A stretch of DNA of 64,000 bases. Origin: Paraflavitalea sp. CAU 1676. GTDB lineage: Bacteria; Bacteroidota; Bacteroidia; Chitinophagales; Chitinophagaceae. The DNA is taken from NCBI RefSeq assembly GCF_029223285.1, contig NZ_JARHUJ010000010.1, positions 1 through 64,000 of the forward strand, read 5' to 3'. Below the pieces are notes generated by a model that made no database searches, was not told the origin of the DNA, and was given only the letters and a program-made list of their open reading frames with translations. Every line of letters begins with the position of its first letter. The stretch's first letter is position 1. The position numbers and the translations under genes were made by a program. This document shows positions 1 through 64,000 of the stretch, piece after piece.

Positions 1-819
1 TTTTTTCTGCGATTCTGAAAACCGGTAACTCTCACGGCTTTCGGATCCTGTTACCTTTTTGACCATATGCTCCATAAATGTCGTGTTTTATGGAAACTGT
101 ATAGCTATTTTGGTAAAGGACACTGCCAGCGCCGTTATGTTTGGCTGTTAAAGAAAACTAAAAAAGCCACTATATGCCACGGAATGCAACTGAATGCCAC
201 GGTTCGCCACGGGGCATTTGGAAACCGCCTTTGGGCAACCGTATCTTCGAATTGAACAACAGCAGCAACGCCAGTTAACCGATACTGTTTTCAATAAACA
301 ATTTGCTAAAACTTTAAAAATTACAAGTCATGGGACGAATTAGAAAAAAGGCACAGATACCTTTGGAGTATTTGCGGTATGTTGGCACTATCGACGAAGG
401 CGTCGACCAGGGCGTGGCATTCGTTTCAAAGTTAAATTCCCTTCACTTGAACATCCCCAGGTACATATACACGAAAAAGCAGGTAGCGCCCCTGCTGTTC
501 CCTTTTTGGGACATTAAGTGTCCGGGCCATCCCATTACTACAAACGCATTAGCGGCCCAATAAGCCATTCCGGAACACTGGACGATGCAGAACCTGCCAA
601 TCAAGCCGATCGCCCGCTAAAAGGCTTACAAGGCCGTAAAAAGGCTCTTTGGGGCGCACACAGCAATCCTGTCTCTGCAACCTGGCAGTTTTCCATACAC
701 GGATCATGACGCCAAAGCTACCAGCGCCCCAAACGGCAGGCGCCCCGTCGGCTCGTCCCCCTTCACGGCAAGTCTCCCGTACCGGCAAAAGGCGCTCCTC
801 GCCCACACACTCCTTCCAT

Positions 820-848
820 ATTGCCTGCACATTGCCTGCACATTGCCT
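820..848. repeat. 11-nt tandem repeat
   Basis: The unit attgcctgcac occurs at 820-830 and 831-841 and is followed by a partial copy, attgcct, at 842-848. It lies in the gene-poor left end. Its function is unknown. Confidence 0.8.
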
Positions 849-1095
849 AAAACGCCTGTCTTTTCATTGACAAGCTGCAGGCTCTATGTAGGCTATATGC
901 TGGCAGTTGAACATACATGCGCCACCCATGCGACAGCTTTGGGCAGTGCCGACTGTAAAGCTGCCCCCGCATGAACTGGTTACTTGTAAAGCCGTTTCAG
1001 TATAGCCCGCCTGATCCCGTCCGGATCATTCTCTGATCAGCCCCATAGCTGGCCCTGATCTGGCCCTGGCAAAGTCGTGGGTAAGTTGTGGTCCC

Positions 1096-1146
1096 GACCG
1101 TATCATGACCGTATCACAACCGTACCAGGAGGGTAGCCCGACCGTA
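1096..1146. repeat. Phased gaccgta repeats (11-nt period)
   Basis: The heptamer gaccgta occurs at 1096, 1107 and 1140, and the variant aaccgta at 1118. Spacings are 11, 11 and 22 nt, so all four copies would fall on about the same face of the DNA helix. This could be a protein-binding array or just a low-complexity relic; there is no adjacent gene to decide. Confidence 0.55.
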
Positions 1147-1484
1147 CCTCAAAACCGATTTAACCGTAGTGGAAAAGGGGCAGAAGCGCCCTTGCAGGAA
1201 ACAGATGGTGGAGTAGAAAACATCTATAAAAATATACGAAATCCTGGAGCCAAATCCAAATAAAACGATCAGGAATAGGCAGGCCATACACGCCGGCTCA
1301 CAACGCCATCTCTGCCTTCTTGGCCCCGAAAACAAAAATGCCAACCCGAAGGCTCGGATGAACTGATCGAAGAGGTATTGAGGAGTGGAAAAAATAGTTG
1401 CCTTTCGTTTAGTACACCGATGCGGTTTAGTTGTTTCTATAATAAAGGATAAGGTTTAATGGTTAACGAATTTGATTAGTGTAC

Positions 1485-1510
1485 GCCCTGCGTTTCAACG
1501 CGGGGCTTTT
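1485..1510 (+). terminator. Weak terminator-like hairpin
   Basis: The arms gccctgcgt (1485-1493) and acgcggggc (1498-1506) form a 9-bp stem with one G-T pair and a 4-nt loop, followed by tttt. No gene could be assigned immediately upstream on the forward strand, so its role is unclear. Confidence 0.35.
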
Positions 1511-1646
1511 GATTGTGCAGAGGCCTATCCGCGGATTACCTTATTTTCCACTAGGGGTCAGTTATCTGTACTTTGTTGTTTTGCATATGGTTTACATGTT
1601 GAGGTAATAATAGAATGTGGGTAAGAGGGTAGGGGCTGTGCAGCCA

Positions 1647-1928
1647 TTACATTTCCGGGGTAGCGGCTTGCCACCAATCGGGATCGGGAAACAGTTCTTC
1701 GTAGGATACTTCGCCGACGTTTACGGCCCTTACCTTTATTTTGACCTTGTAGCCTTCGCTGGAGGGGAACTTTTCGCCAAAGAGACTGTTCACCTCCATG
1801 AACCAGGTGGCGTAGCGCCTGGTAACCGGAATAGTGCTGAACAGGTGCAAACCATTTTGAGAAACCGAGAATTGAAAGTAGTCACTTCGTGACAGGTTGT
1901 GGAAACGGATGTCATTGATATCTCTCAT
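1647..1928 (-). CDS. Small hypothetical protein (93 aa)
   Basis: This 93-residue protein belongs to no family I recognise. It has no signal peptide or membrane segment, is rich in aromatic residues, and has an acidic, tryptophan-containing C-terminus (FPDPDWWQ). It is probably a soluble single-domain protein. It follows the 98-aa gene at 1985-2281 on the same strand with a 56-nt gap, so the two probably form a small operon. The ATG at 1928 was used as start. It could be a lineage-specific protein of Chitinophagaceae. The coding call rests on reasonable codon composition and on pairing with its neighbour, not on homology. Confidence 0.5.
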   Translation of the reverse strand: MRDINDIRFHNLSRSDYFQFSVSQNGLHLFSTIPVTRRYATWFMEVNSLFGEKFPSSEGYKVKIKVRAVNVGEVSYEELFPDPDWWQAATPEM

Positions 1929-1984
1929 AGTTGTAGGATGATGTGTTGTTAAGGAATAGAAAATTGGCAGGGTGGGGAAGGTTA

Positions 1985-2281
1985 CTATTGCGAGGTGGCT
2001 GTTGCGGCGGCAGCATTAAGTTGCTGCAGATCGTCTTTCAGTCGGTGAATACCCTGGAAGGCGTACCAGGCTTGTTCACAAAAGAAGAGAGTGCTGTTAC
2101 GCTCTGTTTGGGCTTCGAAAAACCCCTGGCTTTCTGTGAGCGCGCAAGCCGCCATTCGGGATAGGTGCAGGTGTACTTCATCGAGGGAGAAGCTGCTGAA
2201 GAAAGATTGGATAGCCTCGACGGCGTTGTTGGGGCGGGTATTGCCTTCCGTAATGCTGAGCCCTTGAAATGGTGAATCCAT
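1985..2281 (-). CDS. Small hypothetical protein (98 aa), helical
   Basis: The frame stays open upstream to 2470, but the added residues are Pro/Arg-rich and unlike real protein, so I place the start at the internal ATG at 2281 (MDSPFQGLS), giving 98 aa. The segment from about residue 20 to 90 looks amphipathic and helical (NAVEAIQSFFSSFSLDEVHL and later AWYAFQGIHRLKDDLQQLNA), ending in an Ala/Thr-rich tail. No enzyme motif or signal peptide is visible. It lies 56 nt upstream of the 93-aa gene on the same strand, and the two are likely cotranscribed. The function is unknown. Confidence 0.5.
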   Translation of the reverse strand: MDSPFQGLSITEGNTRPNNAVEAIQSFFSSFSLDEVHLHLSRMAACALTESQGFFEAQTERNSTLFFCEQAWYAFQGIHRLKDDLQQLNAAAATATSQ

Positions 2282-3416
2282 GGCGTTTTGTTTTTTAAGG
2301 TGAGGAAAAGAGTGGCCTGCTTTCATGCGGGCATGAAAGTAAAATGGTGATCGATGGTTGAGTGTGAGTGTGCCGGGTATTCCACCGGCTGGGAAGGAAA
2401 GCAAATTATACGAGAAGATGCCTGGAGGCGGGCGGAAGGTGGATGTTCGTTTGCGCGGGCGAAAAACCACAGTGCGGGCCTCTGCTTATCCGGATTGAGG
2501 CCGTTGGAAGCCCTGTGCAGATAAGAGAGAACCCGCACTGTGGGTGAGCGGGCTCTTCACTCTTCATCTCGCACTTTGAAATTTCCAACGTTTCAATCCG
2601 AGAATCCAAGCGAATAGCTTCAATAATTTGTTTGAAGATATCGCAAGTTATACTATATTACTTTATGGCATAACCGTTATTTGGTGCAATATATGTAGAA
2701 TAATTATATGGTGTTTGTTGGTGCCGGTGTTTTTGAAAAACTCTTGGTTATTTGGCGAGGCGGGTTGTCGATTGAAGATTTTGTCGATGGAGAATGTTGT
2801 GGAAATTGTGGGTATGTGCTGCGTACAGAAAAACAGCGCAAACGGGCATCTAAATATTGTAAGAACGGGGCGAAAGTTCGTAACACAGGTGGAGAACTCA
2901 ACTGAATTAGGTAAATCCAACCTGTACCATATGTCTACGCCAGCCGATCATTTTGGGCAGTCGTAAAGGGTGGATTGCAGGAGGGGCGGCAAAAAAAAGT
3001 ACCCAAACTTGTGTAATAAAAATGCTTATGTACACACTAATGTACAAGTCAAGTTGTTAACTAAATGGATTTCTGTTGTGGGTATGGTTTGTATTTATTA
3101 ATTTGACATTAGAGAATTATTAGCGAAACCTTTCCCTGTTCAGCTCCTATGTAATCCATCTTCAAACTCCACTAATCAAGTTCGCCAGATATTTGTATGG
3201 TGGACGCTAGCACTAGAATGCTTGTTTAAAGAGCTATTCTGTTCTTTAAAATGGCATAACCAAGTGCGATAGCTCACTTACCTAATATATTGGGGGATTT
3301 TAGCTAATGAAACCTGGGACGGTTAAACGAGTCTACCGGTGCAGGCCGTACGGATTCTAGCTTAGTTCTTCACCTTCATAAATAGTTGATATATATTAAT
3401 ACATTAAAAAATTACT
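2282..3416. other. AT-rich intergenic stretch before the Hachiman genes
   Basis: About 1.1 kb carries no supportable gene. Open frames of 65-112 codons at 2628-2966 run on both strands over the same bases and have no recognisable features. The sequence becomes markedly AT-rich from about 2.6 kb, matching the defence genes that follow rather than the GC-richer locus further right. Promoters for hamA must lie here, but I found no exact match to the Bacteroidota consensus TTTG-N19-21-TANNTTTG. Confidence 0.5.
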
Positions 3417-4256
3417 ATGCGTCCATTTAATGTGGATCGGGTGATAGAAGAAAGGATCAACCAAATTGGCCTGCGGGCCTACCACGTAGGGTTTGACCAG
3501 CAAGTTTTTCGGTTTCAACCTCTGGCCGATGTCATCCGAAAGGTGATTCCTGAATTTGCTTTTGGTCACCATGAAGGTTATAGCGTCCCCTTGGAGGAAT
3601 TGGTAGATCGGATCAAGGAAGCTGCTCAAACCGTGTATGACACCGATAAATACCAGAAAAGAGGAGAGTTTGGAGAATTGATCCTTCATTTGCTGTTGAG
3701 GGGCTTTCACGGTACTGTTCCGTTGGTTTCCACCATGTATTTCAAAGATTCTATCAATGTTCCGGCGCACGGCTTTGACGGGGTGCAGGTTAGTGTGACT
3801 GGGGAAGACAAGAAATTGTGGTTGGGGGAATCTAAGTTATACAAATCGGGTAAAGAAGGCGTGAAAGAGCTATTAGCGGACATGAAAAACCACATAAATA
3901 ACGACTATTTGCGCAAACAATTTATGCTGATTTCGCGCAAGATTCCGGCTAGTAATACTGAGATACTTTACTGGCGAGACTTGCTGGACCAGCATACCAA
4001 GCTGGAAGATATTTTCAAAAGCCTCGTGATCCCTATGGTCTGTACATACAATAGCGAGCTCTTTGTCAACCATACTGATAACACATCCGAATATTTTGAG
4101 GATTTTGAAAGTGAGTGCCAGCACCTGTTTACTCAGTTTCAAAATGGATGTACCATTGCCAATGTGGAGTTTATCTTGTTGTTACTGCCTGTCCCCTGTA
4201 AAGACAGCCTCAATACCGAACTGAACAAGCGGTTGAAGCACATGCAAAGTATTTAA
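3417..4256 (+). CDS. hamA: Hachiman defence nuclease subunit HamA (DUF1837)
   Basis: This 279-aa protein matches the HamA/DUF1837 family, the effector of the Hachiman anti-phage system. The PD-(D/E)xK-like nuclease core is visible: D121 in GFDGVQV, then E138-S-K140 in LGESKLYKSGKEG, with the conserved upstream stretch KRGEFGELILHLLL around residues 81-94. The length is normal for the family. hamB begins 24 nt downstream on the same strand, the standard two-gene arrangement. In described systems HamA is held inactive by HamB and degrades DNA once the helicase senses damaged or invading DNA; this is known for the family and inferred here. The start is the ATG at 3417. Nothing suggests truncation, so the pair is probably functional. 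Confidence 0.9.
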   Translation: MRPFNVDRVIEERINQIGLRAYHVGFDQQVFRFQPLADVIRKVIPEFAFGHHEGYSVPLEELVDRIKEAAQTVYDTDKYQKRGEFGELILHLLLRGFHGTVPLVSTMYFKDSINVPAHGFDGVQVSVTGEDKKLWLGESKLYKSGKEGVKELLADMKNHINNDYLRKQFMLISRKIPASNTEILYWRDLLDQHTKLEDIFKSLVIPMVCTYNSELFVNHTDNTSEYFEDFESECQHLFTQFQNGCTIANVEFILLLLPVPCKDSLNTELNKRLKHMQSI

Positions 4257-4280
4257 ACGCCCCACTTCAAAAATACGCAC

Positions 4281-6485
4281 ATGCGATTTGCCAACTATGA
4301 TATTGCAAAGGATTTTATTATCAGAACTCCACAAATAGATTATTCAGATAGTTTTGACCTTGCTAAATTGGCCGGTCGAATGTTAAGGGATCCCGAAAAA
4401 CAACGTCTTGGACGTGACCTAGTCATCCGCGCAAAGGACGCCTTGGTGAGCCGACGAATGGATGAGCGTACTTCAGAAATTTGGAATGAACTTTTGGTTG
4501 CAGCAGGTTTATATCCCTACGTAGACCCTGAATTATTGAGTCCTACTGGTTTGCTTAGGTATCAGTATCATAAGTCTGATCACTTGGATGACGTGTTTTT
4601 CCACGAGGAACAGTTGGATGTTTCAATGCTCCTGCAGCAGGGGAGGCCGGTGATACTTTCCGGCCCTACTTCCTATGGCAAAAGCCTTCTTATAGAAAAC
4701 GTTGTGGCCAGTCGACGCTATAAAAACATCGTCATTATCCAGCCCACGTTGGCCTTGTTGGACGAGACACGGAAGAAGCTCACCAAGTACCGGGAGCAAT
4801 ACCGTCTGCTAGTGTCTACAAGCCAAGAACCCGACGGAGAGAAGGGTAATATCTTCCTGTTCACTGGTGAAAGAGTTGTTGAGTATGACCGGTTTCCCAA
4901 GATTGATTTTTTTGTTATTGATGAGTTTTACAAACTCAGCATGGAGCGAGGAGATGATCGAGCAATCATTCTCAACCAGGCTCTGTATAAGTTGCTCAAG
5001 CAGACCCGGCAATTTTATATGTTGGGACCTTACATTAAGGGTATCCCGGATACCGTTAAAGAAAAGTTGGGTGCCACATGGACAAGAACCGATTTTGCAA
5101 CTGTAGCGGTCGATGAAAGAATGCTATCGGAAACAGGTAAGAAAATAAAAAAGGCACTTCGCAAACAGCGTCTGTTTGAGTTATTGCAATCCTTGCAGGA
5201 GCCAGCCCTGGTATATACTGCTTCGCCTGCGACTTGTACCGAGCTTGCCATTGATTATAGTAAATACATTGCAACCATTCGAAAGGAACGCCCCGCGGTG
5301 CCGATGGAAATTCGGGAAATGAATGATTGGATTGCGCAGAATGTAAGTCAACATTGGTCCATGATTGAGGCTTTAAATGATGGTATAGGCTTTCATCATG
5401 GGGCTCTGCCTCGTCATTTGGGAAGTTCGATTGTAGATGCCTTTAACAATCGTTCGATAAAAGTGCTCTTCTGTACTGCTACGCTCATCGAAGGGGTTAA
5501 TACCTCCGCCAAGCACGTCATACTCTTCGACAAGAAAAAAGGTAGGGATGATATTGACTTCTTTGACTACAAAAATATTTCTGGCCGGTCCGGCAGGATG
5601 AAAAAGCACTATGTAGGAGATGTGATCCGCTTCGAAAATGAACCTCCGCAGCTGGAGTTTGAAGTGGATATTCCTATTATTTCACAAGAGAATGCACCAT
5701 TAGAAATTTTACTCGCCATCGACCAGCAAGAAATCCAGCCTGCACTACAGAATCGTTTAGAGCACTTCCAGTCACTCGATTCGCAGTTACAAGAAGTACT
5801 CAAAAAGCATTCAACTGTAAGTATTGATGGTCAACTAGCCATCATTCAAAAGTTGGAAAGGGCCCCGGAATATTATCATACACTTCTGCGCTGGCAGAGT
5901 AATTTCTTTTTATTTGATGAGCTCGCTGCCGTTATTGAGCTGGCATGGGACCATTTGGCCGTAGCAGAAGACAAAAAAAGAGTGGAACCTATTGGTAGCT
6001 TGTCGGCCCGCTGGCTGACCAGTTTCGCGTATGGTTATAATCGCTTCAAATCGGTGGCAGCTATGATTAATGATCAAGTTAACTCAGATTTTTGGCGTAA
6101 AAAAGCACCAGATTACCAAACAAGGGTAAACCATGTAGCCTTTAGTGTCCTGCAGATCAGCCGGAACTTCTTTGACTACAAATTGCCCAAATGGCTGACA
6201 GTCATAGAAGGCTTGCAGGCGTATGTATTTAACAAGTATGGACTTCGCCCCGGCAATTACACGTACTTCGCCTCTCAGCTAGAAAATGGTTTCTTGGACC
6301 CGAATTTGGCTGCTCTCAGGGAATATGATATACCTATTACCGCCATTCGAAAGTTACAAAGCTACCTGGCTGATTACCGCACAACTGAACAAAATATTCT
6401 AAACCTGCGACAATTACGAGAAGTCGAACTGGTTCGCCGGGGCTTGCTGCCCTATGAAATCAGAAAGCTACAAGCGGCCTTTTAA
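4281..6485 (+). CDS. hamB: Hachiman defence helicase subunit HamB
   Basis: This 734-aa superfamily 2 helicase is the partner of HamA. Motif I is GPTSYGKS (residues 128-135), motif II is DEFY (D214, E215), and motif VI is GRSGR (435-439). FHHGALPRH and FCTATLIEGVN resemble the motif IV-V region of Ski2-like helicases. The long C-terminal part, from about residue 470, has no further motif I recognise. By family precedent it binds and unwinds DNA and releases the HamA nuclease. It follows hamA by 24 nt and both look intact. Codon use is AT-rich like its neighbours, consistent with a horizontally acquired island. Other Ski2-like helicases would be alternatives, but the DUF1837 partner fixes the assignment. 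Confidence 0.9.
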   Translation: MRFANYDIAKDFIIRTPQIDYSDSFDLAKLAGRMLRDPEKQRLGRDLVIRAKDALVSRRMDERTSEIWNELLVAAGLYPYVDPELLSPTGLLRYQYHKSDHLDDVFFHEEQLDVSMLLQQGRPVILSGPTSYGKSLLIENVVASRRYKNIVIIQPTLALLDETRKKLTKYREQYRLLVSTSQEPDGEKGNIFLFTGERVVEYDRFPKIDFFVIDEFYKLSMERGDDRAIILNQALYKLLKQTRQFYMLGPYIKGIPDTVKEKLGATWTRTDFATVAVDERMLSETGKKIKKALRKQRLFELLQSLQEPALVYTASPATCTELAIDYSKYIATIRKERPAVPMEIREMNDWIAQNVSQHWSMIEALNDGIGFHHGALPRHLGSSIVDAFNNRSIKVLFCTATLIEGVNTSAKHVILFDKKKGRDDIDFFDYKNISGRSGRMKKHYVGDVIRFENEPPQLEFEVDIPIISQENAPLEILLAIDQQEIQPALQNRLEHFQSLDSQLQEVLKKHSTVSIDGQLAIIQKLERAPEYYHTLLRWQSNFFLFDELAAVIELAWDHLAVAEDKKRVEPIGSLSARWLTSFAYGYNRFKSVAAMINDQVNSDFWRKKAPDYQTRVNHVAFSVLQISRNFFDYKLPKWLTVIEGLQAYVFNKYGLRPGNYTYFASQLENGFLDPNLAALREYDIPITAIRKLQSYLADYRTTEQNILNLRQLREVELVRRGLLPYEIRKLQAAF

Positions 6486-6630
6486 GTGTCAAACACTAAT
6501 AAGGTGTCAGAAATATTGTTAGATAAATAGTTGTTATTCAATGGTTATTCAGCCTTATGGCTTTCAAAGATGCACATCTGGAAGCTATTGTTAAATATGG
6601 CTCCCTTACTTGTAGAAATCATTCATTATT

Positions 6631-7452
6631 ATGAAAAAAAAAGTTAGGATGGATACATGGGCAATTACTAGTTTGATACTCGTCTTTTTAGGTGGTATAA
6701 TCGGAGCGATTGGTCAATCGAGAGGTACATCAAAGGATAAAAATGAAATTATGGATCATACGACGACCACAAGTGATCAGTTGCAATCAAAAATTATTGA
6801 ACTGCAAAATGAGAATCATAAGTTGACAAACTCAATTAAAGAAAGAGATCAAAAAATTGGTAGCCAAAACGAAGAGATTATTGTGTTGAACAGGAAACTG
6901 GTAGATAAATCAGAGTACATAGAAAATTACCTGACGAGCAAAAAGGCGCATCCCAATATCATTTTAAATAGAATATTGGGCAATGGTCGAAAGAGCGACA
7001 AATTTTGCTTTTACATTGAAAACAAATCAGAGTATCCAATCTACGATATTAAAATTGAGGTTTTTGATTACAACAAATTGAAACAGTACGTATTTAAAAA
7101 TGTGGGAGACGACAAACAATTTATATCCATTGAGAATTACATGGGATCTGTTTTTGCTCGGATGGAATACAACTCACTTTCACCCAAATCAATTATTACC
7201 TGCCAACCTCCAATCGATCCTGTTGAGTCAATTTTTTATGTCAAAATCCATACTCGTAATGCAACCTTTATTGAGAAAATAGTATTTCATAGAGTAGGAC
7301 AAAGTATTTACGTTGGTACAACGTTGTATGACCTAAAATGGAATGTATTAAACCACTACGTTTATGAGGAAGCGCCAAATAAAATACGTATTGAAATAGA
7401 GCAAATTTTAAATGAGATTCCTAATGAATTAACATACTATTTCACCAATTGA
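6631..7452 (+). CDS. Membrane-anchored coiled-coil protein, unknown function
   Basis: This 273-aa protein has one N-terminal hydrophobic segment (about residues 10-27, ITSLILVFLGGIIGAIG). A likely coiled coil follows at about 45-95, rich in Gln, Glu, Asn, Lys and Leu (LQSKIIELQNENHKLTNSIK). The C-terminal globular domain (about 105-273) is rich in Tyr, Ile and Asn and looks mainly beta-stranded. No catalytic motif is recognisable. It starts 145 nt after hamB on the same strand, with no terminator I can see between, so it could be cotranscribed. It may be an independent defence gene or an unrelated passenger. The start at ATG 6631 is followed by an oligo-Lys stretch, as in many membrane proteins. 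Confidence 0.7.
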   Translation: MKKKVRMDTWAITSLILVFLGGIIGAIGQSRGTSKDKNEIMDHTTTTSDQLQSKIIELQNENHKLTNSIKERDQKIGSQNEEIIVLNRKLVDKSEYIENYLTSKKAHPNIILNRILGNGRKSDKFCFYIENKSEYPIYDIKIEVFDYNKLKQYVFKNVGDDKQFISIENYMGSVFARMEYNSLSPKSIITCQPPIDPVESIFYVKIHTRNATFIEKIVFHRVGQSIYVGTTLYDLKWNVLNHYVYEEAPNKIRIEIEQILNEIPNELTYYFTN

Positions 7453-7616
7453 TTTGAAATCAACTTTCCATTACATGGAACACCCACAATTTTGAGAAGG
7501 TTTGCTTGCAAGTTCTGCATCCGAGTAAGAACTTTAAAATCTCTATTGGTCAAAGTCGCCTGTTCGATGAAAGTAGTCGATGCCATCCTGGATTAATAGT
7601 TTTTTTTTAGTAAAGA

Positions 7617-7880
7617 TTATTCCTCCTTAAGTTGATTAACTATATTTTGGAGGGAGATAGGGTAGATCATAGTTTCGCCTTCTAAATCTGTGAGGATTGC
7701 GTATAGGTCAATATTGGGCTCTTCATTATTTTCTGAGATCGAAACTGAATTAATTCTAATAAACTTGCAGGGAACAGTTTTTGTAAGCTCCATATTGCTA
7801 TTAAATATCTTGACATCTATGGTTTGACCTAGATATTTTTTTCCTTCTAGCATAAGTTTTTGAGCTGCGTCTTTTTTCAT
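7617..7880 (-). CDS. Small hypothetical protein (87 aa)
   Basis: This 87-aa acidic protein has no signal peptide or membrane segment. It starts with a short helix-like segment (AAQKLMLEGKKYLGQ), then alternating strand-like segments (TIDVKIF, TVPCKFIRINSVSI, DLYAILTDLEG) and a final amphipathic helix, which suggests a small alpha/beta or barrel fold. No family was recognised. It stands alone on the reverse strand, converging with the coiled-coil gene on its left. The function is unknown. Confidence 0.55.
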   Translation of the reverse strand: MKKDAAQKLMLEGKKYLGQTIDVKIFNSNMELTKTVPCKFIRINSVSISENNEEPNIDLYAILTDLEGETMIYPISLQNIVNQLKEE

Positions 7881-8153
7881 ATTTCCTATTTTTTAATTTA
7901 ATTAGTAAAGCTTTTCTGATGTTTTCGGTATTATTTACTTGCTCGTTTGGACAAGCTTTTAATCACTTAATTTGATTTCTTAGACGAAATACGCAGATCG
8001 AGTATGAAACTCTTGTTGGAGTAATTCTATAGAATTATACATACTAATGTGTGTTTGTGAAATGATTTTATGCATTTTTAGATAGTTGACTAAGGACGGC
8101 GATCAAGTTCGCACTGCCGTTGCGCTGGATTTTAATATAATAGAATGATTGAC

Positions 8154-8789
8154 TTACTCTGGGGTTGGAGTATGTGTGACTTTCCCATTTTGGTAAAAAT
8201 AGATTTTCTCTGGGTCAGCGTAGTCCCCAAATATTACAAAAGCGCCAGGTTTTAGAGGCCCAATTTTAAGAGGCAAAGTCCTTGAACAAACGTGGCTGCT
8301 GAATGTCCACATTGTTTTGTGTAATGTTCCGTAATTAGGGTTATTGAATAGAATACTTGAGTGGCTTGTTGCAGATACTCCTATGCCGGGATCAAAAGAA
8401 ATGTCATTCAACAATGAGTCATATCCGACAAAAGGACTCTGCCATGTTCCTCGCCTGAGATAAACGTAGAGGTATTTAACACCAGCTTCAGTTAGCGTAT
8501 CGAACCCGTAGTTTTTTTCAGATCTTACAGTGTCACCATAAAAATTATTGGTGATAGAGTATGCTGTTTGACCACCTTTTTGATTAAGTGAAATGACATT
8601 AATCACAAAACCTTTACTTTTTAGACCATACCTAGCAAGTACTGAGTCAATTTCTTTTTTTAAAGAAACACTGTCGATATGGGCTGATTGTTTTTGACAA
8701 AAGGAAGTATTGCAAAGGGTACTAATTATTAATAATATCCCTAGCGGTTTGCCCCCCTTTCTGATTAATCGATGTAACATTAGTGGCAT
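8154..8789 (-). CDS. Exported protein with NQKGGQTA motif, unknown function
   Basis: This protein has up to 211 aa; ATG 8789 and ATG 8780 are both possible starts. The N-terminus is a signal peptide or single membrane anchor (GILLIISTLCNTSFCQ), so the mature part is probably periplasmic. Residues 63-82 contain the motif INVISLNQKGGQTAYSITNN, which closely matches the C-terminal end of the preceding gene's product (NVTSINQKGGQTARDIINN). The start overlaps the 3' end of that upstream gene by 68 nt in another frame, indicating translational coupling. The remainder is rich in Ser, Tyr, Phe and Gly. No enzyme motif was recognised. The shared motif suggests that the two proteins bind each other or a common partner. 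Confidence 0.65.
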   Translation of the reverse strand: MPLMLHRLIRKGGKPLGILLIISTLCNTSFCQKQSAHIDSVSLKKEIDSVLARYGLKSKGFVINVISLNQKGGQTAYSITNNFYGDTVRSEKNYGFDTLTEAGVKYLYVYLRRGTWQSPFVGYDSLLNDISFDPGIGVSATSHSSILFNNPNYGTLHKTMWTFSSHVCSRTLPLKIGPLKPGAFVIFGDYADPEKIYFYQNGKVTHTPTPE

Positions 8790-9150
8790 TGTTGCCAGAC
8801 AAGATAATATTTTTCAGCTTTTCTCTATCTTTAATTACGATTGCTCCGTTTGCTTCATTTAGCGTTAATCCAAATGAATCAAGCGATTTCCTGACATTAA
8901 ATAAGTTGTTGCGAACAAGTTGAGTTTCATTGACTAATTTGTTGATTTTGGTTACGTTATCTGTGGTTGCCTTTTCGTTATTTTTTTCGGTTACTTCATC
9001 TTTTCTGAGCTTTACAACACTAATAATCATAACAGTTGCACCTATTAAAATGACAAACGAATTATAAACACCAAAACTTTTCTCTTTTGCTATCTTGATT
9101 AAGGGTACAACGGTAAGTATTACAGTTAATACAATTATCCAAATATTCAT
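8722..9150 (-). CDS. Two-TM membrane protein ending in NQKGGQTA motif
   Basis: This 142-aa protein has two predicted membrane helices near the N-terminus (about residues 3-21 and 28-47) separated by a short polar turn. A helical, possibly coiled-coil segment rich in Glu, Asn and Lys follows (VTEKNNEKATTDNVTKINKL). The C-terminal tail reads NATNVTSINQKGGQTARDII, a motif repeated inside the product of the overlapping downstream gene. The two genes overlap by 68 nt and are surely one operon. I do not recognise the family. A membrane anchor with a displayed C-terminal binding motif is the simplest reading. The start is ATG 9150. Confidence 0.65.
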   Translation of the reverse strand: MNIWIIVLTVILTVVPLIKIAKEKSFGVYNSFVILIGATVMIISVVKLRKDEVTEKNNEKATTDNVTKINKLVNETQLVRNNLFNVRKSLDSFGLTLNEANGAIVIKDREKLKNIILSGNNATNVTSINQKGGQTARDIINN

Positions 9151-9245
9151 GTTAATTGCTTAAGATTTAGATTTTAAAAAGATATCTATGTTATGCTAGG
9201 TAAAAAGTAGTAAAAAAGGAGCAGGTAAAGTTATTGCAAAAAATA

Positions 9246-9276
9246 AAGAGCCGTCGTGGATTAAACGACGGCTCTT
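9246..9276 (-). terminator. Intrinsic terminator (reverse strand)
   Basis: The arms aagagccgtcgt (9246-9257) and acgacggctctt (9265-9276) form a perfect 12-bp stem with a 7-nt loop. Read on the reverse strand, it is followed by a T-rich run (the complement of aaaaaataaa). The layout, with a hairpin just beyond a tRNA 3' end, is the same as at the intact tRNA-Arg at 11.56 kb. Confidence 0.8.
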
Positions 9277-9280
9277 CTTG

Positions 9281-9312
9281 TGATCCGAATTGGAGTTTTT
9301 TCGAACCATTTC
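9281..9312 (-). pseudogene. Decayed tRNA 3' end (possible attachment-site relic)
   Basis: On the reverse strand this segment reads GG-TTCGA, then a 6-nt A-rich insertion, then TCCAATTCGGATCA. It aligns with the T-arm and acceptor end of the intact tRNA-Arg at 11557-11630 (GGTTCGAAT then CCAATCCGGTTCA) with few differences apart from the insertion. The rest of a tRNA is missing. It lies directly before a hairpin terminator, as a real tRNA would. It may be a degenerate tRNA gene or the far-side copy left by integration at a tRNA 3' end. Confidence 0.4.
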
Positions 9313-9760
9313 ATTTCCGATTTGAAGCTTTTCGGGGCATTAACTACTTGAGTGATTGGTCTGGGCTGTATGTTCTTGCGGCCTATTTGATTTATTGTCG
9401 TAGGAGGCTAACCTGAAATATATTATTGATGGTGAGAGGTGTAAATGTGTTATATAAATGTTATTTAAATAGGCTATGCGATGAAGGGTAGTTTTTATGT
9501 TTTTCAATGTCAGCCGCAAATCAGGTGTTTACACCCGGACATTCCACGCATTTGCTCCATATCTTCCATACGATAGTGCTGAAGGCACTATGCCATTGCC
9601 GATTGCAACTCCGGTAAGTTTGAATGCTGCCTACCTTTTCTGGTGCCTGGGCAAACTGTCTGCCCTGCATGGGGTCAATCACTTGTTGAAGTAGTGACCG
9701 GGCGCTTCTTTATACCACAAAAAGAAGGGTTAACTATTCATACATCACTATGCTTTAATT

Positions 9761-10972
9761 ATGGCATTGCAAATTATTGATTCATTGACTATTGATAATG
9801 CAGTGAGTACACCTCAACTGCAATTGTGTATGGGTGATCTTACCAACCTGTCACCGGCCGATCAAGTAGACTTCCTTGTTGTATCTTCCGTATTTGGCAA
9901 TTATACGCCTTGTTCCACTTCCCTTATCGGATCTCTTAACCAGGCGGGCATATCAGTACAGACTTTAGCGCAAAACAAAGCGGCGAGCTATGCTCCCAAT
10001 CTGCTGTGCTGGATATCCCAAACTATCAGCTCCTCCAATCCAGGCATACAATTTTCCAGGATACTTGTATATGAACGGCCTCTTTGGGTGGAAATGGGCT
10101 TTACTCCGGCATGGCAGATTTTTCAGGCTTTGAACTGTTTCCAAGCCAGTACCAGTACGAGTGTTGCCATACCGATGGTTAGCGCTGGCAGCGGAGGTGG
10201 GGCTTCTTTACCATTCATCATGCAGATGTTGTTTTATGCTGCTGTTTATGCTGGTTCACTGCCGTCGTATCCACTGTCGGTCATCAAACTCGTGGCTTAC
10301 AATAGTAGCCAACTGGCTCAGGTACAACCTATTTTTGCCGCACTTAAGAGCGCTTATCTGGGCCTAATCGGCCTTCCGAATCTGCCAGGGGACTACCTGC
10401 GCTATGCTCCTGCGGCATGGATTGACATACAGGGAATAAACCTACCTGCAACCCTTTCCAGACGTCAGGCATTTGCCCTTCGAGTATATACCTCGGAATA
10501 CCACAGGGTAATCAATCATGTTCTGCGCAATCCTAACGATCCAAACTATGCTGCTATGATGCCTTTGTTCAGTACTATAGATTCGGGGTTGTCCAATATT
10601 CCCCGTTCTCCGGGAATGACCTACCGGGGCGAGCACCATATGTCCGCGGAAAGAATCTCCCAATATTCGCCGGGCCTGAACATCAGGCATCAAGCCTATA
10701 CCAGTTCGCAAAGGCCGGCCGGGGCAATCTATAACGCTGCTAATTACAAATTCAATATCAATGGCGTTACTGCTCGTCAGGTGGCATTTCTTTCCGAATA
10801 CCCAGCAGAGAATGAATATATTTATCACCGAAGTATGCTCGTTAATGTAACCAGTCAGTCCTGCAATCCGACAAAAAGCCAGTGTACCTTTGGTGTGACA
10901 GAAACACCGATCAATTATTGTTCCTCCAGCTCTAACAACGCCGCAATTACTGCACAAACTGAAATCTTTTAA
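9761..10972 (+). CDS. Macro-like domain fused to ADP-ribosyltransferase-like domain
   Basis: This 403-aa protein has no signal peptide. Residues about 18-205 look like a macro-type domain: a strand followed by GDLTN, then VDFLVVSS, TSLIGSLNQAG and a glycine-rich loop, SAGSGGGAS. Residues about 225-390 resemble an ADP-ribosyltransferase of the R-S-E class: R289 in TYRGEH, T314-S315-S316 in AYTSSQ, and E350-N-E352 in PAENEYIY, the E-x-E of arginine-modifying enzymes. It therefore probably uses NAD+ to modify a protein or other target. The N-terminal domain may bind or remove ADP-ribose, or act as a sensor. It is followed 11 nt later by a DUF6508-like gene. Domain calls rest on motif pattern only. 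Toxin, defence effector or regulatory enzyme are all possible. Confidence 0.7.
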   Translation: MALQIIDSLTIDNAVSTPQLQLCMGDLTNLSPADQVDFLVVSSVFGNYTPCSTSLIGSLNQAGISVQTLAQNKAASYAPNLLCWISQTISSSNPGIQFSRILVYERPLWVEMGFTPAWQIFQALNCFQASTSTSVAIPMVSAGSGGGASLPFIMQMLFYAAVYAGSLPSYPLSVIKLVAYNSSQLAQVQPIFAALKSAYLGLIGLPNLPGDYLRYAPAAWIDIQGINLPATLSRRQAFALRVYTSEYHRVINHVLRNPNDPNYAAMMPLFSTIDSGLSNIPRSPGMTYRGEHHMSAERISQYSPGLNIRHQAYTSSQRPAGAIYNAANYKFNINGVTARQVAFLSEYPAENEYIYHRSMLVNVTSQSCNPTKSQCTFGVTETPINYCSSSSNNAAITAQTEIF

Positions 10973-10983
10973 ATTCATTTATC

Positions 10984-11373
10984 ATGACCCTCAAAGATTT
11001 TCCTAAAGAACAGCTGCAGATCATTCTGTCACAATACCACCTGATCGAGCATATGAAGCCGGAGGATGCGAAGTTTGTTACTTCCGATCATATACCAGCT
11101 CACCTTCACCTTATTACGCTGTTGGATCTGACCGGTTTCATGGAGCGATTCGACTACAATGCCTGGGCTGAAATACAAGGTTGGGATAAGATAATTTCTC
11201 CAGAAACACTATTGGCTGCAGACTTTGAAACATTACGTAAACTAATTACTACGCATATACGTACAGATAAATTTGTTCAAGGCCATTGGGATAATCTATT
11301 GATCAACGGTTATATCATCAGGTTTCTTGCTCGCTTACAGGAGCTGTATAGCGAGACCTATTCGCAGTCATAA
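10984..11373 (+). CDS. DUF6508-like protein, partner of the macro/ART gene
   Basis: This 129-aa soluble, largely helical protein starts 11 nt after the macro/ART gene, so the two are one operon. The segment DFETLRKLITTHIRTDKFVQ (about residues 80-99) and the following GHWDNLLINGYIIRFLARLQ resemble the conserved core of DUF6508. That family has no function known to me. Size, position and coupling would fit an immunity, adaptor or specificity factor for the ADP-ribosyltransferase; this is inference. The start is ATG 10984, and the gene ends about 180 nt before the tRNA-Arg 3' end. Confidence 0.65.
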   Translation: MTLKDFPKEQLQIILSQYHLIEHMKPEDAKFVTSDHIPAHLHLITLLDLTGFMERFDYNAWAEIQGWDKIISPETLLAADFETLRKLITTHIRTDKFVQGHWDNLLINGYIIRFLARLQELYSETYSQS

Positions 11374-11515
11374 GATGCCAAATTAATCCCCAGGCAGTTG
11401 CATAACCAAAAGAAGCAAAGAGCTATATTCCAAATATTGCATTTGAAGTTTTGGGACTTGATTTGCTTTGAAGCGAAAATTCTTCTGGAATGCAGGTTGG
11501 ACGGGAAATTCCATG

Positions 11516-11541
11516 AAAAAAGGCGTCAAATCTTGACGCCT
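11516..11541 (-). terminator. tRNA-Arg terminator (reverse strand)
   Basis: The arms aggcgtcaa (11521-11529) and ttgacgcct (11533-11541) pair perfectly over 9 bp with a 3-nt loop. On the reverse strand the hairpin is followed by TTTTTC. It lies 15 nt beyond the tRNA 3' end. Confidence 0.85.
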
Positions 11542-11556
11542 CTAATTCGAGTTTCG

Positions 11557-11630
11557 TGAACCGGATTGGATTCGAACCAATGGCCTGCTGCTTAGAAGGC
11601 AGCTGCTCTATCCAGCTGAGCTACCGGTCC
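11557..11630 (-). tRNA. tRNA-Arg (anticodon UCU)
   Basis: This 74-nt tRNA on the reverse strand has a complete cloverleaf. The acceptor GGACCGG pairs with CCGGTTC (one G-U), the anticodon stem GCTGC/GCAGC encloses the loop CTTCTAA with anticodon TCT, and the T-arm is ATTGG-TTCGAAT-CCAAT. The discriminator base is A and CCA is not encoded. It reads AGA codons. Its 3' end faces the accessory region at 3-11 kb, the usual orientation for islands inserted at a tRNA. Confidence 0.97.
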
Positions 11631-12128
11631 TTTTTTCGAGCGGCAAATATAGGTATTTATTTTTAACCTCCACAGGATTAATTGTCTATGCGTTCGGGCA
11701 GGGTGTTCTTGATAATTTGCGCCGACGCCCTTCTTCAATAATCCCTTTCCCCGCCTGCAATTGCCGCCCCCGCCAAGCAAATAATGCGCGCAGGTTCCCT
11801 TTCCGGCAGAATGCCGCAGCAATGTTGCGGGAGGCAGCGGAATTTGACGTTTTTGTGCTGAATATCAAATAGATTCACGAAATTTAAAGTGCATTAAAAG
11901 GAGTGCCAGTTGACCGTTCCGGCGCTTCAGTCGTATTGAATACGAGGCGCCAAAAACGATCCTTGCACTACTGCTTAAACCTTGCCTTCCGGACCGCTAT
12001 TCCAACTTTGCCAACAACCCAACCCCCGTACCCCATACCCTTTAGGGAAAAACATTGCTTAAGAGTACCCGCTTAGGCTTTCCATCTCATTATTCTTGCT
12101 ACGATTAATTAACCAGAAAAACAGGTTT

Positions 12129-15100
12129 ATGATGACAACTCTTTCCGTGAATTGCCACTCTCTACGCCGTTTTGGTTTACTCCTCATCGGCCACCTGGTC
12201 GCCGTGATCACCATGGCGCAGGTTACCATCAGTGGTAAAGTGACAGGCCCCAGCAGTCAGCCCCTCACCGCCATCTCTGTATCGGTTAAAAGCACTACCT
12301 ATGGCACTGCCACCGATGCGAACGGTAATTTCAGCCTCACAGCCCCCCTCAAGCCCGGCAGTTACACCATCTCCTTTTCCGGTGTCGGCTTCAAGGCCGT
12401 CGACCGCACCCTCCAGGTAGGCAATGCGGCCACCTACACCGTCGATGTACCGATGGTGGAAGATGCCCTTGGCCTCGATGAAGTGATCGTTACCGGCACC
12501 ACCCAGGGCACCACCCGCAAGCAACTGGGCAACTACATCAGCACCCTCAAGGCCGACGACCTTAACAAAGGCGCTACCAGCAATGTGCTGGCAGCCCTGC
12601 AAGGCAAAACCGCCGGCGCCCAGATCATCCAGAACTCCGGCGACCCCGCCGGGGGCGTCTCTGTACGCCTGCGCGGTATCAGTTCCCTCAACAGTTCTTC
12701 GGAGCCCTTATACATTGTTGATGGCGTAATCGTCAACAACGCCACAAACCGGGTTACTAATACGCAAAATACTTATGATGCCTCCGGCGGCACCAACAAT
12801 ACCGGCGGTAACCTTTTTGTAGGTACGGTTGGCCAAAGCAGGATGGCCGATATCAACCCCGCCGATATCGAGCGGGTAGAAGTACTAAACGGCGCCGCCG
12901 CTGCCGCCATCTATGGCTCCCGCGCCAATGCCGGTGTTGTGCAGATCTTTACCAAACGCGGTAGCTCGGGAGCCCCTGTGGTGAGCTTCTCTACCGGCTT
13001 GCTGGTGAGTGAGCTGCGCAAAAAGCTCGATGTGAACCAGGCGCCCACCAAGTTTGGTGGCCCCACAGATGGCCCCGGCGCCCTTACTCAGGATATTATC
13101 ACCGCCGTCGGTAACCCTGCCGCGCTGCCCACCAATACCACCAACGTTACCCGGTACGACTACCAGGATTATATCTTCCGCACCGGCCTCGGTACCGATA
13201 ACAACGTTTCCGTAACCGGTGGCAGAGACAAAACGAAGTATTACACTTCCGCTTCCTATTTCTACAACCAGGGCATTATCAAGAATACCGATTTCCGCCG
13301 CTTCAGCTTCCGCGTCAACCTCGACCAGGAGATCGTGAAATGGGCCAGCATGAGCGTTGGACTGAACTATATCAACAGCGATGCGAATGAAAAGCCCGAT
13401 GGCAACTCCTTCTATTCGCCCATGAACTCCGTCACCATCATTGGCAACTTCCACGATATATGGAAACGCGACGCGCTCGGCAACCTGCAGGCAGTAGGAG
13501 AGCGGGGCCGTGTAAATCCAGTGTCGGTTATTGAAGACTTCAAGCAGAAGCAGGAAACCAACCGCTTAATTGCCAGCGTCGGTGTGAAGCTGCGCCCCAT
13601 GAAAGGCCTCAGCTTCGATTATACCCTGGGTATCGATAACTACGCCCAACGCGGTACCACCCTGATGCCTCCGTTCACCTACAATGTGAGCACCGCCTTC
13701 TTCGGGGGTGGTCCCGACCTGTCGGCTTCGCTGAATGGTTATGCCAGTGCCGCCGTCAACAATTTCTTCCAGATCAACCATGACCTCAGCGGTACTTATC
13801 AGTTCGACATCAACGATAACCTCGCCAGTACCACACAGGCCGGCTACTCGGTGCAATACGAAAAGAATGGCTATACCCTGTCGCACGGTCGTGGCCTGGC
13901 CCCGTTCGTTGAAACGGTCAACGCTGCAGCTACCATCTTGCCGGGAGCGGATGAACGCACCGAGTTCTCCGTGTCGGGTGTTTACCTGCAAGAAAGCCTT
14001 AAATACCGCAATCATTTGTTCCTGACCGGTGCTATCAGGGTGGATGGCTCGTCCGTATTCGGCGAAGACCAGCGCAACCAGGTGTATGTGAAAGCAAGCG
14101 GCAGTTATGTGTTGTCAGAAACTGATTTCTGGAGCAAGCTGTCCATTGGTAAATGGTGGAACCTGGCCAAACTGCGCGTTGCCTATGGTCAATCGGGCAA
14201 CCTGACCGGTATTACGCCCTATGCTCGTTTCAATGGATACAATGCCGTTGCTTTCCTGGGCCGCAGTGCTATCTTCAGCAGTAGCGAGTATACGGATCCG
14301 GATGTCAGTCCCGAAAGACAACAGGAACTGGAACTGGGCGCCGATCTGTCGTTCTTCGACAGCAGACTCGGTGTAAATTTCAACTATTACACCAAGAAAG
14401 TAGATGAGTTGCTGGTATCACGGGTAATTGCACCCACCAATGGTTATGCGAGCTTCCAGGATAACCTGGGGTCGCTCGAGAACAAAGGTTTTGAGGTAGT
14501 GTTGACCGGAACACCCGTCAAGAACAAAGACTGGCGATGGGATATTACCGGCATCTACAACCACAATCGTAACAAGGCTGTGAAGATCGGTCAGGCTTTA
14601 AGGCTGTTAAGCACCAACTCCGGTGCGCCGGTTGCGATCCTCGAAGGACAGCCGATCGGCGTTTTCTACGGCACTTTCTTTGCCCTCGATGGAAGCGGCA
14701 ACCAGATCAAGAACGGATCGGGATTTCCACAAATAGAAAGGGGTGTGCAGAACAGCCCATTGAGCTATACCACACAACGGGATGCAAATGGGTTGCCCAC
14801 TGGTACGCCATTGCGGAAGGTGATCGGCGATCCCAATCCCGATTACACCGCCTCACTGGTGAATGAAGTGAGTTATAAGAATTTCAGCTTCCGCGCCCAA
14901 CTGGATGCGGTGCAGGGCGTGGAGGTCTGGAATGCGGACTTCCGTACACGTCAGGGAGTAGGCAATGGTAAGGTAGCCGAGCAGGAACATCGCGGAGAAT
15001 TGCCCCGTGGTTATATCAACAGCGTATATCAGATTGAAGAATGGCGCGTGGATGATGGCTCTTTCATCAAGCTGCGCGAAATATCGCTGAGCTACCGTTT

Positions 15101-15290
15101 CGGCAAGGTGAAAGTATTCCGTGACCTGACCGTGAGCGCCAGCGGCCGCAACCTGATCTCCTGGGATGATTACAAAGGATATGATCCTGAGGTGACAGCA
15201 GGGGGGCAAAGTACTGTATTGCGGGGTATCGACTTTGGTGCCGTACCCATTCCACGCACTTTCAACCTTTCTGTGACAGCTAAATTCTAA
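12129..15290 (+). CDS. SusC/RagA-family TonB-dependent outer-membrane transporter
   Basis: About 1053 aa from ATG 12129 (MMTTLSV); the frame can extend to a TTG at 12096, but the ATG gives a normal signal peptide ending near VITMAQ. A carboxypeptidase-regulatory-like domain follows (VTISGKVTGPSSQP, about residues 32-115). Next come the TonB-interacting stretch DEVIVTGTTQG, a plug domain with LQGKTAGAQI and VRLRGISSLNSSSEPLYIVD, and a long beta-barrel ending in Phe (SVTAKF). There is no STN domain, so direct sigma/anti-sigma signalling through this protein is unlikely. It imports oligosaccharide across the outer membrane with the SusD-like lipoprotein encoded 18 nt downstream. The ligand is not deducible, but its position before a mannan-type enzyme set suggests a related glycan. 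Confidence 0.93.
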   Translation: MMTTLSVNCHSLRRFGLLLIGHLVAVITMAQVTISGKVTGPSSQPLTAISVSVKSTTYGTATDANGNFSLTAPLKPGSYTISFSGVGFKAVDRTLQVGNAATYTVDVPMVEDALGLDEVIVTGTTQGTTRKQLGNYISTLKADDLNKGATSNVLAALQGKTAGAQIIQNSGDPAGGVSVRLRGISSLNSSSEPLYIVDGVIVNNATNRVTNTQNTYDASGGTNNTGGNLFVGTVGQSRMADINPADIERVEVLNGAAAAAIYGSRANAGVVQIFTKRGSSGAPVVSFSTGLLVSELRKKLDVNQAPTKFGGPTDGPGALTQDIITAVGNPAALPTNTTNVTRYDYQDYIFRTGLGTDNNVSVTGGRDKTKYYTSASYFYNQGIIKNTDFRRFSFRVNLDQEIVKWASMSVGLNYINSDANEKPDGNSFYSPMNSVTIIGNFHDIWKRDALGNLQAVGERGRVNPVSVIEDFKQKQETNRLIASVGVKLRPMKGLSFDYTLGIDNYAQRGTTLMPPFTYNVSTAFFGGGPDLSASLNGYASAAVNNFFQINHDLSGTYQFDINDNLASTTQAGYSVQYEKNGYTLSHGRGLAPFVETVNAAATILPGADERTEFSVSGVYLQESLKYRNHLFLTGAIRVDGSSVFGEDQRNQVYVKASGSYVLSETDFWSKLSIGKWWNLAKLRVAYGQSGNLTGITPYARFNGYNAVAFLGRSAIFSSSEYTDPDVSPERQQELELGADLSFFDSRLGVNFNYYTKKVDELLVSRVIAPTNGYASFQDNLGSLENKGFEVVLTGTPVKNKDWRWDITGIYNHNRNKAVKIGQALRLLSTNSGAPVAILEGQPIGVFYGTFFALDGSGNQIKNGSGFPQIERGVQNSPLSYTTQRDANGLPTGTPLRKVIGDPNPDYTASLVNEVSYKNFSFRAQLDAVQGVEVWNADFRTRQGVGNGKVAEQEHRGELPRGYINSVYQIEEWRVDDGSFIKLREISLSYRFGKVKVFRDLTVSASGRNLISWDDYKGYDPEVTAGGQSTVLRGIDFGAVPIPRTFNLSVTAKF

Positions 15291-15308
15291 TCCTAAAAAA
15301 TTGATTGT

Positions 15309-16619
15309 ATGAAATTGTTCAATATAAGACTATCAACCGCTTTTTTACTGGCCCTGGTGCTGATACAGAGCGTGGGTTGCAAAAAGAACTATACCGATCC
15401 TTCGAGGGTGCCGCCCGGTAATGCGTTGACGACGGCGAGGGGCCTCACGGGTGTCGTGGTGGGGCTGCACCGGGTTTACTCGGTGGGGCGCGCCAGCTCG
15501 CTGTACAATACAGTCACTGTAGATGGATTTACTACCCGGCAGCTCAACATCATCAACCAGGGTAATACCGCCGAATATCAATTGTTCCTGGGTGGTACAG
15601 CCGTTGATGGCACCAATACCATTTTAGCTGGCTTGTGGACCGGTAGTAACAAACTCATCTTCGATGCCGATAATGTACTGCGCAATGCACCGGCCTTAAC
15701 GGATAAGGCGTATGTGAGCGGATTGATCGCCTATGCCAGTATCTTCAAAGCATTGGCGATCGGCAATATGGCGATGTACTGGGATCACGTACCCGATACC
15801 ATCAGCGCCATCGGCGCCAACGTTAATTTCATTACCAGTGCGCAGGCTTTTACCAAGGCCATAGGCATTTTGGACAATGCGCTCACTGCCGTTGCCGCCA
15901 ATCCCATCAGTGCACAGTTTACGGCGAATATGCCGGCAGGTATCGATATCGTCAACACCCTGCATGCCCTGAAAGCGCGTTATGCGTTGGCCACCGGCAA
16001 CAATGCCCTGGCGATCACCGAGGCCAATGCGGTTGACCTCACTAAAAAGTCGACCTTCAATTTTGATGCGGTAACCCTGAACCCGATCTGGGAAACGGCT
16101 ACTTCCACCAACAACGTGTACCAGCCGATCGACTCTACCATGGGTTTGCCGAAAACACTGGAGCCAAGCCTGACCGATAAACGCGTACCCTTTTATATTT
16201 CGATTGTGCCTACTTCTGCACAACGTTACCGCATCAATGGATTTGGCGCTCTTTCGAATTCGGCCTGGCCCCTCTACCTGCCCGGTGAGATGACGTTGAT
16301 CAAAGCAGAAGCATATGCCCGGCAGAATAATCTGCCCAATGCCATCGTAGAACTCAATAAGATCCTTACCAAGAAACCGGCCGACGATCCTTATGGGGTA
16401 GGGGCCGATCAGCCGGCCTACGCGGGTGCCATTACCCAGGATGCTGTGCTGGAGCAGATCTACCGCAACAAGGCGATCGAGTTGTACATGTCGGGCCTGC
16501 GCCTGGAGGACCAGCGCCGCTTTGGCCGTCCGCTGGCTGAGCGCAAGCGGAACTACATGCCTTATCCCAATGTGGAGCGCGACAACAATTCCAATACACC
16601 GCCCAACCCGGCTAATTAA
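15309..16619 (+). CDS. SusD/RagB-family nutrient-binding lipoprotein
   Basis: This 436-aa lipoprotein has its signal peptide ending at Cys24 (IQSVGC), typical of surface-exposed SusD proteins. The C-terminal part contains the usual SusD ending, LRLEDQRRFGRPLAERK, followed by a Pro/Asn-rich tail, and the TPR-like helices are rich in Ala and Asn. It forms the lid of the SusC transporter encoded immediately upstream (18-nt gap). A strong terminator at 16660-16692 closes this two-gene operon, so it is transcribed separately from the sigma factor gene that follows. At 436 aa it is shorter than the second SusD of the locus (602 aa), suggesting a different and probably smaller ligand surface. Confidence 0.92.
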   Translation: MKLFNIRLSTAFLLALVLIQSVGCKKNYTDPSRVPPGNALTTARGLTGVVVGLHRVYSVGRASSLYNTVTVDGFTTRQLNIINQGNTAEYQLFLGGTAVDGTNTILAGLWTGSNKLIFDADNVLRNAPALTDKAYVSGLIAYASIFKALAIGNMAMYWDHVPDTISAIGANVNFITSAQAFTKAIGILDNALTAVAANPISAQFTANMPAGIDIVNTLHALKARYALATGNNALAITEANAVDLTKKSTFNFDAVTLNPIWETATSTNNVYQPIDSTMGLPKTLEPSLTDKRVPFYISIVPTSAQRYRINGFGALSNSAWPLYLPGEMTLIKAEAYARQNNLPNAIVELNKILTKKPADDPYGVGADQPAYAGAITQDAVLEQIYRNKAIELYMSGLRLEDQRRFGRPLAERKRNYMPYPNVERDNNSNTPPNPAN

Positions 16620-16659
16620 CCGCAAGTAGGGTAGCAGCATAGCTACCAACATATATAGC

Positions 16660-16692
16660 AAGGCCGCTTCCATAGTGAAGCGGCCTTTTTTT
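16660..16692 (+). terminator. Strong intrinsic terminator after susCD
   Basis: The arms aaggccgcttc (16660-16670) and gaagcggcctt (16677-16687) form a perfect 11-bp stem with loop catagt, followed by a T-run. It ends the first susCD operon. Confidence 0.93.
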
Positions 16693-16745
16693 ATCGGCTG
16701 AAAGCGGCCGACAGCCAATTAATGGACTTGCTAACGCGATTTAGC

Positions 16746-16778
16746 TTTGGTGGTTACAACAAAATAAAATTATATTGC
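16746..16778 (+). promoter_or_regulatory. Near-consensus Bacteroidota promoter of the sigma gene
   Basis: TTTG at 16746-16749, a 21-nt spacer, and TATATTGC at 16771-16778 are close to the TTTG-N19-21-TANNTTTG consensus (last two bases changed). The box overlaps the alternative TTG start at 16775, which argues for the downstream GTG start. Confidence 0.5.
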
Positions 16779-16807
16779 ACACGTTTAACTGCTTAACCGT
16801 AGCCAAC

Positions 16808-17365
16808 GTGAGCGCCGCTTCGCCATACCAGGATCAGCACGACGATGTGTTCCAGCAACTCTTCAACGAGTTGTTCCGGGAGCATGAGCACAAGCTCTAT
16901 GCTTTCGTGGTGAAGGTACTTCGGTCAGATGCCCAGGCTAAAGACATTGTGCAGGAAGTGTTCCTGAAACTATGGACCATCCGCGAACAACTGCACGAGA
17001 TTGAGAACATGGACGCCTTCCTCTACAGGCTTACCGAAAACAAAGTCTACGACCATCTCCGCGCCGCCGCCACCCGCGAAAAACTGCGCCTCGAGTTGTG
17101 GCACCGTATCAAAGCGGCCAGTGAGGATGCTTCCCAGGCACTCGAAGCCAAAGAATACCACCACCTCATTCACCAGGCCATTCAGCAATTGCCACCCCAG
17201 CGCAAAACGATCTACCTGCTCAGTAAACACGAGGGCCTCAAACAACAGCAGATCGCCGAAGAACTGCAGATATCTCCGCACACCGTGCGCAACCACCTCG
17301 CCGAAGCCTTCCGTTCTATCCGCAACTATGTAAAAAAGAATATCCAGACCTTCTTCTCCTTGTAA
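16808..17365 (+). CDS. ECF sigma factor (FecI-like) of the mannan locus
   Basis: About 185 aa. The frame can start at a TTG at 16775, but that lies inside the likely promoter, so I prefer the GTG at 16808. Region 2 is visible as HKLYAFVVKVLRSDAQAKDI then VQEVFLKLW, and region 4 as GLKQQQIAEELQISPHTVRN in a helix-turn-helix. The protein directs RNA polymerase to target promoters, probably those of the SusC/D/E operon and enzymes downstream, when released by the FecR-type anti-sigma factor encoded 94 nt later. This sigma/FecR/STN-SusC arrangement is the standard trans-envelope signalling set of Bacteroidota. Confidence 0.9.
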   Translation: MSAASPYQDQHDDVFQQLFNELFREHEHKLYAFVVKVLRSDAQAKDIVQEVFLKLWTIREQLHEIENMDAFLYRLTENKVYDHLRAAATREKLRLELWHRIKAASEDASQALEAKEYHHLIHQAIQQLPPQRKTIYLLSKHEGLKQQQIAEELQISPHTVRNHLAEAFRSIRNYVKKNIQTFFSL

Positions 17366-17459
17366 GGGTGATTGGCCGCAGTGGGCAACCTTCCCAGCCG
17401 GCAGGAAAAAATCTTTCCCGGCACTAGTAGTTTTTTTCCCGGCAGCCGTCAACTATACA

Positions 17460-18473
17460 ATGCCAGCCAGAATTGAACTATTATTTCAGAAGTTTATCGA
17501 TGGCTCCTGTACTGCACAGGAGTACGAGGAACTCATGAACCTGTTGAAAGCGAACGAACACGAAGAAAAAGTACGCCAAATGCTGCAACAGGTGTACCAG
17601 GGCACCGCACGCTCCCTCAAATCGGTTACTTATGTAGACGAGCAAGGTCAGCTACAGGTAGCTACGGAAGAGGAGCGGGGCGCCAGACTGCCTGGTAAAA
17701 AGAGCCGTGTGCGTGCCCTCGTATGGAGCGCGGCGGCCGCGCTGATCCTCGCCTTCGGCGGCTGGTGGTTGAATAAAAAGGCAGCTACCAGTCCGGGCAA
17801 ACTGCCTGCGCACCAGGAGCTGGCCATGAGCAAGACCACCAAGCGCGGCGAAATGAAATTCCTCCTGTTGCCCGATGGTACCAAAGTATGGCTCAACGTG
17901 GCCAGTACGCTCGAGTTTCCTCCCTCCTTTAATGGCAAAACCCGCGAAGTAAAACTTACCGGCGAAGCCTATTTTGATGTAATGCATGCGGCTGATCAAC
18001 CTTTCCTCATTCGCACCGGTCATGTGGTGACCAGGGTGCTCGGCACGGCGTTCAACATCAAAGCCTATCCCGGACAAGCCGATATAGTAGTATCGGTACA
18101 GCGTGGTAAAGTACAGGTGAGCAAAGACGACCAGGTGATGGCAACCCTTACCAAAGGGCAGGAAGTGAAAGTGATCAATGCGGCAGAAGAAGCCACCGTG
18201 AGTGCCACCAGCGAAACCAATGTGGCCGCCTGGACCAATGGCAGGTTGATTTACGAAAGCAGAACCATCGGCGAGATCGTCAGCGATCTCGAACGTACGT
18301 ATAACGCAACTATTATCCTGCAAGACAGCTCCATCAGCAAAGAGGTTTATACCACTTCCTTCCGCCGCGATATTGGCGTGGACGATGCGTTGGCCATCAT
18401 TTGCAAAGCCATTGACCTTACACTATCGAAAGAAAACAACACGTATTTACTCAGCAAGAAAGAGAAACGATAA
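17460..18473 (+). CDS. FecR-family anti-sigma factor
   Basis: This 337-aa inner-membrane protein has a cytoplasmic sigma-binding region at residues 1-75 and one membrane helix at about 82-100 (VWSAAAALILAFGGWWL). The periplasmic FecR domain includes LLPDGTKVWLN and LTGEAYFDV. A C-terminal DUF4974-type domain (about 260-335, GEIVSDLERTYNATIILQ) probably contacts the STN domain of SusC. It transmits substrate binding from the SusC at 18728-22171 to the sigma factor encoded just upstream. The start is ATG 17460. It is intact and of typical length. Confidence 0.92.
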   Translation: MPARIELLFQKFIDGSCTAQEYEELMNLLKANEHEEKVRQMLQQVYQGTARSLKSVTYVDEQGQLQVATEEERGARLPGKKSRVRALVWSAAAALILAFGGWWLNKKAATSPGKLPAHQELAMSKTTKRGEMKFLLLPDGTKVWLNVASTLEFPPSFNGKTREVKLTGEAYFDVMHAADQPFLIRTGHVVTRVLGTAFNIKAYPGQADIVVSVQRGKVQVSKDDQVMATLTKGQEVKVINAAEEATVSATSETNVAAWTNGRLIYESRTIGEIVSDLERTYNATIILQDSSISKEVYTTSFRRDIGVDDALAIICKAIDLTLSKENNTYLLSKKEKR

Positions 18474-18727
18474 TCGAAACTGCTTAAACCCTATTATATC
18501 ACCAACAGTAAACCGTATGCCGACGGAATACTGCCAAAACGATTGCCATGTACTGCTGTAATGCGCCGTAATAAATGCGAAGGATGATCAGGTGTCAGAC
18601 GTGCCCCTTCCTGCGCCGTGGTTGATCCGTTCCGTATACACATAAAAAAAACCGTCAGCAGATGCCGCCGCCGACGGTTGATGTTTCATTAAACTCATTG
18701 TGGAATTAAATAAAACGATGTAAATCT

Positions 18728-21700
18728 ATGCATTTAATAGCTAAATGCACAGGTGGTGGTTCCTTTTTTACCGTACCCGCAACAGCGAACCATATACTTG
18801 TCATTAAACGGTTGCTTATGAGGATCTTCCTGTTATCCATTCCCCTGTTCATCAGCTTGATGCTGCTGGCCGAAAAAGGCAGCGGACAGCTTGTTGACCA
18901 GGTGCGTGTGGATGTACAATTCAACAATGTGAGCATCAGGCAGGCGCTCCGCCAACTGGAAGGCAAAACGGCTTTCCATTTTACGTTTCGCGATGCCGAC
19001 CTCGATGATAAAGTGCACGTTACCTATACTGCCAGGCAGGTAACGGTGGCTCACGTGCTGCGCACCATCCTGGTAAATCAATCACTCGCGTTTTACCAGC
19101 AGGATGTAAACATCATCATTAAAAGGATCATCGAAGACGATGAAGCGCCGGAAGAGAAACCTGCCAACCTGCCGCCCTTATCGGCCGTGGTACGTGGACG
19201 CGTTACCAGCGAAAAAGGCGAACCGCTCGATGGTGTATCGGTAACCGAAAAGGGCACCAACAATGGTACCATGACCAATCGCAACGGTCAGTTCACGTTG
19301 CTGGTAGCGAGCGATACCGCTATACTTCAATTCAGCTTTATCGGTTATCAAAGCAAGGACATGCCCGTGGCCCGCCGGCAGGAGCTAACCGTTTCGCTGG
19401 GATCATTGGCCAATGACCTCAACGATGTGGTGGTGGTAGCCTATGGCCAACGCCAGCGCAAGATCGAAACCCTGGGCGCCCAATCGAACCTCGATGTAAA
19501 GGACCTCAAGCAACCGGTAGCCAATATCTCTACCGTACTGGCCGGGCGTATCTCGGGCCTGGTAGGGGTGCAGCGTAGTGGTGAGCCCGGCCGTGATGGG
19601 GCAGATCTATGGATTCGTGGCATCGCCACCTCCGGCAACAGCGCACCGCTCATCTTAGTGGATGGAGTAGAACGCCAGTTCAACAACCTCGACCCCAACG
19701 ATATTGAAACCTTCACCATATTGAAAGACGCTTCCTCTACTTCGGTGTATGGTGTGCGGGGCGCCAATGGCGTTATCCTCATCACTACCAAAAGAGGCAA
19801 GGCAGGGCGCACGGAGATCGGGGTAGATTTCTACCAGGGCTTCACGCGCTTCACGCGCCTGCCCGAAACAGCCGATGGTGTTACCTATATGCAAATGGCC
19901 AACGAAGCGTCGATGACGCGCGGCGGCAATCCCATCTATTCCGAAGAAGCCATTCGCAAAACCTATACGCAGGAAGATCCTTATCTCTATCCCAATGTAA
20001 ACTGGTTCAAAGAGATCTTCAACGACTTTGGTAAGAACCGTAAAGCCAACCTCAGCGTGCGCGGTGGTAACGAAAAGTCGAACTTCTATGTATCCGCTGG
20101 TTATTATGATGAAACAGGTCTGTTTAAAGTAGATGCTTTGCAGAAGTACAACTCGACCATCAAGTTCAACCGCTTCAACTTCAGCTCGGCGCTTTCTATT
20201 AAAGCCACCAAGACCACTACGCTCGACCTGGGCATCAAGGGCTGGATCTCCAACGGTAACTATCCCGGTTCCGGAACCAACGATATCTTTTACATGGCGA
20301 TCAAGACCTATCCGATCCTGTATCCCACGATGTACCCCGATGGCAAAGAGCCTTTCACCTCCACCGGCGGCGGTTTGAATACGCCGTATGGTATGCTGGT
20401 GAACCGTGGTTATGCTACTACCTACGAGAACCAAACCATGAGCGATATACAGGTGAAGCAGGATCTGGGCTTTATCACCAAAGGATTATCGGCCCGGGCA
20501 TTGTACGCATTCGATGCCACCAATTCCAATACGTTGAGCCGGTTGAAAAGTCCGAGCACCTATTACGCTACCGGCCGCGATGCGAACGGTAACCTGGTAT
20601 ATGCGGTTTCGGGACAGGGGCAGGATTTTCTTTCCTTCTCCCGTAGCAATGGCGGCAGCCGCCAGTTCTATTTCGAAGGCGCCCTCAATTACCAGAACTC
20701 GTTTGGTGCGCACCGCGTAGGCGGTATGTTGCTCTATAACCAGAGCGACCGGGTAAGTGCCACCGCCGGCGACCTCATCGGTTCTATTCCTTTCCGCAGC
20801 ATGGGTTCTGTTGGCCGTTTTACCTATTCGTACGACGACCGCTACCTGGCCGAAGCTACCTTTGGCTACAACGGTTCGGAAGCCTTTACGCCTGAGAAAC
20901 GGTATGGGTTCTTCCCTTCGTTTGCCGCGGGCTGGGTGTTATCGAACGAATCATTTTATGGCAACCTCACCGAAATATTCCAACTGGTCAAGTTCCGCGC
21001 CTCCTACGGCCTCGTGGGCAACGGCAATATCTCAAGCCAGCGTTTTGGTTATGTAGGCACCGTAGTAGGTACCACGGGTTACTCGTATGGGCAGGATAGG
21101 GGTAATGGCATCAGTGGTATCGATATCGATCGCTACCCGGTTGATGTGACCTGGGAAACCGAGAAAGACCTTAACCTCGGTCTGGAACTGAAGACGCTTA
21201 ACAATGCTTTATCGATACAGGTGGACCTGTTCAACCGCAGAAGGGAAAACATCTTCCGTCAGCGTGGCGTGGTGCCCGACTTCCTCGGCATCCGCAACAA
21301 TATCGTAGGCAATCTGGGTATCGTGAACAGCCGCGGTATCGACGTTACAACAGAGTACACCAAACAGATTGGCCAGGTCAACGTATACCTGCGCGGTACT
21401 TTCACGTACAACGAGAACAAGACGATCGAAGACGATAGTCCGTCCAAACCATACCCCTGGCTCGAAACAAGGGGACTGCCGGTATACTACCGCATGGGCT
21501 ATATCGCCGAAGGGTATTATACGCAGGCAGAGATCGATGATCCCAAGGTGGCACGCACAGTGGGTGTTGTGCAGGCCGGCGACCTCAAATACAAAGACCT
21601 CAATGGCGATGGCGTTATTGATGGTAATGATATGATGAAGATCGGCAACGACCAGGTGCCCCAGGTCCTCTATGGTTTTGGTACCACCCTCGGTTGGAAG

Positions 21701-22171
21701 AATTTCTCCCTGGGCGCCTTCTTCCAGGGTACGGCGTTGGTGGATTTCTACATGGCCAACGATTTTATGCCTTTCCGGTATGGCTCTACCCGTGGTGGTT
21801 TGTTCTCCAACATCCACAGTCGCTGGACGCCGGAGAATCCCGACCAGAACGCCTTCTATCCCCGCCTTTCCTATGGCAGCGATATCAACCAGAACTATAC
21901 TTCCAGTAACCATTGGGTGATGAATGGCCGCTTCCTGCGCCTCAAGACCCTCGACTTTGGCTATACGCTGAAGAAGGGTTCGCTGAGCAAACTGGGAGTA
22001 CAGAACATGCGGGTATACTTTATCGGGTACAACCTGTTTACCATCAGTCCCTTTAAAATGTGGGATCCCGAACTGGGCGGTGGATATGGCGGCGGCCCCA
22101 ACGATGGGGGCTCCGGCACCCGCTATCCCAATATCAAAACCTATTCTGTAGGCGTAAGTGTAACCTTCTAA
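18728..22171 (+). CDS. SusC-family TonB-dependent transporter with STN signalling domain
   Basis: 1147 aa from ATG 18728. A later ATG at 18818 (MRIFLLSIPLF) would also give a signal peptide, and long N-termini are common in this group. An STN (secretin/TonB N-terminal) domain follows (VRVDVQFNNVSIRQALRQLE onward), then a carboxypeptidase-regulatory-like domain (VRGRVTSEKGEPLDGVSV). The TonB region is NDVVVVAYGQ, the plug contains LAGRISGLVGVQRSGEPG, and the barrel ends in VSVTF. The STN domain indicates that substrate occupancy is signalled to the FecR/sigma pair immediately upstream. It pairs with the SusD-like protein encoded 12 nt downstream. The neighbouring GH76 and GH125 genes make alpha-1,6-mannan oligosaccharides the likely ligand. 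Confidence 0.94.
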   Translation: MHLIAKCTGGGSFFTVPATANHILVIKRLLMRIFLLSIPLFISLMLLAEKGSGQLVDQVRVDVQFNNVSIRQALRQLEGKTAFHFTFRDADLDDKVHVTYTARQVTVAHVLRTILVNQSLAFYQQDVNIIIKRIIEDDEAPEEKPANLPPLSAVVRGRVTSEKGEPLDGVSVTEKGTNNGTMTNRNGQFTLLVASDTAILQFSFIGYQSKDMPVARRQELTVSLGSLANDLNDVVVVAYGQRQRKIETLGAQSNLDVKDLKQPVANISTVLAGRISGLVGVQRSGEPGRDGADLWIRGIATSGNSAPLILVDGVERQFNNLDPNDIETFTILKDASSTSVYGVRGANGVILITTKRGKAGRTEIGVDFYQGFTRFTRLPETADGVTYMQMANEASMTRGGNPIYSEEAIRKTYTQEDPYLYPNVNWFKEIFNDFGKNRKANLSVRGGNEKSNFYVSAGYYDETGLFKVDALQKYNSTIKFNRFNFSSALSIKATKTTTLDLGIKGWISNGNYPGSGTNDIFYMAIKTYPILYPTMYPDGKEPFTSTGGGLNTPYGMLVNRGYATTYENQTMSDIQVKQDLGFITKGLSARALYAFDATNSNTLSRLKSPSTYYATGRDANGNLVYAVSGQGQDFLSFSRSNGGSRQFYFEGALNYQNSFGAHRVGGMLLYNQSDRVSATAGDLIGSIPFRSMGSVGRFTYSYDDRYLAEATFGYNGSEAFTPEKRYGFFPSFAAGWVLSNESFYGNLTEIFQLVKFRASYGLVGNGNISSQRFGYVGTVVGTTGYSYGQDRGNGISGIDIDRYPVDVTWETEKDLNLGLELKTLNNALSIQVDLFNRRRENIFRQRGVVPDFLGIRNNIVGNLGIVNSRGIDVTTEYTKQIGQVNVYLRGTFTYNENKTIEDDSPSKPYPWLETRGLPVYYRMGYIAEGYYTQAEIDDPKVARTVGVVQAGDLKYKDLNGDGVIDGNDMMKIGNDQVPQVLYGFGTTLGWKNFSLGAFFQGTALVDFYMANDFMPFRYGSTRGGLFSNIHSRWTPENPDQNAFYPRLSYGSDINQNYTSSNHWVMNGRFLRLKTLDFGYTLKKGSLSKLGVQNMRVYFIGYNLFTISPFKMWDPELGGGYGGGPNDGGSGTRYPNIKTYSVGVSVTF

Positions 22172-22183
22172 CCGTTAAAAACG

Positions 22184-23992
22184 ATGACCATGCACTTCAA
22201 CAAACTCATATATACTTTCCTGCTGCTGGTGGTGGCTGGTTCGGTGAGCTCCTGCAAGAAGTTCCTCGACCAGGTGCCCGACGATAAGCAGACCATCGAC
22301 GATGTATTCAAGAAAAAAGCTTCTACCGAACAATACCTGGCCGGTGTATACGGCTATATCCGCTGGGAGAATGATCCCTGGAAGGGACTCTCGGACGAAC
22401 TGGATATTACCTATAACGACGATGCTACCTATGCCATGAACCTGGGCAGCTGGGACATCAACCGCAGCAGCTTCAACTTCTGGACGCATTATTACCGGGG
22501 TATCCGCACGGCTACTTATTTCATGCAACGGGTGGAGGAGTGTCCCGAAATAGAAGACGCACTGAAAGTACAATACAAGGCTGAAGCCAAAGCCCTGCGT
22601 GCTTATTTCTATTCGCGCATCCTGGCGCAATATGGCCCCTTCGTCATATTACCCGATGTGGTGATTGCCCCCGATGCGGATATCAAGGATTTCAGTTTCT
22701 TCCGCAGCTCGTATGACGAGTGTGTGGCCTATATTGAAAAAGAGCTCGATGGCGCGGTGCCCAACCTGCCGGCCACGCAAGGTAGCAGCCAGGAATATGG
22801 CCGCATCAAGAAGGGCATTGCCCTGGCCATGAAATCGCGGATGCTGTTGTATGCGGCGAGCCCGCTCTACAACGGCAATACCGGCTATGCCAATTTCAAG
22901 AACAGCGATGGCAAACAATTGATCAGTCAAACCTATGATGCCAACAAATGGAAGAAAGCAGCAGACGCCGCCAAAGCGGTGATCGATATGCCCGACTATA
23001 GCTTGTACCGAGAACTCGATGGCAATGGCAAAGTGAAACCGTTCGAGTCGTTGAAGAATGTGTTCCTGAAAGACTGGAACCCGGAGGTGATCATGGCCAG
23101 GGTGGATAACGATGCGCTGTACAATATCGATAAGTACGGCACACCGTACAGCATCGGCGGCTGGTCGTCGCACGGACCTACGCAGCAGTCGGTGGATGCT
23201 TATTTTATGGCCAATGGAAGGTCGATCGACGATCCTTTGTCGGGTTATGTAGAAACAGGGTTTACTAATACGGCCAACAGTTATTATGCGGCTGGTGCAT
23301 CGAACATGTATGTAGGCAGGGAACCGCGTTTCTATATCGCGATCACCTTCAACCTCAGCAAGTGGATCAACAATTACATCAACAATACAGGCGGAACAGG
23401 ATCGGCGCCCATTACCGTACAGATGTACAAGGGCGGCAACAGTGGCCAGTACACCGGCCGCAACTGGAGCCGCACCGGGTATATTGTGCGCAAGCTCATC
23501 AACCCCAACACCTATTGTTTATCGGGCGACCAGATCAAGATCGCTGCCCGCACGGTAGTGATGTTCCGCCTGGCTGAGATCTATCTCAACTATGCAGAAG
23601 CGTTGAATGAGTTCAGTCCCGGGCATGCGGATATCAAAACGTATATCAACCTCATCCGCGAGCGTGCCGGCATTCCTACGTACGGTGGCGATCCCGGCCA
23701 GGTGCCTGAACCTGCTGGACAGGATGGCTGGCGCACGGCCATTCGCAAAGAGCGCCGCGTAGAGCTGGCCTTCGAGCAGTTCCGGTATTTCGATACCCGC
23801 CGCTGGAAGATCGCCGAGCAAACCGATGGCGGGGCTTTCTACGGCATGGATGCGAATGCTTCCAATACCACCGACTTCCAGAAACGTACGGTCTTTGAAA
23901 CCCGTGTTTTCCAACCTAAAATGTACCTGTGGAATATCCTGCAGAGTGAGCTCAACAAGGACAAGAACCTCGTGGGCAATCCCGGCTGGTAA
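22184..23992 (+). CDS. SusD/RagB-family glycan-binding lipoprotein
   Basis: This 602-aa lipoprotein has acylated Cys24 (AGSVSSCKKFLDQVP). Typical SusD elements are visible: the N-terminal FLDQVPDDKQTIDDVFKK, the helical core with KAEAKALRAYFYSRIL, and the late LAEIYLNYAEALNE and ERRVELAFEQFRYFDTRRWK. It starts 12 nt after susC and is followed 17 nt later by a SusE-like gene, so all three are one operon. Together with SusC it captures oligosaccharides at the cell surface. It is longer than the family average, with an extended insertion around residues 330-440. Confidence 0.94.
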   Translation: MTMHFNKLIYTFLLLVVAGSVSSCKKFLDQVPDDKQTIDDVFKKKASTEQYLAGVYGYIRWENDPWKGLSDELDITYNDDATYAMNLGSWDINRSSFNFWTHYYRGIRTATYFMQRVEECPEIEDALKVQYKAEAKALRAYFYSRILAQYGPFVILPDVVIAPDADIKDFSFFRSSYDECVAYIEKELDGAVPNLPATQGSSQEYGRIKKGIALAMKSRMLLYAASPLYNGNTGYANFKNSDGKQLISQTYDANKWKKAADAAKAVIDMPDYSLYRELDGNGKVKPFESLKNVFLKDWNPEVIMARVDNDALYNIDKYGTPYSIGGWSSHGPTQQSVDAYFMANGRSIDDPLSGYVETGFTNTANSYYAAGASNMYVGREPRFYIAITFNLSKWINNYINNTGGTGSAPITVQMYKGGNSGQYTGRNWSRTGYIVRKLINPNTYCLSGDQIKIAARTVVMFRLAEIYLNYAEALNEFSPGHADIKTYINLIRERAGIPTYGGDPGQVPEPAGQDGWRTAIRKERRVELAFEQFRYFDTRRWKIAEQTDGGAFYGMDANASNTTDFQKRTVFETRVFQPKMYLWNILQSELNKDKNLVGNPGW

Positions 23993-24009
23993 CCATTAAA
24001 ACCTGTATC

Positions 24010-25149
24010 ATGCAAATAAGAAACTTCTATACAACCCTCACCGGTTGCGGACTCGCACTGTTGCTGGCGACCGGTTGCGATAAAGATTATTGGACTACTG
24101 ACGTGGAAACCACCATTACACCCGTAACGGTGAATGCGCCGGCCAACAATGTATCGCTGGCCCTCGATCCGCTCAGCAATGCGGTGGTGAACTTCGAATG
24201 GTCGGCCGCGAAAACAGGCAATCAAACCCCGGTGTATTATAAAGTGCTGTTTGCTACAGAAGGCGGCAGCTTCGCCAAACCCGTTTCCAGCTTTATACCT
24301 ACGGCGATGGGTACCAAAAATGTGCTGACGCTTTCGCACCGCGACCTCAATAAGGTGGCCAATGCTGCCGGCATCAAGGCGCTTGCGAAAGGCAAGGTGA
24401 AGTGGACGGTAGTGGCCTCCAATGGCGTGGCTTCCGATACTTCGAAAGAACTGCGGGTGCTGGAACTGGAGCGTCCCGGCGGCTTTGCCGAAAACCCGGC
24501 CGAAGTGTTCATCACCGGCGCTGCTACAGAAGCGGGCACCGATGCCAGCAAGGCGATACGACTGAAGAAATTGTCGGACGGTGTGTTTGAATTGTATACT
24601 TCTTTGGACGCCGGCACTTACCAGTTTATCGACAAGGTGAGCGGTACACCGGTATCTTTTGTGCTCGATGGTGCCTTGATCAAAGAAGGCACGGCGGGGA
24701 ATAGTCCGGCCAGCAGCAAAACTGCTTACCGCATCAACATCGACTTCAATACAGCCACTGCCAGCTTAACCGAGATACAGGAAGTTGGGTTGTGGTTTGC
24801 AGGCTACAACAAGGTAACGCAGTTGCTAACCTACGATGCGGGTGGTGTGTGGAAAGCGGCCGACCTAGCCATCGTGTTCAAGCAGGAGGCCTGGGGCAAG
24901 GATGAGCGGTACAAATTCCGCGTGGTAGAGAAAGATATGAGCGGTAATGTGAAGAACGTATTCCAGGCCAGCGCTACCAAAGACAACGGTAAACCTACGA
25001 GCAGCACGGTGGCGAGTTATTGGTACTTCAAATCGAACGACGCTTCGCAGTGGGATTATACCTACAAGTTTGAGAAGGAAGCGCCGAAGGCCGATATCCT
25101 CGTAAAATTCACCGGTGATAATTACACGCACCAGATAGTCTATAAATAA
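24010..25149 (+). CDS. SusE/SusF-like surface glycan-binding lipoprotein
   Basis: This 379-aa lipoprotein has acylated Cys23 (LLLATGCDKDYW). The N-terminal domain resembles the SusE immunoglobulin-like domain (VTVNAPANNVSLALDP, FEWSAAKTG). The later part contains tandem starch-binding-module-like segments with the pattern GVFELYTSLDAGTYQFID, and a second module with WFAGYNKVTQLLTYD. It has no catalytic motif. It is the third gene of the susCDE set and probably binds the same polysaccharide at the cell surface before cleavage by the GH76 enzyme. A structured intergenic element separates it from the enzyme genes. Confidence 0.85.
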   Translation: MQIRNFYTTLTGCGLALLLATGCDKDYWTTDVETTITPVTVNAPANNVSLALDPLSNAVVNFEWSAAKTGNQTPVYYKVLFATEGGSFAKPVSSFIPTAMGTKNVLTLSHRDLNKVANAAGIKALAKGKVKWTVVASNGVASDTSKELRVLELERPGGFAENPAEVFITGAATEAGTDASKAIRLKKLSDGVFELYTSLDAGTYQFIDKVSGTPVSFVLDGALIKEGTAGNSPASSKTAYRINIDFNTATASLTEIQEVGLWFAGYNKVTQLLTYDAGGVWKAADLAIVFKQEAWGKDERYKFRVVEKDMSGNVKNVFQASATKDNGKPTSSTVASYWYFKSNDASQWDYTYKFEKEAPKADILVKFTGDNYTHQIVYK

Positions 25150-25156
25150 TTCATGT

Positions 25157-25287
25157 ACCAGGGAAGTCGACGTTGGTTGAGTCGCACAACCAGCGGTGGG
25201 GCAGCAGCCGACCGGATTGGATCCATGATCCGGTCAACAGCAACGGTTGGTTAGCCGGCCGGCTGAACCCCCAAAGGCTTCCCTGGT
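25157..25287. promoter_or_regulatory. Structured intergenic element with long-range inverted repeat
   Basis: The arms accagggaag (25157-25166) and cttccctggt (25278-25287) are perfect complements enclosing 111 nt. Inside, accggat and atccggt flank a ggatcc-containing loop, and several cgttgg/ccaac-type segments can pair further. As RNA this would fold into a closed multi-branched structure between the SusE-like and GH76 genes. It could stabilise the upstream mRNA, attenuate transcription into the enzymes, or be a dispersed repeat; the sequence alone cannot decide. Confidence 0.55.
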
Positions 25288-25305
25288 CACTTTAAAACTT
25301 ATTAT

Positions 25306-26451
25306 ATGCAATCGACCTATACATTACTGCTGGCAGGCGCTGTACTGCTGACTGCCTGCGAAAAGAAAGACCGTTATCCCGACAAGCCCAATACACAACC
25401 GGAGGAGAAACCCTTCGTGTACGATTTCGTGCAGTCGGCCGATAAAGCACAACAGGCTTTGAATACGCAATTCTGGTCGGTCAATGAACAGTATTACAAC
25501 CAGAACAACGACGGACATACCGGCTTTAATTATTGGTGGAATGCCCATGCACTCGATGTGCTGGTAGATGGGTATGTGCGCACCAATGATGCGGCTTATG
25601 TAACGAAGATGAATGCGCTGTACGATGGCATGTACAAGAAGAACGGCAATAAATGGACCAACAATTTCTACGATGATATGGAGTGGATGGCGCTGGCCTG
25701 CCTGCGGGCCTATGCGGCTACGAACGACGCCAAGTTCAAGACGTTGGCCGAATCGCTGTGGACGACCATCAAAGGTGGCTGGACGACGGTGAACGGTGGC
25801 GGCATCATGTGGGAGAAGAATTCACCGGCTTCCAAAAATGCCTGCAGCAACGGACCGGCCATCATACTCGCTGTTCGCCTGTACAAACTGAATGGCAAAC
25901 AGGACGACCTCGACTGGGCAAAGAAGATCTATACCTGGCAACGAGCCAACCTGGTAGAAGCAGCGCGTGGCATCGTGTGGGATGGGTTTGGCAATTTCAA
26001 CGAAGGCATGGTGCTTACTTACAATCAGGGCACCTGGCTGGGCGGCGCGCTCGAACTGTATACCATCACCAACGACGAGCAGATGCGCAAGGATGCCATC
26101 CGCACGGCCAACTATATCATGAACGACCCTGTGAAGTTTTCGCCTAAGGGGATACTCAAGGGGGAGAATACCGGTGATGGTGGTTTGTTCAAGGGCATCT
26201 TTATCCGCTATTTTGTGCAGCTTATTCAATTGGGTAAGCTCGATGACTATGCCAGGGGCCAGTACCTGCAATACCTGCAACGCAATGGCGAAAGCCTGGT
26301 ACGGTATGCAACGCTGCAGCCCGACAATGTTTTTCAGCCCAACTGGAATGCGCTGCCCACCACCAATAAACTTGATTGCTCGGTGCAACTGAGCGGACTC
26401 ATGCTGCTGGAAGCCATCAATGAGTTGAAGCGGGCGGGTATTTTGAAATAA
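25306..26451 (+). CDS. GH76 endo-alpha-1,6-mannanase (lipoprotein)
   Basis: This 381-aa lipoprotein has Cys18 in LLTACEKKD, placing it at a membrane, probably the cell surface. The family hallmark pair of aspartates is D123-D124 in FYDDMEWMAL, with conserved NYWWNAHALDVL upstream and WDGFGNFNEGMVLTYNQGTW later, consistent with an (alpha/alpha)6 barrel. GH76 enzymes cleave internal alpha-1,6-mannosidic bonds of the yeast mannan backbone. The gene follows the susCDE genes and precedes GH125, which together define an alpha-mannan pathway: GH76 makes oligosaccharides at the surface and periplasmic enzymes finish them. The length is normal. Specificity for GH76 is well supported; the exact glycan is inferred. 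Confidence 0.9.
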   Translation: MQSTYTLLLAGAVLLTACEKKDRYPDKPNTQPEEKPFVYDFVQSADKAQQALNTQFWSVNEQYYNQNNDGHTGFNYWWNAHALDVLVDGYVRTNDAAYVTKMNALYDGMYKKNGNKWTNNFYDDMEWMALACLRAYAATNDAKFKTLAESLWTTIKGGWTTVNGGGIMWEKNSPASKNACSNGPAIILAVRLYKLNGKQDDLDWAKKIYTWQRANLVEAARGIVWDGFGNFNEGMVLTYNQGTWLGGALELYTITNDEQMRKDAIRTANYIMNDPVKFSPKGILKGENTGDGGLFKGIFIRYFVQLIQLGKLDDYARGQYLQYLQRNGESLVRYATLQPDNVFQPNWNALPTTNKLDCSVQLSGLMLLEAINELKRAGILK

Positions 26452-26486
26452 TGTTTGTGTTTGAACCATAGCTCTCGTTATTCCTT

Positions 26487-29400
26487 ATGAAACAGTTGTT
26501 CCTGATGCTGGCAGGTTGCGTAAGCGGCCTGCTGGCTTTGGGTACGCCGCCCGATACGAGTGTGCGTACCCCTAAAGATGATTACTGGACGGCGCCGCAG
26601 GCGCCGTATGCAGCCCGCAAGGCTTTGTACTTACAATACTGTGCCGCCAATGACCAAACCGGTGGCCGGGATGGTGTCTTTAGCCAGATCGCCCGACTGG
26701 AATTGAGACTGCCGGTGAATGAAGACTTGGTGCGCGAGGGCATCGCCTTCGTGTACACGGGCAAAGACTGCAATGATTTTACCATTGGCGGTATGGTGCG
26801 GTTGCTGTATCTGAATAAGCAGCGCAAGGCCTTGTCTGCTTCGCTGGTAAAGGACATAGAAAAATGCCTGCTCGATTTCAAATACTGGTGGGATGAGCCA
26901 TTGGCCGATATTCAATACCGCTGTTACCATACCGAAAACCACCAGGGGCTTTACCATAGCAATGAATTACTGGCTGGTCAACTCCTGGCGGATAGTGTAT
27001 TCCGCAATGGTAAGAGCGGTTTGCAACACCAGCAACATGCCCTGGAGCGCCTGGAGCGGTGGATGCAATACCGCAGCCGCTTTGGGTTCAGTGAGTGGCT
27101 CTCGAATGCCTATTATGATGTGGAGCTGATGATACTGACCAACCTGCACGACTTTGCGGCAAGCGAAGCCCTGCGCAAGCGGGCTGGTTTGCTGCTCGAT
27201 ATGCTGACCTACGATATGGCCGTCAACAATTACCGGGGGGTGTTTGGATCTACGCATGGGCGTGGCTATTCGCAACATATTCGTGGTGGTAGGGTAGAGT
27301 CTACATCGCCTTCCATGAAGATACTGTTTGGCGTAGGCGTGTTCCATACGCCGGTTTCCCTGGGCGCGGTGTCGCTCGCTACGAGTGACTATCGTTGTCC
27401 ATCGCTTATTGAAAATATAGCCACCGATTATGTAGTCACCCTGCGCAGCCGCCAGCGGCAAAGCATCGAGGTGGCCGATGCAGCACAATATGGATTGAAG
27501 TATGAGGAGGAGCTCACCACCCATTTGTTCTGGGGCATGCAGGAGTTCATTCACCCGCAGGTGGTGCGTATGTCGAAGCAGTTATCGGAGCAATACAATA
27601 CCTGGCCTTATAAGAACTACGAGCATTACATCAAGCAATACGATCAGCAGGTGCAACAGCACGGACGGGTGGTGAATAACCGGCTCGACCGCTTCGCTTT
27701 ATCCGAAGCGAATATCGAAACCTATCGCACGCCGCATTACATGCTGAGCAGTGTGCAGGATTACCGCAAAGGCGCGGTCGGTTACCAGCAGCATATCTGG
27801 CAGGCTACGCTGGGCGTGGATGCGGTGGTGTTTACGAACAGTCCGGGTTCAAAAGACCCCATGGGCGTGTGCCCCAATTTTTGGGCGGGCAATGTATCGA
27901 TGCCGCGTACGGTGCAACACAAAAATGTATTGATCAGTATATACCGCATTCCGGCTAAGGCTTCTCAGCCTTATTCGCATGCTTATTTTCCGCGGGCTGC
28001 TTTTGAGGAGGTGGTGGAGCAGGGGAGCTGGGTCTTTGCCCGTAAGGACAGCGGCTACCTGGCGTTGTATGCCGCGCAGCCAATGCAGTGGATGCGTGAT
28101 ACAGCGGGTGCGCTGAATGAGTGGCGGGCGTTGACGCCCGATAACAGCTGGATCTGTGAAATGGGTTCGCAAAAGGAGTGGAAGACCTTTGCCGCTTTTG
28201 TGAAAGCGATCGGCGCTGCAATTGTAGTTAGCGATACGGCTGGTGTACAGTATCATTCGCCCAGGGCAGGTGTAGTAAGTGTGGGATGGGAGGCACCATT
28301 CGTGGTGAATGGGGTGGAGCAGTCGCTCAGTAAGTATCCCCGTTTTGAAAACCAATATTCGATGGTGGCTTTCGATGCGCCACAGGTTAGTATTAAGAAG
28401 GATGGTCAGGAGCTGGTGTTGGACTTTGCCAGTGGTGAGCGGCAGGAGCGTGTGGCGGTTCGCGATAGGGCGAAGGGCCGGGCAAAGGCTGGCGTTGGAG
28501 AAGACCGTAGTGCCGCGGAAAATCGCGAAGCCAGTAAGGGTAGCGAGAAAAAAGGCGTTTTAAAAGCTGGCAGGGTAGAAGCCCAGGGCGGCCTCACCAA
28601 CTGGCCAAAAGGCTTTGCGCCACAGGAGGTGGGCAGGCGATTGATCGACCGCTTCATTGCCACGCCACATACCAATTTCGGCATGCCTGGTCCGCCGGGA
28701 TCTATCACCTATTCAGAAGTGTGCACCTGGCTGGGCGCCCTGCGCGTAGCCGGCACCCTGCGCGACAAACGATCGATGGGTTTGCTGGAAGAGCGTTTTA
28801 AGCCACTCCTGTATGCAAAGAACAAGCTGCAGCCCAGGCCCGACCATGTGGACCATACCGTATTCGGCACCGTGCCGCTGGAGCTGTACCGGCAAACGGG
28901 CAATACCCTCTACCGCGATATGGGGTTGTGGTTTGCCGACGAGCAATGGAAACTGCCGGCCAATGCCCTGCCAGAATATTCCCGCCTGCTCGATAACGGT
29001 TACAGCTGGCAAACACGTCTTTGGATCGACGACATGTTCATGATCACGGCCATTCAGTCGCAGGCTTATCGTGTTACGCAGCAGCGTAGCTACATCGACC
29101 GGGCCGCGCATGAAATGATCTTGTACCTCGATTCCATCCAGCGGCCCAATGGGTTGTTTTACCACGCGGCCGATGTGCCCGTATTCTGGGGGCGTGGCAA
29201 TGGCTGGATGGCGGCAGGCATGACGGAATTGTTGAAGGCCCTGCCGAAAGACAATGCCAACCGGCCGCGCATCCTGGCGGCTTACCGCACCATGATGGCG
29301 ACGCTAAAAGACCACCAGCGGGCCGATGGCATGTGGGGACAGTTGGTGGATGATCCGCAGTCCTGGGCCGAATCGTCGTGCACCGGTATGTTTGCCTATG

Positions 29401-29633
29401 CCCTGATCACGGGCGTAAAGCAGGGCTGGCTCGATAAAAAGACCTACGAGCCGGTGGCCCGCAAGGCCTGGCTGGCCCTGGTGACCTATATCGATGAGCA
29501 GGGTGATGTGCGGGAGGTGTGTGAGGGTACCAATAAAAAGAACGACCGGCAATTTTACCTCGACCGGCGGCGTATTACGGGCGATATGCATGGGCAGGCC
29601 CCGGTTTTGTGGTGTGTGGCAGCATTGTTATAA
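26487..29633 (+). CDS. Fusion of an (alpha/alpha)-toroid domain and a GH105 glycoside hydrolase
   Basis: 1048 aa with a signal peptide (MKQLFLMLAGCVSGLLALG). Residues about 30-650 are a large helical region followed by beta-sandwich-like sequence, with motifs such as RFGFSEWLSNAYYDVELM and GSTHGRGYSQHI. They resemble uncharacterised polysaccharide lyase/heparinase-like toroid proteins but match no family I can name. A charged, Lys/Arg/Glu-rich linker lies at about 655-710. Residues about 720-1048 are a GH105-type domain with W846-I-D-D-M-F-M and W901-GRGNG-W907. GH105 enzymes hydrolyse unsaturated uronyl ends left by polysaccharide lyases. The fusion suggests sequential lyase and hydrolase action on a uronic-acid-containing side chain; the N-terminal activity is unproven. 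Confidence 0.8.
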   Translation: MKQLFLMLAGCVSGLLALGTPPDTSVRTPKDDYWTAPQAPYAARKALYLQYCAANDQTGGRDGVFSQIARLELRLPVNEDLVREGIAFVYTGKDCNDFTIGGMVRLLYLNKQRKALSASLVKDIEKCLLDFKYWWDEPLADIQYRCYHTENHQGLYHSNELLAGQLLADSVFRNGKSGLQHQQHALERLERWMQYRSRFGFSEWLSNAYYDVELMILTNLHDFAASEALRKRAGLLLDMLTYDMAVNNYRGVFGSTHGRGYSQHIRGGRVESTSPSMKILFGVGVFHTPVSLGAVSLATSDYRCPSLIENIATDYVVTLRSRQRQSIEVADAAQYGLKYEEELTTHLFWGMQEFIHPQVVRMSKQLSEQYNTWPYKNYEHYIKQYDQQVQQHGRVVNNRLDRFALSEANIETYRTPHYMLSSVQDYRKGAVGYQQHIWQATLGVDAVVFTNSPGSKDPMGVCPNFWAGNVSMPRTVQHKNVLISIYRIPAKASQPYSHAYFPRAAFEEVVEQGSWVFARKDSGYLALYAAQPMQWMRDTAGALNEWRALTPDNSWICEMGSQKEWKTFAAFVKAIGAAIVVSDTAGVQYHSPRAGVVSVGWEAPFVVNGVEQSLSKYPRFENQYSMVAFDAPQVSIKKDGQELVLDFASGERQERVAVRDRAKGRAKAGVGEDRSAAENREASKGSEKKGVLKAGRVEAQGGLTNWPKGFAPQEVGRRLIDRFIATPHTNFGMPGPPGSITYSEVCTWLGALRVAGTLRDKRSMGLLEERFKPLLYAKNKLQPRPDHVDHTVFGTVPLELYRQTGNTLYRDMGLWFADEQWKLPANALPEYSRLLDNGYSWQTRLWIDDMFMITAIQSQAYRVTQQRSYIDRAAHEMILYLDSIQRPNGLFYHAADVPVFWGRGNGWMAAGMTELLKALPKDNANRPRILAAYRTMMATLKDHQRADGMWGQLVDDPQSWAESSCTGMFAYALITGVKQGWLDKKTYEPVARKAWLALVTYIDEQGDVREVCEGTNKKNDRQFYLDRRRITGDMHGQAPVLWCVAALL

Positions 29634-29705
29634 TTTGTTATATTGCGTAGCTAAAACGGTATAGTTTAGGCGTTCAGCCTGTATTCACCACAAACACTTG
29701 CAGTT

Positions 29706-31148
29706 ATGAAAAGAAGAATGTTCCTTCAGCAAACGGGCCTTGCAGGCGCCGGTTTATTTATGGGTCCGGTTTTGTCGATGGCTTCCACCACGGGTGGCGC
29801 GCCGCTGGCTCCGCAATCATTTCCCGTTGTGCGTATCCCCGCCGATAAACGCCATTTCTCCAGCGCAGCAGTAGAAAAAGCCATTGCTGAGTTCAAAGCC
29901 AAGGTAAAGAACCCCGAACTGGGCTGGCTGTTTGAGAATTGCTTTCCCAATACACTCGATACTACAGTATACCATACCACGAAAGATGGTCGTCCGGATA
30001 CTTACGTGATCACCGGCGATATCGATGCCATGTGGCTGCGCGACAGCAGTGCCCAGGTGTGGCCCTATATGCAATTCGTGAAGGAAGATGAGCCCCTGAA
30101 GCAATTGATCGCGGGTGTCATCAACCACCAAACGGCCTGCGTATTGAAAGATCCGTTTGCGAACGCCTTCTACAACGATCCCAATAAACGCGGTGAGTGG
30201 ACCAAAGACCACACCGATATGAAACCCGGCGTGCATGAGCGCAAATGGGAGATCGATTCGCTGTGTTATACCATCCGGCTGGCTTACCATTACTGGAAAT
30301 CGACCGGCGATACGTCACCTTTCGATGCCCAATGGCAGGAAGCCATCAAAACCATCCTGGCTACCTTCCGCGATCAGCAAAGGAAGAAAGACAATGGTAA
30401 ATACAAATTCCAGCGCACCACCCCATTCGCTACCGATACATTGCCCATGAATGGATATGGTTACCCGGTTAAGCCAGTTGGCCTCATCTGCTCGGCCTTT
30501 CGCCCCAGCGATGATGCTACCGTGTATTCCTTCCTCATCCCGGCCAACTTCTTTGCCGTAGTGAGCCTGCGCCAGGCCGCAGAAATGATCACAGCCATTG
30601 CAAAGGATGCAAAGACTGCCGGTGAGTTAAAGGCCCTGGCCGATGAAGTAGAGAAAGCCTTACAACAATATGCCATCGTAGATCATAAGACCTTTGGTAA
30701 GGTCTATGCTTACGAAGTAAATGGCTTTGGCAGCTTCAACCTCATGGATGATGCCAATGTGCCCAGCCTCTTGAGCCTGCCTTACCTGGGTGCGATCAAG
30801 GATACCGATCCTATCTACCGCAATACGCGCCGCCTGGTATTGAGCAGCGAGAATCCTTTCTTCTTCAAAGGAAAGGCCGGTGAAGGCATTGGTGGTCCGC
30901 ACGTAGGGCAGGATATGATCTGGCCCATGGCCATCACCATGCGTGGTTTAACGAGCAAGGACCCTGCAGAGATCAAAGCCTGCATCAGCCTGCTGCAGAA
31001 AACACATGGCGATACGGGTTTTATGCACGAAGCCTTTCACAAAGACGATCCAACGAAATTTACCCGTAAGTGGTTTGCCTGGGCCAATACCCTGTTTGGC
31101 GAATTCTTATGGAAGACGTATAAAACACAACCTGCCCTGCTGGGATAA
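29706..31148 (+). CDS. GH125 exo-alpha-1,6-mannosidase
   Basis: This 480-aa protein has a twin-arginine-like signal (KRRMFLQQTGLAGAG), so it is probably exported folded to the periplasm. The family motif GDIDAMWLRDSSAQV begins at G104, and NGFGSFNLMDDANVPSLLSL and GPHVGQDMIWPMAI are typical of GH125. These inverting, metal-independent enzymes release mannose from alpha-1,6-linked manno-oligosaccharides. It complements the GH76 endo-enzyme encoded two genes upstream. It lies 73 nt after the GH105 fusion gene and 36 nt before GH97, all on one strand, so the enzymes form an operon. Start ATG 29706; intact. Confidence 0.92.
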   Translation: MKRRMFLQQTGLAGAGLFMGPVLSMASTTGGAPLAPQSFPVVRIPADKRHFSSAAVEKAIAEFKAKVKNPELGWLFENCFPNTLDTTVYHTTKDGRPDTYVITGDIDAMWLRDSSAQVWPYMQFVKEDEPLKQLIAGVINHQTACVLKDPFANAFYNDPNKRGEWTKDHTDMKPGVHERKWEIDSLCYTIRLAYHYWKSTGDTSPFDAQWQEAIKTILATFRDQQRKKDNGKYKFQRTTPFATDTLPMNGYGYPVKPVGLICSAFRPSDDATVYSFLIPANFFAVVSLRQAAEMITAIAKDAKTAGELKALADEVEKALQQYAIVDHKTFGKVYAYEVNGFGSFNLMDDANVPSLLSLPYLGAIKDTDPIYRNTRRLVLSSENPFFFKGKAGEGIGGPHVGQDMIWPMAITMRGLTSKDPAEIKACISLLQKTHGDTGFMHEAFHKDDPTKFTRKWFAWANTLFGEFLWKTYKTQPALLG

Positions 31149-31184
31149 TCAACAGCGGGCGCCTTTTTCCGCAACCGAATAATT

Positions 31185-33128
31185 ATGATAAAACATTTAC
31201 TGGCTGGCAGCCTCCTCGCAGGCTGCTGTAGCCACGCTTTTGCCCAAAAGAAATACGATCTGGCTTCTCCCGATAAGTCGGTCCAGCTCAGCATTACCAT
31301 TGGCGACAGCATTCGTTATGCCGCTACGCTGGATGGTAAACTACTGATGGAGCCGGCCACCGTGCATTTCCAAACCAGTGCCGATAAACCCGGCACCTGG
31401 AAGGTGAGCAAAGCATTGACGAGTACGAAAGATGAAGTGCTGAAGCCGGTGGTGCAGCAGAAAAGCGCTGAAGTACGCGACCACTACAATCAATTGCACC
31501 TCGACTTCGCCAATGGCTTGGGTCTTGAGTGGAGGGCATACGATAACGGCATTGCCTGGCATTGGATTACCAATCACAAGGCTGAGTATACCGTGCTGAA
31601 CGAGCAGGCACTATTTGGCTTCGAGGCGCTGGGCAGGGCCTGGTATCCGCAGGAAGATGGTTTCTTCAGTCATAATGAACGGCAATACCGCAACTACCGC
31701 ATCGATAGTATCGGGGAGAATAAACTGGCCAGCCTGCCCGCCTTGTTCGAAGTGCGCGGTGCAAAGTTGCTCATCACCGAATCGTCTTTGTTCAACTATG
31801 CAGGCATGTGGCTGCGGGGCAAAGGCAATGGTCAGCTGCAAGGGGTGTTTCCCAACTATCCCAAAGAAAAGAAAGTAACGAGCGACCGCGATGAGCAGGT
31901 GCGCAGCCGCGAGGAATACATTGCCCGCATCAATGGGGCGCAATCTTTTCCCTGGCGTATCGTGATGATCGCGCGTACAGACAAGGATATGCTTACCAAT
32001 CAATTGCCTTATCAGCTGGGCCGTCCGGCAACGGGCGACTACAGTTGGGTGAAGCCGGGTAAGGTGCAGTGGGACTGGTGGCATTACAACAATATCTATG
32101 GGGTGGATTTCCGTGCGGGCATCAATAATGAAACTTACAAGTATTATATCGACTTCGCCGCGAAATATGGCATCGAGTACGTGTTGCTCGATGAGGGTTG
32201 GTGCGATACGCGCGACCTGCTGAAGCAATCACCGGGTATCAATGTGGAAGAACTGGCCAACTATGCGCGGTCAAAGAAGGTAGACCTCTTACTGTGGACG
32301 AGCTGGCTGGTGCTGGATCGTCAGCTGGATACTGCTTTGTCACTGTTCGAGCGTTGGGGCATCAAGGGCATTAAGGTAGATTTTATGCAGCGCGACGACC
32401 AGGATATGGTGAACTATTATGAGCGCGTATCTCAACAGGCGGCGAAGCATAAACTGTTGGTGGATTTTCATGGAGCGTATAAACCGACGGGCTGGCTGCG
32501 TACCTATCCCAATGTAATGACCAGCGAAGGGGTGCTCGGCAACGAGATCAGCAAGTTTGCCGGTTCTATCGATCCCGATCATACCACTACGTTGCCATTT
32601 ACCCGTATGGCAGCGGGCCCGATGGACTTTACGCCGGGTGGCATGATCAATGTGCAGAAGAATGCTTTTGCCTCAGTACCGGGCGAGCCCATGACGCTGG
32701 GCACGCGTTGCAATCAACTGGCGATGTATGTGCTGTATGAGAGTCCGCTCCAGATGTTGTGCGATATGCCTACGCATTATTACCGCGAGCCGGAGGCGAT
32801 GGAGTTCTTACGTCGTGTGCCGGCGGTGTGGGCGCAAACCATACCCTTACACGCCAAGGTAGGCGATTATGCCGCCGTGGCGCGGCAGGCGTTAAATGGT
32901 GAATGGTTTGTAGGGGCTATGACCGACTGGACACCGCGTGAGTTGAGCCTCGACCTGAGCTTTTTGCCCGACGGGCAATACCGCATGTATGTGTGGAAGG
33001 ATGGCGTGAATGCAGACCGCAATGCCAAGGATTTTGTGATGGAGATGTTTACGGTAGATCGTTCCAAACGCCTTACGATGAAGTTGGCGAAGGGTGGGGG
33101 CTTTGTGGCGCGGATCAGCAAACAATAG
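31185..33128 (+). CDS. GH97 alpha-glycosidase (retaining type, probable alpha-galactosidase)
   Basis: This 647-aa protein has a signal peptide ending near SHAFAQ. The N-terminal beta-sandwich (about 25-260, starting DLASPDKSVQLSI) is followed by the TIM barrel with WDWWHYNNIYGVDF and YVLLDEGWCDT, and a C-terminal beta domain. D399 in IKVDFMQRDDQ occupies the position where retaining GH97 members such as the Bacteroides alpha-galactosidase carry the nucleophile; inverting SusB-type alpha-glucosidases lack it. I therefore expect a retaining enzyme, probably releasing alpha-galactose side groups in the periplasm. It is the last gene of the enzyme operon. A weak terminator-like hairpin follows at 33232-33270. 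Confidence 0.88.
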   Translation: MIKHLLAGSLLAGCCSHAFAQKKYDLASPDKSVQLSITIGDSIRYAATLDGKLLMEPATVHFQTSADKPGTWKVSKALTSTKDEVLKPVVQQKSAEVRDHYNQLHLDFANGLGLEWRAYDNGIAWHWITNHKAEYTVLNEQALFGFEALGRAWYPQEDGFFSHNERQYRNYRIDSIGENKLASLPALFEVRGAKLLITESSLFNYAGMWLRGKGNGQLQGVFPNYPKEKKVTSDRDEQVRSREEYIARINGAQSFPWRIVMIARTDKDMLTNQLPYQLGRPATGDYSWVKPGKVQWDWWHYNNIYGVDFRAGINNETYKYYIDFAAKYGIEYVLLDEGWCDTRDLLKQSPGINVEELANYARSKKVDLLLWTSWLVLDRQLDTALSLFERWGIKGIKVDFMQRDDQDMVNYYERVSQQAAKHKLLVDFHGAYKPTGWLRTYPNVMTSEGVLGNEISKFAGSIDPDHTTTLPFTRMAAGPMDFTPGGMINVQKNAFASVPGEPMTLGTRCNQLAMYVLYESPLQMLCDMPTHYYREPEAMEFLRRVPAVWAQTIPLHAKVGDYAAVARQALNGEWFVGAMTDWTPRELSLDLSFLPDGQYRMYVWKDGVNADRNAKDFVMEMFTVDRSKRLTMKLAKGGGFVARISKQ

Positions 33129-33231
33129 AGAGGGGCCTAAGCGAGCCTGGTTCGTAGCGGTTTCAACGCCCGCGAATAGCCGGAGCAGGAGCCCATTACA
33201 AAGAAGCAGTTTTCAGTTAGACTATAGCAGC

Positions 33232-33270
33232 AGCCGGTGGAGGGAACAGCAGCCCGAAGCCGGCTTTTTA
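33232..33270 (+). terminator. Weak terminator-like hairpin after GH97
   Basis: The arms agccgg (33232-33237) and ccggct (33260-33265) form a 6-bp stem with a 22-nt loop, followed by a T-run. It lies about 100 nt past the GH97 stop. Confidence 0.4.
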
Positions 33271-33281
33271 TATCCACACCA

Positions 33282-33312
33282 TTGATCTTCAGCGGTTTTT
33301 GATCTATCTTTG
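33282..33312 (+). promoter_or_regulatory. Consensus Bacteroidota housekeeping promoter of the pcm gene
   Basis: TTG at 33282-33284, a 20-nt spacer and TATCTTTG at 33305-33312 match the TTTG-N19-21-TANNTTTG promoter of the Bacteroidota primary sigma factor. Transcription would begin around 33319, within a few bases of the ATG at 33321, so the mRNA is likely leaderless or nearly so. Confidence 0.75.
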
Positions 33313-33320
33313 ACGCGTTT

Positions 33321-33977
33321 ATGAGAAGTTTTGAAGATTCATATCGTCACAAGGGGATGCGGGCGCAGCTCGTTAAGTTATTGAAGGAGAAAGGGATTAC
33401 CGACGAGCGGGTGCTTACCGCCATTTCGAATATACCCCGGCATTATTTCATGGATTCTGCGTTCGATAAGATCGCTTATGAAGACCGCGCTTTTCCCATC
33501 GCGGCCGATCAAACCATTTCCCAGCCTTATACGGTAGCTTATCAATCGCAGCTGCTCGATATCAAACCCTACGAAAAAGTGCTGGAAATTGGCACCGGCA
33601 GTGGCTACCAGGCCATTGTGTTGGGTGAGCTGCAGGCGATGGTGTACACCATCGAGCGGCAAAAGAAACTCTTCGACGAACACCGCAAATTTGTGCTCCG
33701 CGGTAAATACCCCAATATTAAATACTTCTATGGCGACGGTTTCGAGGGGCTGCCTACGTATGGTCCGTTCGATAAGGTGATCATCACCGCCGCTGCGCCG
33801 TTCATTCCGCCCAAACTGATCCAGCAAATGAAAGTGGGGGCCAGGATGGTCATCCCCGTAGGCGAAGGCAATGTGCAACGCATGTTACGCCTCACCAAGC
33901 TGGCCGATGGCACCACCCGGGAAGAAGTGTTCGAGAACTTCTCATTTGTGCCCATGCTGGAAGGGAAGAATAATTAA
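33321..33977 (+). CDS. pcm: Protein-L-isoaspartate O-methyltransferase
   Basis: This 218-aa enzyme repairs isoaspartyl damage in proteins by methylating the abnormal carboxyl group with S-adenosylmethionine. The SAM-binding glycine motif VLEIGTGSGYQAIVLGEL starts at residue 87. The family signature upstream is AADQTISQPYTVAYQ, and VIITAAAPFIPPKLIQQMK follows. It is cytosolic, with no signal peptide. Its own consensus promoter lies just upstream, so it is a stand-alone housekeeping gene, not part of the glycan locus. It converges with the ABC exporter gene on its right. Confidence 0.95.
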   Translation: MRSFEDSYRHKGMRAQLVKLLKEKGITDERVLTAISNIPRHYFMDSAFDKIAYEDRAFPIAADQTISQPYTVAYQSQLLDIKPYEKVLEIGTGSGYQAIVLGELQAMVYTIERQKKLFDEHRKFVLRGKYPNIKYFYGDGFEGLPTYGPFDKVIITAAAPFIPPKLIQQMKVGARMVIPVGEGNVQRMLRLTKLADGTTREEVFENFSFVPMLEGKNN

Positions 33978-34044
33978 TGGTGATTGTTGGATAAGGAACG
34001 TATGCCTCTTTTTGACTGCAAACTACTGTGGTCATAAAAAAAGT

Positions 34045-36234
34045 CTATTGACCAAGCTCCAACTGATTTCGTACCAGCTCAAAATACCTGCCTTTCTCCC
34101 GCGTGAGGCTTTCGTGATCACCAATGCCTGCAATCTGGCCCTTTTCAAGTACGATGATCTGGTCGGCGTTCCGTACGGTACTAAGCCGGTGGGCGATCAC
34201 CACCACTGTTTTGCCGCGGTAAAAGGCCTGTAAGTTCTCCATTATTTGCCTTTCGGTCCTGGCATCCAGGCTACTGGTAGCTTCATCGAAAAACAGGTAT
34301 TGCGGATCTTTGAATACCGCCCGGGCAATCAGTATGCGTTGTTTCTCTCCGCCGCTTAGTTCCAGCCCTGTTTTGCCGATCTTCGTATGGTATCCCATCG
34401 GCAAAGATTCCACGAATGGTGCTAAACAGGCTATATGCAAGGCCTTCATCAGCCTGGCGTCATCCGGTGATCCCTCCGCCAGCGATATGTTCTCTGCGAT
34501 CGTACCCGAGAAAATATATCCATCCTGCATCACTACTCCGCATCGTTTTCTCCAGGCATTGTTGTCGAGTTCCTGGAGCGGCTCCAGACCCAGGAAGATT
34601 GTTCCCTGTTGTGGCTGGTAAAAAGCCAACAACAACTTGAGCAAGGATGTTTTGCCCGAGCCGGAGGTGCCTACGATGGCGGTAACTTTTCCCGCAGGAA
34701 TAGCAAAGGAAATATTCTTCAGCACGTTACGTTGTTGAGCGCCTGCAAACCGAAACGACACATTGTCGAAACGAAAACCATGGGCAAGGGTGCCGGTTGG
34801 GATGCTCTTATTGATGGATACTTCATCTTCCCGTTGCCATATCTCATCCAACCGCTGAAAGGAAAGCTGCGACTGCTGCAACGACTGTAGAAATATCATC
34901 AGTCTGTCGATGGACCCCGATATCAAAGCGATGATGTAACCCACAGACAGCATCGTACCAATCGTCATGCTTTGGTGGATCACCCAATAAGCACACAAAA
35001 AGTTCATTCCCACATTTTTGAGTTGCGTCAAAACCTGTACACCCGATTGCTCATAAGCATGCAAATACAAACCACGTTTCTTAATGCCATATATGCGCGT
35101 TTGTAACGCTTCCCATTGCTTTACCTTTTGTTGCTGGGCGGCATTTACTTTGATCTCCAGCATCCCCGCTATCATTTCATTGACCAGCAGGTGATTTTCG
35201 GCGGAGGTATGAAAACTACTGTAATCCAGTTGGCTGCGGTGACGGTAAAACAACAGGAACCATCCCAGCGACAACAAGGTGAAAAACGTAAATACCAAAC
35301 CTACCCAAACATTGAACAGGAACAATTGGATGCTTAGTAATAGGATCAATACCAGCGAAAAGACAGCTTGTACCCACTCCTCCGATAAGAATTTTTCGAT
35401 CCGGCGCTGGTCTTCTATACGCTGGTATAAACTGGAGGGAACCCCGTTGTCAAAAAAAGAAACCGGTAACCGCACCACTTTAAGCAACAGATCGGTAATC
35501 ATTCGCCTCGACACCTTCATGCTCAATTCAACCCGCACCCAGTCTCTGATAAAGTTGAAAATGCTGCCGCTAATGATCAATACGACCTGGAACCACAGCA
35601 TCGTCCACAATACAGATAGATTTTTACCTTGTACGCCGCTGTCAACCATCTTTTTCATCAACTGGGGGAACACATAAGCGATCACGCTACCTGCCATCAG
35701 CGAAATGATCAGTACCCATAAAAAGCGATATTGATCCCGCAATGCGCGACGGTAAAATCCCAGGGTCTTCCCGAGTGTCGTCGCAAATGCCGTTCTGGGA
35801 AATTGTCTTTCTCTAAAATCCTCCGTGGTTGAAAAAGTTAATAATACGCCCTTATCATTGTCCTGCTTCCAGTACTGGTTGAAAGATTCTTTGTCAATCC
35901 TGATCTTCCCGTACGTAGGGTCAGAAATATAGAAATGCCTTTTTGAGATACGATACAATACCACAAAGTGATCCTGCTTCCAGTGCAGGATACAGGGCAG
36001 CACAGCAGACATTCGTAAGCCTGCTTCTGTGGCCCGCAGTACCGTTGATTTCAGTGACAACTGGCTGGCTGCCTCAACAAGATCGAGCATGCTTACCCCG
36101 GCACGTGTTGGATCGCACAGGTTCCTGAGATATTTCAGGTCACAGGATTTACCATAGTATTGGAGGATTATTTTGAGGCAGGTAGGTCCGCAGTCGCTTT
36201 GCTCTACCTGGAAATAGTGGGGGAAATGGCTCAC
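34045..36234 (-). CDS. Peptidase-containing ABC transporter (C39 bacteriocin-type exporter)
   Basis: This 729-aa protein has three parts. A C39 cysteine peptidase domain has C15 (QSDCGPTC), H89 (DHFVVLY) and D105 (YISDP). A six-helix ABC membrane domain spans about 165-450. The nucleotide-binding domain has Walker A GTSGSGKTS, signature LSGGEKQR and Walker B YLFFDEATSSLD. Such exporters cleave double-glycine leaders and secrete the core peptide; a matching precursor (residues 35-36 GG) is encoded 2 kb upstream in the same cluster. The start is a GTG at 36234, 9 nt after the preceding gene. All catalytic residues are present, so it should be active. Confidence 0.93.
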   Translation of the reverse strand: MSHFPHYFQVEQSDCGPTCLKIILQYYGKSCDLKYLRNLCDPTRAGVSMLDLVEAASQLSLKSTVLRATEAGLRMSAVLPCILHWKQDHFVVLYRISKRHFYISDPTYGKIRIDKESFNQYWKQDNDKGVLLTFSTTEDFRERQFPRTAFATTLGKTLGFYRRALRDQYRFLWVLIISLMAGSVIAYVFPQLMKKMVDSGVQGKNLSVLWTMLWFQVVLIISGSIFNFIRDWVRVELSMKVSRRMITDLLLKVVRLPVSFFDNGVPSSLYQRIEDQRRIEKFLSEEWVQAVFSLVLILLLSIQLFLFNVWVGLVFTFFTLLSLGWFLLFYRHRSQLDYSSFHTSAENHLLVNEMIAGMLEIKVNAAQQQKVKQWEALQTRIYGIKKRGLYLHAYEQSGVQVLTQLKNVGMNFLCAYWVIHQSMTIGTMLSVGYIIALISGSIDRLMIFLQSLQQSQLSFQRLDEIWQREDEVSINKSIPTGTLAHGFRFDNVSFRFAGAQQRNVLKNISFAIPAGKVTAIVGTSGSGKTSLLKLLLAFYQPQQGTIFLGLEPLQELDNNAWRKRCGVVMQDGYIFSGTIAENISLAEGSPDDARLMKALHIACLAPFVESLPMGYHTKIGKTGLELSGGEKQRILIARAVFKDPQYLFFDEATSSLDARTERQIMENLQAFYRGKTVVVIAHRLSTVRNADQIIVLEKGQIAGIGDHESLTREKGRYFELVRNQLELGQ

Positions 36235-36243
36235 GTGGCAGCA

Positions 36244-37068
36244 TTAAGGATTAAAATAACCAAGGTAGGTCAGGGTAACATCCACTGTAGTCCTGTTCAT
36301 CGTTGATCCGTCATGAACACAATTATCCGTAGGGGCAATGTAATAGGAATAAGCAGGCTGTTTGATCCTGACCAATGGGTAGGTTGGATAGTGTCTGAAA
36401 AAAACATCTGGCAGCGTGAACTGGCTTACGCCCTTTTCAAGGGGGTCTTTTTCCTGCACCATCCGCAAGATATCTTTAACCGACAGGTCAAGGAAAATAA
36501 GGTACCGTGGCTCATGGGTAATGTTGATGCACAACCTGTTTTTTGAACTTTCTGCTTTATCCAGTGTGATACCTTTGGATGAATCGAGGTGCAGACCCAG
36601 GAATTGAATATAGCCCTCCTCGTCTTTCCTCGATCCGGTGGTGTACAACCCTGGTAACATGCTGGCCAGTTTATATAACTCAGTTTCTGCTACAACATGC
36701 CGGTTGATCACGGGAAACAATTGTTCGGAAAGCCGATTCACGAGGTCGGCTTTCTCCTTAAAGAGGTCCAGTAATCGGTCTTTCACTCCTATCTGCTCTA
36801 TTCCCAATTGTTGTATCAGGTCGATCACATTGTCTGGTAGCGAATACAATCCCACTGTATTAAAGAAAGTGCTGCTCCCGGCATCGAAATGGCTCCTGTA
36901 TTCATATCCGGTGGCTACCCAGTCGTTGACAGGAATATACGATCCTGGCCGATAGTAGGCACCCGCCGGTGCCTGATCGTTGGTGGCTGGCATAACGCCG
37001 CTATTGAGGGCCACCTCTGTATCCTGCCGGATGCTATCTGCTATATATAATTGAATGGATTTGTTCAT
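36244..37068 (-). CDS. Unknown RiPP-cluster protein (274 aa)
   Basis: This 274-aa soluble protein has no signal peptide. I do not recognise the family. Conserved-looking stretches are YYRPGSYIPVNDWVATGYEY (about 38-57), RLCINITHEPRYLIFLDLSV and, near the end, SYYIAPTDNCVHDGSTMNRT, which contain several His and Asp residues that could bind metal. It overlaps the radical SAM gene by 4 nt (ATGA), so the two proteins are made together. It lies directly before the exporter gene. A second tailoring enzyme acting on the precursor, or a carrier/recognition protein, would fit. There is no direct evidence for either. Confidence 0.75.
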   Translation of the reverse strand: MNKSIQLYIADSIRQDTEVALNSGVMPATNDQAPAGAYYRPGSYIPVNDWVATGYEYRSHFDAGSSTFFNTVGLYSLPDNVIDLIQQLGIEQIGVKDRLLDLFKEKADLVNRLSEQLFPVINRHVVAETELYKLASMLPGLYTTGSRKDEEGYIQFLGLHLDSSKGITLDKAESSKNRLCINITHEPRYLIFLDLSVKDILRMVQEKDPLEKGVSQFTLPDVFFRHYPTYPLVRIKQPAYSYYIAPTDNCVHDGSTMNRTTVDVTLTYLGYFNP

Positions 37069-38267
37069 GCGACTTCGGTTTTAAATGATTCGAGCAAATA
37101 GAAATCATTGAAATAAGCGCTTTTCTCCAGGGCGGCTTCATTTTCCTGGTTGATCCGGTTCCACAGCTCTTCCGATGCGGTGTTTTTCATGTCTTCTTCT
37201 ACCAGGCCGATCATGTGTTTTATGAGGTTACAGTAAACCGAAGGATTGTTGAAACCGTTTACTTTGCTGTACCGGTGCGGCAAATAACCACCTCCGCAAA
37301 TATGCCGTTTGTCGCACTGCTGGCAGGTGGTGCAAAGATGCTGATGGCTATGGTAATACAGACTGATGTTTTCTTCCATAAAGATATCGGCGATCTCATT
37401 TTTATGGATGTTGATGCTGGATGCGGTAATACCGCTCTTGCAGCTTTTTAAGGTATCAACGGTTTCCAGGTCACCATTCGTTTCAACGATCAGCGACCCG
37501 CATTTGGTGATGCCCATTTGCTCATGGCCTTCATATATGCCGGCCTTTAGCCCAAGAATGGAATAAAAGAACAACAGCAAAGGTTTCCCCTGGTCATGGT
37601 CTTCCTTCCACAGCCGGTACAATCCTTCCAGTAAGGCAATGAACTTCTGCTCATCTTCCTGCTTATAAGTTTCAAAGGTGTGGAGTGGTAACAAGGTATT
37701 GACCAGGCCCACTTTGAGGTCCTTATATAAAGCATACAGGTCCGGGGCCTGCTCTTCTGGATTCAGTACCGTAATAAGCCCGAGCTTTTTGATAGAGAGC
37801 ATCTTCAGGTTACGGTATATTTCATCAAAACTTCCTTTTCCCGATTTGTATATCCGGAATTGATCGTGGATGTCTTTTGTACCGTCTATGGTAACGCCAA
37901 TGTCGATCTCATGTTTGTCGAGGAAATCGATCCATGCTTCGGTCAGCAAGGTGCCGTTGGTTTGAAGGGTCATGGAGTAATAGATACCCTGCCCTTTCAG
38001 GTGTTCGTCCAGGAGCGCTTTGGTGGCCGTAAAAAAAGAAGGGTTCACTAAAAGCGGCTCTCCGCCATGAAAAACAATGATCACATTCTTAACGCCCGAC
38101 TGCCTGGAGTAGGTGGCGATCTTCCGGCACAAAACCTCCATGGTATCATTGCTCATGAACCTGGGCTGTTTTTTATAGGATGAATCTTCCAAATTGTACA
38201 TGTAGCAATACGTGCAATTGATGTTGCACCTGCTGGCTATTTTAATAACATAGGTGTTGATAGGCAT
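37065..38267 (-). CDS. FxsB-like radical SAM/SPASM peptide maturase
   Basis: 400 aa from ATG 38267; the frame is open up to 38345, but that start would lie inside the upstream hairpin region. The radical SAM cluster motif is C14-x3-C18-x2-C21 (SRCNINCTYCYMY), followed by FHGGEPLL and TNGTLLTEAWIDFL. The C-terminal SPASM region has CTTCQQCDKRHICGGGY with further Cys for auxiliary iron-sulfur clusters. The pattern KKQPRFMS after the cluster and the overall layout resemble FxsB-type enzymes, which form three-residue cyclophane crosslinks on aromatic side chains. The substrate is very likely the 61-aa precursor encoded just upstream. It overlaps the 274-aa gene by 4 nt. Confidence 0.9.
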   Translation of the reverse strand: MPINTYVIKIASRCNINCTYCYMYNLEDSSYKKQPRFMSNDTMEVLCRKIATYSRQSGVKNVIIVFHGGEPLLVNPSFFTATKALLDEHLKGQGIYYSMTLQTNGTLLTEAWIDFLDKHEIDIGVTIDGTKDIHDQFRIYKSGKGSFDEIYRNLKMLSIKKLGLITVLNPEEQAPDLYALYKDLKVGLVNTLLPLHTFETYKQEDEQKFIALLEGLYRLWKEDHDQGKPLLLFFYSILGLKAGIYEGHEQMGITKCGSLIVETNGDLETVDTLKSCKSGITASSINIHKNEIADIFMEENISLYYHSHQHLCTTCQQCDKRHICGGGYLPHRYSKVNGFNNPSVYCNLIKHMIGLVEEDMKNTASEELWNRINQENEAALEKSAYFNDFYLLESFKTEVA

Positions 38268-38294
38268 AAGGCAACAGTTGGATAAGGTGAAAGA

Positions 38295-38325
38295 AAAAGC
38301 TGTTCCCGTGCAGGGAACAGCTTTT
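38295..38325 (-). terminator. Hairpin attenuator between precursor and maturase
   Basis: The arms aaaagctgttccc (38295-38307) and gggaacagctttt (38313-38325) pair perfectly over 13 bp with a 5-nt loop. On the reverse strand the hairpin is followed by a T-rich run. It starts 10 nt past the precursor stop and ends before the radical SAM start, so readthrough would set a high precursor-to-enzyme ratio. Confidence 0.9.
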
Positions 38326-38334
38326 ATACCTAAA

Positions 38335-38520
38335 CTAGGGCTCAATAGGGGGCTTGATCTGATGGAAAGTAGACTCAGAAAAAGTACCTACGTTGCAGGT
38401 CTCGATATCTTTACCGCCAATGATGGCGCTTAAAAGATCGATCTTTTCCCTTAAAGCCTGTTCGGAACCGAGCAGTACTTCAACATCCTGTTGCTTTGTT
38501 TCAACTGTGTTTGATTTCAT
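38335..38520 (-). CDS. RiPP precursor peptide with double-glycine leader
   Basis: This 61-aa peptide is the probable substrate of the cluster. The N-terminal leader (1-36) is charged and helical, with LLGSEQALREKIDLLSAIIG ending in the G35-G36 pair, the type of site cut by C39 peptidase exporters. The predicted core (37-61) contains one Cys and two aromatic triplets, FSE and FHQ, within GTFSESTFHQI, followed by a Pro-rich end, KPPIEP. Aromatic-x-x triplets are what FxsB-like enzymes crosslink. The call as a gene rests on cluster position, the leader, and the hairpin right after its stop. Start ATG 38520. Confidence 0.85.
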   Translation of the reverse strand: MKSNTVETKQQDVEVLLGSEQALREKIDLLSAIIGGKDIETCNVGTFSESTFHQIKPPIEP

Positions 38521-38711
38521 TTTGGATAATTTTTAATGATAAACAATGACCCAGCCTACTGCCTGGGAATTGGCAGGGCAATTCTGCGCAAGCTTGCCGT
38601 GCTTGTTTTAGTACTAAAAAACGTTCGGGAGGATGGATTTTTTGCAAGGGGATCCCGTTGCGCCAGCGATGCCCGCTTCGCAAATGTGCCATTCCTCCCT
38701 ATCTTGATTAT

Positions 38712-41126
38712 TTATTTGCCTATCCTTCGCTTCTCCTCGTTGTTGCCTGCACTCTTATTGATCCCGCTATTTCTTTCCTTATGCTGGAAGTTGTAGGCTA
38801 TCGTCAACCTTACGCCTGAATTCATTTCGTAATAATTCCTTTCGGAGATCTGTGTCTGCTCGTACACTGTTCTGTAACGGTCAAAAGCTGTATGGAATAT
38901 ATCATTTACCGAGCCGGTAAATCTCCAGGTCTGACCAAGACGTTTTGAAACAAATCCGTTTACAACGAATTGGTTCTTTACATAGGTGTTGTCGCTATAG
39001 AAGGGCGCGTTTTCCGAAATGTCTGCTCCAACTATAAGGTTCCACAAGGACTTGATGGTCGCGGAGCTATTGATACTGGCCGTAGCGAAAGCAGTTCGCT
39101 GGTTAATGGGGAAATTCACAACACTCCCTTTGTAATGGATCAATCCTGCGTACAGGTTAAAGGAAGTGGAGAGCCAGGGAAAAAATTGCGGATTCAATGA
39201 CGAAACAACCGTAACTGCATTGAAATCTGAATAGTTTCCTTTTTGGGTGTGTAATTTACCGTCATTATCCACAATGGTCTGGGCGGAAATCCGGTTATAC
39301 GTTTGACTGTAGATCAGTTGGAATATATGCTTGTTCTGCAAGGTATAGGTCAATTCATGCCGGTAGCGCCTGGAAGGCCTTAAAAATGGATCACCTGTCA
39401 GGTATATCCGGTCTGTACTATACAATTTGAACGGATTTACATCAAAAAACGATGGGCGCTGCAGCTGGCCAATAAAAGCATAGCTCAGCTGGTGCGATGG
39501 ATGCAGGGAATAGAACAAAAAGGCGTTTGGGAAAAGGTTGGTATACCTGTTTTTTGTCCGTGTATCGTCGCTTTCGTTCAGTGTGCGGGTTTGCTCAAGG
39601 CGTAAGCCAAGTTTGTAATTCAATGTGGGACCAATTTTATGCGTCAGCGAACTGTAAACCGCATATATCTGCTCTTTGTACAGAAACGACTGGCTTTCGT
39701 GGATGTCATGTATAAAGCCACTCCCATTCCAATGATCGAAAGCGATATCACCGCTGCTTTGGGTTTGGCTATACTTAGTTCCCATATCCAGTTGAAATTT
39801 TCCCCGGTTCCAGGGATAGGTATAATCGGCATTGGCCGTATAATTCCAGATCGAAAGGGGCAAGCCGTTTTTGAACAGGTTACGGAATATTTCTGCTGTG
39901 CCTTCCTGTTGCTTAAAGGTGGTGTTCAAGGCGCCATTCCTGTCTTCTTTAAACCAATAGCCCGACGTTTGCAACTTCAACGATTGGCCGGCACTGTCCA
40001 GTCGTATCTTATAAAGAAGGTCGGCATTTACATACTTCGCCAGCTCCGTATTGCCGCCACGCGAAACGTGTATGGAGTCTGTTGTATTCATGGCCGGCGA
40101 CAGGAACCGGGTGGGCGCTATATTGTCCCTGTCCATATCCCTGAGTGAATAATCTACCACAAAGCCTAACTGGTGATGGCGGTTGAATTTGTAGTCCATG
40201 CCTAGATTGCCTGTTACTCCTTTCTCTTTGCTGTCTCTATCAACATTGACCTGCTGATTACTAACGTTGGGATTGGGTTGCTTGAAGGAATAGTCACTGT
40301 GTATTTTTTGCCAGCTTAGAAAATGACTGTTTGTTACGTTGGTAAATCCATAAACCGTGAGCTTCTTTTTTTGGTACTCCGCACTGGCTGTCAATGATTG
40401 GTTATTATAGGTCAGCTGCGTGGTGCTGAATTGAACCCCGCCGAGCCAGCCGTCCGTAACTGGTTTTTTCAGGATGATATTGATGATACCTCCTTTGGTG
40501 TCTGCATCAAATTCGCTGGAGGGCGTTGTGAGTATTTCGATCTTATCAACCGACCCGGCAGGGATGCCCTTCAGGTAAGCAGCGAGGGCGTCTGGCGGCA
40601 TTCTTAAATTCCTGCCATTCAATTGAAGCGTGCCGCCTCCTCCGCTCAACAAGATGAGGCCTGGCTCTTTTACCGTGATAAGGGGCGATTTCCCCAGTAC
40701 TTCCCAGGCATTCGAGGCGCCTGCAATCCTTTGGGCCACATTTACTATAAAGCGGTCGGCTTTTCGTTCTATCAATTGCTTTCGGCCGGTTACCTGCACC
40801 TGCGTAAGATGATTGGCATTAATAGTCAGTACCTGGTTGACCTGCGAATTTTCCGTAATACGCAGCACCGTATCTGATGAAAAGTAATTAAGGTGAGAAA
40901 AGACAAGTTTGTAAGTAGCTGCGGGGATCATTGTAAACTGATACTTCCCTCCATGATCGCTCAACGCCGTTTGTACAACCGTCGTGTCTTTGATCAAACT
41001 GATCGTCACAAATTCGATGGGGTGTTGGGCGCTATCAACAACATGGCCCGAAAGTGTGAATTGTGCACATAGGCCAAAGCTCCTCATAAGTAGTACAAGT
41101 ACTAATAACTTTTTAGCGATTCTCAT
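38712..41126 (-). CDS. TonB-dependent outer-membrane receptor (OMP_b-brl_3 type)
   Basis: 804 aa from ATG 41126; an in-frame GTG at 41138 adds four residues. A signal peptide (KKLLVLVLLMRSFGLCAQ) precedes a carboxypeptidase-regulatory-like domain (LSGHVVDSAQHPIEFVTISL). A plug-like segment follows with VQVTGRKQLIERKADRFIVN and LQLNGRNLRMPP, then KGGIINIILKK and a long barrel with C-terminal LTIAYNF near the end. This matches the outer-membrane beta-barrel family 3, not SusC. It is the first gene of the reverse-strand RiPP cluster. It may take up the finished peptide, for example a metallophore, or serve as an immunity or sensing receptor; both are inference. Confidence 0.85.
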   Translation of the reverse strand: MRIAKKLLVLVLLMRSFGLCAQFTLSGHVVDSAQHPIEFVTISLIKDTTVVQTALSDHGGKYQFTMIPAATYKLVFSHLNYFSSDTVLRITENSQVNQVLTINANHLTQVQVTGRKQLIERKADRFIVNVAQRIAGASNAWEVLGKSPLITVKEPGLILLSGGGGTLQLNGRNLRMPPDALAAYLKGIPAGSVDKIEILTTPSSEFDADTKGGIINIILKKPVTDGWLGGVQFSTTQLTYNNQSLTASAEYQKKKLTVYGFTNVTNSHFLSWQKIHSDYSFKQPNPNVSNQQVNVDRDSKEKGVTGNLGMDYKFNRHHQLGFVVDYSLRDMDRDNIAPTRFLSPAMNTTDSIHVSRGGNTELAKYVNADLLYKIRLDSAGQSLKLQTSGYWFKEDRNGALNTTFKQQEGTAEIFRNLFKNGLPLSIWNYTANADYTYPWNRGKFQLDMGTKYSQTQSSGDIAFDHWNGSGFIHDIHESQSFLYKEQIYAVYSSLTHKIGPTLNYKLGLRLEQTRTLNESDDTRTKNRYTNLFPNAFLFYSLHPSHQLSYAFIGQLQRPSFFDVNPFKLYSTDRIYLTGDPFLRPSRRYRHELTYTLQNKHIFQLIYSQTYNRISAQTIVDNDGKLHTQKGNYSDFNAVTVVSSLNPQFFPWLSTSFNLYAGLIHYKGSVVNFPINQRTAFATASINSSATIKSLWNLIVGADISENAPFYSDNTYVKNQFVVNGFVSKRLGQTWRFTGSVNDIFHTAFDRYRTVYEQTQISERNYYEMNSGVRLTIAYNFQHKERNSGINKSAGNNEEKRRIGK

Positions 41127-41340
41127 AGAGTGACACACCTGATTAGGAATAAAGCTCTTCTGGTTAATGGTTTGTTAACAGTTCATGATTGCATATGTTG
41201 AATACTGTTAGCGATAGCTAATTTATGGAAACAATTAAAACAACCAAGAACAAACCCGTATCCGTGCGTAAAATAATGATAAGTGTGCAGTTTTCGGCTG
41301 TAACTGTGCACGGAGGATCTATTTTAGCAGCCTCGCGCTA

Positions 41341-42198
41341 TCAGTTTCCTGGCATTGAAGTGCTAATCTTTTTGCTCTTTTCTGTCGTTAAACTGCTGAC
41401 GGTAATGTATTTCTTCTCGTACTTGTAGAATGCCTTAATGATGCGAACAGGATTTTTCCATTCAAACAGGTGAATGATCCACATGGTGATGCGGATTAGT
41501 CCTTTCGGCTTTACCAACGATTGCCCCAGTTTTTGGATGCTGGCGTCGCGCGCAGTAATGCAATGGGTATAATCGGTGGGTTTCATTAACTTGCCATGGA
41601 GGTCTTCCGCGAAACTCCAGGCGCCGTCGCGCGCATTGGAGATGCTGAACTGGATGAGGATCGATTCGTTGGTGGCGTGGAAGCCAAAGAGCGAGAGCAG
41701 GGGAGATACCCGGTTCAGTTCATTCATCACTTCAAAGATCAGCGAGCCGATAATAGTATTGATGCTGTTGAAATCATTGCGGATGGTGCGGATATCGTTG
41801 GTGCCGGCCGTTTCCACGGCGGCGATGCCCAGGTCGAAGTTGATATGGGCGTTCATGCCCAGCAGCATATGCTGCAATACCAGCACCTGGCGCCGGCGGC
41901 TCGAGTCGAAGGCCGTAGCCCAGGAGCCCGCTATTTTTTGGTTGTTCCGCAACTGACGCACCGCTGCGAGGTAGCGGTTGGCGAAGACCACATCCAGTTT
42001 TTCCATCCTTGCGCCATCTTCAAACTCATTGTTCAAGATACCCTGTTTTACCCGTACCGTTACTTTATGATACAGGGCCGCAAAATAACCGATGCGGTCG
42101 CGCGTGGCTTCACAGTCGGCGATGAGCGCTTCCAGTTGCGCAATCACGGCATCGATGGTGGTGGGTAACGGGGTGGTTGGCATGGGTGTTAAAGACAT
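41341..42198 (-). CDS. DUF5995 family protein
   Basis: This 285-aa soluble helical protein matches DUF5995. It has GYFAALYHKVTVRVKQGI, ARMEKLDVVFANRYLAAVRQ and especially LVLQHMLLGMNAHINFDLGI (about residues 105-124), the family signature containing conserved His and Asn. The family has no established function that I know; the conserved His/Asp/Asn could suggest a metal site. It is divergently oriented from the sigma factor gene at 42423 and is not obviously part of any locus here. Start ATG 42198. Confidence 0.85.
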   Translation of the reverse strand: MSLTPMPTTPLPTTIDAVIAQLEALIADCEATRDRIGYFAALYHKVTVRVKQGILNNEFEDGARMEKLDVVFANRYLAAVRQLRNNQKIAGSWATAFDSSRRRQVLVLQHMLLGMNAHINFDLGIAAVETAGTNDIRTIRNDFNSINTIIGSLIFEVMNELNRVSPLLSLFGFHATNESILIQFSISNARDGAWSFAEDLHGKLMKPTDYTHCITARDASIQKLGQSLVKPKGLIRITMWIIHLFEWKNPVRIIKAFYKYEKKYITVSSLTTEKSKKISTSMPGN

Positions 42199-42422
42199 AA
42201 AGTGGTATAAACAATTAAGACAGACTAAGGTATGGGATTTTGACGGAATGGGGGCGGCTGTGGCAGCAGGTTCGTTAGGTGCGCTAACGAATCAACCATT
42301 TGGGTAATACGGATTAAAATGGGGTCGGGGAGTGGGAGAAACGGTCGCTCCAAACGTTTCTATGGAGATTGCGCTTGCCGTTAGTAGCATACCTGGCAGG
42401 CGTGATCGTTAACCAGGGTAAA

Positions 42423-43025
42423 ATGATAAAACAGCATAACCTTGATCCGGTTGGGCCGGCCACCGACCAATGGATTGAGCGTATCTACCTCGATGAGTAC
42501 CCGGGCCTGAAAGGACTGGCGTACAAGTTCATCCGCAATGAGCTCGAAGCAGAGCATATTGTGGAACGATCTTTTGATAAACTTGAAAAGAAGATAAATG
42601 ACAGTCCGGACTACTTCGCGTCCATTACCCACGCCAAAGCCTACCTCGCCAATATTATCCGCAATGCCAGTATCGATTTTATAAAGGATCACCCCGGTCA
42701 CCAGGCATTTGAAGAAGCTGACGATGAACAGATTGCTGATGTCAGTTCAGCCATCGAAATGTTCGAGGCGGCCGATCTGCAACGGCGCCTGCCAAAGTAC
42801 ATAGACCAATTGCCGGAAGCCTGGAGGCAAGTGATGCTGTTGTTTTTTGTGGAAGGATTATCGATGGAGGAAGTGAAACAACGACTGGGTAAAACGAACA
42901 ATGATATCCGGGTACTCAAATCGAAAGCGCTTAAAAGACTGCGGCAGTTGCTGTTAGGCGAAGATGGAGCCGGGTTGCCAGGCGAAGTACTATTCTTTCT
43001 ACTATGGGTAAGTACCGTGGTCTAA
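42423..43025 (+). CDS. ECF sigma factor (FecI-like)
   Basis: 200 aa from ATG 42423; the frame can extend upstream to 42369, but the added residues are unlike the family. Region 2 is DEYPGLKGLAYKFIRNELEA with the following HIVERSFDKLEKK, and region 4 is LPEAWRQVMLLFFVEGLSME and EVKQRLGKTNNDIRVLKSKA. It precedes a FecR gene by 82 nt and an STN-type SusC gene, so it likely controls that transporter. Confidence 0.87.
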   Translation: MIKQHNLDPVGPATDQWIERIYLDEYPGLKGLAYKFIRNELEAEHIVERSFDKLEKKINDSPDYFASITHAKAYLANIIRNASIDFIKDHPGHQAFEEADDEQIADVSSAIEMFEAADLQRRLPKYIDQLPEAWRQVMLLFFVEGLSMEEVKQRLGKTNNDIRVLKSKALKRLRQLLLGEDGAGLPGEVLFFLLWVSTVV

Positions 43026-43107
43026 AAAAAATATCAATTATGACGTTAATGATCATTCCATTTTCAGTATTAATAATAAAGGGCTCTGTTACTCAAACCT
43101 TATTGTC

Positions 43108-44325
43108 ATGAAAAGCCAACATCCAGACTTAGTGCTTATCTATTATAAGCAGAAAGACGGAGTCCCATTATCTGAGGAAGAGCAACGTGCCTGGGAAGCC
43201 TATAGAAAGGAGAAGCCGGCCTTGCGTGAAGCGTTGTTTGAAGAAGACAGACTGAATAACCTTGCCCGAAACCGGCAACAAATGTTGCCGTATAAGGCTT
43301 ATCAGAAAAAATACAGTGCACCATTATCCATTACCTTTCCTAAAGAGAAGAACACGGCTACTGTAAAGCAACGTAGTGTCCCGACCTGGCAAATTGCGTT
43401 TACGGTAGCCGCTTCTCTATTGCTATGCTTCGGAGCAGGCTGGTTATTTAAACAGCTCAGCAGCCGAAACGAAACACCACCGGTGGTACAAACCAGTGAA
43501 CCGGCACCTATTACACCCGGTTACGACCGGGCGATACTCACCCTGGCCGATGGCAAACAACTAACCGTCGATACACTGGTTCAAGGGGCCTTGCCGCAAC
43601 AAGGGGCCACAGCGGTATCGATGCCCGAACCAGGCATGATCCGCTACCAGCCAACCAACCCTTCACCGGTTAACGGCGTACTCATGAATGATTTGAAAAC
43701 ACCCCGTGGCGGTACTTACCGGCTAACCTTGGCCGATGGTACGAAAGTGTGGTTGAATGCGGACTCCCGATTGCATTATCCGGTAGCTTTCAATAATACC
43801 AGCCGGGAAGTGCAACTGGAAGGCGAAGCTTATTTTGAGGTAGCGCCGGATGCGAAACGGCGCTTTGTCGTGCATTATTACGACCAGGTGGCCACCGTGT
43901 ATGGCACCCAGTTCAATATACAGGCCTATAAGAAAGATTCGAACCTCGTGGCCCTCGTAGAGGGTAAAGTGAAAGTAGGGGCGGAAGATGCTTCCACACA
44001 AAACGGGCTGTCGCTGAAGCCTGGACAACAGGCGCTGCGGTATAATGGCAAACTGTTGGTGTCGAAAGTGGAGAACATGAAGAACCTGACCGGTTGGAAG
44101 AACGGCCGCTTCGTCTTCCACGATGCCAGGCTGTCGGAGATCATGGAACAGGTGCAGCGTTGGTACGATGTGAACATCGTGTACCTGAACGATGTGGCCG
44201 ACGAGCGGTTTGTGATCAACGAATTTCCGAGGGAATATTCCCTGCAGCTGTTGCTCGACAACCTGAGCGCTACCAAACGCATTCGTTGTAACGTGCGGGG
44301 CCGTACCGTGTACATCAGCAAGTAA
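43108..44325 (+). CDS. FecR-family anti-sigma factor
   Basis: This 405-aa inner-membrane protein has an N-terminal sigma-binding region at about 1-85 and a membrane helix at about 92-112 (IAFTVAASLLLCFGAGWLF). The long linker is followed by a FecR domain (LADGTKVWLNADSRLHYP, LEGEAYFEVAP). The C-terminal DUF4974-like segment contains FHDARLSEIMEQVQRWYDVN. It couples the SusC at 44511-47855 to the sigma factor encoded upstream. Confidence 0.92.
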   Translation: MKSQHPDLVLIYYKQKDGVPLSEEEQRAWEAYRKEKPALREALFEEDRLNNLARNRQQMLPYKAYQKKYSAPLSITFPKEKNTATVKQRSVPTWQIAFTVAASLLLCFGAGWLFKQLSSRNETPPVVQTSEPAPITPGYDRAILTLADGKQLTVDTLVQGALPQQGATAVSMPEPGMIRYQPTNPSPVNGVLMNDLKTPRGGTYRLTLADGTKVWLNADSRLHYPVAFNNTSREVQLEGEAYFEVAPDAKRRFVVHYYDQVATVYGTQFNIQAYKKDSNLVALVEGKVKVGAEDASTQNGLSLKPGQQALRYNGKLLVSKVENMKNLTGWKNGRFVFHDARLSEIMEQVQRWYDVNIVYLNDVADERFVINEFPREYSLQLLLDNLSATKRIRCNVRGRTVYISK

Positions 44326-44510
44326 TTAACGCTTTATATAGCAACCGATCGTGTCGTTTATGCATGGATCGGTGGCCACCACTAAACCTCCTCCTATCTA
44401 ATCAGGCCGGCAAATGCCGGCACCATTGTCTATCTTATCCTCGCAAACGTTATAACCTTAGCCTGTTCGAAGAAACGCCAATATCCCAGTAAACCCACAA
44501 ACGCATAAAC

Positions 44511-47500
44511 ATGTTCAAATGTTTCTTCTGTTTGCAGGGACGCCTGCTGATTGCTCTGTTATTGGTGGCCGTTTCGAATTTCGCCGTAGCACAACGACCT
44601 GCCAAGCCGGTAGTGGTACCCGATACCGCTAAAGCGTATTCATTCCAGGTGAGCGATACCACCCTGGAAGATTTCCTGGAACTGGTTACTAAAACAACCG
44701 GTTTCAAGTATTCCTTTGCGTCTATCGATGTCGATAAAAAGGCGCTGGTGAGCTGCAGGGTCACCAACGAACCCTTGTACAAAATATTAAACAGCGTATT
44801 GGGGAAAACAGGCCATGGCTATCGTTTTAACCAGGACTTTATCAATGTGCACAAAGATCTCCGCCTCCTGGAGCAGTACGGGGTGAGCGAACCGGGACCG
44901 TTCTGGATCCGCGGTAAAGTGGTCGATGAAAAAGGGGAGGCACTGGGCGGTATTACTGTACAGCACAACCTGAAAGACGTTACCCCGCGCATTACGTCGC
45001 AAACGGGATCGTTTGAGCTCGACTGGCCGCCCGGCAGTACCACCATCCGGTTCTCGGGTGCTTCCTGGCAAACCCAGCTGAAGCGGGTAGATGATCCTGC
45101 CGGGAAATTGCTGGTGGTGATGCAGGCAAAACCCGAAAAGCTGGAAGAGGTAGTGGTAAAAGGATATTACAAAGACACACGCCGCAACAATACAGGATCG
45201 GTAGCCGTGGTGACCGCGAAAGAACTAATGGTATTGTCTGCCAATCCCATCCAAAACCTGCAGGGCAGGGTGCCCGGCCTGCAGGTGATCGAAGGCAGTG
45301 GGGCGCCCGGCAGCACCATCGTGCCACGCATCCGCGGCATTCAAAGTATACCCGTAAAACCCGGTCCCGATCACCTCCTGCTCAACGATCCGTTGCAGGT
45401 ATGGAACAATGTGCCCATGATCGTAGGCAGTAAGCCGGTAACGCGCACCCAATCGGCCGAAGGCGATCCCCAGGCGGGATCAGCGGCTGGCGGCAAAGGC
45501 ATTCAGATCGCCACCAGTGCCGATGATATTGAATCTATCAGCATCTTGAAAGATGCCGACGCTACCAGCATTTATGGATCGAGGGGCGCCAATGGCGTCA
45601 TCCTCATTACGACAAGGCAGGGTAAGGTAGGAGCCACGGTGGTGGATGTGAAGGCCGAGCAGGGCATGGTGCAAAGCAGTTATATACCCAACCGTTTCAA
45701 CAACCTCGATTATGTGGCTATGCGCCGGGAAGCCATCGAAGCCTTTGGCGCCACGCCGAATGCCGTCAATGCACCCGATCTCTTTAAACTCGATACCAAC
45801 GATTATACCAATATCCCCCAACTGCTCGCGGGCGGCACCGGGCATTTAACCTCGGTGCACGCCTCGTTGAGTGGAGGCGATACCACCCGCCGCTACCACC
45901 TCAGCAGCAACCTGTACCATGAGGGCAGTGTGCTGCCCGGATCTTTTTACCGTCAGCGGATCTCCTTTTACGGCAATCACCAATACAAATCACCCAAGCG
46001 ACGTTTCCGGTCCGATGTTTCTGTTATGTATAGCCTGATGGACCAACGGTCGCCGGCCGACGACCCCATGTACAGCATTGACCTCGTGCCCTTATTGCCG
46101 CAGCTGCAGGATGGGGCAGGTAATTTGGTATGGAAAAGGGACAGCTTCCACTTCTTCAATCCGCTGGGCCAGCTGCGCAATACCAACGTGTCCAATATGG
46201 CCTACCTCATTGGTAACGGCCAGTTCGAATACCGGTTTTCGGAAGCGTTGACGGTACGCACGAATATCGGGTACCAGTCCTTGTCGACGGATGAGGTATT
46301 GACTTTACCGTTGGCAGCACAGGATCCTGAGCGGGCGTCTACGGCCGAACAATCGATGGCCCGTAACCGGTTCTCCGCCTGGATCATCGAACCCCAGCTC
46401 AACTGGAAAAAGGATTGGGATAAGCTCCGCATCGGTGGCCTGATCGGCGCCACCCTGCAACAGGAAAACAACAACTGGCATGTAGCGCGTAATGCCGGCT
46501 ATGCCAGCGATTCCCTGATGCACAGCGGAGACAAGGCGCCGGAATACTCCTTTACCAGCGACCATTCGCAATACGTGTATAAGGGTGTCTATGCCCGTGC
46601 TTTCGCCGGTTGGCGCAACCGCTATTTCCTCAACCTCACAGGCAGGGTAGATGGCTCTTCCCGTTTCGGCATCCGGCGCCCAGCCAGGTTTTGGGGAGCC
46701 CTGGGTACGGCCTGGGTATTTTCGCAGGAGCAATGGGTGAAAGAACAATTACCCTTGCTCACACAAGGCAAATTGCGGTTCAGCTATGGGGCTACCGGTA
46801 ACGATCAGTTGGGCGACTACACCTTCCTGGAATACTTTCTGCGTAACAATACGTCGGCGGGTCCCAACCCAACGAGGGCCATGAATAATACCCTTGGTTG
46901 GGAGAAAAACCGGAAAGCCGAATGGGGGTTGGAGCTGGAATGGAAGGATCGATTTTCGCTCAACGTGAACTATTATCATCAAACGGCGAAAGACCAGGTC
47001 ATCGTAGTGAGTGAGCCCGGATCGGCCAATCCGCTGCTCGGCAATGCGCCGGTATCGGTATTGAACAGCGGTTGGGAGTTCCAATTTCAATCGACGGTGC
47101 AAACGTGCAAAAATTTTCGCTGGACGAGCAGCTTCAACCTCACCCTATCGAAGAATACATTACAGCGCTTCGATGGGCTGGCGCAATCGGCCTTCGCCAA
47201 TAACCTGGTGGTAGGCCAGTCGCTCACGGTGGTGCGGGGTTATCCCAACCTGGGGGTGGATCCCCAAACAGGGTTATACGTGGTAGCGCCTACCAATGGC
47301 CAGGCCGCGCCTGCCGGCTGGCCCATCGTCACGGGCAACGACCTCGATCCGCAATATTATGGGGGCTGGTACAATGAAGTGCAGTGGAAGGCTGTTAGTT
47401 TTTCTGTTTTGTTCGAGTTCAGGGATCAGCCGTCCATCAGTGCGGCCTGGTACGAGTATACGCGGGTGCCGCCCGGCCGGTGGAGTGGCCGCACGCAGCT

Positions 47501-47855
47501 CACCAATCATTCGCCGGAGGTATGGACACGTTGGCAACAACCGGGCGACCGGGCCCCGTTGCAGCGATTCACGATCGCCAATGATGCCGCAACCAACGAA
47601 GCCTTGTTGTATAATAGGGGATCGGTCGATTGGAGTACCGGCGCTGCCTACCTGCGCATCAGGTCGATGGCCGTCAACTGGCGACTGCCTGCCGCGTTTA
47701 TGAAGCGATGCGGGCTCAGGAGCGCCAATCTGTACCTCAAGGGGCAAAACCTGTGCACGTGGAGCGAATACAAGGGTGGTGACCCAACGCTGGCCGCTCC
47801 CTTCAAACTTCCTTCCTTACGGATGATCGCTGCCGGGCTGCAAGTACAGCTTTAA
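44511..47855 (+). CDS. SusC-family TonB-dependent transporter with STN domain, no SusD partner
   Basis: This 1114-aa protein has a signal peptide ending near NFAVAQ and an STN domain (SFQVSDTTLEDFLELVTKTT, about residues 44-115). A carboxypeptidase-regulatory-like domain (WIRGKVVDEKGEALGGITVQ), the TonB-contact stretch LEEVVVKGYY, the plug (LQGRVPGLQVIEGSGAPGS) and a barrel ending in LQVQL follow. It forms a regulated set with the sigma and FecR genes upstream. Unlike the other three susC genes here it has no susD after it; the next gene is on the opposite strand. It may import a small or protein ligand that needs no lid, or use a SusD encoded elsewhere. Confidence 0.9.
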   Translation: MFKCFFCLQGRLLIALLLVAVSNFAVAQRPAKPVVVPDTAKAYSFQVSDTTLEDFLELVTKTTGFKYSFASIDVDKKALVSCRVTNEPLYKILNSVLGKTGHGYRFNQDFINVHKDLRLLEQYGVSEPGPFWIRGKVVDEKGEALGGITVQHNLKDVTPRITSQTGSFELDWPPGSTTIRFSGASWQTQLKRVDDPAGKLLVVMQAKPEKLEEVVVKGYYKDTRRNNTGSVAVVTAKELMVLSANPIQNLQGRVPGLQVIEGSGAPGSTIVPRIRGIQSIPVKPGPDHLLLNDPLQVWNNVPMIVGSKPVTRTQSAEGDPQAGSAAGGKGIQIATSADDIESISILKDADATSIYGSRGANGVILITTRQGKVGATVVDVKAEQGMVQSSYIPNRFNNLDYVAMRREAIEAFGATPNAVNAPDLFKLDTNDYTNIPQLLAGGTGHLTSVHASLSGGDTTRRYHLSSNLYHEGSVLPGSFYRQRISFYGNHQYKSPKRRFRSDVSVMYSLMDQRSPADDPMYSIDLVPLLPQLQDGAGNLVWKRDSFHFFNPLGQLRNTNVSNMAYLIGNGQFEYRFSEALTVRTNIGYQSLSTDEVLTLPLAAQDPERASTAEQSMARNRFSAWIIEPQLNWKKDWDKLRIGGLIGATLQQENNNWHVARNAGYASDSLMHSGDKAPEYSFTSDHSQYVYKGVYARAFAGWRNRYFLNLTGRVDGSSRFGIRRPARFWGALGTAWVFSQEQWVKEQLPLLTQGKLRFSYGATGNDQLGDYTFLEYFLRNNTSAGPNPTRAMNNTLGWEKNRKAEWGLELEWKDRFSLNVNYYHQTAKDQVIVVSEPGSANPLLGNAPVSVLNSGWEFQFQSTVQTCKNFRWTSSFNLTLSKNTLQRFDGLAQSAFANNLVVGQSLTVVRGYPNLGVDPQTGLYVVAPTNGQAAPAGWPIVTGNDLDPQYYGGWYNEVQWKAVSFSVLFEFRDQPSISAAWYEYTRVPPGRWSGRTQLTNHSPEVWTRWQQPGDRAPLQRFTIANDAATNEALLYNRGSVDWSTGAAYLRIRSMAVNWRLPAAFMKRCGLRSANLYLKGQNLCTWSEYKGGDPTLAAPFKLPSLRMIAAGLQVQL

Positions 47856-47884
47856 GCGGTGCGCCGGCTGGCGGATAATAACAA

Positions 47885-47916
47885 AAAAGAGGCAGGCACG
47901 AAGGCCTGCATCTTTG
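47885..47916. terminator. Bidirectional terminator between convergent genes
   Basis: The arms around gcaggc (47892-47897) and gcctgc (47904-47909), extended by aaaga/tctt pairs across one mismatch, make a stem of about 11-12 bp between the susC stop (47855) and the reverse-strand gene end (47985). A-rich and T-rich flanks allow use in both directions. Confidence 0.65.
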
Positions 47917-47984
47917 GGAGTTGCTTAGATTATTTGCTTCCATTACCCATAGCTTACCCTGAACCTTTTGATCGTGTGTGATCG

Positions 47985-48302
47985 TTAAGGTTTGTTGGTC
48001 CAGATCTGCGCGTAGTAGTAGAGAAAATAGCCGTACTCGTACTGGTGGGCGCCTCCGAAGGGGTTGCTGGACCAGCTGTAATTGGGGTAAAGCATAGAAA
48101 GCCTCACGACCTCCTGGCCAATTGGACCGGTAGTGCCGGTAGGGTATTCGCCCTCGATATCCCAATACCAGGTGTAATTAAATAAACCGTTTTCTTGGGT
48201 GGATGGAGGGTTGGAGCCATGAGGAGTGTGAGCAGTGAAGTGATTACCGGATGTAAAAGACATCACGAGGGTGGTGAGCGCCACATACATCATCTTTTTC
48301 AT
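47985..48302 (-). CDS. Small secreted Tyr-rich protein
   Basis: This 105-aa protein has an N-terminal signal peptide (MKKMMYVALTTLVMSFTSG). The mature part is small and rich in Tyr, Trp, Gly and Asn (NYTWYWDIEGEYPTGTTGPI; YEYGYFLYYYAQIW), with no Cys. No family was recognised. It converges with the susC gene on its left. Such short aromatic exported proteins could bind surfaces or carbohydrates, but nothing here proves it. Start ATG 48302. Confidence 0.6.
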   Translation of the reverse strand: MKKMMYVALTTLVMSFTSGNHFTAHTPHGSNPPSTQENGLFNYTWYWDIEGEYPTGTTGPIGQEVVRLSMLYPNYSWSSNPFGGAHQYEYGYFLYYYAQIWTNKP

Positions 48303-48450
48303 TTTGAAAGGTTTTACGTGACAAAATTGATTTGGTATAACCTTTCATCATTGCGTTACTACAATATACGATAAATATGGCTCCTGCGATCGGGCGCAAC
48401 CGGGTTTTGATGGATGTCAAAGGCGGGTGGGACAGTGTTTAACATCTCAA

Positions 48451-48490
48451 CAAAAAAAGAGGCCATCTCAATAACAAATGAGACAGCCCC
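48451..48490 (-). terminator. Intrinsic terminator of the TIR/P-loop gene
   Basis: The arms gaggccatctca (48459-48470) and tgagacagcccc (48479-48490) form an imperfect stem; on the reverse strand it is followed by a run of seven T. It lies 28 nt beyond the end of the gene at 48518. Confidence 0.75.
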
Positions 48491-48517
48491 TTTGAGCGGA
48501 AGTCCGAGGTGGAGGTG

Positions 48518-50884
48518 CTATGCGTATTGCAAGGTGAAATATTTGTCCTGCGACCGCAGGTATTCATGGTCGAAGTTCAATACAAACTCCTTGTTCTTTT
48601 CTTTGGTCAGTGACAAATACTCAAAAAAAACCGGGTGAATGATAAACGTATGACCCATAAAATCTTTCTCTTCATCCAGCCTGTTCTTGAGTAAGATCTG
48701 CGAGCCGGCATTGAAGATGAAGGAATACTTGTGCAGCTTTTCTTCGGCGGCCTTTTCATCGGTCAGCACAATACCCAGAAAGCCGATCTGGTACAGGAAC
48801 CAGATCTTCTCTACCAGCGTGTTCTGGATATAAGGGTTTTTGTTGGGGGAGGTGAACTGGAATTGCACCTTGTCCAGTATTTCCGTCATATCCTGGTAGG
48901 AGAGGATCTGCGGACGGTGCTTAAACCGGCTGATGATATCTTCTATATTGACACAGTGCGTATTGAACTCATTGATGAATTCGGTTTCAATGATATGGGT
49001 GGCGATCTTTCGTACGATGATCTTGATATCGTCTTGCGTTAAAGGTATTTTGCGTTGCTTGAAGGTGTTCAGGGCCGAGATGATGTCGGCATAGTACAGG
49101 ATGATCTCCCGGGGCCGCCAGAAGGTATGCCGCAGGATGTAGATGAACAAGGGAACGCTATACCGCAGGTCGTTGAATTCGATATCGATATAGGCGGGTA
49201 TGTCGCGGAACTGCTCGCTGAAGATCTGCTGCAGCATTTCTTCGGCCGACTTGATGCCCGCCTTCGCTGTTTTGCCGTTTACCTTCTTCCCCGTGTATTT
49301 TTCCAGCCGCTTGATAAGCAATAGCATCAGTTCTACACCGGTCCAGTTGAGGGTTTGCACCTTGTTGATAAAAACGTATGAGTCCCGGTGCAGGCGTTCA
49401 ATATCGAAATAGATGTCTTCCGGGATGGTGATGCAAAAACTGAACACGCTGAAAATGAAGTCGGAGCTCAGGCTGATCCGGTTCGAGTCGTACACGATCT
49501 GGAACAGGGCATACAGCAGGTCTGTATCTTTTGAGGCCCGTTTGGTGAGTTCCTCATGGATAAAAGAGTCTCCAAAATCAGTGGCCCGGAGAATGTTCTT
49601 GCGTTCGTCGTAAAAGGCGTTGTCGAAGTTGTCGAGCGTAAACAGGATCTTCTTGTTCAGGAAAGCCAGGCGTTCGGTGTATTTACGCAGCACATTGATG
49701 ATGGGGTCGGTAAGGCAGTACTGGAAGAACCGCTTTTCGGTGAAATAGGTATTCCAGTCCGCGATGGAGATCTCATGGCCTTCGGCAAACTTATGCCGCA
49801 CCACGGTGATGTAGTCGATCACTTTCGATACGGCGTAGGGAAATAAGATCATGCACATTTCAGCGTAGCGCTCTTCTTTTTCAAGGCCTTCCAGCGTGCC
49901 CGTGCAGTTGTATTCATGGTGAAAATCAGTGAGGAAGGTATAGAGCCGGGTTTTGTCTTCGGGCACCAGCAAGGGATGTTTCGATTTATGGTTATACAGC
50001 AGCAGGGCATCGATGTACATCAGGTGGATGAAGAATTTCCAGCCCATCTTGAGTACCTCTTTACGTTTGAGGCTGATGGCTTTGGAAATTTCGATCTCGG
50101 GTTTGCCTACTACATTGGTGAATATATTGTCGAGGTCTAGTTTATTGGCGTTAACGGGTATATCGATCAGGAATTTGTTGCTGTAGATATAAGGGATCAC
50201 CTGGGTGAGGGTCGATTTGCCGCTGCCTTTACGTCCTTTGATGATGACGGAGTCGCGGATACTTACTTTTTGCAGGGCATTGTTTTGTACGATGATCTCT
50301 TCGATGAGGGCACGGTTTTGCGGGTTGTTGAAATCGGCTTTGGGTTCATCGAAGAGTCTTTTGCGGACGCGATCTTTCTCGGCATAGTAATCTTTATTGG
50401 TAAAGGGCGATAGGTCGCGGGCATGTTTGATGATCTTCTTGAGGTCGTCGGTCGTGTTTTTATGGTCGCCGATGGGCTGTCCGTTCAGGATATGCAGTTT
50501 GGTGAGGTTGAGGCAGAGTTTGGACTCTATTTCTGCCGGCACGCTTTCCTGGAAGGTGCCGCTTACGAGGATGGGCCATATAAAGAAATCCTCTTCGCGG
50601 ATGCTTTTGTTCTGTAAAATGCGGGTAAATTCTTCGTACACGCCGCCCTGGCGGGTCAACACACGGTTTTTGTAGGTAGGCGTCAGCAGGATGATCACGC
50701 CAAAGCAGCTGTCGAGTGATGACATAAAGCTGGAGAGGTCTTCACCGGTCAGCAGGCCTTTGTCTACCAGCAGGTCAAATTTCCCGCGGCTGCCTTCGCT
50801 GAACATTTTGCTGATGTAATCCCGGATGGGGAAGGTGCCTCCTTCATGGGCATAGCTAACGAATAGTTTTGGTTTGGTGTTCAT
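48518..50884 (-). CDS. TIR/SEFIR-like domain fused to a P-loop NTPase (putative defence NTPase)
   Basis: This 788-aa protein has no signal peptide. Residues 1-150 look like a TIR/SEFIR domain: KLFVSYAHEGG at the start, CFGVIILLTPTYKNRVL, and a conserved-position acidic pair in GGVYEEFTRIL that could hold the catalytic Glu of NAD+-cleaving TIR domains. Residues about 190-440 carry an NTPase with Walker A GRKGSGKS (217-224) and a Walker B-like ILFTLDNFDN (D418). The C-terminal 350 residues are helical, with no motif I know. The NTPase resembles the Sll1717-type P-loop family. Single-gene TIR-NTPases often act in phage defence by depleting NAD+; that role is inferred. It stands alone on the reverse strand with its own terminator. 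Confidence 0.8.
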   Translation of the reverse strand: MNTKPKLFVSYAHEGGTFPIRDYISKMFSEGSRGKFDLLVDKGLLTGEDLSSFMSSLDSCFGVIILLTPTYKNRVLTRQGGVYEEFTRILQNKSIREEDFFIWPILVSGTFQESVPAEIESKLCLNLTKLHILNGQPIGDHKNTTDDLKKIIKHARDLSPFTNKDYYAEKDRVRKRLFDEPKADFNNPQNRALIEEIIVQNNALQKVSIRDSVIIKGRKGSGKSTLTQVIPYIYSNKFLIDIPVNANKLDLDNIFTNVVGKPEIEISKAISLKRKEVLKMGWKFFIHLMYIDALLLYNHKSKHPLLVPEDKTRLYTFLTDFHHEYNCTGTLEGLEKEERYAEMCMILFPYAVSKVIDYITVVRHKFAEGHEISIADWNTYFTEKRFFQYCLTDPIINVLRKYTERLAFLNKKILFTLDNFDNAFYDERKNILRATDFGDSFIHEELTKRASKDTDLLYALFQIVYDSNRISLSSDFIFSVFSFCITIPEDIYFDIERLHRDSYVFINKVQTLNWTGVELMLLLIKRLEKYTGKKVNGKTAKAGIKSAEEMLQQIFSEQFRDIPAYIDIEFNDLRYSVPLFIYILRHTFWRPREIILYYADIISALNTFKQRKIPLTQDDIKIIVRKIATHIIETEFINEFNTHCVNIEDIISRFKHRPQILSYQDMTEILDKVQFQFTSPNKNPYIQNTLVEKIWFLYQIGFLGIVLTDEKAAEEKLHKYSFIFNAGSQILLKNRLDEEKDFMGHTFIIHPVFFEYLSLTKEKNKEFVLNFDHEYLRSQDKYFTLQYA

Positions 50885-51010
50885 AAGGTTATTCTTTTGG
50901 CTTCACCACGTAATTCTGAAATGAGGGGCGTGAGCTTATCTCATTCAATCAATTATTCATAGTTATTTTTAAACGAATGAAGCAGCGCGGGCAACCATGG
51001 GGCGTAAAAT

Positions 51011-51044
51011 AAAATAGGCCATTCAGCTAACTGCCGAATGGCCT
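51011..51044 (-). terminator. Intrinsic terminator of the lipocalin-like gene
   Basis: The arms aggccattc (51016-51024) and gaatggcct (51036-51044) form a perfect 9-bp stem with an 11-nt loop; the reverse strand continues into T-rich sequence. It lies 32 nt beyond the gene end at 51076. Confidence 0.7.
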
Positions 51045-51075
51045 GGAGGCGTCTTGAATGGCTATTCTTTATCGC

Positions 51076-51567
51076 TTAGTTCGTTTTCTTGGCGTAGGTT
51101 CCTTTCACCTCCCAGTTTTCGCTACGCGTTTCTATTGATTTCTTTTCCAGGTTCAGTTGTTTGCCGTCGGGGGAGAGGCTGAGTATCTCCACACGTGTCA
51201 GGTCTACTTCATTAGGATTGTCTTCTACATAGAACACCGTCGTGATCACCAGGCTTTTTTTGTCGGCACTCCATTTCAGGCTCTTGATGTATTTCCGGTT
51301 GCTGTTTTTGCTTAGGGCGGTCAGCGATTTGCCGTCCATCGATACGGCGGAGCGGCTTTTTACTTCCTGGCCTTCGGCGCCAACACTCACCGATTCAATG
51401 ATCAGGGAATCAGTTTGTTGCTGAAAGGTGATGGCAGATGCCAGGGCATTCCCGTATTCGGGGCCAAGTACGTGTTGTTTGTTTTGAAGATTCCAGGTGC
51501 CGGAAAAGTTGGTCTGGGCTACAGCAGCACTACTACAAAGTAATAACAAGAGCAAGCGAACGATCAT
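51076..51567 (-). CDS. Secreted lipocalin-like protein
   Basis: This 163-aa protein has a signal peptide (MIVRLLLLLLCSSAAVAQ). The mature part begins TNFSGTWNLQNKQHVLGPEY and continues with alternating strands, including SLKWSADKKSLVITTVFYVE, ending in NWEVKGTYAKKTN. The SGTW start and all-beta layout resemble small lipocalin-like or DUF4488-type exported proteins of Bacteroidota. No enzyme motif is visible. It is a stand-alone gene with its own terminator and is divergent from the sigma factor gene at 51844. The function is unknown. Confidence 0.7.
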   Translation of the reverse strand: MIVRLLLLLLCSSAAVAQTNFSGTWNLQNKQHVLGPEYGNALASAITFQQQTDSLIIESVSVGAEGQEVKSRSAVSMDGKSLTALSKNSNRKYIKSLKWSADKKSLVITTVFYVEDNPNEVDLTRVEILSLSPDGKQLNLEKKSIETRSENWEVKGTYAKKTN

Positions 51568-51843
51568 AGATTTTCGAGATTTAAGAAGTAACGGTTCGTC
51601 AAAGGCCGGTAACCACGCATTGATAAAAAAAGGCCCAAATCCATTTTTTATCCATTTTTTTCGAGTATTATTGCTGGTAAGAATCTACGGGCCCATTTCC
51701 CCGCCCAAACTAATCAAACTTGTAGCTGGCTAATTCTTTCCTTCCTGATCATTGTGTTGATTGTCAAATCCCTTTGTAAGGCCTTTCCTATCAGAATTGT
51801 TTACGAATTTTTTAATGGTTTTGTTTAATAGCTGAGTTTACCT

Positions 51844-52473
51844 ATGATTTCTGGTGAGATCAATAACGACGTGCAGCTGGCAGCTGCTTTCCGCGACGAC
51901 AACGAAAAGACTGCTCTCCCCGCACTGAATGCACTTTGGAAAAATAACTACAAGGCGTTGGTGTTCTATGCCAACCAGTTAATAAAGAACGACCTCCTGT
52001 CGGAGGATATCGTTTCGGAGGTGTTCACCAAATTGTGGGCCCTGCGCAAGAACTTCGACAATACGCCCAGTATACGGGCCTTCCTCTACGTATCCGTGCG
52101 CAATGCCTGCTACGACCACCTGCGTAGCGAGGATATCCATAACAGAATTCACAAAGAAATACTGTACACGACCGATTATGTGGCAGAAGTGAACCGGGAT
52201 GATTATGATATGATGTATGCAGAATACATTCAGCAATTGTATGTGCAGGTAAAGGAGTTGCCGGAGCGTTGTGGGGAGGTATTCAAGTTGTTCTTCTTTC
52301 AGCAGCTTACTACACGCGAGATCGCGCTGGCGCTCAATATATCAGAGCAAACGGTGCGTAATCAGAAAACAAAGGCGGTGGGCATATTGAAAGCCGCTTT
52401 GTTGAAGAAAGACCTGTTGCCGGTTTCTTTTGTACTCCATGTATTCGCTATTTTACTAGCAGGAGATGAATGA
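51844..52473 (+). CDS. ECF sigma factor (FecI-like)
   Basis: 209 aa. Region 2 is IKNDLLSEDIVSEVFTKLWA with the preceding YKALVFYANQL, and region 4 is LPERCGEVFKLFFFQQLTTR then EIALALNISEQTVRNQKTKA, a typical helix-turn-helix. The C-terminal tail (VSFVLHVFAILLAGDE) is hydrophobic, a feature of many Bacteroidota ECF factors. It is followed by a FecR gene and an STN-type SusC/SusD locus, which it probably controls. Start ATG 51844. Confidence 0.9.
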   Translation: MISGEINNDVQLAAAFRDDNEKTALPALNALWKNNYKALVFYANQLIKNDLLSEDIVSEVFTKLWALRKNFDNTPSIRAFLYVSVRNACYDHLRSEDIHNRIHKEILYTTDYVAEVNRDDYDMMYAEYIQQLYVQVKELPERCGEVFKLFFFQQLTTREIALALNISEQTVRNQKTKAVGILKAALLKKDLLPVSFVLHVFAILLAGDE

Positions 52474-52607
52474 AGAGGAACGCTTAATGATATGGTAATA
52501 TTATTTCAGATGATGGGTGATGGTTAATCCTGCCTGCCTATACGTTTTAGTAAGGTAGGGTATACCCTATGTACATTATTAACCATTACCGAATCAATAA
52601 CAATATC

Positions 52608-53816
52608 ATGCAAGAAACCGCGGTCAATAGAATTGTAGCGTTGCTGGCATCGCAGCAAAAAGGGACCATCACTGTTGAGGATCAGCAGGAACTCGATAGT
52701 TGGGCCACTGCCTCCGAAGCGAACAAACGCTTCATGATTCGTTGCGGCAATAAGGAATTGGCTGCCGAAGCACTTAATCAGTTAGATAACATTGATGAGG
52801 ACAGTGCCTGGCAACGTTTTTTGGAAAAGAATGACTTGGCAGCGGCTCCCGTGGTCACCATGCGTAGAAAGCCCTGGCGCTGGCTGGTGGCGGCTGTTTT
52901 GGCTGGTGCTATTGCTGTAGGCGCATTTATGTTTTGGCCCCGTAATAACAAACCGGCTAAGGAGCCAGCCGTGCTGGTGAATAAGACAGAGGATGTGCAA
53001 CCGGGGGGTAATAAAGCCACCTTGACCTTGGGCGATGGGCGCACCATTACTCTAAACGATGCCCGTGATGGGGTGTTGAATAAAGAGGAGGGCGCCGCTG
53101 TTAATAAAGAGGGCGATGCGCTGGTGTATGATGCGGGAAAAGGAAATGCCCCAAAGGAGAAAGGACCCCTGCTTTATCACGTGCTTACCACGCCGATTGG
53201 CGGCACTTATTATGTTTCCCTGCCCGATAAGAGCAAGGTATGGCTCAATGCTGATTCCCGGATTAAGTATCCCACGGTGTTCAGTGGGCGTGAGCGTAGG
53301 GTAGAGGTGCTGGGGGAGGCCTATTTTGAAGTGGCTAAGGATTTGTCAAAGCCTTTTGTGGTCAAGACTGGCGAGTTGGATGTAGAGGTATTGGGTACGC
53401 ATTTTAATGTCCGGAACTATAGCGATGAGTCTGCAGTGAAGACAACCTTGATTGAGGGAAAGGTGCAGGTGGGGGCAAGCGATAAAGATCCAGTCGTGTT
53501 GACGCCTGGCGAACAAGCCTCCATGGATGCTGCATCGGGTAGGGGTGCCAGAGTGGCGGCGGTGGATGTAGAGGCGGTGATGGCCTGGAAGAATGGCTAT
53601 TTCGAATTCAGGGCGGCTACGTTATCAGAGGTGATGAAGGAGATCAGGAGGTGGTATGTGGGTATTAAAGAGATAGTTTTTGAGGAACCTGTAAACGATA
53701 AATTCACTGCGACCATTCCCCGAAATGTAAATTTAAGGACCTTATTGCTGGTGTTGGAGGAGACAGAAAGAGTTCATTTTGAAATAGAAGATAATAAGAT
53801 AATCATTAGTAGATAA
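52608..53816 (+). CDS. FecR-family anti-sigma factor
   Basis: 402 aa from ATG 52608 (MQETAVNRIVALLAS); the open frame starts at 52569, but the extra 13 residues are unlike the family. The membrane helix is at about 83-104 (WRWLVAAVLAGAIAVGAFMF). The FecR domain contains LPDKSKVWLNADSRIKYPTV and VLGEAYFEVAKDL. The C-terminal DUF4974-like domain has FRAATLSEVMKEIRRWYVGI. It links the SusC at 54464 to the sigma factor at 51844. Confidence 0.92.
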   Translation: MQETAVNRIVALLASQQKGTITVEDQQELDSWATASEANKRFMIRCGNKELAAEALNQLDNIDEDSAWQRFLEKNDLAAAPVVTMRRKPWRWLVAAVLAGAIAVGAFMFWPRNNKPAKEPAVLVNKTEDVQPGGNKATLTLGDGRTITLNDARDGVLNKEEGAAVNKEGDALVYDAGKGNAPKEKGPLLYHVLTTPIGGTYYVSLPDKSKVWLNADSRIKYPTVFSGRERRVEVLGEAYFEVAKDLSKPFVVKTGELDVEVLGTHFNVRNYSDESAVKTTLIEGKVQVGASDKDPVVLTPGEQASMDAASGRGARVAAVDVEAVMAWKNGYFEFRAATLSEVMKEIRRWYVGIKEIVFEEPVNDKFTATIPRNVNLRTLLLVLEETERVHFEIEDNKIIISR

Positions 53817-54463
53817 TCTGCTCGGTTTGAATTGAGTAAGCACATATTGTATAGAATCTTATCGTGGAAATAAAAACGCGTTTCTTTCGAGTATTTCATA
53901 GAATGACATTCGAAAGTAAGCTGAAAATTATAATCCTAACCTTCCTTTTGGATATTGGGAAAGACGATACTCTTAATTTGTCTCTGTTTTTTGTGCTAAA
54001 AGGATAGTTGAAGTAGATGGCAAATTCGTTTTATTCAAGTAGTCTAAAAACAGAATCTGTTCAAAGTGCCAAATTATGCTGCTATTTAGAAAAGAGAAAA
54101 GGCTATTATTCTAAACTTGGGACATTCTATTACTTTATGCCCAAAAGGTCATGAATTAATAAAAAGGCATATCCGTAAATTTTAAGAATATTTTGAAACA
54201 AGTGGTAGTGCCAATTTAAACTGATTTTGTCTAAAGAATTAAATAATAGTGTGCGTATTTTGTCTTATCGATACTAGTCATCCAATCCATTTGATCTTTC
54301 CTTATTGTTATGTTGCTCCTAATTTTATGAAACATTTACCCCTCGTTGCGCGAGCGTTAATGTTTCAAAATCATGTAGCGAGGCATTCTAATAGCCATAA
54401 ATTTTGTACAGCATGTTAGAATCGCTCGTTGCTAATTGCTAAACAACATTAAGGAATCTGCTT
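53817..54463. other. Long AT-rich leader before the fourth susC
   Basis: These 647 nt contain no gene I can identify on either strand. The region should include the promoter recognised by the locus-specific ECF sigma factor and perhaps a regulatory leader RNA. I see no exact housekeeping promoter match; TA-rich stretches such as taatttg occur but lack proper spacing. Composition shifts here from the moderately GC-rich FecR gene to strongly AT-rich sequence that continues to the window end. Confidence 0.5.
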
Positions 54464-57400
54464 ATGTCTTCCAACAGTAAATTTTCATGTCGCCGCCTGA
54501 TAAATTTGGCAACATGTTTTAAACGAGCTTTAAAAGCGCTAATTCTAACTCTTCTGGTTTTGTTTTTACAAGGATTTATTCCAGGGGGATTTCAAGTTGT
54601 GACTCTAAACTTCAAGAATGCTCCGCTGCAAAATGTATTGAATGAGATAAAGAAACAGACAGGATATTCTTTTGTCATTACTGACGTCTTAAGTGCCAAA
54701 GCTAAGCCGGTTAACGTTAATGTTTATAATGCACGAATTGCAGATGCATTGGTGCAAATCTTCCAAGGTCAATCATTGACTTACACAGTCGTCGAGCGAA
54801 TTATCATTGTAAAAGAAAGGGGGGAAAAGAAGACAGATAAGGGGCTGACCTCCCATCAATCATTTTTGCTTATTGATGTAAAGGGGCGGGTGATGAATGA
54901 GCAAGATGAGCCGGTCTCTGGAGTAAGCGTACAGGTGAAAGGAGAATCGAAAATTGGGACATCAACTAATGGAGACGGTGAGTTTGAGTTACGGAAAATC
55001 GATCCCGCCGCTACGCTTGTGTTTACGGCTGTAAACATAGAGATGGTTGAGACTTATTTAAATGGTAGACGATCTTTAGATGTAAAGGTGAGGGGGAAGT
55101 CTGGGAAATTGGACGAAGTGCAGGTAATTGCCTATGGAAAAACAACACAACGCTTTACTGTCGGAAACGTTTCTTCTGTTAAATCGGAGGATATAGAGAA
55201 GCAAGTAATTACTAATCCATTACTTGCTTTGCAAGGGCGAGTGCCAGGACTTGTTGTTACACAAAACAATGGTATGAATGGTGGGGGTGTAACTATTCGA
55301 ATACAAGGACAGAATTCAATTAATTCGATAGTTGGCAATGATCCACTGATTGTTATCGACGGAATTCCCTATATATCTCAGATGATTTCTACTACAACGG
55401 GTGGCGTAACTGCAATGTTAGGAGGTTCTGGCGGCCCTTCGGGAAGCGGTGCTGGTAGTCCGCTTAATTACCTAAATCCAAATGATATAGAAAGTATAGA
55501 TATTTTAAAGGATGCAGATGCTACCGCAATATATGGTTCTAGAGCAGCAAATGGAGCCATTCTTATTACGACAAAAAAGGGGAGGATGGGCGAAATGAAG
55601 GTGAATTTAAACTTGCAACATGGCTGGGGCAATGTAGCTAAAAAAATAGATTTGTTAGGAAGTAGGGATTATCTTGAAATGCGGAGAGAGGCATTACGGA
55701 ATTCAAATGTTAGCGTCAGTTCGACCGATTATGATTTAAATGGTCATTGGGATACAACTCGTTCCACTGATTGGCAGAACGAACTGATAGGTGAGACCTC
55801 CAGATATTTTTTAACAAGTTTAGGGCTTTCGGGAGGCACAAATAGTGTACAGTACTTGGTAGGAGTAAATTACAATCGATCTACTGCGGTTTTTCCTGGA
55901 GATTTTTCAGACAAAAGAGGTAGCGTGCATTTTTCTATAAACGCTTCTTCTGCGAACCAAAAATTGAAAATGCAACTTTCAGGTAGCTATTTGATCGACA
56001 ATAATAAGCTGCCGGGTTTGGATTTGACAGATATTGCGATGCGGCTTTCTCCAGTTGCACCAACTTTATATAATGGTGATAAAACCTTGAATTGGCAACC
56101 AAATAGTTCTGGTAACTCCACTTGGGACAATCCTTTAGGAAACATGTTTAGGCTTTATGAAAACACTACAAGAAATTTAATAAGTAGCGCCCTAGTTAGT
56201 TATCAAATTATTCCCGGTTTGGATATTAGAAGCAGTTTTGGATTCAATGTTATTCAGTCTGAGGAATTTATGGGAAATCTATTTCAGTCTCAAAGACCAC
56301 AGGATCGAGCCAATTTTCAACGAGACGCTAGGTTTACAGATAGCAGGATAAGCTCTTTTACCATTGAACCATTAATTAATTTTAAAAAGGATTGGAGGAA
56401 TTTTGGAAGATTAGATGCGGTATTGGGAGCGAGTATTCAACAGATAGACAATGAAGGTGATGTTTTAAGGGGATTAGGATTTATAAGTGACGCTGTTATG
56501 AAGAATATAAGGGCTGCAAGTTCAATTCAAGCATTTAATTCTGTAAAATCCACATATAAATATAATGCGGCGTTTGGGCGTATTAGCTATCAACTGAAGG
56601 AAAAATATCTTTTGAATCTAACTGCTAGACGGGATGGGAGCAGCCGTTTTGGTCCAGAGAACAGATTTCACAATTTCGCATCACTAGGAATTGGATGGAT
56701 ATTCAGCGAGGAGCGATTTCTTAAAGGCAGTAGTTCGCTTTTTAGCTTTGGAAAGATTAGGGCGAGCTATGGGACGACAGGAAACGATCAGATAGGTGAT
56801 TTTAGGTATTTGAGTATCTATAATACGCTTCCTTCTGGAATCTTACCATATCAAGGTATTGTAGGTATATACACGGCTGGGCTGAGTAATCCTTATTTGG
56901 AATGGGAGGAGACTAGGAAACTTCAGGTAGGTTTGGATTTAGGGTTTGTAAAGGATCGTATATTATTTACATTCAACTACGTAAGGAATCGTTCGTCTAA
57001 TCAGTTGCTAGAATACATCCTTCCTGCAACAACTGGGACAAGTGATATAACGAGTAATTTCCCTGCAACCGTTCAAAATACCGGATTTGAATTAGCAGTA
57101 AATTCAATTAACTATAGGTCCAGGGATTTTAAGTGGCGCACTAATGCCAATTTAACTATTCCTAGAAATAAATTAATTGCATTTCCCGGGATTGAATCAT
57201 CCACTTATGCTAATAGTTTGATTGTCGGGCAGCCCATCAGTTTAATTAAAACTGCTCACTTCTTAGGTGTAGATCCTTTGACTGGTAACTATAGAGTTGC
57301 TAATAAAATGGGGGATCCCGTTTCTGCTCCTTCGCCTGAAGATATGAATGTCTGGCTTACAATGTTTCCAAAGTTTTATGGAGGCCTAAGTAATTCATTT

Positions 57401-57832
57401 GAATTTAAAGGGATTCAAATTGATCTTACAATTCAATTTATAAAGCAATTAGGTACAGACTATCTTTTTAGGTCGGTTCCAGGAGCATTTGTTAGTGGTA
57501 ATGGAAATCAGCCTATAAGAGTAATGAGACGGTGGCAAAAAGCAGGTGATTTTGCTGATGTTGCCCGTTTTTCTACTACAAGCGCCGGTGGTGGTACCGG
57601 GGACGCCTTTTGGTGTGATGCCTCCTTTATAAGGTTGAAGAATATTTCACTTTCGTATCAAATACATGAATTAATAAAGCGCAAAATAAATCTTCAAAAC
57701 ATTAGATTGTATATCCAAGCACAAAATTTATTTACGATTACGCGCTTTAAAGGTTTGGACCCCGAAAGCCAAAGCATTTCTTCACTCCCGCCGCTAAGGA
57801 TGATAGTAACTGGAATACAAATTACATTTTAG
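54464..57832 (+). CDS. SusC-family TonB-dependent transporter with STN domain
   Basis: This 1122-aa protein has an N-terminal signal/membrane segment (ALILTLLVLFLQGFIPGGF) and an STN domain (VTLNFKNAPLQNVLNEIKKQ, about residues 46-115). The carboxypeptidase-regulatory-like domain contains DVKGRVMNEQDEPVSGVSVQ, the TonB region DEVQVIAYGK, the plug LLALQGRVPGLVVTQNNG, and the barrel ends in ITGIQITF-like sequence. The STN domain ties it to the upstream FecR/sigma pair. The SusD gene begins 21 nt after its stop. Codon use is clearly more AT-rich than in the mannan locus, suggesting a different origin. Peptides are a likely ligand, given the thioredoxin-like and S9-peptidase genes downstream; this is inferred. 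Confidence 0.93.
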   Translation: MSSNSKFSCRRLINLATCFKRALKALILTLLVLFLQGFIPGGFQVVTLNFKNAPLQNVLNEIKKQTGYSFVITDVLSAKAKPVNVNVYNARIADALVQIFQGQSLTYTVVERIIIVKERGEKKTDKGLTSHQSFLLIDVKGRVMNEQDEPVSGVSVQVKGESKIGTSTNGDGEFELRKIDPAATLVFTAVNIEMVETYLNGRRSLDVKVRGKSGKLDEVQVIAYGKTTQRFTVGNVSSVKSEDIEKQVITNPLLALQGRVPGLVVTQNNGMNGGGVTIRIQGQNSINSIVGNDPLIVIDGIPYISQMISTTTGGVTAMLGGSGGPSGSGAGSPLNYLNPNDIESIDILKDADATAIYGSRAANGAILITTKKGRMGEMKVNLNLQHGWGNVAKKIDLLGSRDYLEMRREALRNSNVSVSSTDYDLNGHWDTTRSTDWQNELIGETSRYFLTSLGLSGGTNSVQYLVGVNYNRSTAVFPGDFSDKRGSVHFSINASSANQKLKMQLSGSYLIDNNKLPGLDLTDIAMRLSPVAPTLYNGDKTLNWQPNSSGNSTWDNPLGNMFRLYENTTRNLISSALVSYQIIPGLDIRSSFGFNVIQSEEFMGNLFQSQRPQDRANFQRDARFTDSRISSFTIEPLINFKKDWRNFGRLDAVLGASIQQIDNEGDVLRGLGFISDAVMKNIRAASSIQAFNSVKSTYKYNAAFGRISYQLKEKYLLNLTARRDGSSRFGPENRFHNFASLGIGWIFSEERFLKGSSSLFSFGKIRASYGTTGNDQIGDFRYLSIYNTLPSGILPYQGIVGIYTAGLSNPYLEWEETRKLQVGLDLGFVKDRILFTFNYVRNRSSNQLLEYILPATTGTSDITSNFPATVQNTGFELAVNSINYRSRDFKWRTNANLTIPRNKLIAFPGIESSTYANSLIVGQPISLIKTAHFLGVDPLTGNYRVANKMGDPVSAPSPEDMNVWLTMFPKFYGGLSNSFEFKGIQIDLTIQFIKQLGTDYLFRSVPGAFVSGNGNQPIRVMRRWQKAGDFADVARFSTTSAGGGTGDAFWCDASFIRLKNISLSYQIHELIKRKINLQNIRLYIQAQNLFTITRFKGLDPESQSISSLPPLRMIVTGIQITF

Positions 57833-57853
57833 TTGATTCCTAAAATTAAGTAT

Positions 57854-59320
57854 ATGCTAAATTGCCAACGGTTATCGAAAAGATTCTATCAAGCTTTTTT
57901 GTTGGGTGTGATTTTGTTTATGCTTAGCTGTGAGAAATTGCTTGAAGTCGAAGTGCCGCCTACCCAAATTAGTCAAGGAAATGTATTTAGTGATAATGGA
58001 ACTGCTGTAGCAGTGTTGTCAGGGATATATGCACAGATTGGAGCTGGTTCTGCGGAGGAGGAAAATGTCTTTCGAAATATCTCTCGTTTGACTGGCCTTT
58101 CAGCAGATGAATTGGATTTGTGGATTGGGTTTGTTGGCCCGAATCCATTGGCTTATTATCAAAATAACTTATCGGCACGTGGAAATGTTATCGCTGGCGG
58201 CGAGCTTTGGTATGTTTTGTATTCACATTTATTGGCCTGCAATTCGGCACTTGAAGGAATTGAGTCCTCTGATCTTCTTTCCTTACCGGTTAAACGGCAA
58301 TTAACAGGCGAGGCTAAATTTATGCGCGCTTTTTTTAACTTCTATTTGACGAATTTGTTTGGTGATATTCCCCTTGTATTGACTACGGACTACGAAGTGA
58401 ATAGACATTTGTCACGCACGCATCAGGCGAAAGTTTGGCAACAAATAGTCAGTGATCTTGTCGACGCAAAAGAATTACTTAGCGAAGTTTATCTAAATGG
58501 TAAACTGGAAGCCTATAGAAATAATCAGATCGAACGTGTCAGGCCGACTAGGTGGGCGGCGATCGCTCTGCTGGCTAGGGCATACCTGTACGTTGGGGAT
58601 TGGGTCAATGCGGAAATTGAATCTTCTTTAGTAATCAATAATTCTCAGCTTTACAATTTGGTTTCATTAGCCGACGTTTTCCGGAAAAATAGTCTTGAAT
58701 CGATATGGCAAATTCCGCCGGTATTGGCAGGGTGGAATACTGAGGAGGCTAAAGTGTTTGTTTTGGATGCACCTCCAGCTGGACTAAGTAATGTTAAATA
58801 CGTTTATCTCAGTTCCTCGATTATGTCTGATTTCGAGACGGATGATCGCCGAAAGGTCGAGTGGGTTAGGTCTTATACCGATGCAAGTGGAACCTTTTCA
58901 TTTCCCTATAAGTATAGGTCTGCTACCGAATCGGAACCTGTGACTGAGTATTTGATGATGCTTCGTTTAGGTGAGCAGTACTTGATCCGTGCGGAAGCCA
59001 GAGCTCATTTGGGTAAATTAGTGGAAGGGATGGCTGATTTAGATATAATTAGAATGAGAGCTGGCCTATCTAGCGTAGGTGCACTTACAGAAGCTGAATT
59101 ATTAGATGCAGTTAGACATGAGCGAAAGGTGGAATTGTTTACAGAATGGGGACATAGATGGTTTGATCTCAAGAGAACGAAGATGGTTGATTCAATTATG
59201 AGCATCATTACTCCTGTCAAAGCAAACGGTAGTGGATGGAACGAGTTTCAAAAGTGGTACCCGATTCCGTTTGGCGATATTCAAATGAATAGCAATTTGG
59301 TACAAACTCCTGGATACTAG
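57854..59320 (+). CDS. SusD/RagB-family lipoprotein
   Basis: 488 aa from ATG 57854; a TTG at 57833 is in frame but gives no better signal peptide. The lipoprotein signal ends at Cys26 (ILFMLSCEKLLEVEVP). Typical elements are KRQLTGEAKFMRAFFNFYLT, the LFGDIPLVL stretch, LRLGEQYLIRAEARAHLGKL and HERKVELFTEWGHRWFDLKR. It is the lid and ligand-binding partner of the SusC encoded 21 nt upstream. Intact and of normal length. Confidence 0.93.
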   Translation: MLNCQRLSKRFYQAFLLGVILFMLSCEKLLEVEVPPTQISQGNVFSDNGTAVAVLSGIYAQIGAGSAEEENVFRNISRLTGLSADELDLWIGFVGPNPLAYYQNNLSARGNVIAGGELWYVLYSHLLACNSALEGIESSDLLSLPVKRQLTGEAKFMRAFFNFYLTNLFGDIPLVLTTDYEVNRHLSRTHQAKVWQQIVSDLVDAKELLSEVYLNGKLEAYRNNQIERVRPTRWAAIALLARAYLYVGDWVNAEIESSLVINNSQLYNLVSLADVFRKNSLESIWQIPPVLAGWNTEEAKVFVLDAPPAGLSNVKYVYLSSSIMSDFETDDRRKVEWVRSYTDASGTFSFPYKYRSATESEPVTEYLMMLRLGEQYLIRAEARAHLGKLVEGMADLDIIRMRAGLSSVGALTEAELLDAVRHERKVELFTEWGHRWFDLKRTKMVDSIMSIITPVKANGSGWNEFQKWYPIPFGDIQMNSNLVQTPGY

Positions 59321-59411
59321 TTAGGTGTTTATGGATTTACAAATTGAGGGCTGTTTAGAAGTTGATCTCAATGATAATTGTTTAGGGCTTAGTAATCTTA
59401 AGGATAATTTC

Positions 59412-60707
59412 ATGAAAAAGGCTGTTTGTTTATTAGTTTGTTCTTTGTATACATTTACTTCCATTGGTCAGAATGTTGGGAGAGGGGTTGACTTTGAAGT
59501 TGGATTGTCTTGGCAGGAGATTGTTGATAAAGCCAGCTCAAAAGGTAAATCTATATTTGTTGAGATTTACGCTACTTGGTGTGGCCCTTGCAAGGTTATG
59601 GATAAGCTGATTTATCCCAATGACAAAGTCGGAAGTTTAGTGAATGACAAATTTATATCTGTAAAAGTTCAGGTTGACACAGGGAAGTTAGATAATGGGA
59701 ATGTAAAGAAAACTTATCCTATAGCGCGATATCTCGAAAGTAAGTTTAATTTAAGTGGGGTTCCAACCTTTCTCTTCTTTTCCCCAGACGGGAAAATTAT
59801 TCACAAAGATGAGGGGTATAAAGAATATACTTCGTTTGTTAAAATGGTCAAGGATGCCTTGGATACAACTACACAAATATATGGGCTCGTTGATAGATGG
59901 CGGAGTGGAGGTTTAAGTTATTGGGACCTTCCCAAGTTAGTCAAGAGAGTATTGTATGAGCTTAACGAAGAGAAATTAGCCTCAGAAATTGCTTCAGATT
60001 ACTTGAGACGAATGGAGTTTGTGCCAGTTGACAGTTTTGTTACCAGGGATAATTTATTCTTTTTACGCTCCTTTAACGATATACACAGGTCGTCTGATAG
60101 GATGTTTAGAGTATGTGTGCAAAATTCGGATTTAGTTGATAGTACTCTAAAGCAAAGTGCGTTTGCAATGCGGTTTATTAGCTTTGTCATGACTAAAGAG
60201 GAGATTAACCCTGCGTTTGAAAAGGCTAGACGACGGCATTTATCACCGAATTGGAATAAAATTAGAAAATTAATAGCAAGGAAATGTGGTGAAGAAATGG
60301 CGAATTATTGCGAAATAAGAGGTAAAGAGATTTGGTATCAAAATATAGGTGATAACACTAATTACGTAAAATGGCTTGTCAGAAAGATTACTTTTGAAGG
60401 CGTGGACAATGAAGACTCGAGTTTTAATCGGTCAATTTACTTAAATAATGCTGCGTGGCAGGTTTTTCAGAAAAGTAACGATAGATCACAGTTAATTGAG
60501 GCTTTAAAGTGGGTAAACAAAGCGTTAAGAATAGTGCCTGTTGAGTACGGTATGGCGATCGATACAAAGGCAAATTTGTTATATAAACTAGGAGACAGTG
60601 CAGATGCAATAGCCTTAGAAGAAGAGCTTGTGGAGAAAACAAAAAATGAATCTTATAGGAAGACACTTTCAAAGATGAAACTTGGTTTAGAAACTTGGGA
60701 TGAATAG
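59412..60707 (+). CDS. Exported thioredoxin-fold protein with C-terminal helical domain
   Basis: 431 aa from ATG 59412 (MKKAVCLLVCSLYTFTSIGQ), which gives a clean signal peptide; the frame is open from 59325, but the added 29 residues destroy it. A thioredoxin domain follows with W56-C57-G-P-C60 in YATWCGPCKVM and the later cis-Pro region SGVPTFLFFSPDGK. Residues about 170-431 are helical and TPR-like (AAWQVFQKSNDRSQLIEALK). It probably acts in the periplasm as a thiol-disulfide reductase or chaperone. Thioredoxin-like genes are common beside peptide-type SusCD loci. It follows susD by 91 nt on the same strand. Confidence 0.85.
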   Translation: MKKAVCLLVCSLYTFTSIGQNVGRGVDFEVGLSWQEIVDKASSKGKSIFVEIYATWCGPCKVMDKLIYPNDKVGSLVNDKFISVKVQVDTGKLDNGNVKKTYPIARYLESKFNLSGVPTFLFFSPDGKIIHKDEGYKEYTSFVKMVKDALDTTTQIYGLVDRWRSGGLSYWDLPKLVKRVLYELNEEKLASEIASDYLRRMEFVPVDSFVTRDNLFFLRSFNDIHRSSDRMFRVCVQNSDLVDSTLKQSAFAMRFISFVMTKEEINPAFEKARRRHLSPNWNKIRKLIARKCGEEMANYCEIRGKEIWYQNIGDNTNYVKWLVRKITFEGVDNEDSSFNRSIYLNNAAWQVFQKSNDRSQLIEALKWVNKALRIVPVEYGMAIDTKANLLYKLGDSADAIALEEELVEKTKNESYRKTLSKMKLGLETWDE

Positions 60708-60753
60708 TTTTAGAAAATCAAGTTGTTTAATGCATAATTTAAAATGATGTTTT

Positions 60754-61440
60754 ATGCCAATTCCAAGTCGGTTGAATATTCGGATTATACTAATTTCGGT
60801 TATCCTGGCGGGAGTGTCCTGCAAGAAAGATGACTTTAAGGGAGAAGAGATGTCATCTCTTTGTATATCAAATGTTGTTGTAGGAAGTAGCCCCATTCGA
60901 TTGAATAGCATTACTGGGGAAACTGTGAGTTATGGCAATAATAGGGTGTTTTCAGTAATGACGGGTCAAAGAAAGGTGGTAATTTATTCCATAGAAGATT
61001 CTGTAAAACCCTACTATAGTTCATCAGTAGTTTTTGCTAAAGGATCTGTTTATTCTCTATTTGTTTCTGGGTCGTATCCAGTTGCTGATACTTTATTGAT
61101 CAAGGAAAATATTCCATATAGATTGGACAGCACCGCAGGTATTAGGGTGATTAACTTGTGTTCTAATTGCCCTCCTGTCAACGTTACGTTGGCTCTGTCA
61201 GATCATGTGCTCGAGTTTTCAAACCTTTCTTATAGACAGGTGCCAGAATTTAAGACATATTCTGCGACTGCCAAAAATGGGTTGTATAACTTTCAGATTC
61301 GAGATTCTGAAACGGGAAAGGTCTTAGTTGCATATAATTTGGCTACCCCTAGGTTTAGGGAAGTGACTCTTGTTCTTAGAGGGCTCAAGGATGGCGTTGG
61401 AGCGGGGGGGCTAGGAGTTATGAGGGTTAATCATTATTGA
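60754..61440 (+). CDS. DUF4397-like lipoprotein
   Basis: This 228-aa lipoprotein has Cys23 in SVILAGVSCKKDD. The mature part is all-beta, with GIRVINLCSNCPPVNVTLAL and the later GLYNFQIRDSETGKVLVAYN, resembling DUF4397 domains of surface lipoproteins in Chitinophagaceae. It has no enzyme motif. It starts 46 nt after the thioredoxin-like gene and is probably the last gene of that operon before the terminator at 61790. It could be a third surface-binding component, like SusE in glycan loci. Confidence 0.75.
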   Translation: MPIPSRLNIRIILISVILAGVSCKKDDFKGEEMSSLCISNVVVGSSPIRLNSITGETVSYGNNRVFSVMTGQRKVVIYSIEDSVKPYYSSSVVFAKGSVYSLFVSGSYPVADTLLIKENIPYRLDSTAGIRVINLCSNCPPVNVTLALSDHVLEFSNLSYRQVPEFKTYSATAKNGLYNFQIRDSETGKVLVAYNLATPRFREVTLVLRGLKDGVGAGGLGVMRVNHY

Positions 61441-61871
61441 GATAGGTTACAATTGTGAATGGATATAATTGTAAGTGGGTGATTTGTTTACATTATGTTA
61501 GAAACTCTACTAAGTAATGTTTTGTTGCTGTGCGTTATTCTAAGGTAGTTAAATTGGTGGGCTGGATTATTCGAGTTGCTCATTCAGAAGGCGATATACT
61601 TTTAGGTTAGAATAGACTTGCAGATTTGGATGTCGTGGAATCTGAATTTGTGACTTTGAAATGCATTTGCACCTTTTCAAAATATTGCCTACCTCAATGG
61701 AAGCTTTGTGGAATTGGTATATAGATTTTAAACCGATGGCATGAGAATTGGGGTATGATATCGATGGATCGCGTTAGCCTAAAGTTATAAAAAAGAGGTT
61801 GCCTAATGATTTAGAAGGCAGCCTCTTTTTTGTCAATAGTCGGTTAATTGACTAAGATGGAGTCTGTGAAG
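61441..61871. other. Intergenic stretch with a bidirectional terminator
   Basis: I see no gene between the DUF4397-like gene and the reverse-strand small exported protein. The only feature is the hairpin at 61790-61831, which ends both converging units. Confidence 0.55.
61790..61831. terminator. Bidirectional intrinsic terminator
   Basis: The arms aaaaagaggttgcct (61790-61804) and aggcagcctcttttt (61816-61830) form a 15-bp stem with one G-U pair and an 11-nt loop. A-rich and T-rich ends make it usable from both sides, between the convergent genes ending at 61440 and 61872. Confidence 0.92.
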
Positions 61872-62177
61872 TTATTCAACGGTTGTAGTGAATGTTAGGC
61901 TGCAATCTGCTGCTACGTATGTTGTAGCTGCTACCTCTGGCGTTTCGCAGAATATGCCATCATTGTCGATGTCGTTTGTTGCGACTGTTTTTACATTTTG
62001 GATTTCAGTACCTTGGTCGGTGATGTAGCGAACGTTAGGAACTAAAGCGCATTTTCCGCTAACGGGGTGAATCTTGTAGAGACATACGCCTCCAGCTTTT
62101 GTTGTGTTGAATGCGACGGTACCGGCTGCTAATGCCAAAACTAGAATTGCGCTCAACATGATTTTAACTCTTTTCAT
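61872..62177 (-). CDS. DUF6520-like small exported protein
   Basis: This 101-aa protein has a signal peptide (MKRVKIMLSAILVLALAAGT, then VAFNTTKA). The mature part contains four cysteines (GVCLYKI, GKCALVPN, IFCETPE, ADCSLTF), suggesting two disulfides. The layout resembles DUF6520, a family of short exported proteins in Bacteroidota with unknown function. It is on the reverse strand, opposite to the surrounding SusCD locus, and diverges from the S9-type gene. The start is ATG 62177. Confidence 0.65.
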   Translation of the reverse strand: MKRVKIMLSAILVLALAAGTVAFNTTKAGGVCLYKIHPVSGKCALVPNVRYITDQGTEIQNVKTVATNDIDNDGIFCETPEVAATTYVAADCSLTFTTTVE

Positions 62178-62608
62178 AAAAAAGGGCGCTTTTTAAACTA
62201 AAAAGCTAAAGCTAAAGTGTGAAATGATACCTACTCTGAATTTTAGTGGTTTTCGGCTACGCCACTTCTGTCCCTATTTCTGAACAGTGGATCCTGGTCT
62301 GTCCCGAAAAGGAATAGTTTTTTCTATAATGATGTTTGTGTTTATTATCTGCGTTTAAGCTAAGGTATAAATTGCTCATAATGCCGTTGGAAGGATTCGT
62401 TATGCATTTGGGAGTATTTATGCTATGAGGTGAGAATTTGATTACATCTTGCGTGTATGATTTAATTAAGTGAGTATTTTTAGTAGAATTTCGGAATATT
62501 TATTATAGTATTATTTCCGTTTTTGGGCCATAAATTTCAGTGGTTATATAAAATGCCTGTTCGTTATAAATTATTGAGGTTTTCCTTTTAACAATTAACT
62601 AAGGGGGT
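62178..62608. other. Divergent intergenic region (61.9-kb gene and S9 gene)
   Basis: These 431 nt hold the promoters of two divergent genes. The sequence is AT-rich and contains no gene that I can support. The forward gene is preceded by aaggggg immediately before its ATG, unusually purine-rich for this phylum but too close to the start to be a good ribosome-binding site. Confidence 0.5.
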
Positions 62609-64000
62609 ATGAAATATTTGCTATTCTTAATCTCTATGAATTCTTGCTGTATCGTAATGTTTGGTCAAGGTTTGGGTAAGCCTCCGATTGACGAACGCCT
62701 GTTTGATAAGCCTTGGGTTCGCCCTGGAAAGAATGTTGGGATAAGCGCGAACGGACAATTTGCTTATTATGATATTATTGGAAAGGATCGAAAATTGGTT
62801 GTAAAAAGTGTGGATTCAAGTTGGGAGAATGAATTTTATTGGGGAGGTCAGGAAGCATGGTTTTGTGCAGACAGCAAAAGACTTTTGTACAAGTCTTCAG
62901 ATACAGTCTATTTTGTGACGCTTGGAGCAGGTGTGAAACAATTTGTTACTAAAGTTGCTTCCTGTAAAGTGCCACTAAAGAAGCATGGTTATTGGTTGGC
63001 TTTGCATTTTGCTGATAGCGCTGGCCTTCTTCGGTTACAAAATTTGGTGACTGATCAAATTCGAGACTATAAAGATGTTAGAGATTACCAGTTCGATGAG
63101 CATGGAAACGTGTTACTATTGGTTATCCGAAATAGGGATGGGGGGGAGTCTCTAAGATTGGTTGATTTGGAGGCTGATAATTCAATATTGGTTTGGACTT
63201 CTTCTGAGGGTACTGTTGTTGGCCAGGCATTTGACAGAAATGGTCGACAATTGGCTTTTATAGTAGACGAACGTGGTGAACATAGTGTTTGGTATTATCG
63301 AAAGGGTCTACTTAGTGCAGAGGTGAGAGCAACTAATCGTTCTAAAGGGATTGATAGTACTTTCCAGATCTCTAACTATTCGACTCGTTTTAGTTATGAT
63401 GGGCGGTGGATGTTTTTTGTTTTAAGAGAAAGGGAAAGTTTGGTTCGGAAAGTTGTAACGGGTAATTCCTTAGTCGATGTATGGAGTTATAAAGATGAGA
63501 TTTTGCAGCCGGAACAACTACAAATTATCAGTGAGGGTGGAGGAGTTGCTAATCGGGAAGGCTATTATTCTGTGGTGCCTTCGAAAGGTGGACAAGTAGT
63601 TCGGCTTCAGTATGAGAGTGAGGTATTGACAGTAAATCCTGTGGCTACAAATTCGGGATTTATAGTTGTAAAAAAGAATTATAGATTAGAACCGTGGTCA
63701 ACAGAACAACCTACGTTTTGGTTAGTGTCTTTGGCGGATGGTACAAGGAGAAAACTAGATATAGGGAAGAGTAATAATGGGTTTAGTAATAATTTTTCCT
63801 TTTCCCCGAGTGGGAAATATTTGGTTTATTGGGATTTTAGATATGTTGCTTATATGAGCTATGAATTTAGGACGGGAATAACTCGAAATATTACAAAAAA
63901 CATATTGGAGAAGATCGGTTCAGAATATCAGTATGATGAGCTTGTCGATGTTAGTGCGGTCGGTAGTGTAGTTGGATGGTTCTCAAAGGATTCAGCTCTT
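62609..64000 (+). CDS. S9 prolyl-oligopeptidase-type protein, N-terminal part (cut by window end)
   Basis: The frame is open from ATG 62609 to the last base (464 codons), so the gene continues beyond the window. A signal peptide (MKYLLFLISMNSCCIVMFGQ) is followed by a beta-propeller-like domain with repeated strands: GKNVGISANGQFAYYDIIGK, FCADSKRLLYKSSDTVYFVT, FDEHGNVLLLVIRNRDGGES, FSYDGRWMFFVL and SFSPSGKYLVYWDF. This matches the N-terminal propeller of exported S9 prolyl-oligopeptidase-like proteins of Chitinophagaceae. The catalytic alpha/beta-hydrolase domain with Ser, Asp and His would lie outside. It sits beside a SusCD/thioredoxin set, suggesting peptide breakdown in the periplasm. Confidence 0.8.
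   Translation, partial: MKYLLFLISMNSCCIVMFGQGLGKPPIDERLFDKPWVRPGKNVGISANGQFAYYDIIGKDRKLVVKSVDSSWENEFYWGGQEAWFCADSKRLLYKSSDTVYFVTLGAGVKQFVTKVASCKVPLKKHGYWLALHFADSAGLLRLQNLVTDQIRDYKDVRDYQFDEHGNVLLLVIRNRDGGESLRLVDLEADNSILVWTSSEGTVVGQAFDRNGRQLAFIVDERGEHSVWYYRKGLLSAEVRATNRSKGIDSTFQISNYSTRFSYDGRWMFFVLRERESLVRKVVTGNSLVDVWSYKDEILQPEQLQIISEGGGVANREGYYSVVPSKGGQVVRLQYESEVLTVNPVATNSGFIVVKKNYRLEPWSTEQPTFWLVSLADGTRRKLDIGKSNNGFSNNFSFSPSGKYLVYWDFRYVAYMSYEFRTGITRNITKNILEKIGSEYQYDELVDVSAVGSVVGWFSKDSAL

Follow-up and report, generated by a model that had tools for sequence, protein, structure and literature searches.

The window, by which we mean the whole stretch of 64,000 nucleotides analyzed, comes from the 8.8 Mb genome of Paraflavitalea sp. 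CAU 1676 (G000). It contains a run of five genes on the minus strand (41126-34045), which in order of transcription encode a TonB-dependent receptor, a precursor peptide, a maturase, a protein of 274 aa and a C39 exporter (Table 1). The run is flanked by PCMT (33321-33977) on one side and fecI (42369) on the other, with a DUF5995 gene at 41341-42198. The initial annotation read it as a radical SAM RiPP cluster, and this was confirmed by the Pfam domains, by the five parts lying where they had been placed and by the conserved gene order and precursor. We regard it as a genuine and conserved RiPP cluster. Its kind is known, and it adds two features: an oxygenase of MicC type and a receptor whose clade is linked to peptides. 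No candidate immunity gene was seen at the locus beyond the five operon genes, and neither the MicC-type protein nor the DUF5995 protein was matched by PADLOC.

Table 1. Features of the cluster and its surroundings, in window coordinates.
Feature	Position	Strand	Basis
TonB-dependent outer-membrane receptor, 804 aa	38712..41126	-	ATG at 41126; PF14905 and PF13620; signal peptide by eye
Precursor peptide, 61 aa, GG at residues 35-36	38335..38520	-	Profile of relatives; alignment with 8 relatives
Predicted core, 25 residues (37-61, after GG)	38338..38412	-	GG position and C39 exporter; putative cleavage site
Triplet Phe47-Ser48-Glu49, predicted cyclophane site	38374..38382	-	Motif match by eye; triplet enrichment
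Triplet Phe52-His53-Gln54, predicted cyclophane site	38359..38367	-	Motif match by eye; triplet enrichment
Terminator-like hairpin with U run in precursor-maturase gap, putative attenuator	38295..38325	-	Folding against shuffles
Radical SAM/SPASM maturase, 400 aa from ATG 38267	37065..38267	-	NCBIfam YhhB/FxsB below cut-off; PDB ChlB; Cys positions
Predicted MicC-type Fe(II)/2-oxoglutarate oxygenase, 274 aa, H160-x-D162...H252	36244..37068	-	PDB 9vkm match; invariant triad; AF2 model
C39 peptidase ABC exporter (PCAT), 729 aa	34045..36234	-	PF03412, PF00005, PF00664
Stretch missing at the homologous site of congener G003: cluster and DUF5995 gene	34045..42198	-	Comparison with L079

The leader of the precursor ends in IIGG and is followed by the core KDIETCNVGTFSESTFHQIKPPIEP. 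No Pfam domain was matched. Of the 554 ORFs of 30-200 aa in the window, the precursor ranked first (E 0.0033; next-best ORF, E 0.69) against a profile of the precursors of eight relatives, from which the window was left out; a chance ORF was rejected on this ground. The match spans the end of the leader and Cys-Asn-Val, and the triplets lie outside it. The relatives' precursors were found to have a similar leader end before GG (or AG) and two triplets. Cys-x-V shortly after GG was kept in 8 of 9 aligned precursors, with the window, L059, L060 and L062-L065 among the carriers; the conserved Cys is encoded at 38395-38397 in the window. Conservation of the precursor beside the radical SAM gene in relatives, the absence of which the initial annotation had set in advance as its refutation, was thus observed.

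The two aromatic triplets previously noticed in the core, FSE and FHQ, are present and have counterparts in relatives when the motifs are matched by eye. FSE corresponds to YSQ in L007 and to YDK or YDR in other relatives, and FHQ to FVQ in L007 and to FLQ, FLR or FLK in relatives; YSQSTFVQ of L007 was set against FSESTFHQ of the window in the same way. Automatic alignment of the precursors leaves some triplets out of register. For counting, cores were selected by a fixed rule: the ORF had to begin with ATG, be 40-100 aa long, end between 700 bases upstream and 90 bases downstream of the maturase start, and have its first GG at residues 19-56. This yields 38 distinct cores; 25 of 57 maturase ORFs, including those of L007 and L060, give no core by this rule. 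Aromatic-x-[EQKR] occurred 86 times in these cores against 27.3 ± 4.3 after shuffling (0 of 2000 shuffles as high), a figure that refers to a class set after inspection of the precursors and to cores that are not independent when from related genomes. At least one triplet was present in 35 of the 38 cores and at least two in 27. The three cores lacking a triplet came from L028 and from apparently spurious ORFs of L032 and L061. The control class AGILVMFT at the third position was depleted (16 vs. 53.9). A hand-picked set of 37 cores gave 84 vs. 25.9 with a triplet in every core, and had omitted at least one triplet-free GG peptide (L028); the fixed-rule count is the figure to use. At L013:7418-7894 two precursors carry triplets mostly with His as the ring residue (HSQ and HGQ repeats).

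The gap between the precursor stop and the maturase contains a hairpin of -22 kcal/mol (51-nt stretch; z -5.9), and none of 200 shuffles was as good. A scanner for consensus-type terminators did not list it. When seven loci were folded, a stable hairpin was found at this place in the window, L062, L065, L007 and L035 (z -2.8 to -5.9), and none in L064 and L060. The window hairpin could act as an attenuator that gives an excess of precursor.

The maturase carries the Pfam domain Radical_SAM, the cysteines C14-x3-C18-x2-C21 (CxxxCxxC) and, in the SPASM region, another seven Cys. Its nearest NCBIfam models are YhhB (299.4 bits, cut-off 445) and FxsB (273 bits, cut-off 370), and in all ten maturase relatives scored one of these two was best, always below cut-off. 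In the PDB the maturase matched ChlB (9gm3; 3.3e-49), and a scan of viral contigs with the maturase gave no relative. FxsB-type chemistry had been proposed initially; filing the maturase as FxsB was rejected, since both cut-offs are missed, and YhhB scores higher. The available text of PMC11002830 describes triceptides and their linkages, including those of YhhB (Tyr-Arg, His-Arg). Like the triceptide enzymes XncB, OscB, MscB, YxdB, HaaB and YhhB, the window maturase is a SPASM radical SAM protein encoded beside a short precursor with aromatic-x-residue triplets. It differs from them in scoring below the cut-offs, in the third residues being Glu and Gln, and in the addition of a MicC-type oxygenase and a receptor.

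The 274-aa protein, on whose identity the initial annotation is silent, was named by neither Pfam nor NCBIfam. With phmmer it matched PDB 9vkm (MicC, an alpha-ketoglutarate-dependent non-heme iron oxygenase) at 1.2e-23, and a profile of the family matched 9vkm at 1.1e-69 as the only relevant structure, the other three matches having E above 0.4. The homology spans residues 4-272, and H160-x-D162 and H252 were invariant in all 26 aligned homologues. In the AF2 model (pLDDT 92) the best Foldseek match was the 2OG hydroxylase KdoO at E 1.7e-4 with a TM-score of only 0.39, and 9vkm was not among the best 50 matches listed; the 2-oxoglutarate-oxygenase fold is thus supported by weak TM-scores, next to the HxD...H triad and the sequence homology to MicC. 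On sequence evidence, we assign the fourth gene as a MicC-type 2-oxoglutarate oxygenase. With such an enzyme encoded in the cluster, the product is probably oxidized as well as cross-linked. A pairing of this kind is described in the available text of PMC12636437, where the radical SAM enzyme ChlB and the 2-oxoglutarate HExxH enzyme ChlH introduce cyclophanes and beta-hydroxyl groups. The likeness lies in cyclophane formation being paired with 2-oxoglutarate oxidation; there, according to that text, the oxygenase is a fused HExxH domain of zincin-like fold, whereas that of the window is a separate HxD...H protein of MicC type. The MicC family is rare (3 of 395 genomes across the phylum and 6 of 394 across the family, own genome counted in each) and occurs in tandem, with two copies in L059, three in L060, L063 and L064, and four in L062 and L065. 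MicC is known to us through its PDB name and the sequence match. The open-access literature, covered through titles and the beginnings of abstracts and with subscription papers mostly outside, gave no MicC cluster, substrate or reaction, and no description of this core.

The genome mining suggested by the initial annotation showed that four other genomes (L062, L063, L064 and L065) share the gene order and carry a homologous precursor next to a maturase of this type, each with three or four MicC copies. L060 contains all these parts as well, the exporter lying upstream. Scanning species genomes with the maturase returned 33 loci of 30-38% identity; by title, 31 belong to Bacteroidota records. 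A receptor homologue was found at 19 of these loci, a C39-type ABC homologue at 26 (a weak fragment in L020 was left out) and a MicC homologue at 5. In L003, L059 and L066 the maturase is accompanied by MicC homologues, and neither a receptor nor a C39 exporter was found in the stretch examined; the receptor is therefore not indispensable to the type.

Closer to the window the cluster is patchy. Of the five genus genomes scanned, only that of the window was found to carry the maturase, and of 59 relatives two were, again counting the window genome. In congener G003 (L079) PCMT lies directly beside fecI-fecR-susC, so the stretch was either inserted in the window genome or lost in G003. GC content is 0.44-0.50 at 34-42 kb, compared to 0.51-0.57 at 26-34 kb, 0.48-0.51 at 42-45 kb and 0.55-0.57 at 45-48 kb. 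At 48-50 kb it is nearly as low (0.46-0.49), and the dip at the cluster is thus not unique. The DUF5995 gene was considered as a cluster member, which was unsupported, its divergence being like that of its former neighbor gene. Its orthologue in G001 and G003 adjoins the orthologue of the window gene at 51844-52473, which indicates a local move with ordinary divergence.

The receptor is of the OMP_b-brl_3 type, as had been stated from the sequence alone (PF14905, 1.5e-63; PF13620, CarboxypepD_reg, 3e-11). Its AF2 model (pLDDT 83.4) has an N-terminal domain, a plug and a barrel as in 22-stranded TonB-dependent transporters (strands not counted exactly), with Cir, PirA and PfeA as the nearest solved folds in Foldseek. 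A low-confidence linker at residues 105-114 lies where the TonB box would be expected.

That the receptor belongs to the cluster, also claimed initially, was borne out by several comparisons. In all five genomes with a close cluster relative and a receptor (G657, G481, G196, G732 and G756; 27-71 receptor candidates each) the receptor of the cluster was the best match to that of the window, at 283-321 bits; the best non-cluster match outside G001 was 231 bits. A second MicC cluster of G732 (L061) has a distant receptor (79 bits). In a tree of 47 receptors, that of the window grouped with a G001 orphan, L060 and L062-L065 (95/86), and the maturase tree agreed on the partners (98/95), as expected from co-inheritance. 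The tree has several long branches and a midpoint root, and its 20 background rows of 73 are mostly the best-scoring. Of the 22 receptors in a wider group (98/96), 11 come from maturase clusters and 7 from MicC clusters; the others are the orphan and three background receptors. These background receptors adjoin other GG-peptide/C39 clusters, closely in L098 and L099 and with the exporter 7.6 kb away in L100; all three had been fetched because they lie near MicC clusters. Outside the clade, 0 of 16 background receptors had a C39 ABC or such a maturase within ~7 kb (16 of the 17 were used, L086 being left out for its short contig), and two of the 16 have a 254-aa ABC ATPase of an unrelated kind in their flanks. 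The clade does not take in six of the maturase-cluster receptors and two of the MicC-cluster receptors, and is thus not the sole kind of receptor used.

Another type of GG peptide, with a tail rich in Cys, Gly and Asn, is encoded at L098:8054-14004+ and L099:7459-13808+, where its gene is flanked by those of a C39 exporter and of a receptor belonging to this clade. These clusters sit ~10 kb upstream of MicC clusters.

The orphan in congener G001 (L077:8678-11092) is 69% identical to the window receptor and has an open frame with no stops. No maturase or MicC was found in the G001 genome and no other cluster gene beside the orphan. Compared to the window receptor, pN was 0.19 and pS 0.81; pS is saturated, and constraint after cluster loss is thus unproved. 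The open frame and pN < pS fit a receptor that is useful without the biosynthetic genes.

The exporter has the domains PF03412 (6.7e-34), PF00005 and PF00664, and DCGP near the N-terminus contains the catalytic Cys. The match between GG leader and C39 exporter pointed out initially was thus upheld, GG being at residues 35-36. No membrane fusion protein gene is present at the locus, where the exporter gene is the last and is followed by the convergent PCMT, nor was one found beside the exporter in other clusters of the window type. Including the window's, 31 C39 clusters were compared in neighborhoods of ~8-10 kb. Twelve had no fusion-protein gene by the exporter and all of them had a receptor, all seven without a receptor in the stretch had a fusion-protein-like gene directly after the exporter, and twelve had both. 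L008 and L035 were counted as having a fusion protein on account of a small one-helix protein at its place that the profile missed, the L061 receptor was counted as present though under the detection threshold, and the fusion proteins of L014 and L016 are cut by the end of the stretch. The association was significant by Fisher's test (p 0.026). On the maturase tree it came down to two lineages and 3 independent pairs with no significance, and an exchange of receptor for fusion protein as an established fact was dropped.

The fusion-protein-like genes after the exporter often encode only 140-250 aa, compared to 432 in L030, and the proteins may lack the hairpin that reaches TolC (L005:3297-4016, L013:11495-11980, L017:11512-12237, L004:11443-11973 and others). 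Instead of a C39 exporter, L007 encodes between MicC and the receptor (L007:10110-10955) a 281-aa ABC transmembrane protein in which Pfam finds no ATPase domain.

We propose, with a probability of roughly two in three, that the cluster makes a triceptide-like RiPP that is oxidized by the MicC-type enzyme, exported by the C39 transporter and handled by a cognate receptor. The precursor would be recognized via its leader. The radical SAM enzyme would join each Phe of FSE and FHQ to the beta carbon of the third residue, giving two three-residue cyclophanes; the linkages that the available text of PMC11002830 lists do not include Phe-Glu or Phe-Gln cyclophanes, which counts against these cross-links. 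The MicC-type enzyme would then oxidize at least one core residue, probably by hydroxylation, and the exporter would cut after Gly36 and move the 25-residue product out of the cytoplasm. Finally, at the outer membrane, the receptor would act on the mature peptide, most likely by cognate uptake, with producers and the receptor-only congener recognizing the peptide. The metal-binding or signaling role suggested initially is a hypothesis beyond this reading. A precedent for a RiPP cluster with its own receptor is the itf cluster of Bacteroides thetaiotaomicron, which in the available text of PMC11002830 combines a radical SAM enzyme with the C39 exporter ItfE and the TonB-dependent transporter ItfF. 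It differs in having a YcaO amidine enzyme and a Trp-Ile cross-link, and the likeness is one of gene content, kinship of the receptors aside.

Another reading differs in the direction of transport. The receptor could instead be an outer-membrane export channel for the periplasmic peptide, replacing fusion protein and TolC, much as the TonB-dependent transporter Oar of Myxococcus xanthus is needed for secretion of PopC (PMC6434023, available text). The distribution of receptors and fusion-protein-like genes over the C39 clusters points this way, as does the PF13620 domain at the N-terminus of both Oar and the window receptor; the substrate of Oar, PopC, is a protease and not a GG-leader peptide. 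The available text of PMC10352776 likewise notes Bacteroidales clusters with PCAT and OMP and no MFP, and asks if transport differs. We consider such export unlikely and keep it only as a rival, because the association is not significant once kinship is counted; moreover, twelve clusters have both proteins and a fusion protein could be encoded elsewhere in the genome. The open and conserved orphan in G001 would have nothing to export, which argues against export alone and is why a cognate receptor is preferred. An extended version, in which a clade of OMP_b-brl_3 receptors is dedicated to C39-exported GG-leader peptides and serves as outward carrier where the fusion protein is absent, perhaps also in re-uptake, is equally doubtful; if true, it would amount to a TolC-independent secretion route for RiPPs of several chemistries in Bacteroidota.

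It is rather improbable that the peptide acts as an antibacterial of narrow spectrum, with such receptors as its way into rivals and the copy in the cluster serving self-protection or sensing. Cir bound to a microcin domain is among the nearest solved folds, C39 exporters export microcins (PMC10352776, available text) and the cluster is patchy within the genus; on the other hand, the five operon genes are accompanied by no immunity-gene candidate, and an entry receptor would sensitize the producer. A nutrient receptor that lies upstream by chance, with the cluster consisting of precursor, maturase, MicC and exporter only, is very improbable. In its favor, OMP_b-brl_3-like receptors are abundant, the genome of the window having 72 candidates with 7 at 1e-40 or better, and the tree places eight of the cluster-linked receptors with the background. 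Against this stand the best matches in five of five genomes, the same gene order in four others, and the flanks of the background receptors, with a C39 exporter or such a maturase by none of the 16 outside the clade and C39 peptide clusters by the three inside it, which had been fetched for their nearness to MicC clusters; by best-match, tree and flank controls we rejected the receptor as an ordinary neighbor.

With one precursor, maturase, oxygenase, exporter and receptor, the window cluster is a compact test case for a sparsely studied type of peptide system, which bears on how C39-exported peptides cross the outer membrane of Bacteroidota where no fusion protein adjoins, and on the role of the TonB-dependent receptors that RiPP clusters encode. 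Through it the MicC oxygenases, present in as many as four tandem copies in one cluster, are linked to cyclophane-type precursors. The MicC cluster at L059:10089-11243, with no C39 exporter or receptor found nearby, is followed by an aspartyl-protease-like gene whose product might cut the leader. L003:8202-14366 is a mixed cluster, in which the run of genes that holds the maturase and two MicC homologues also includes a phosphoesterase gene and one resembling lantibiotic dehydratases.
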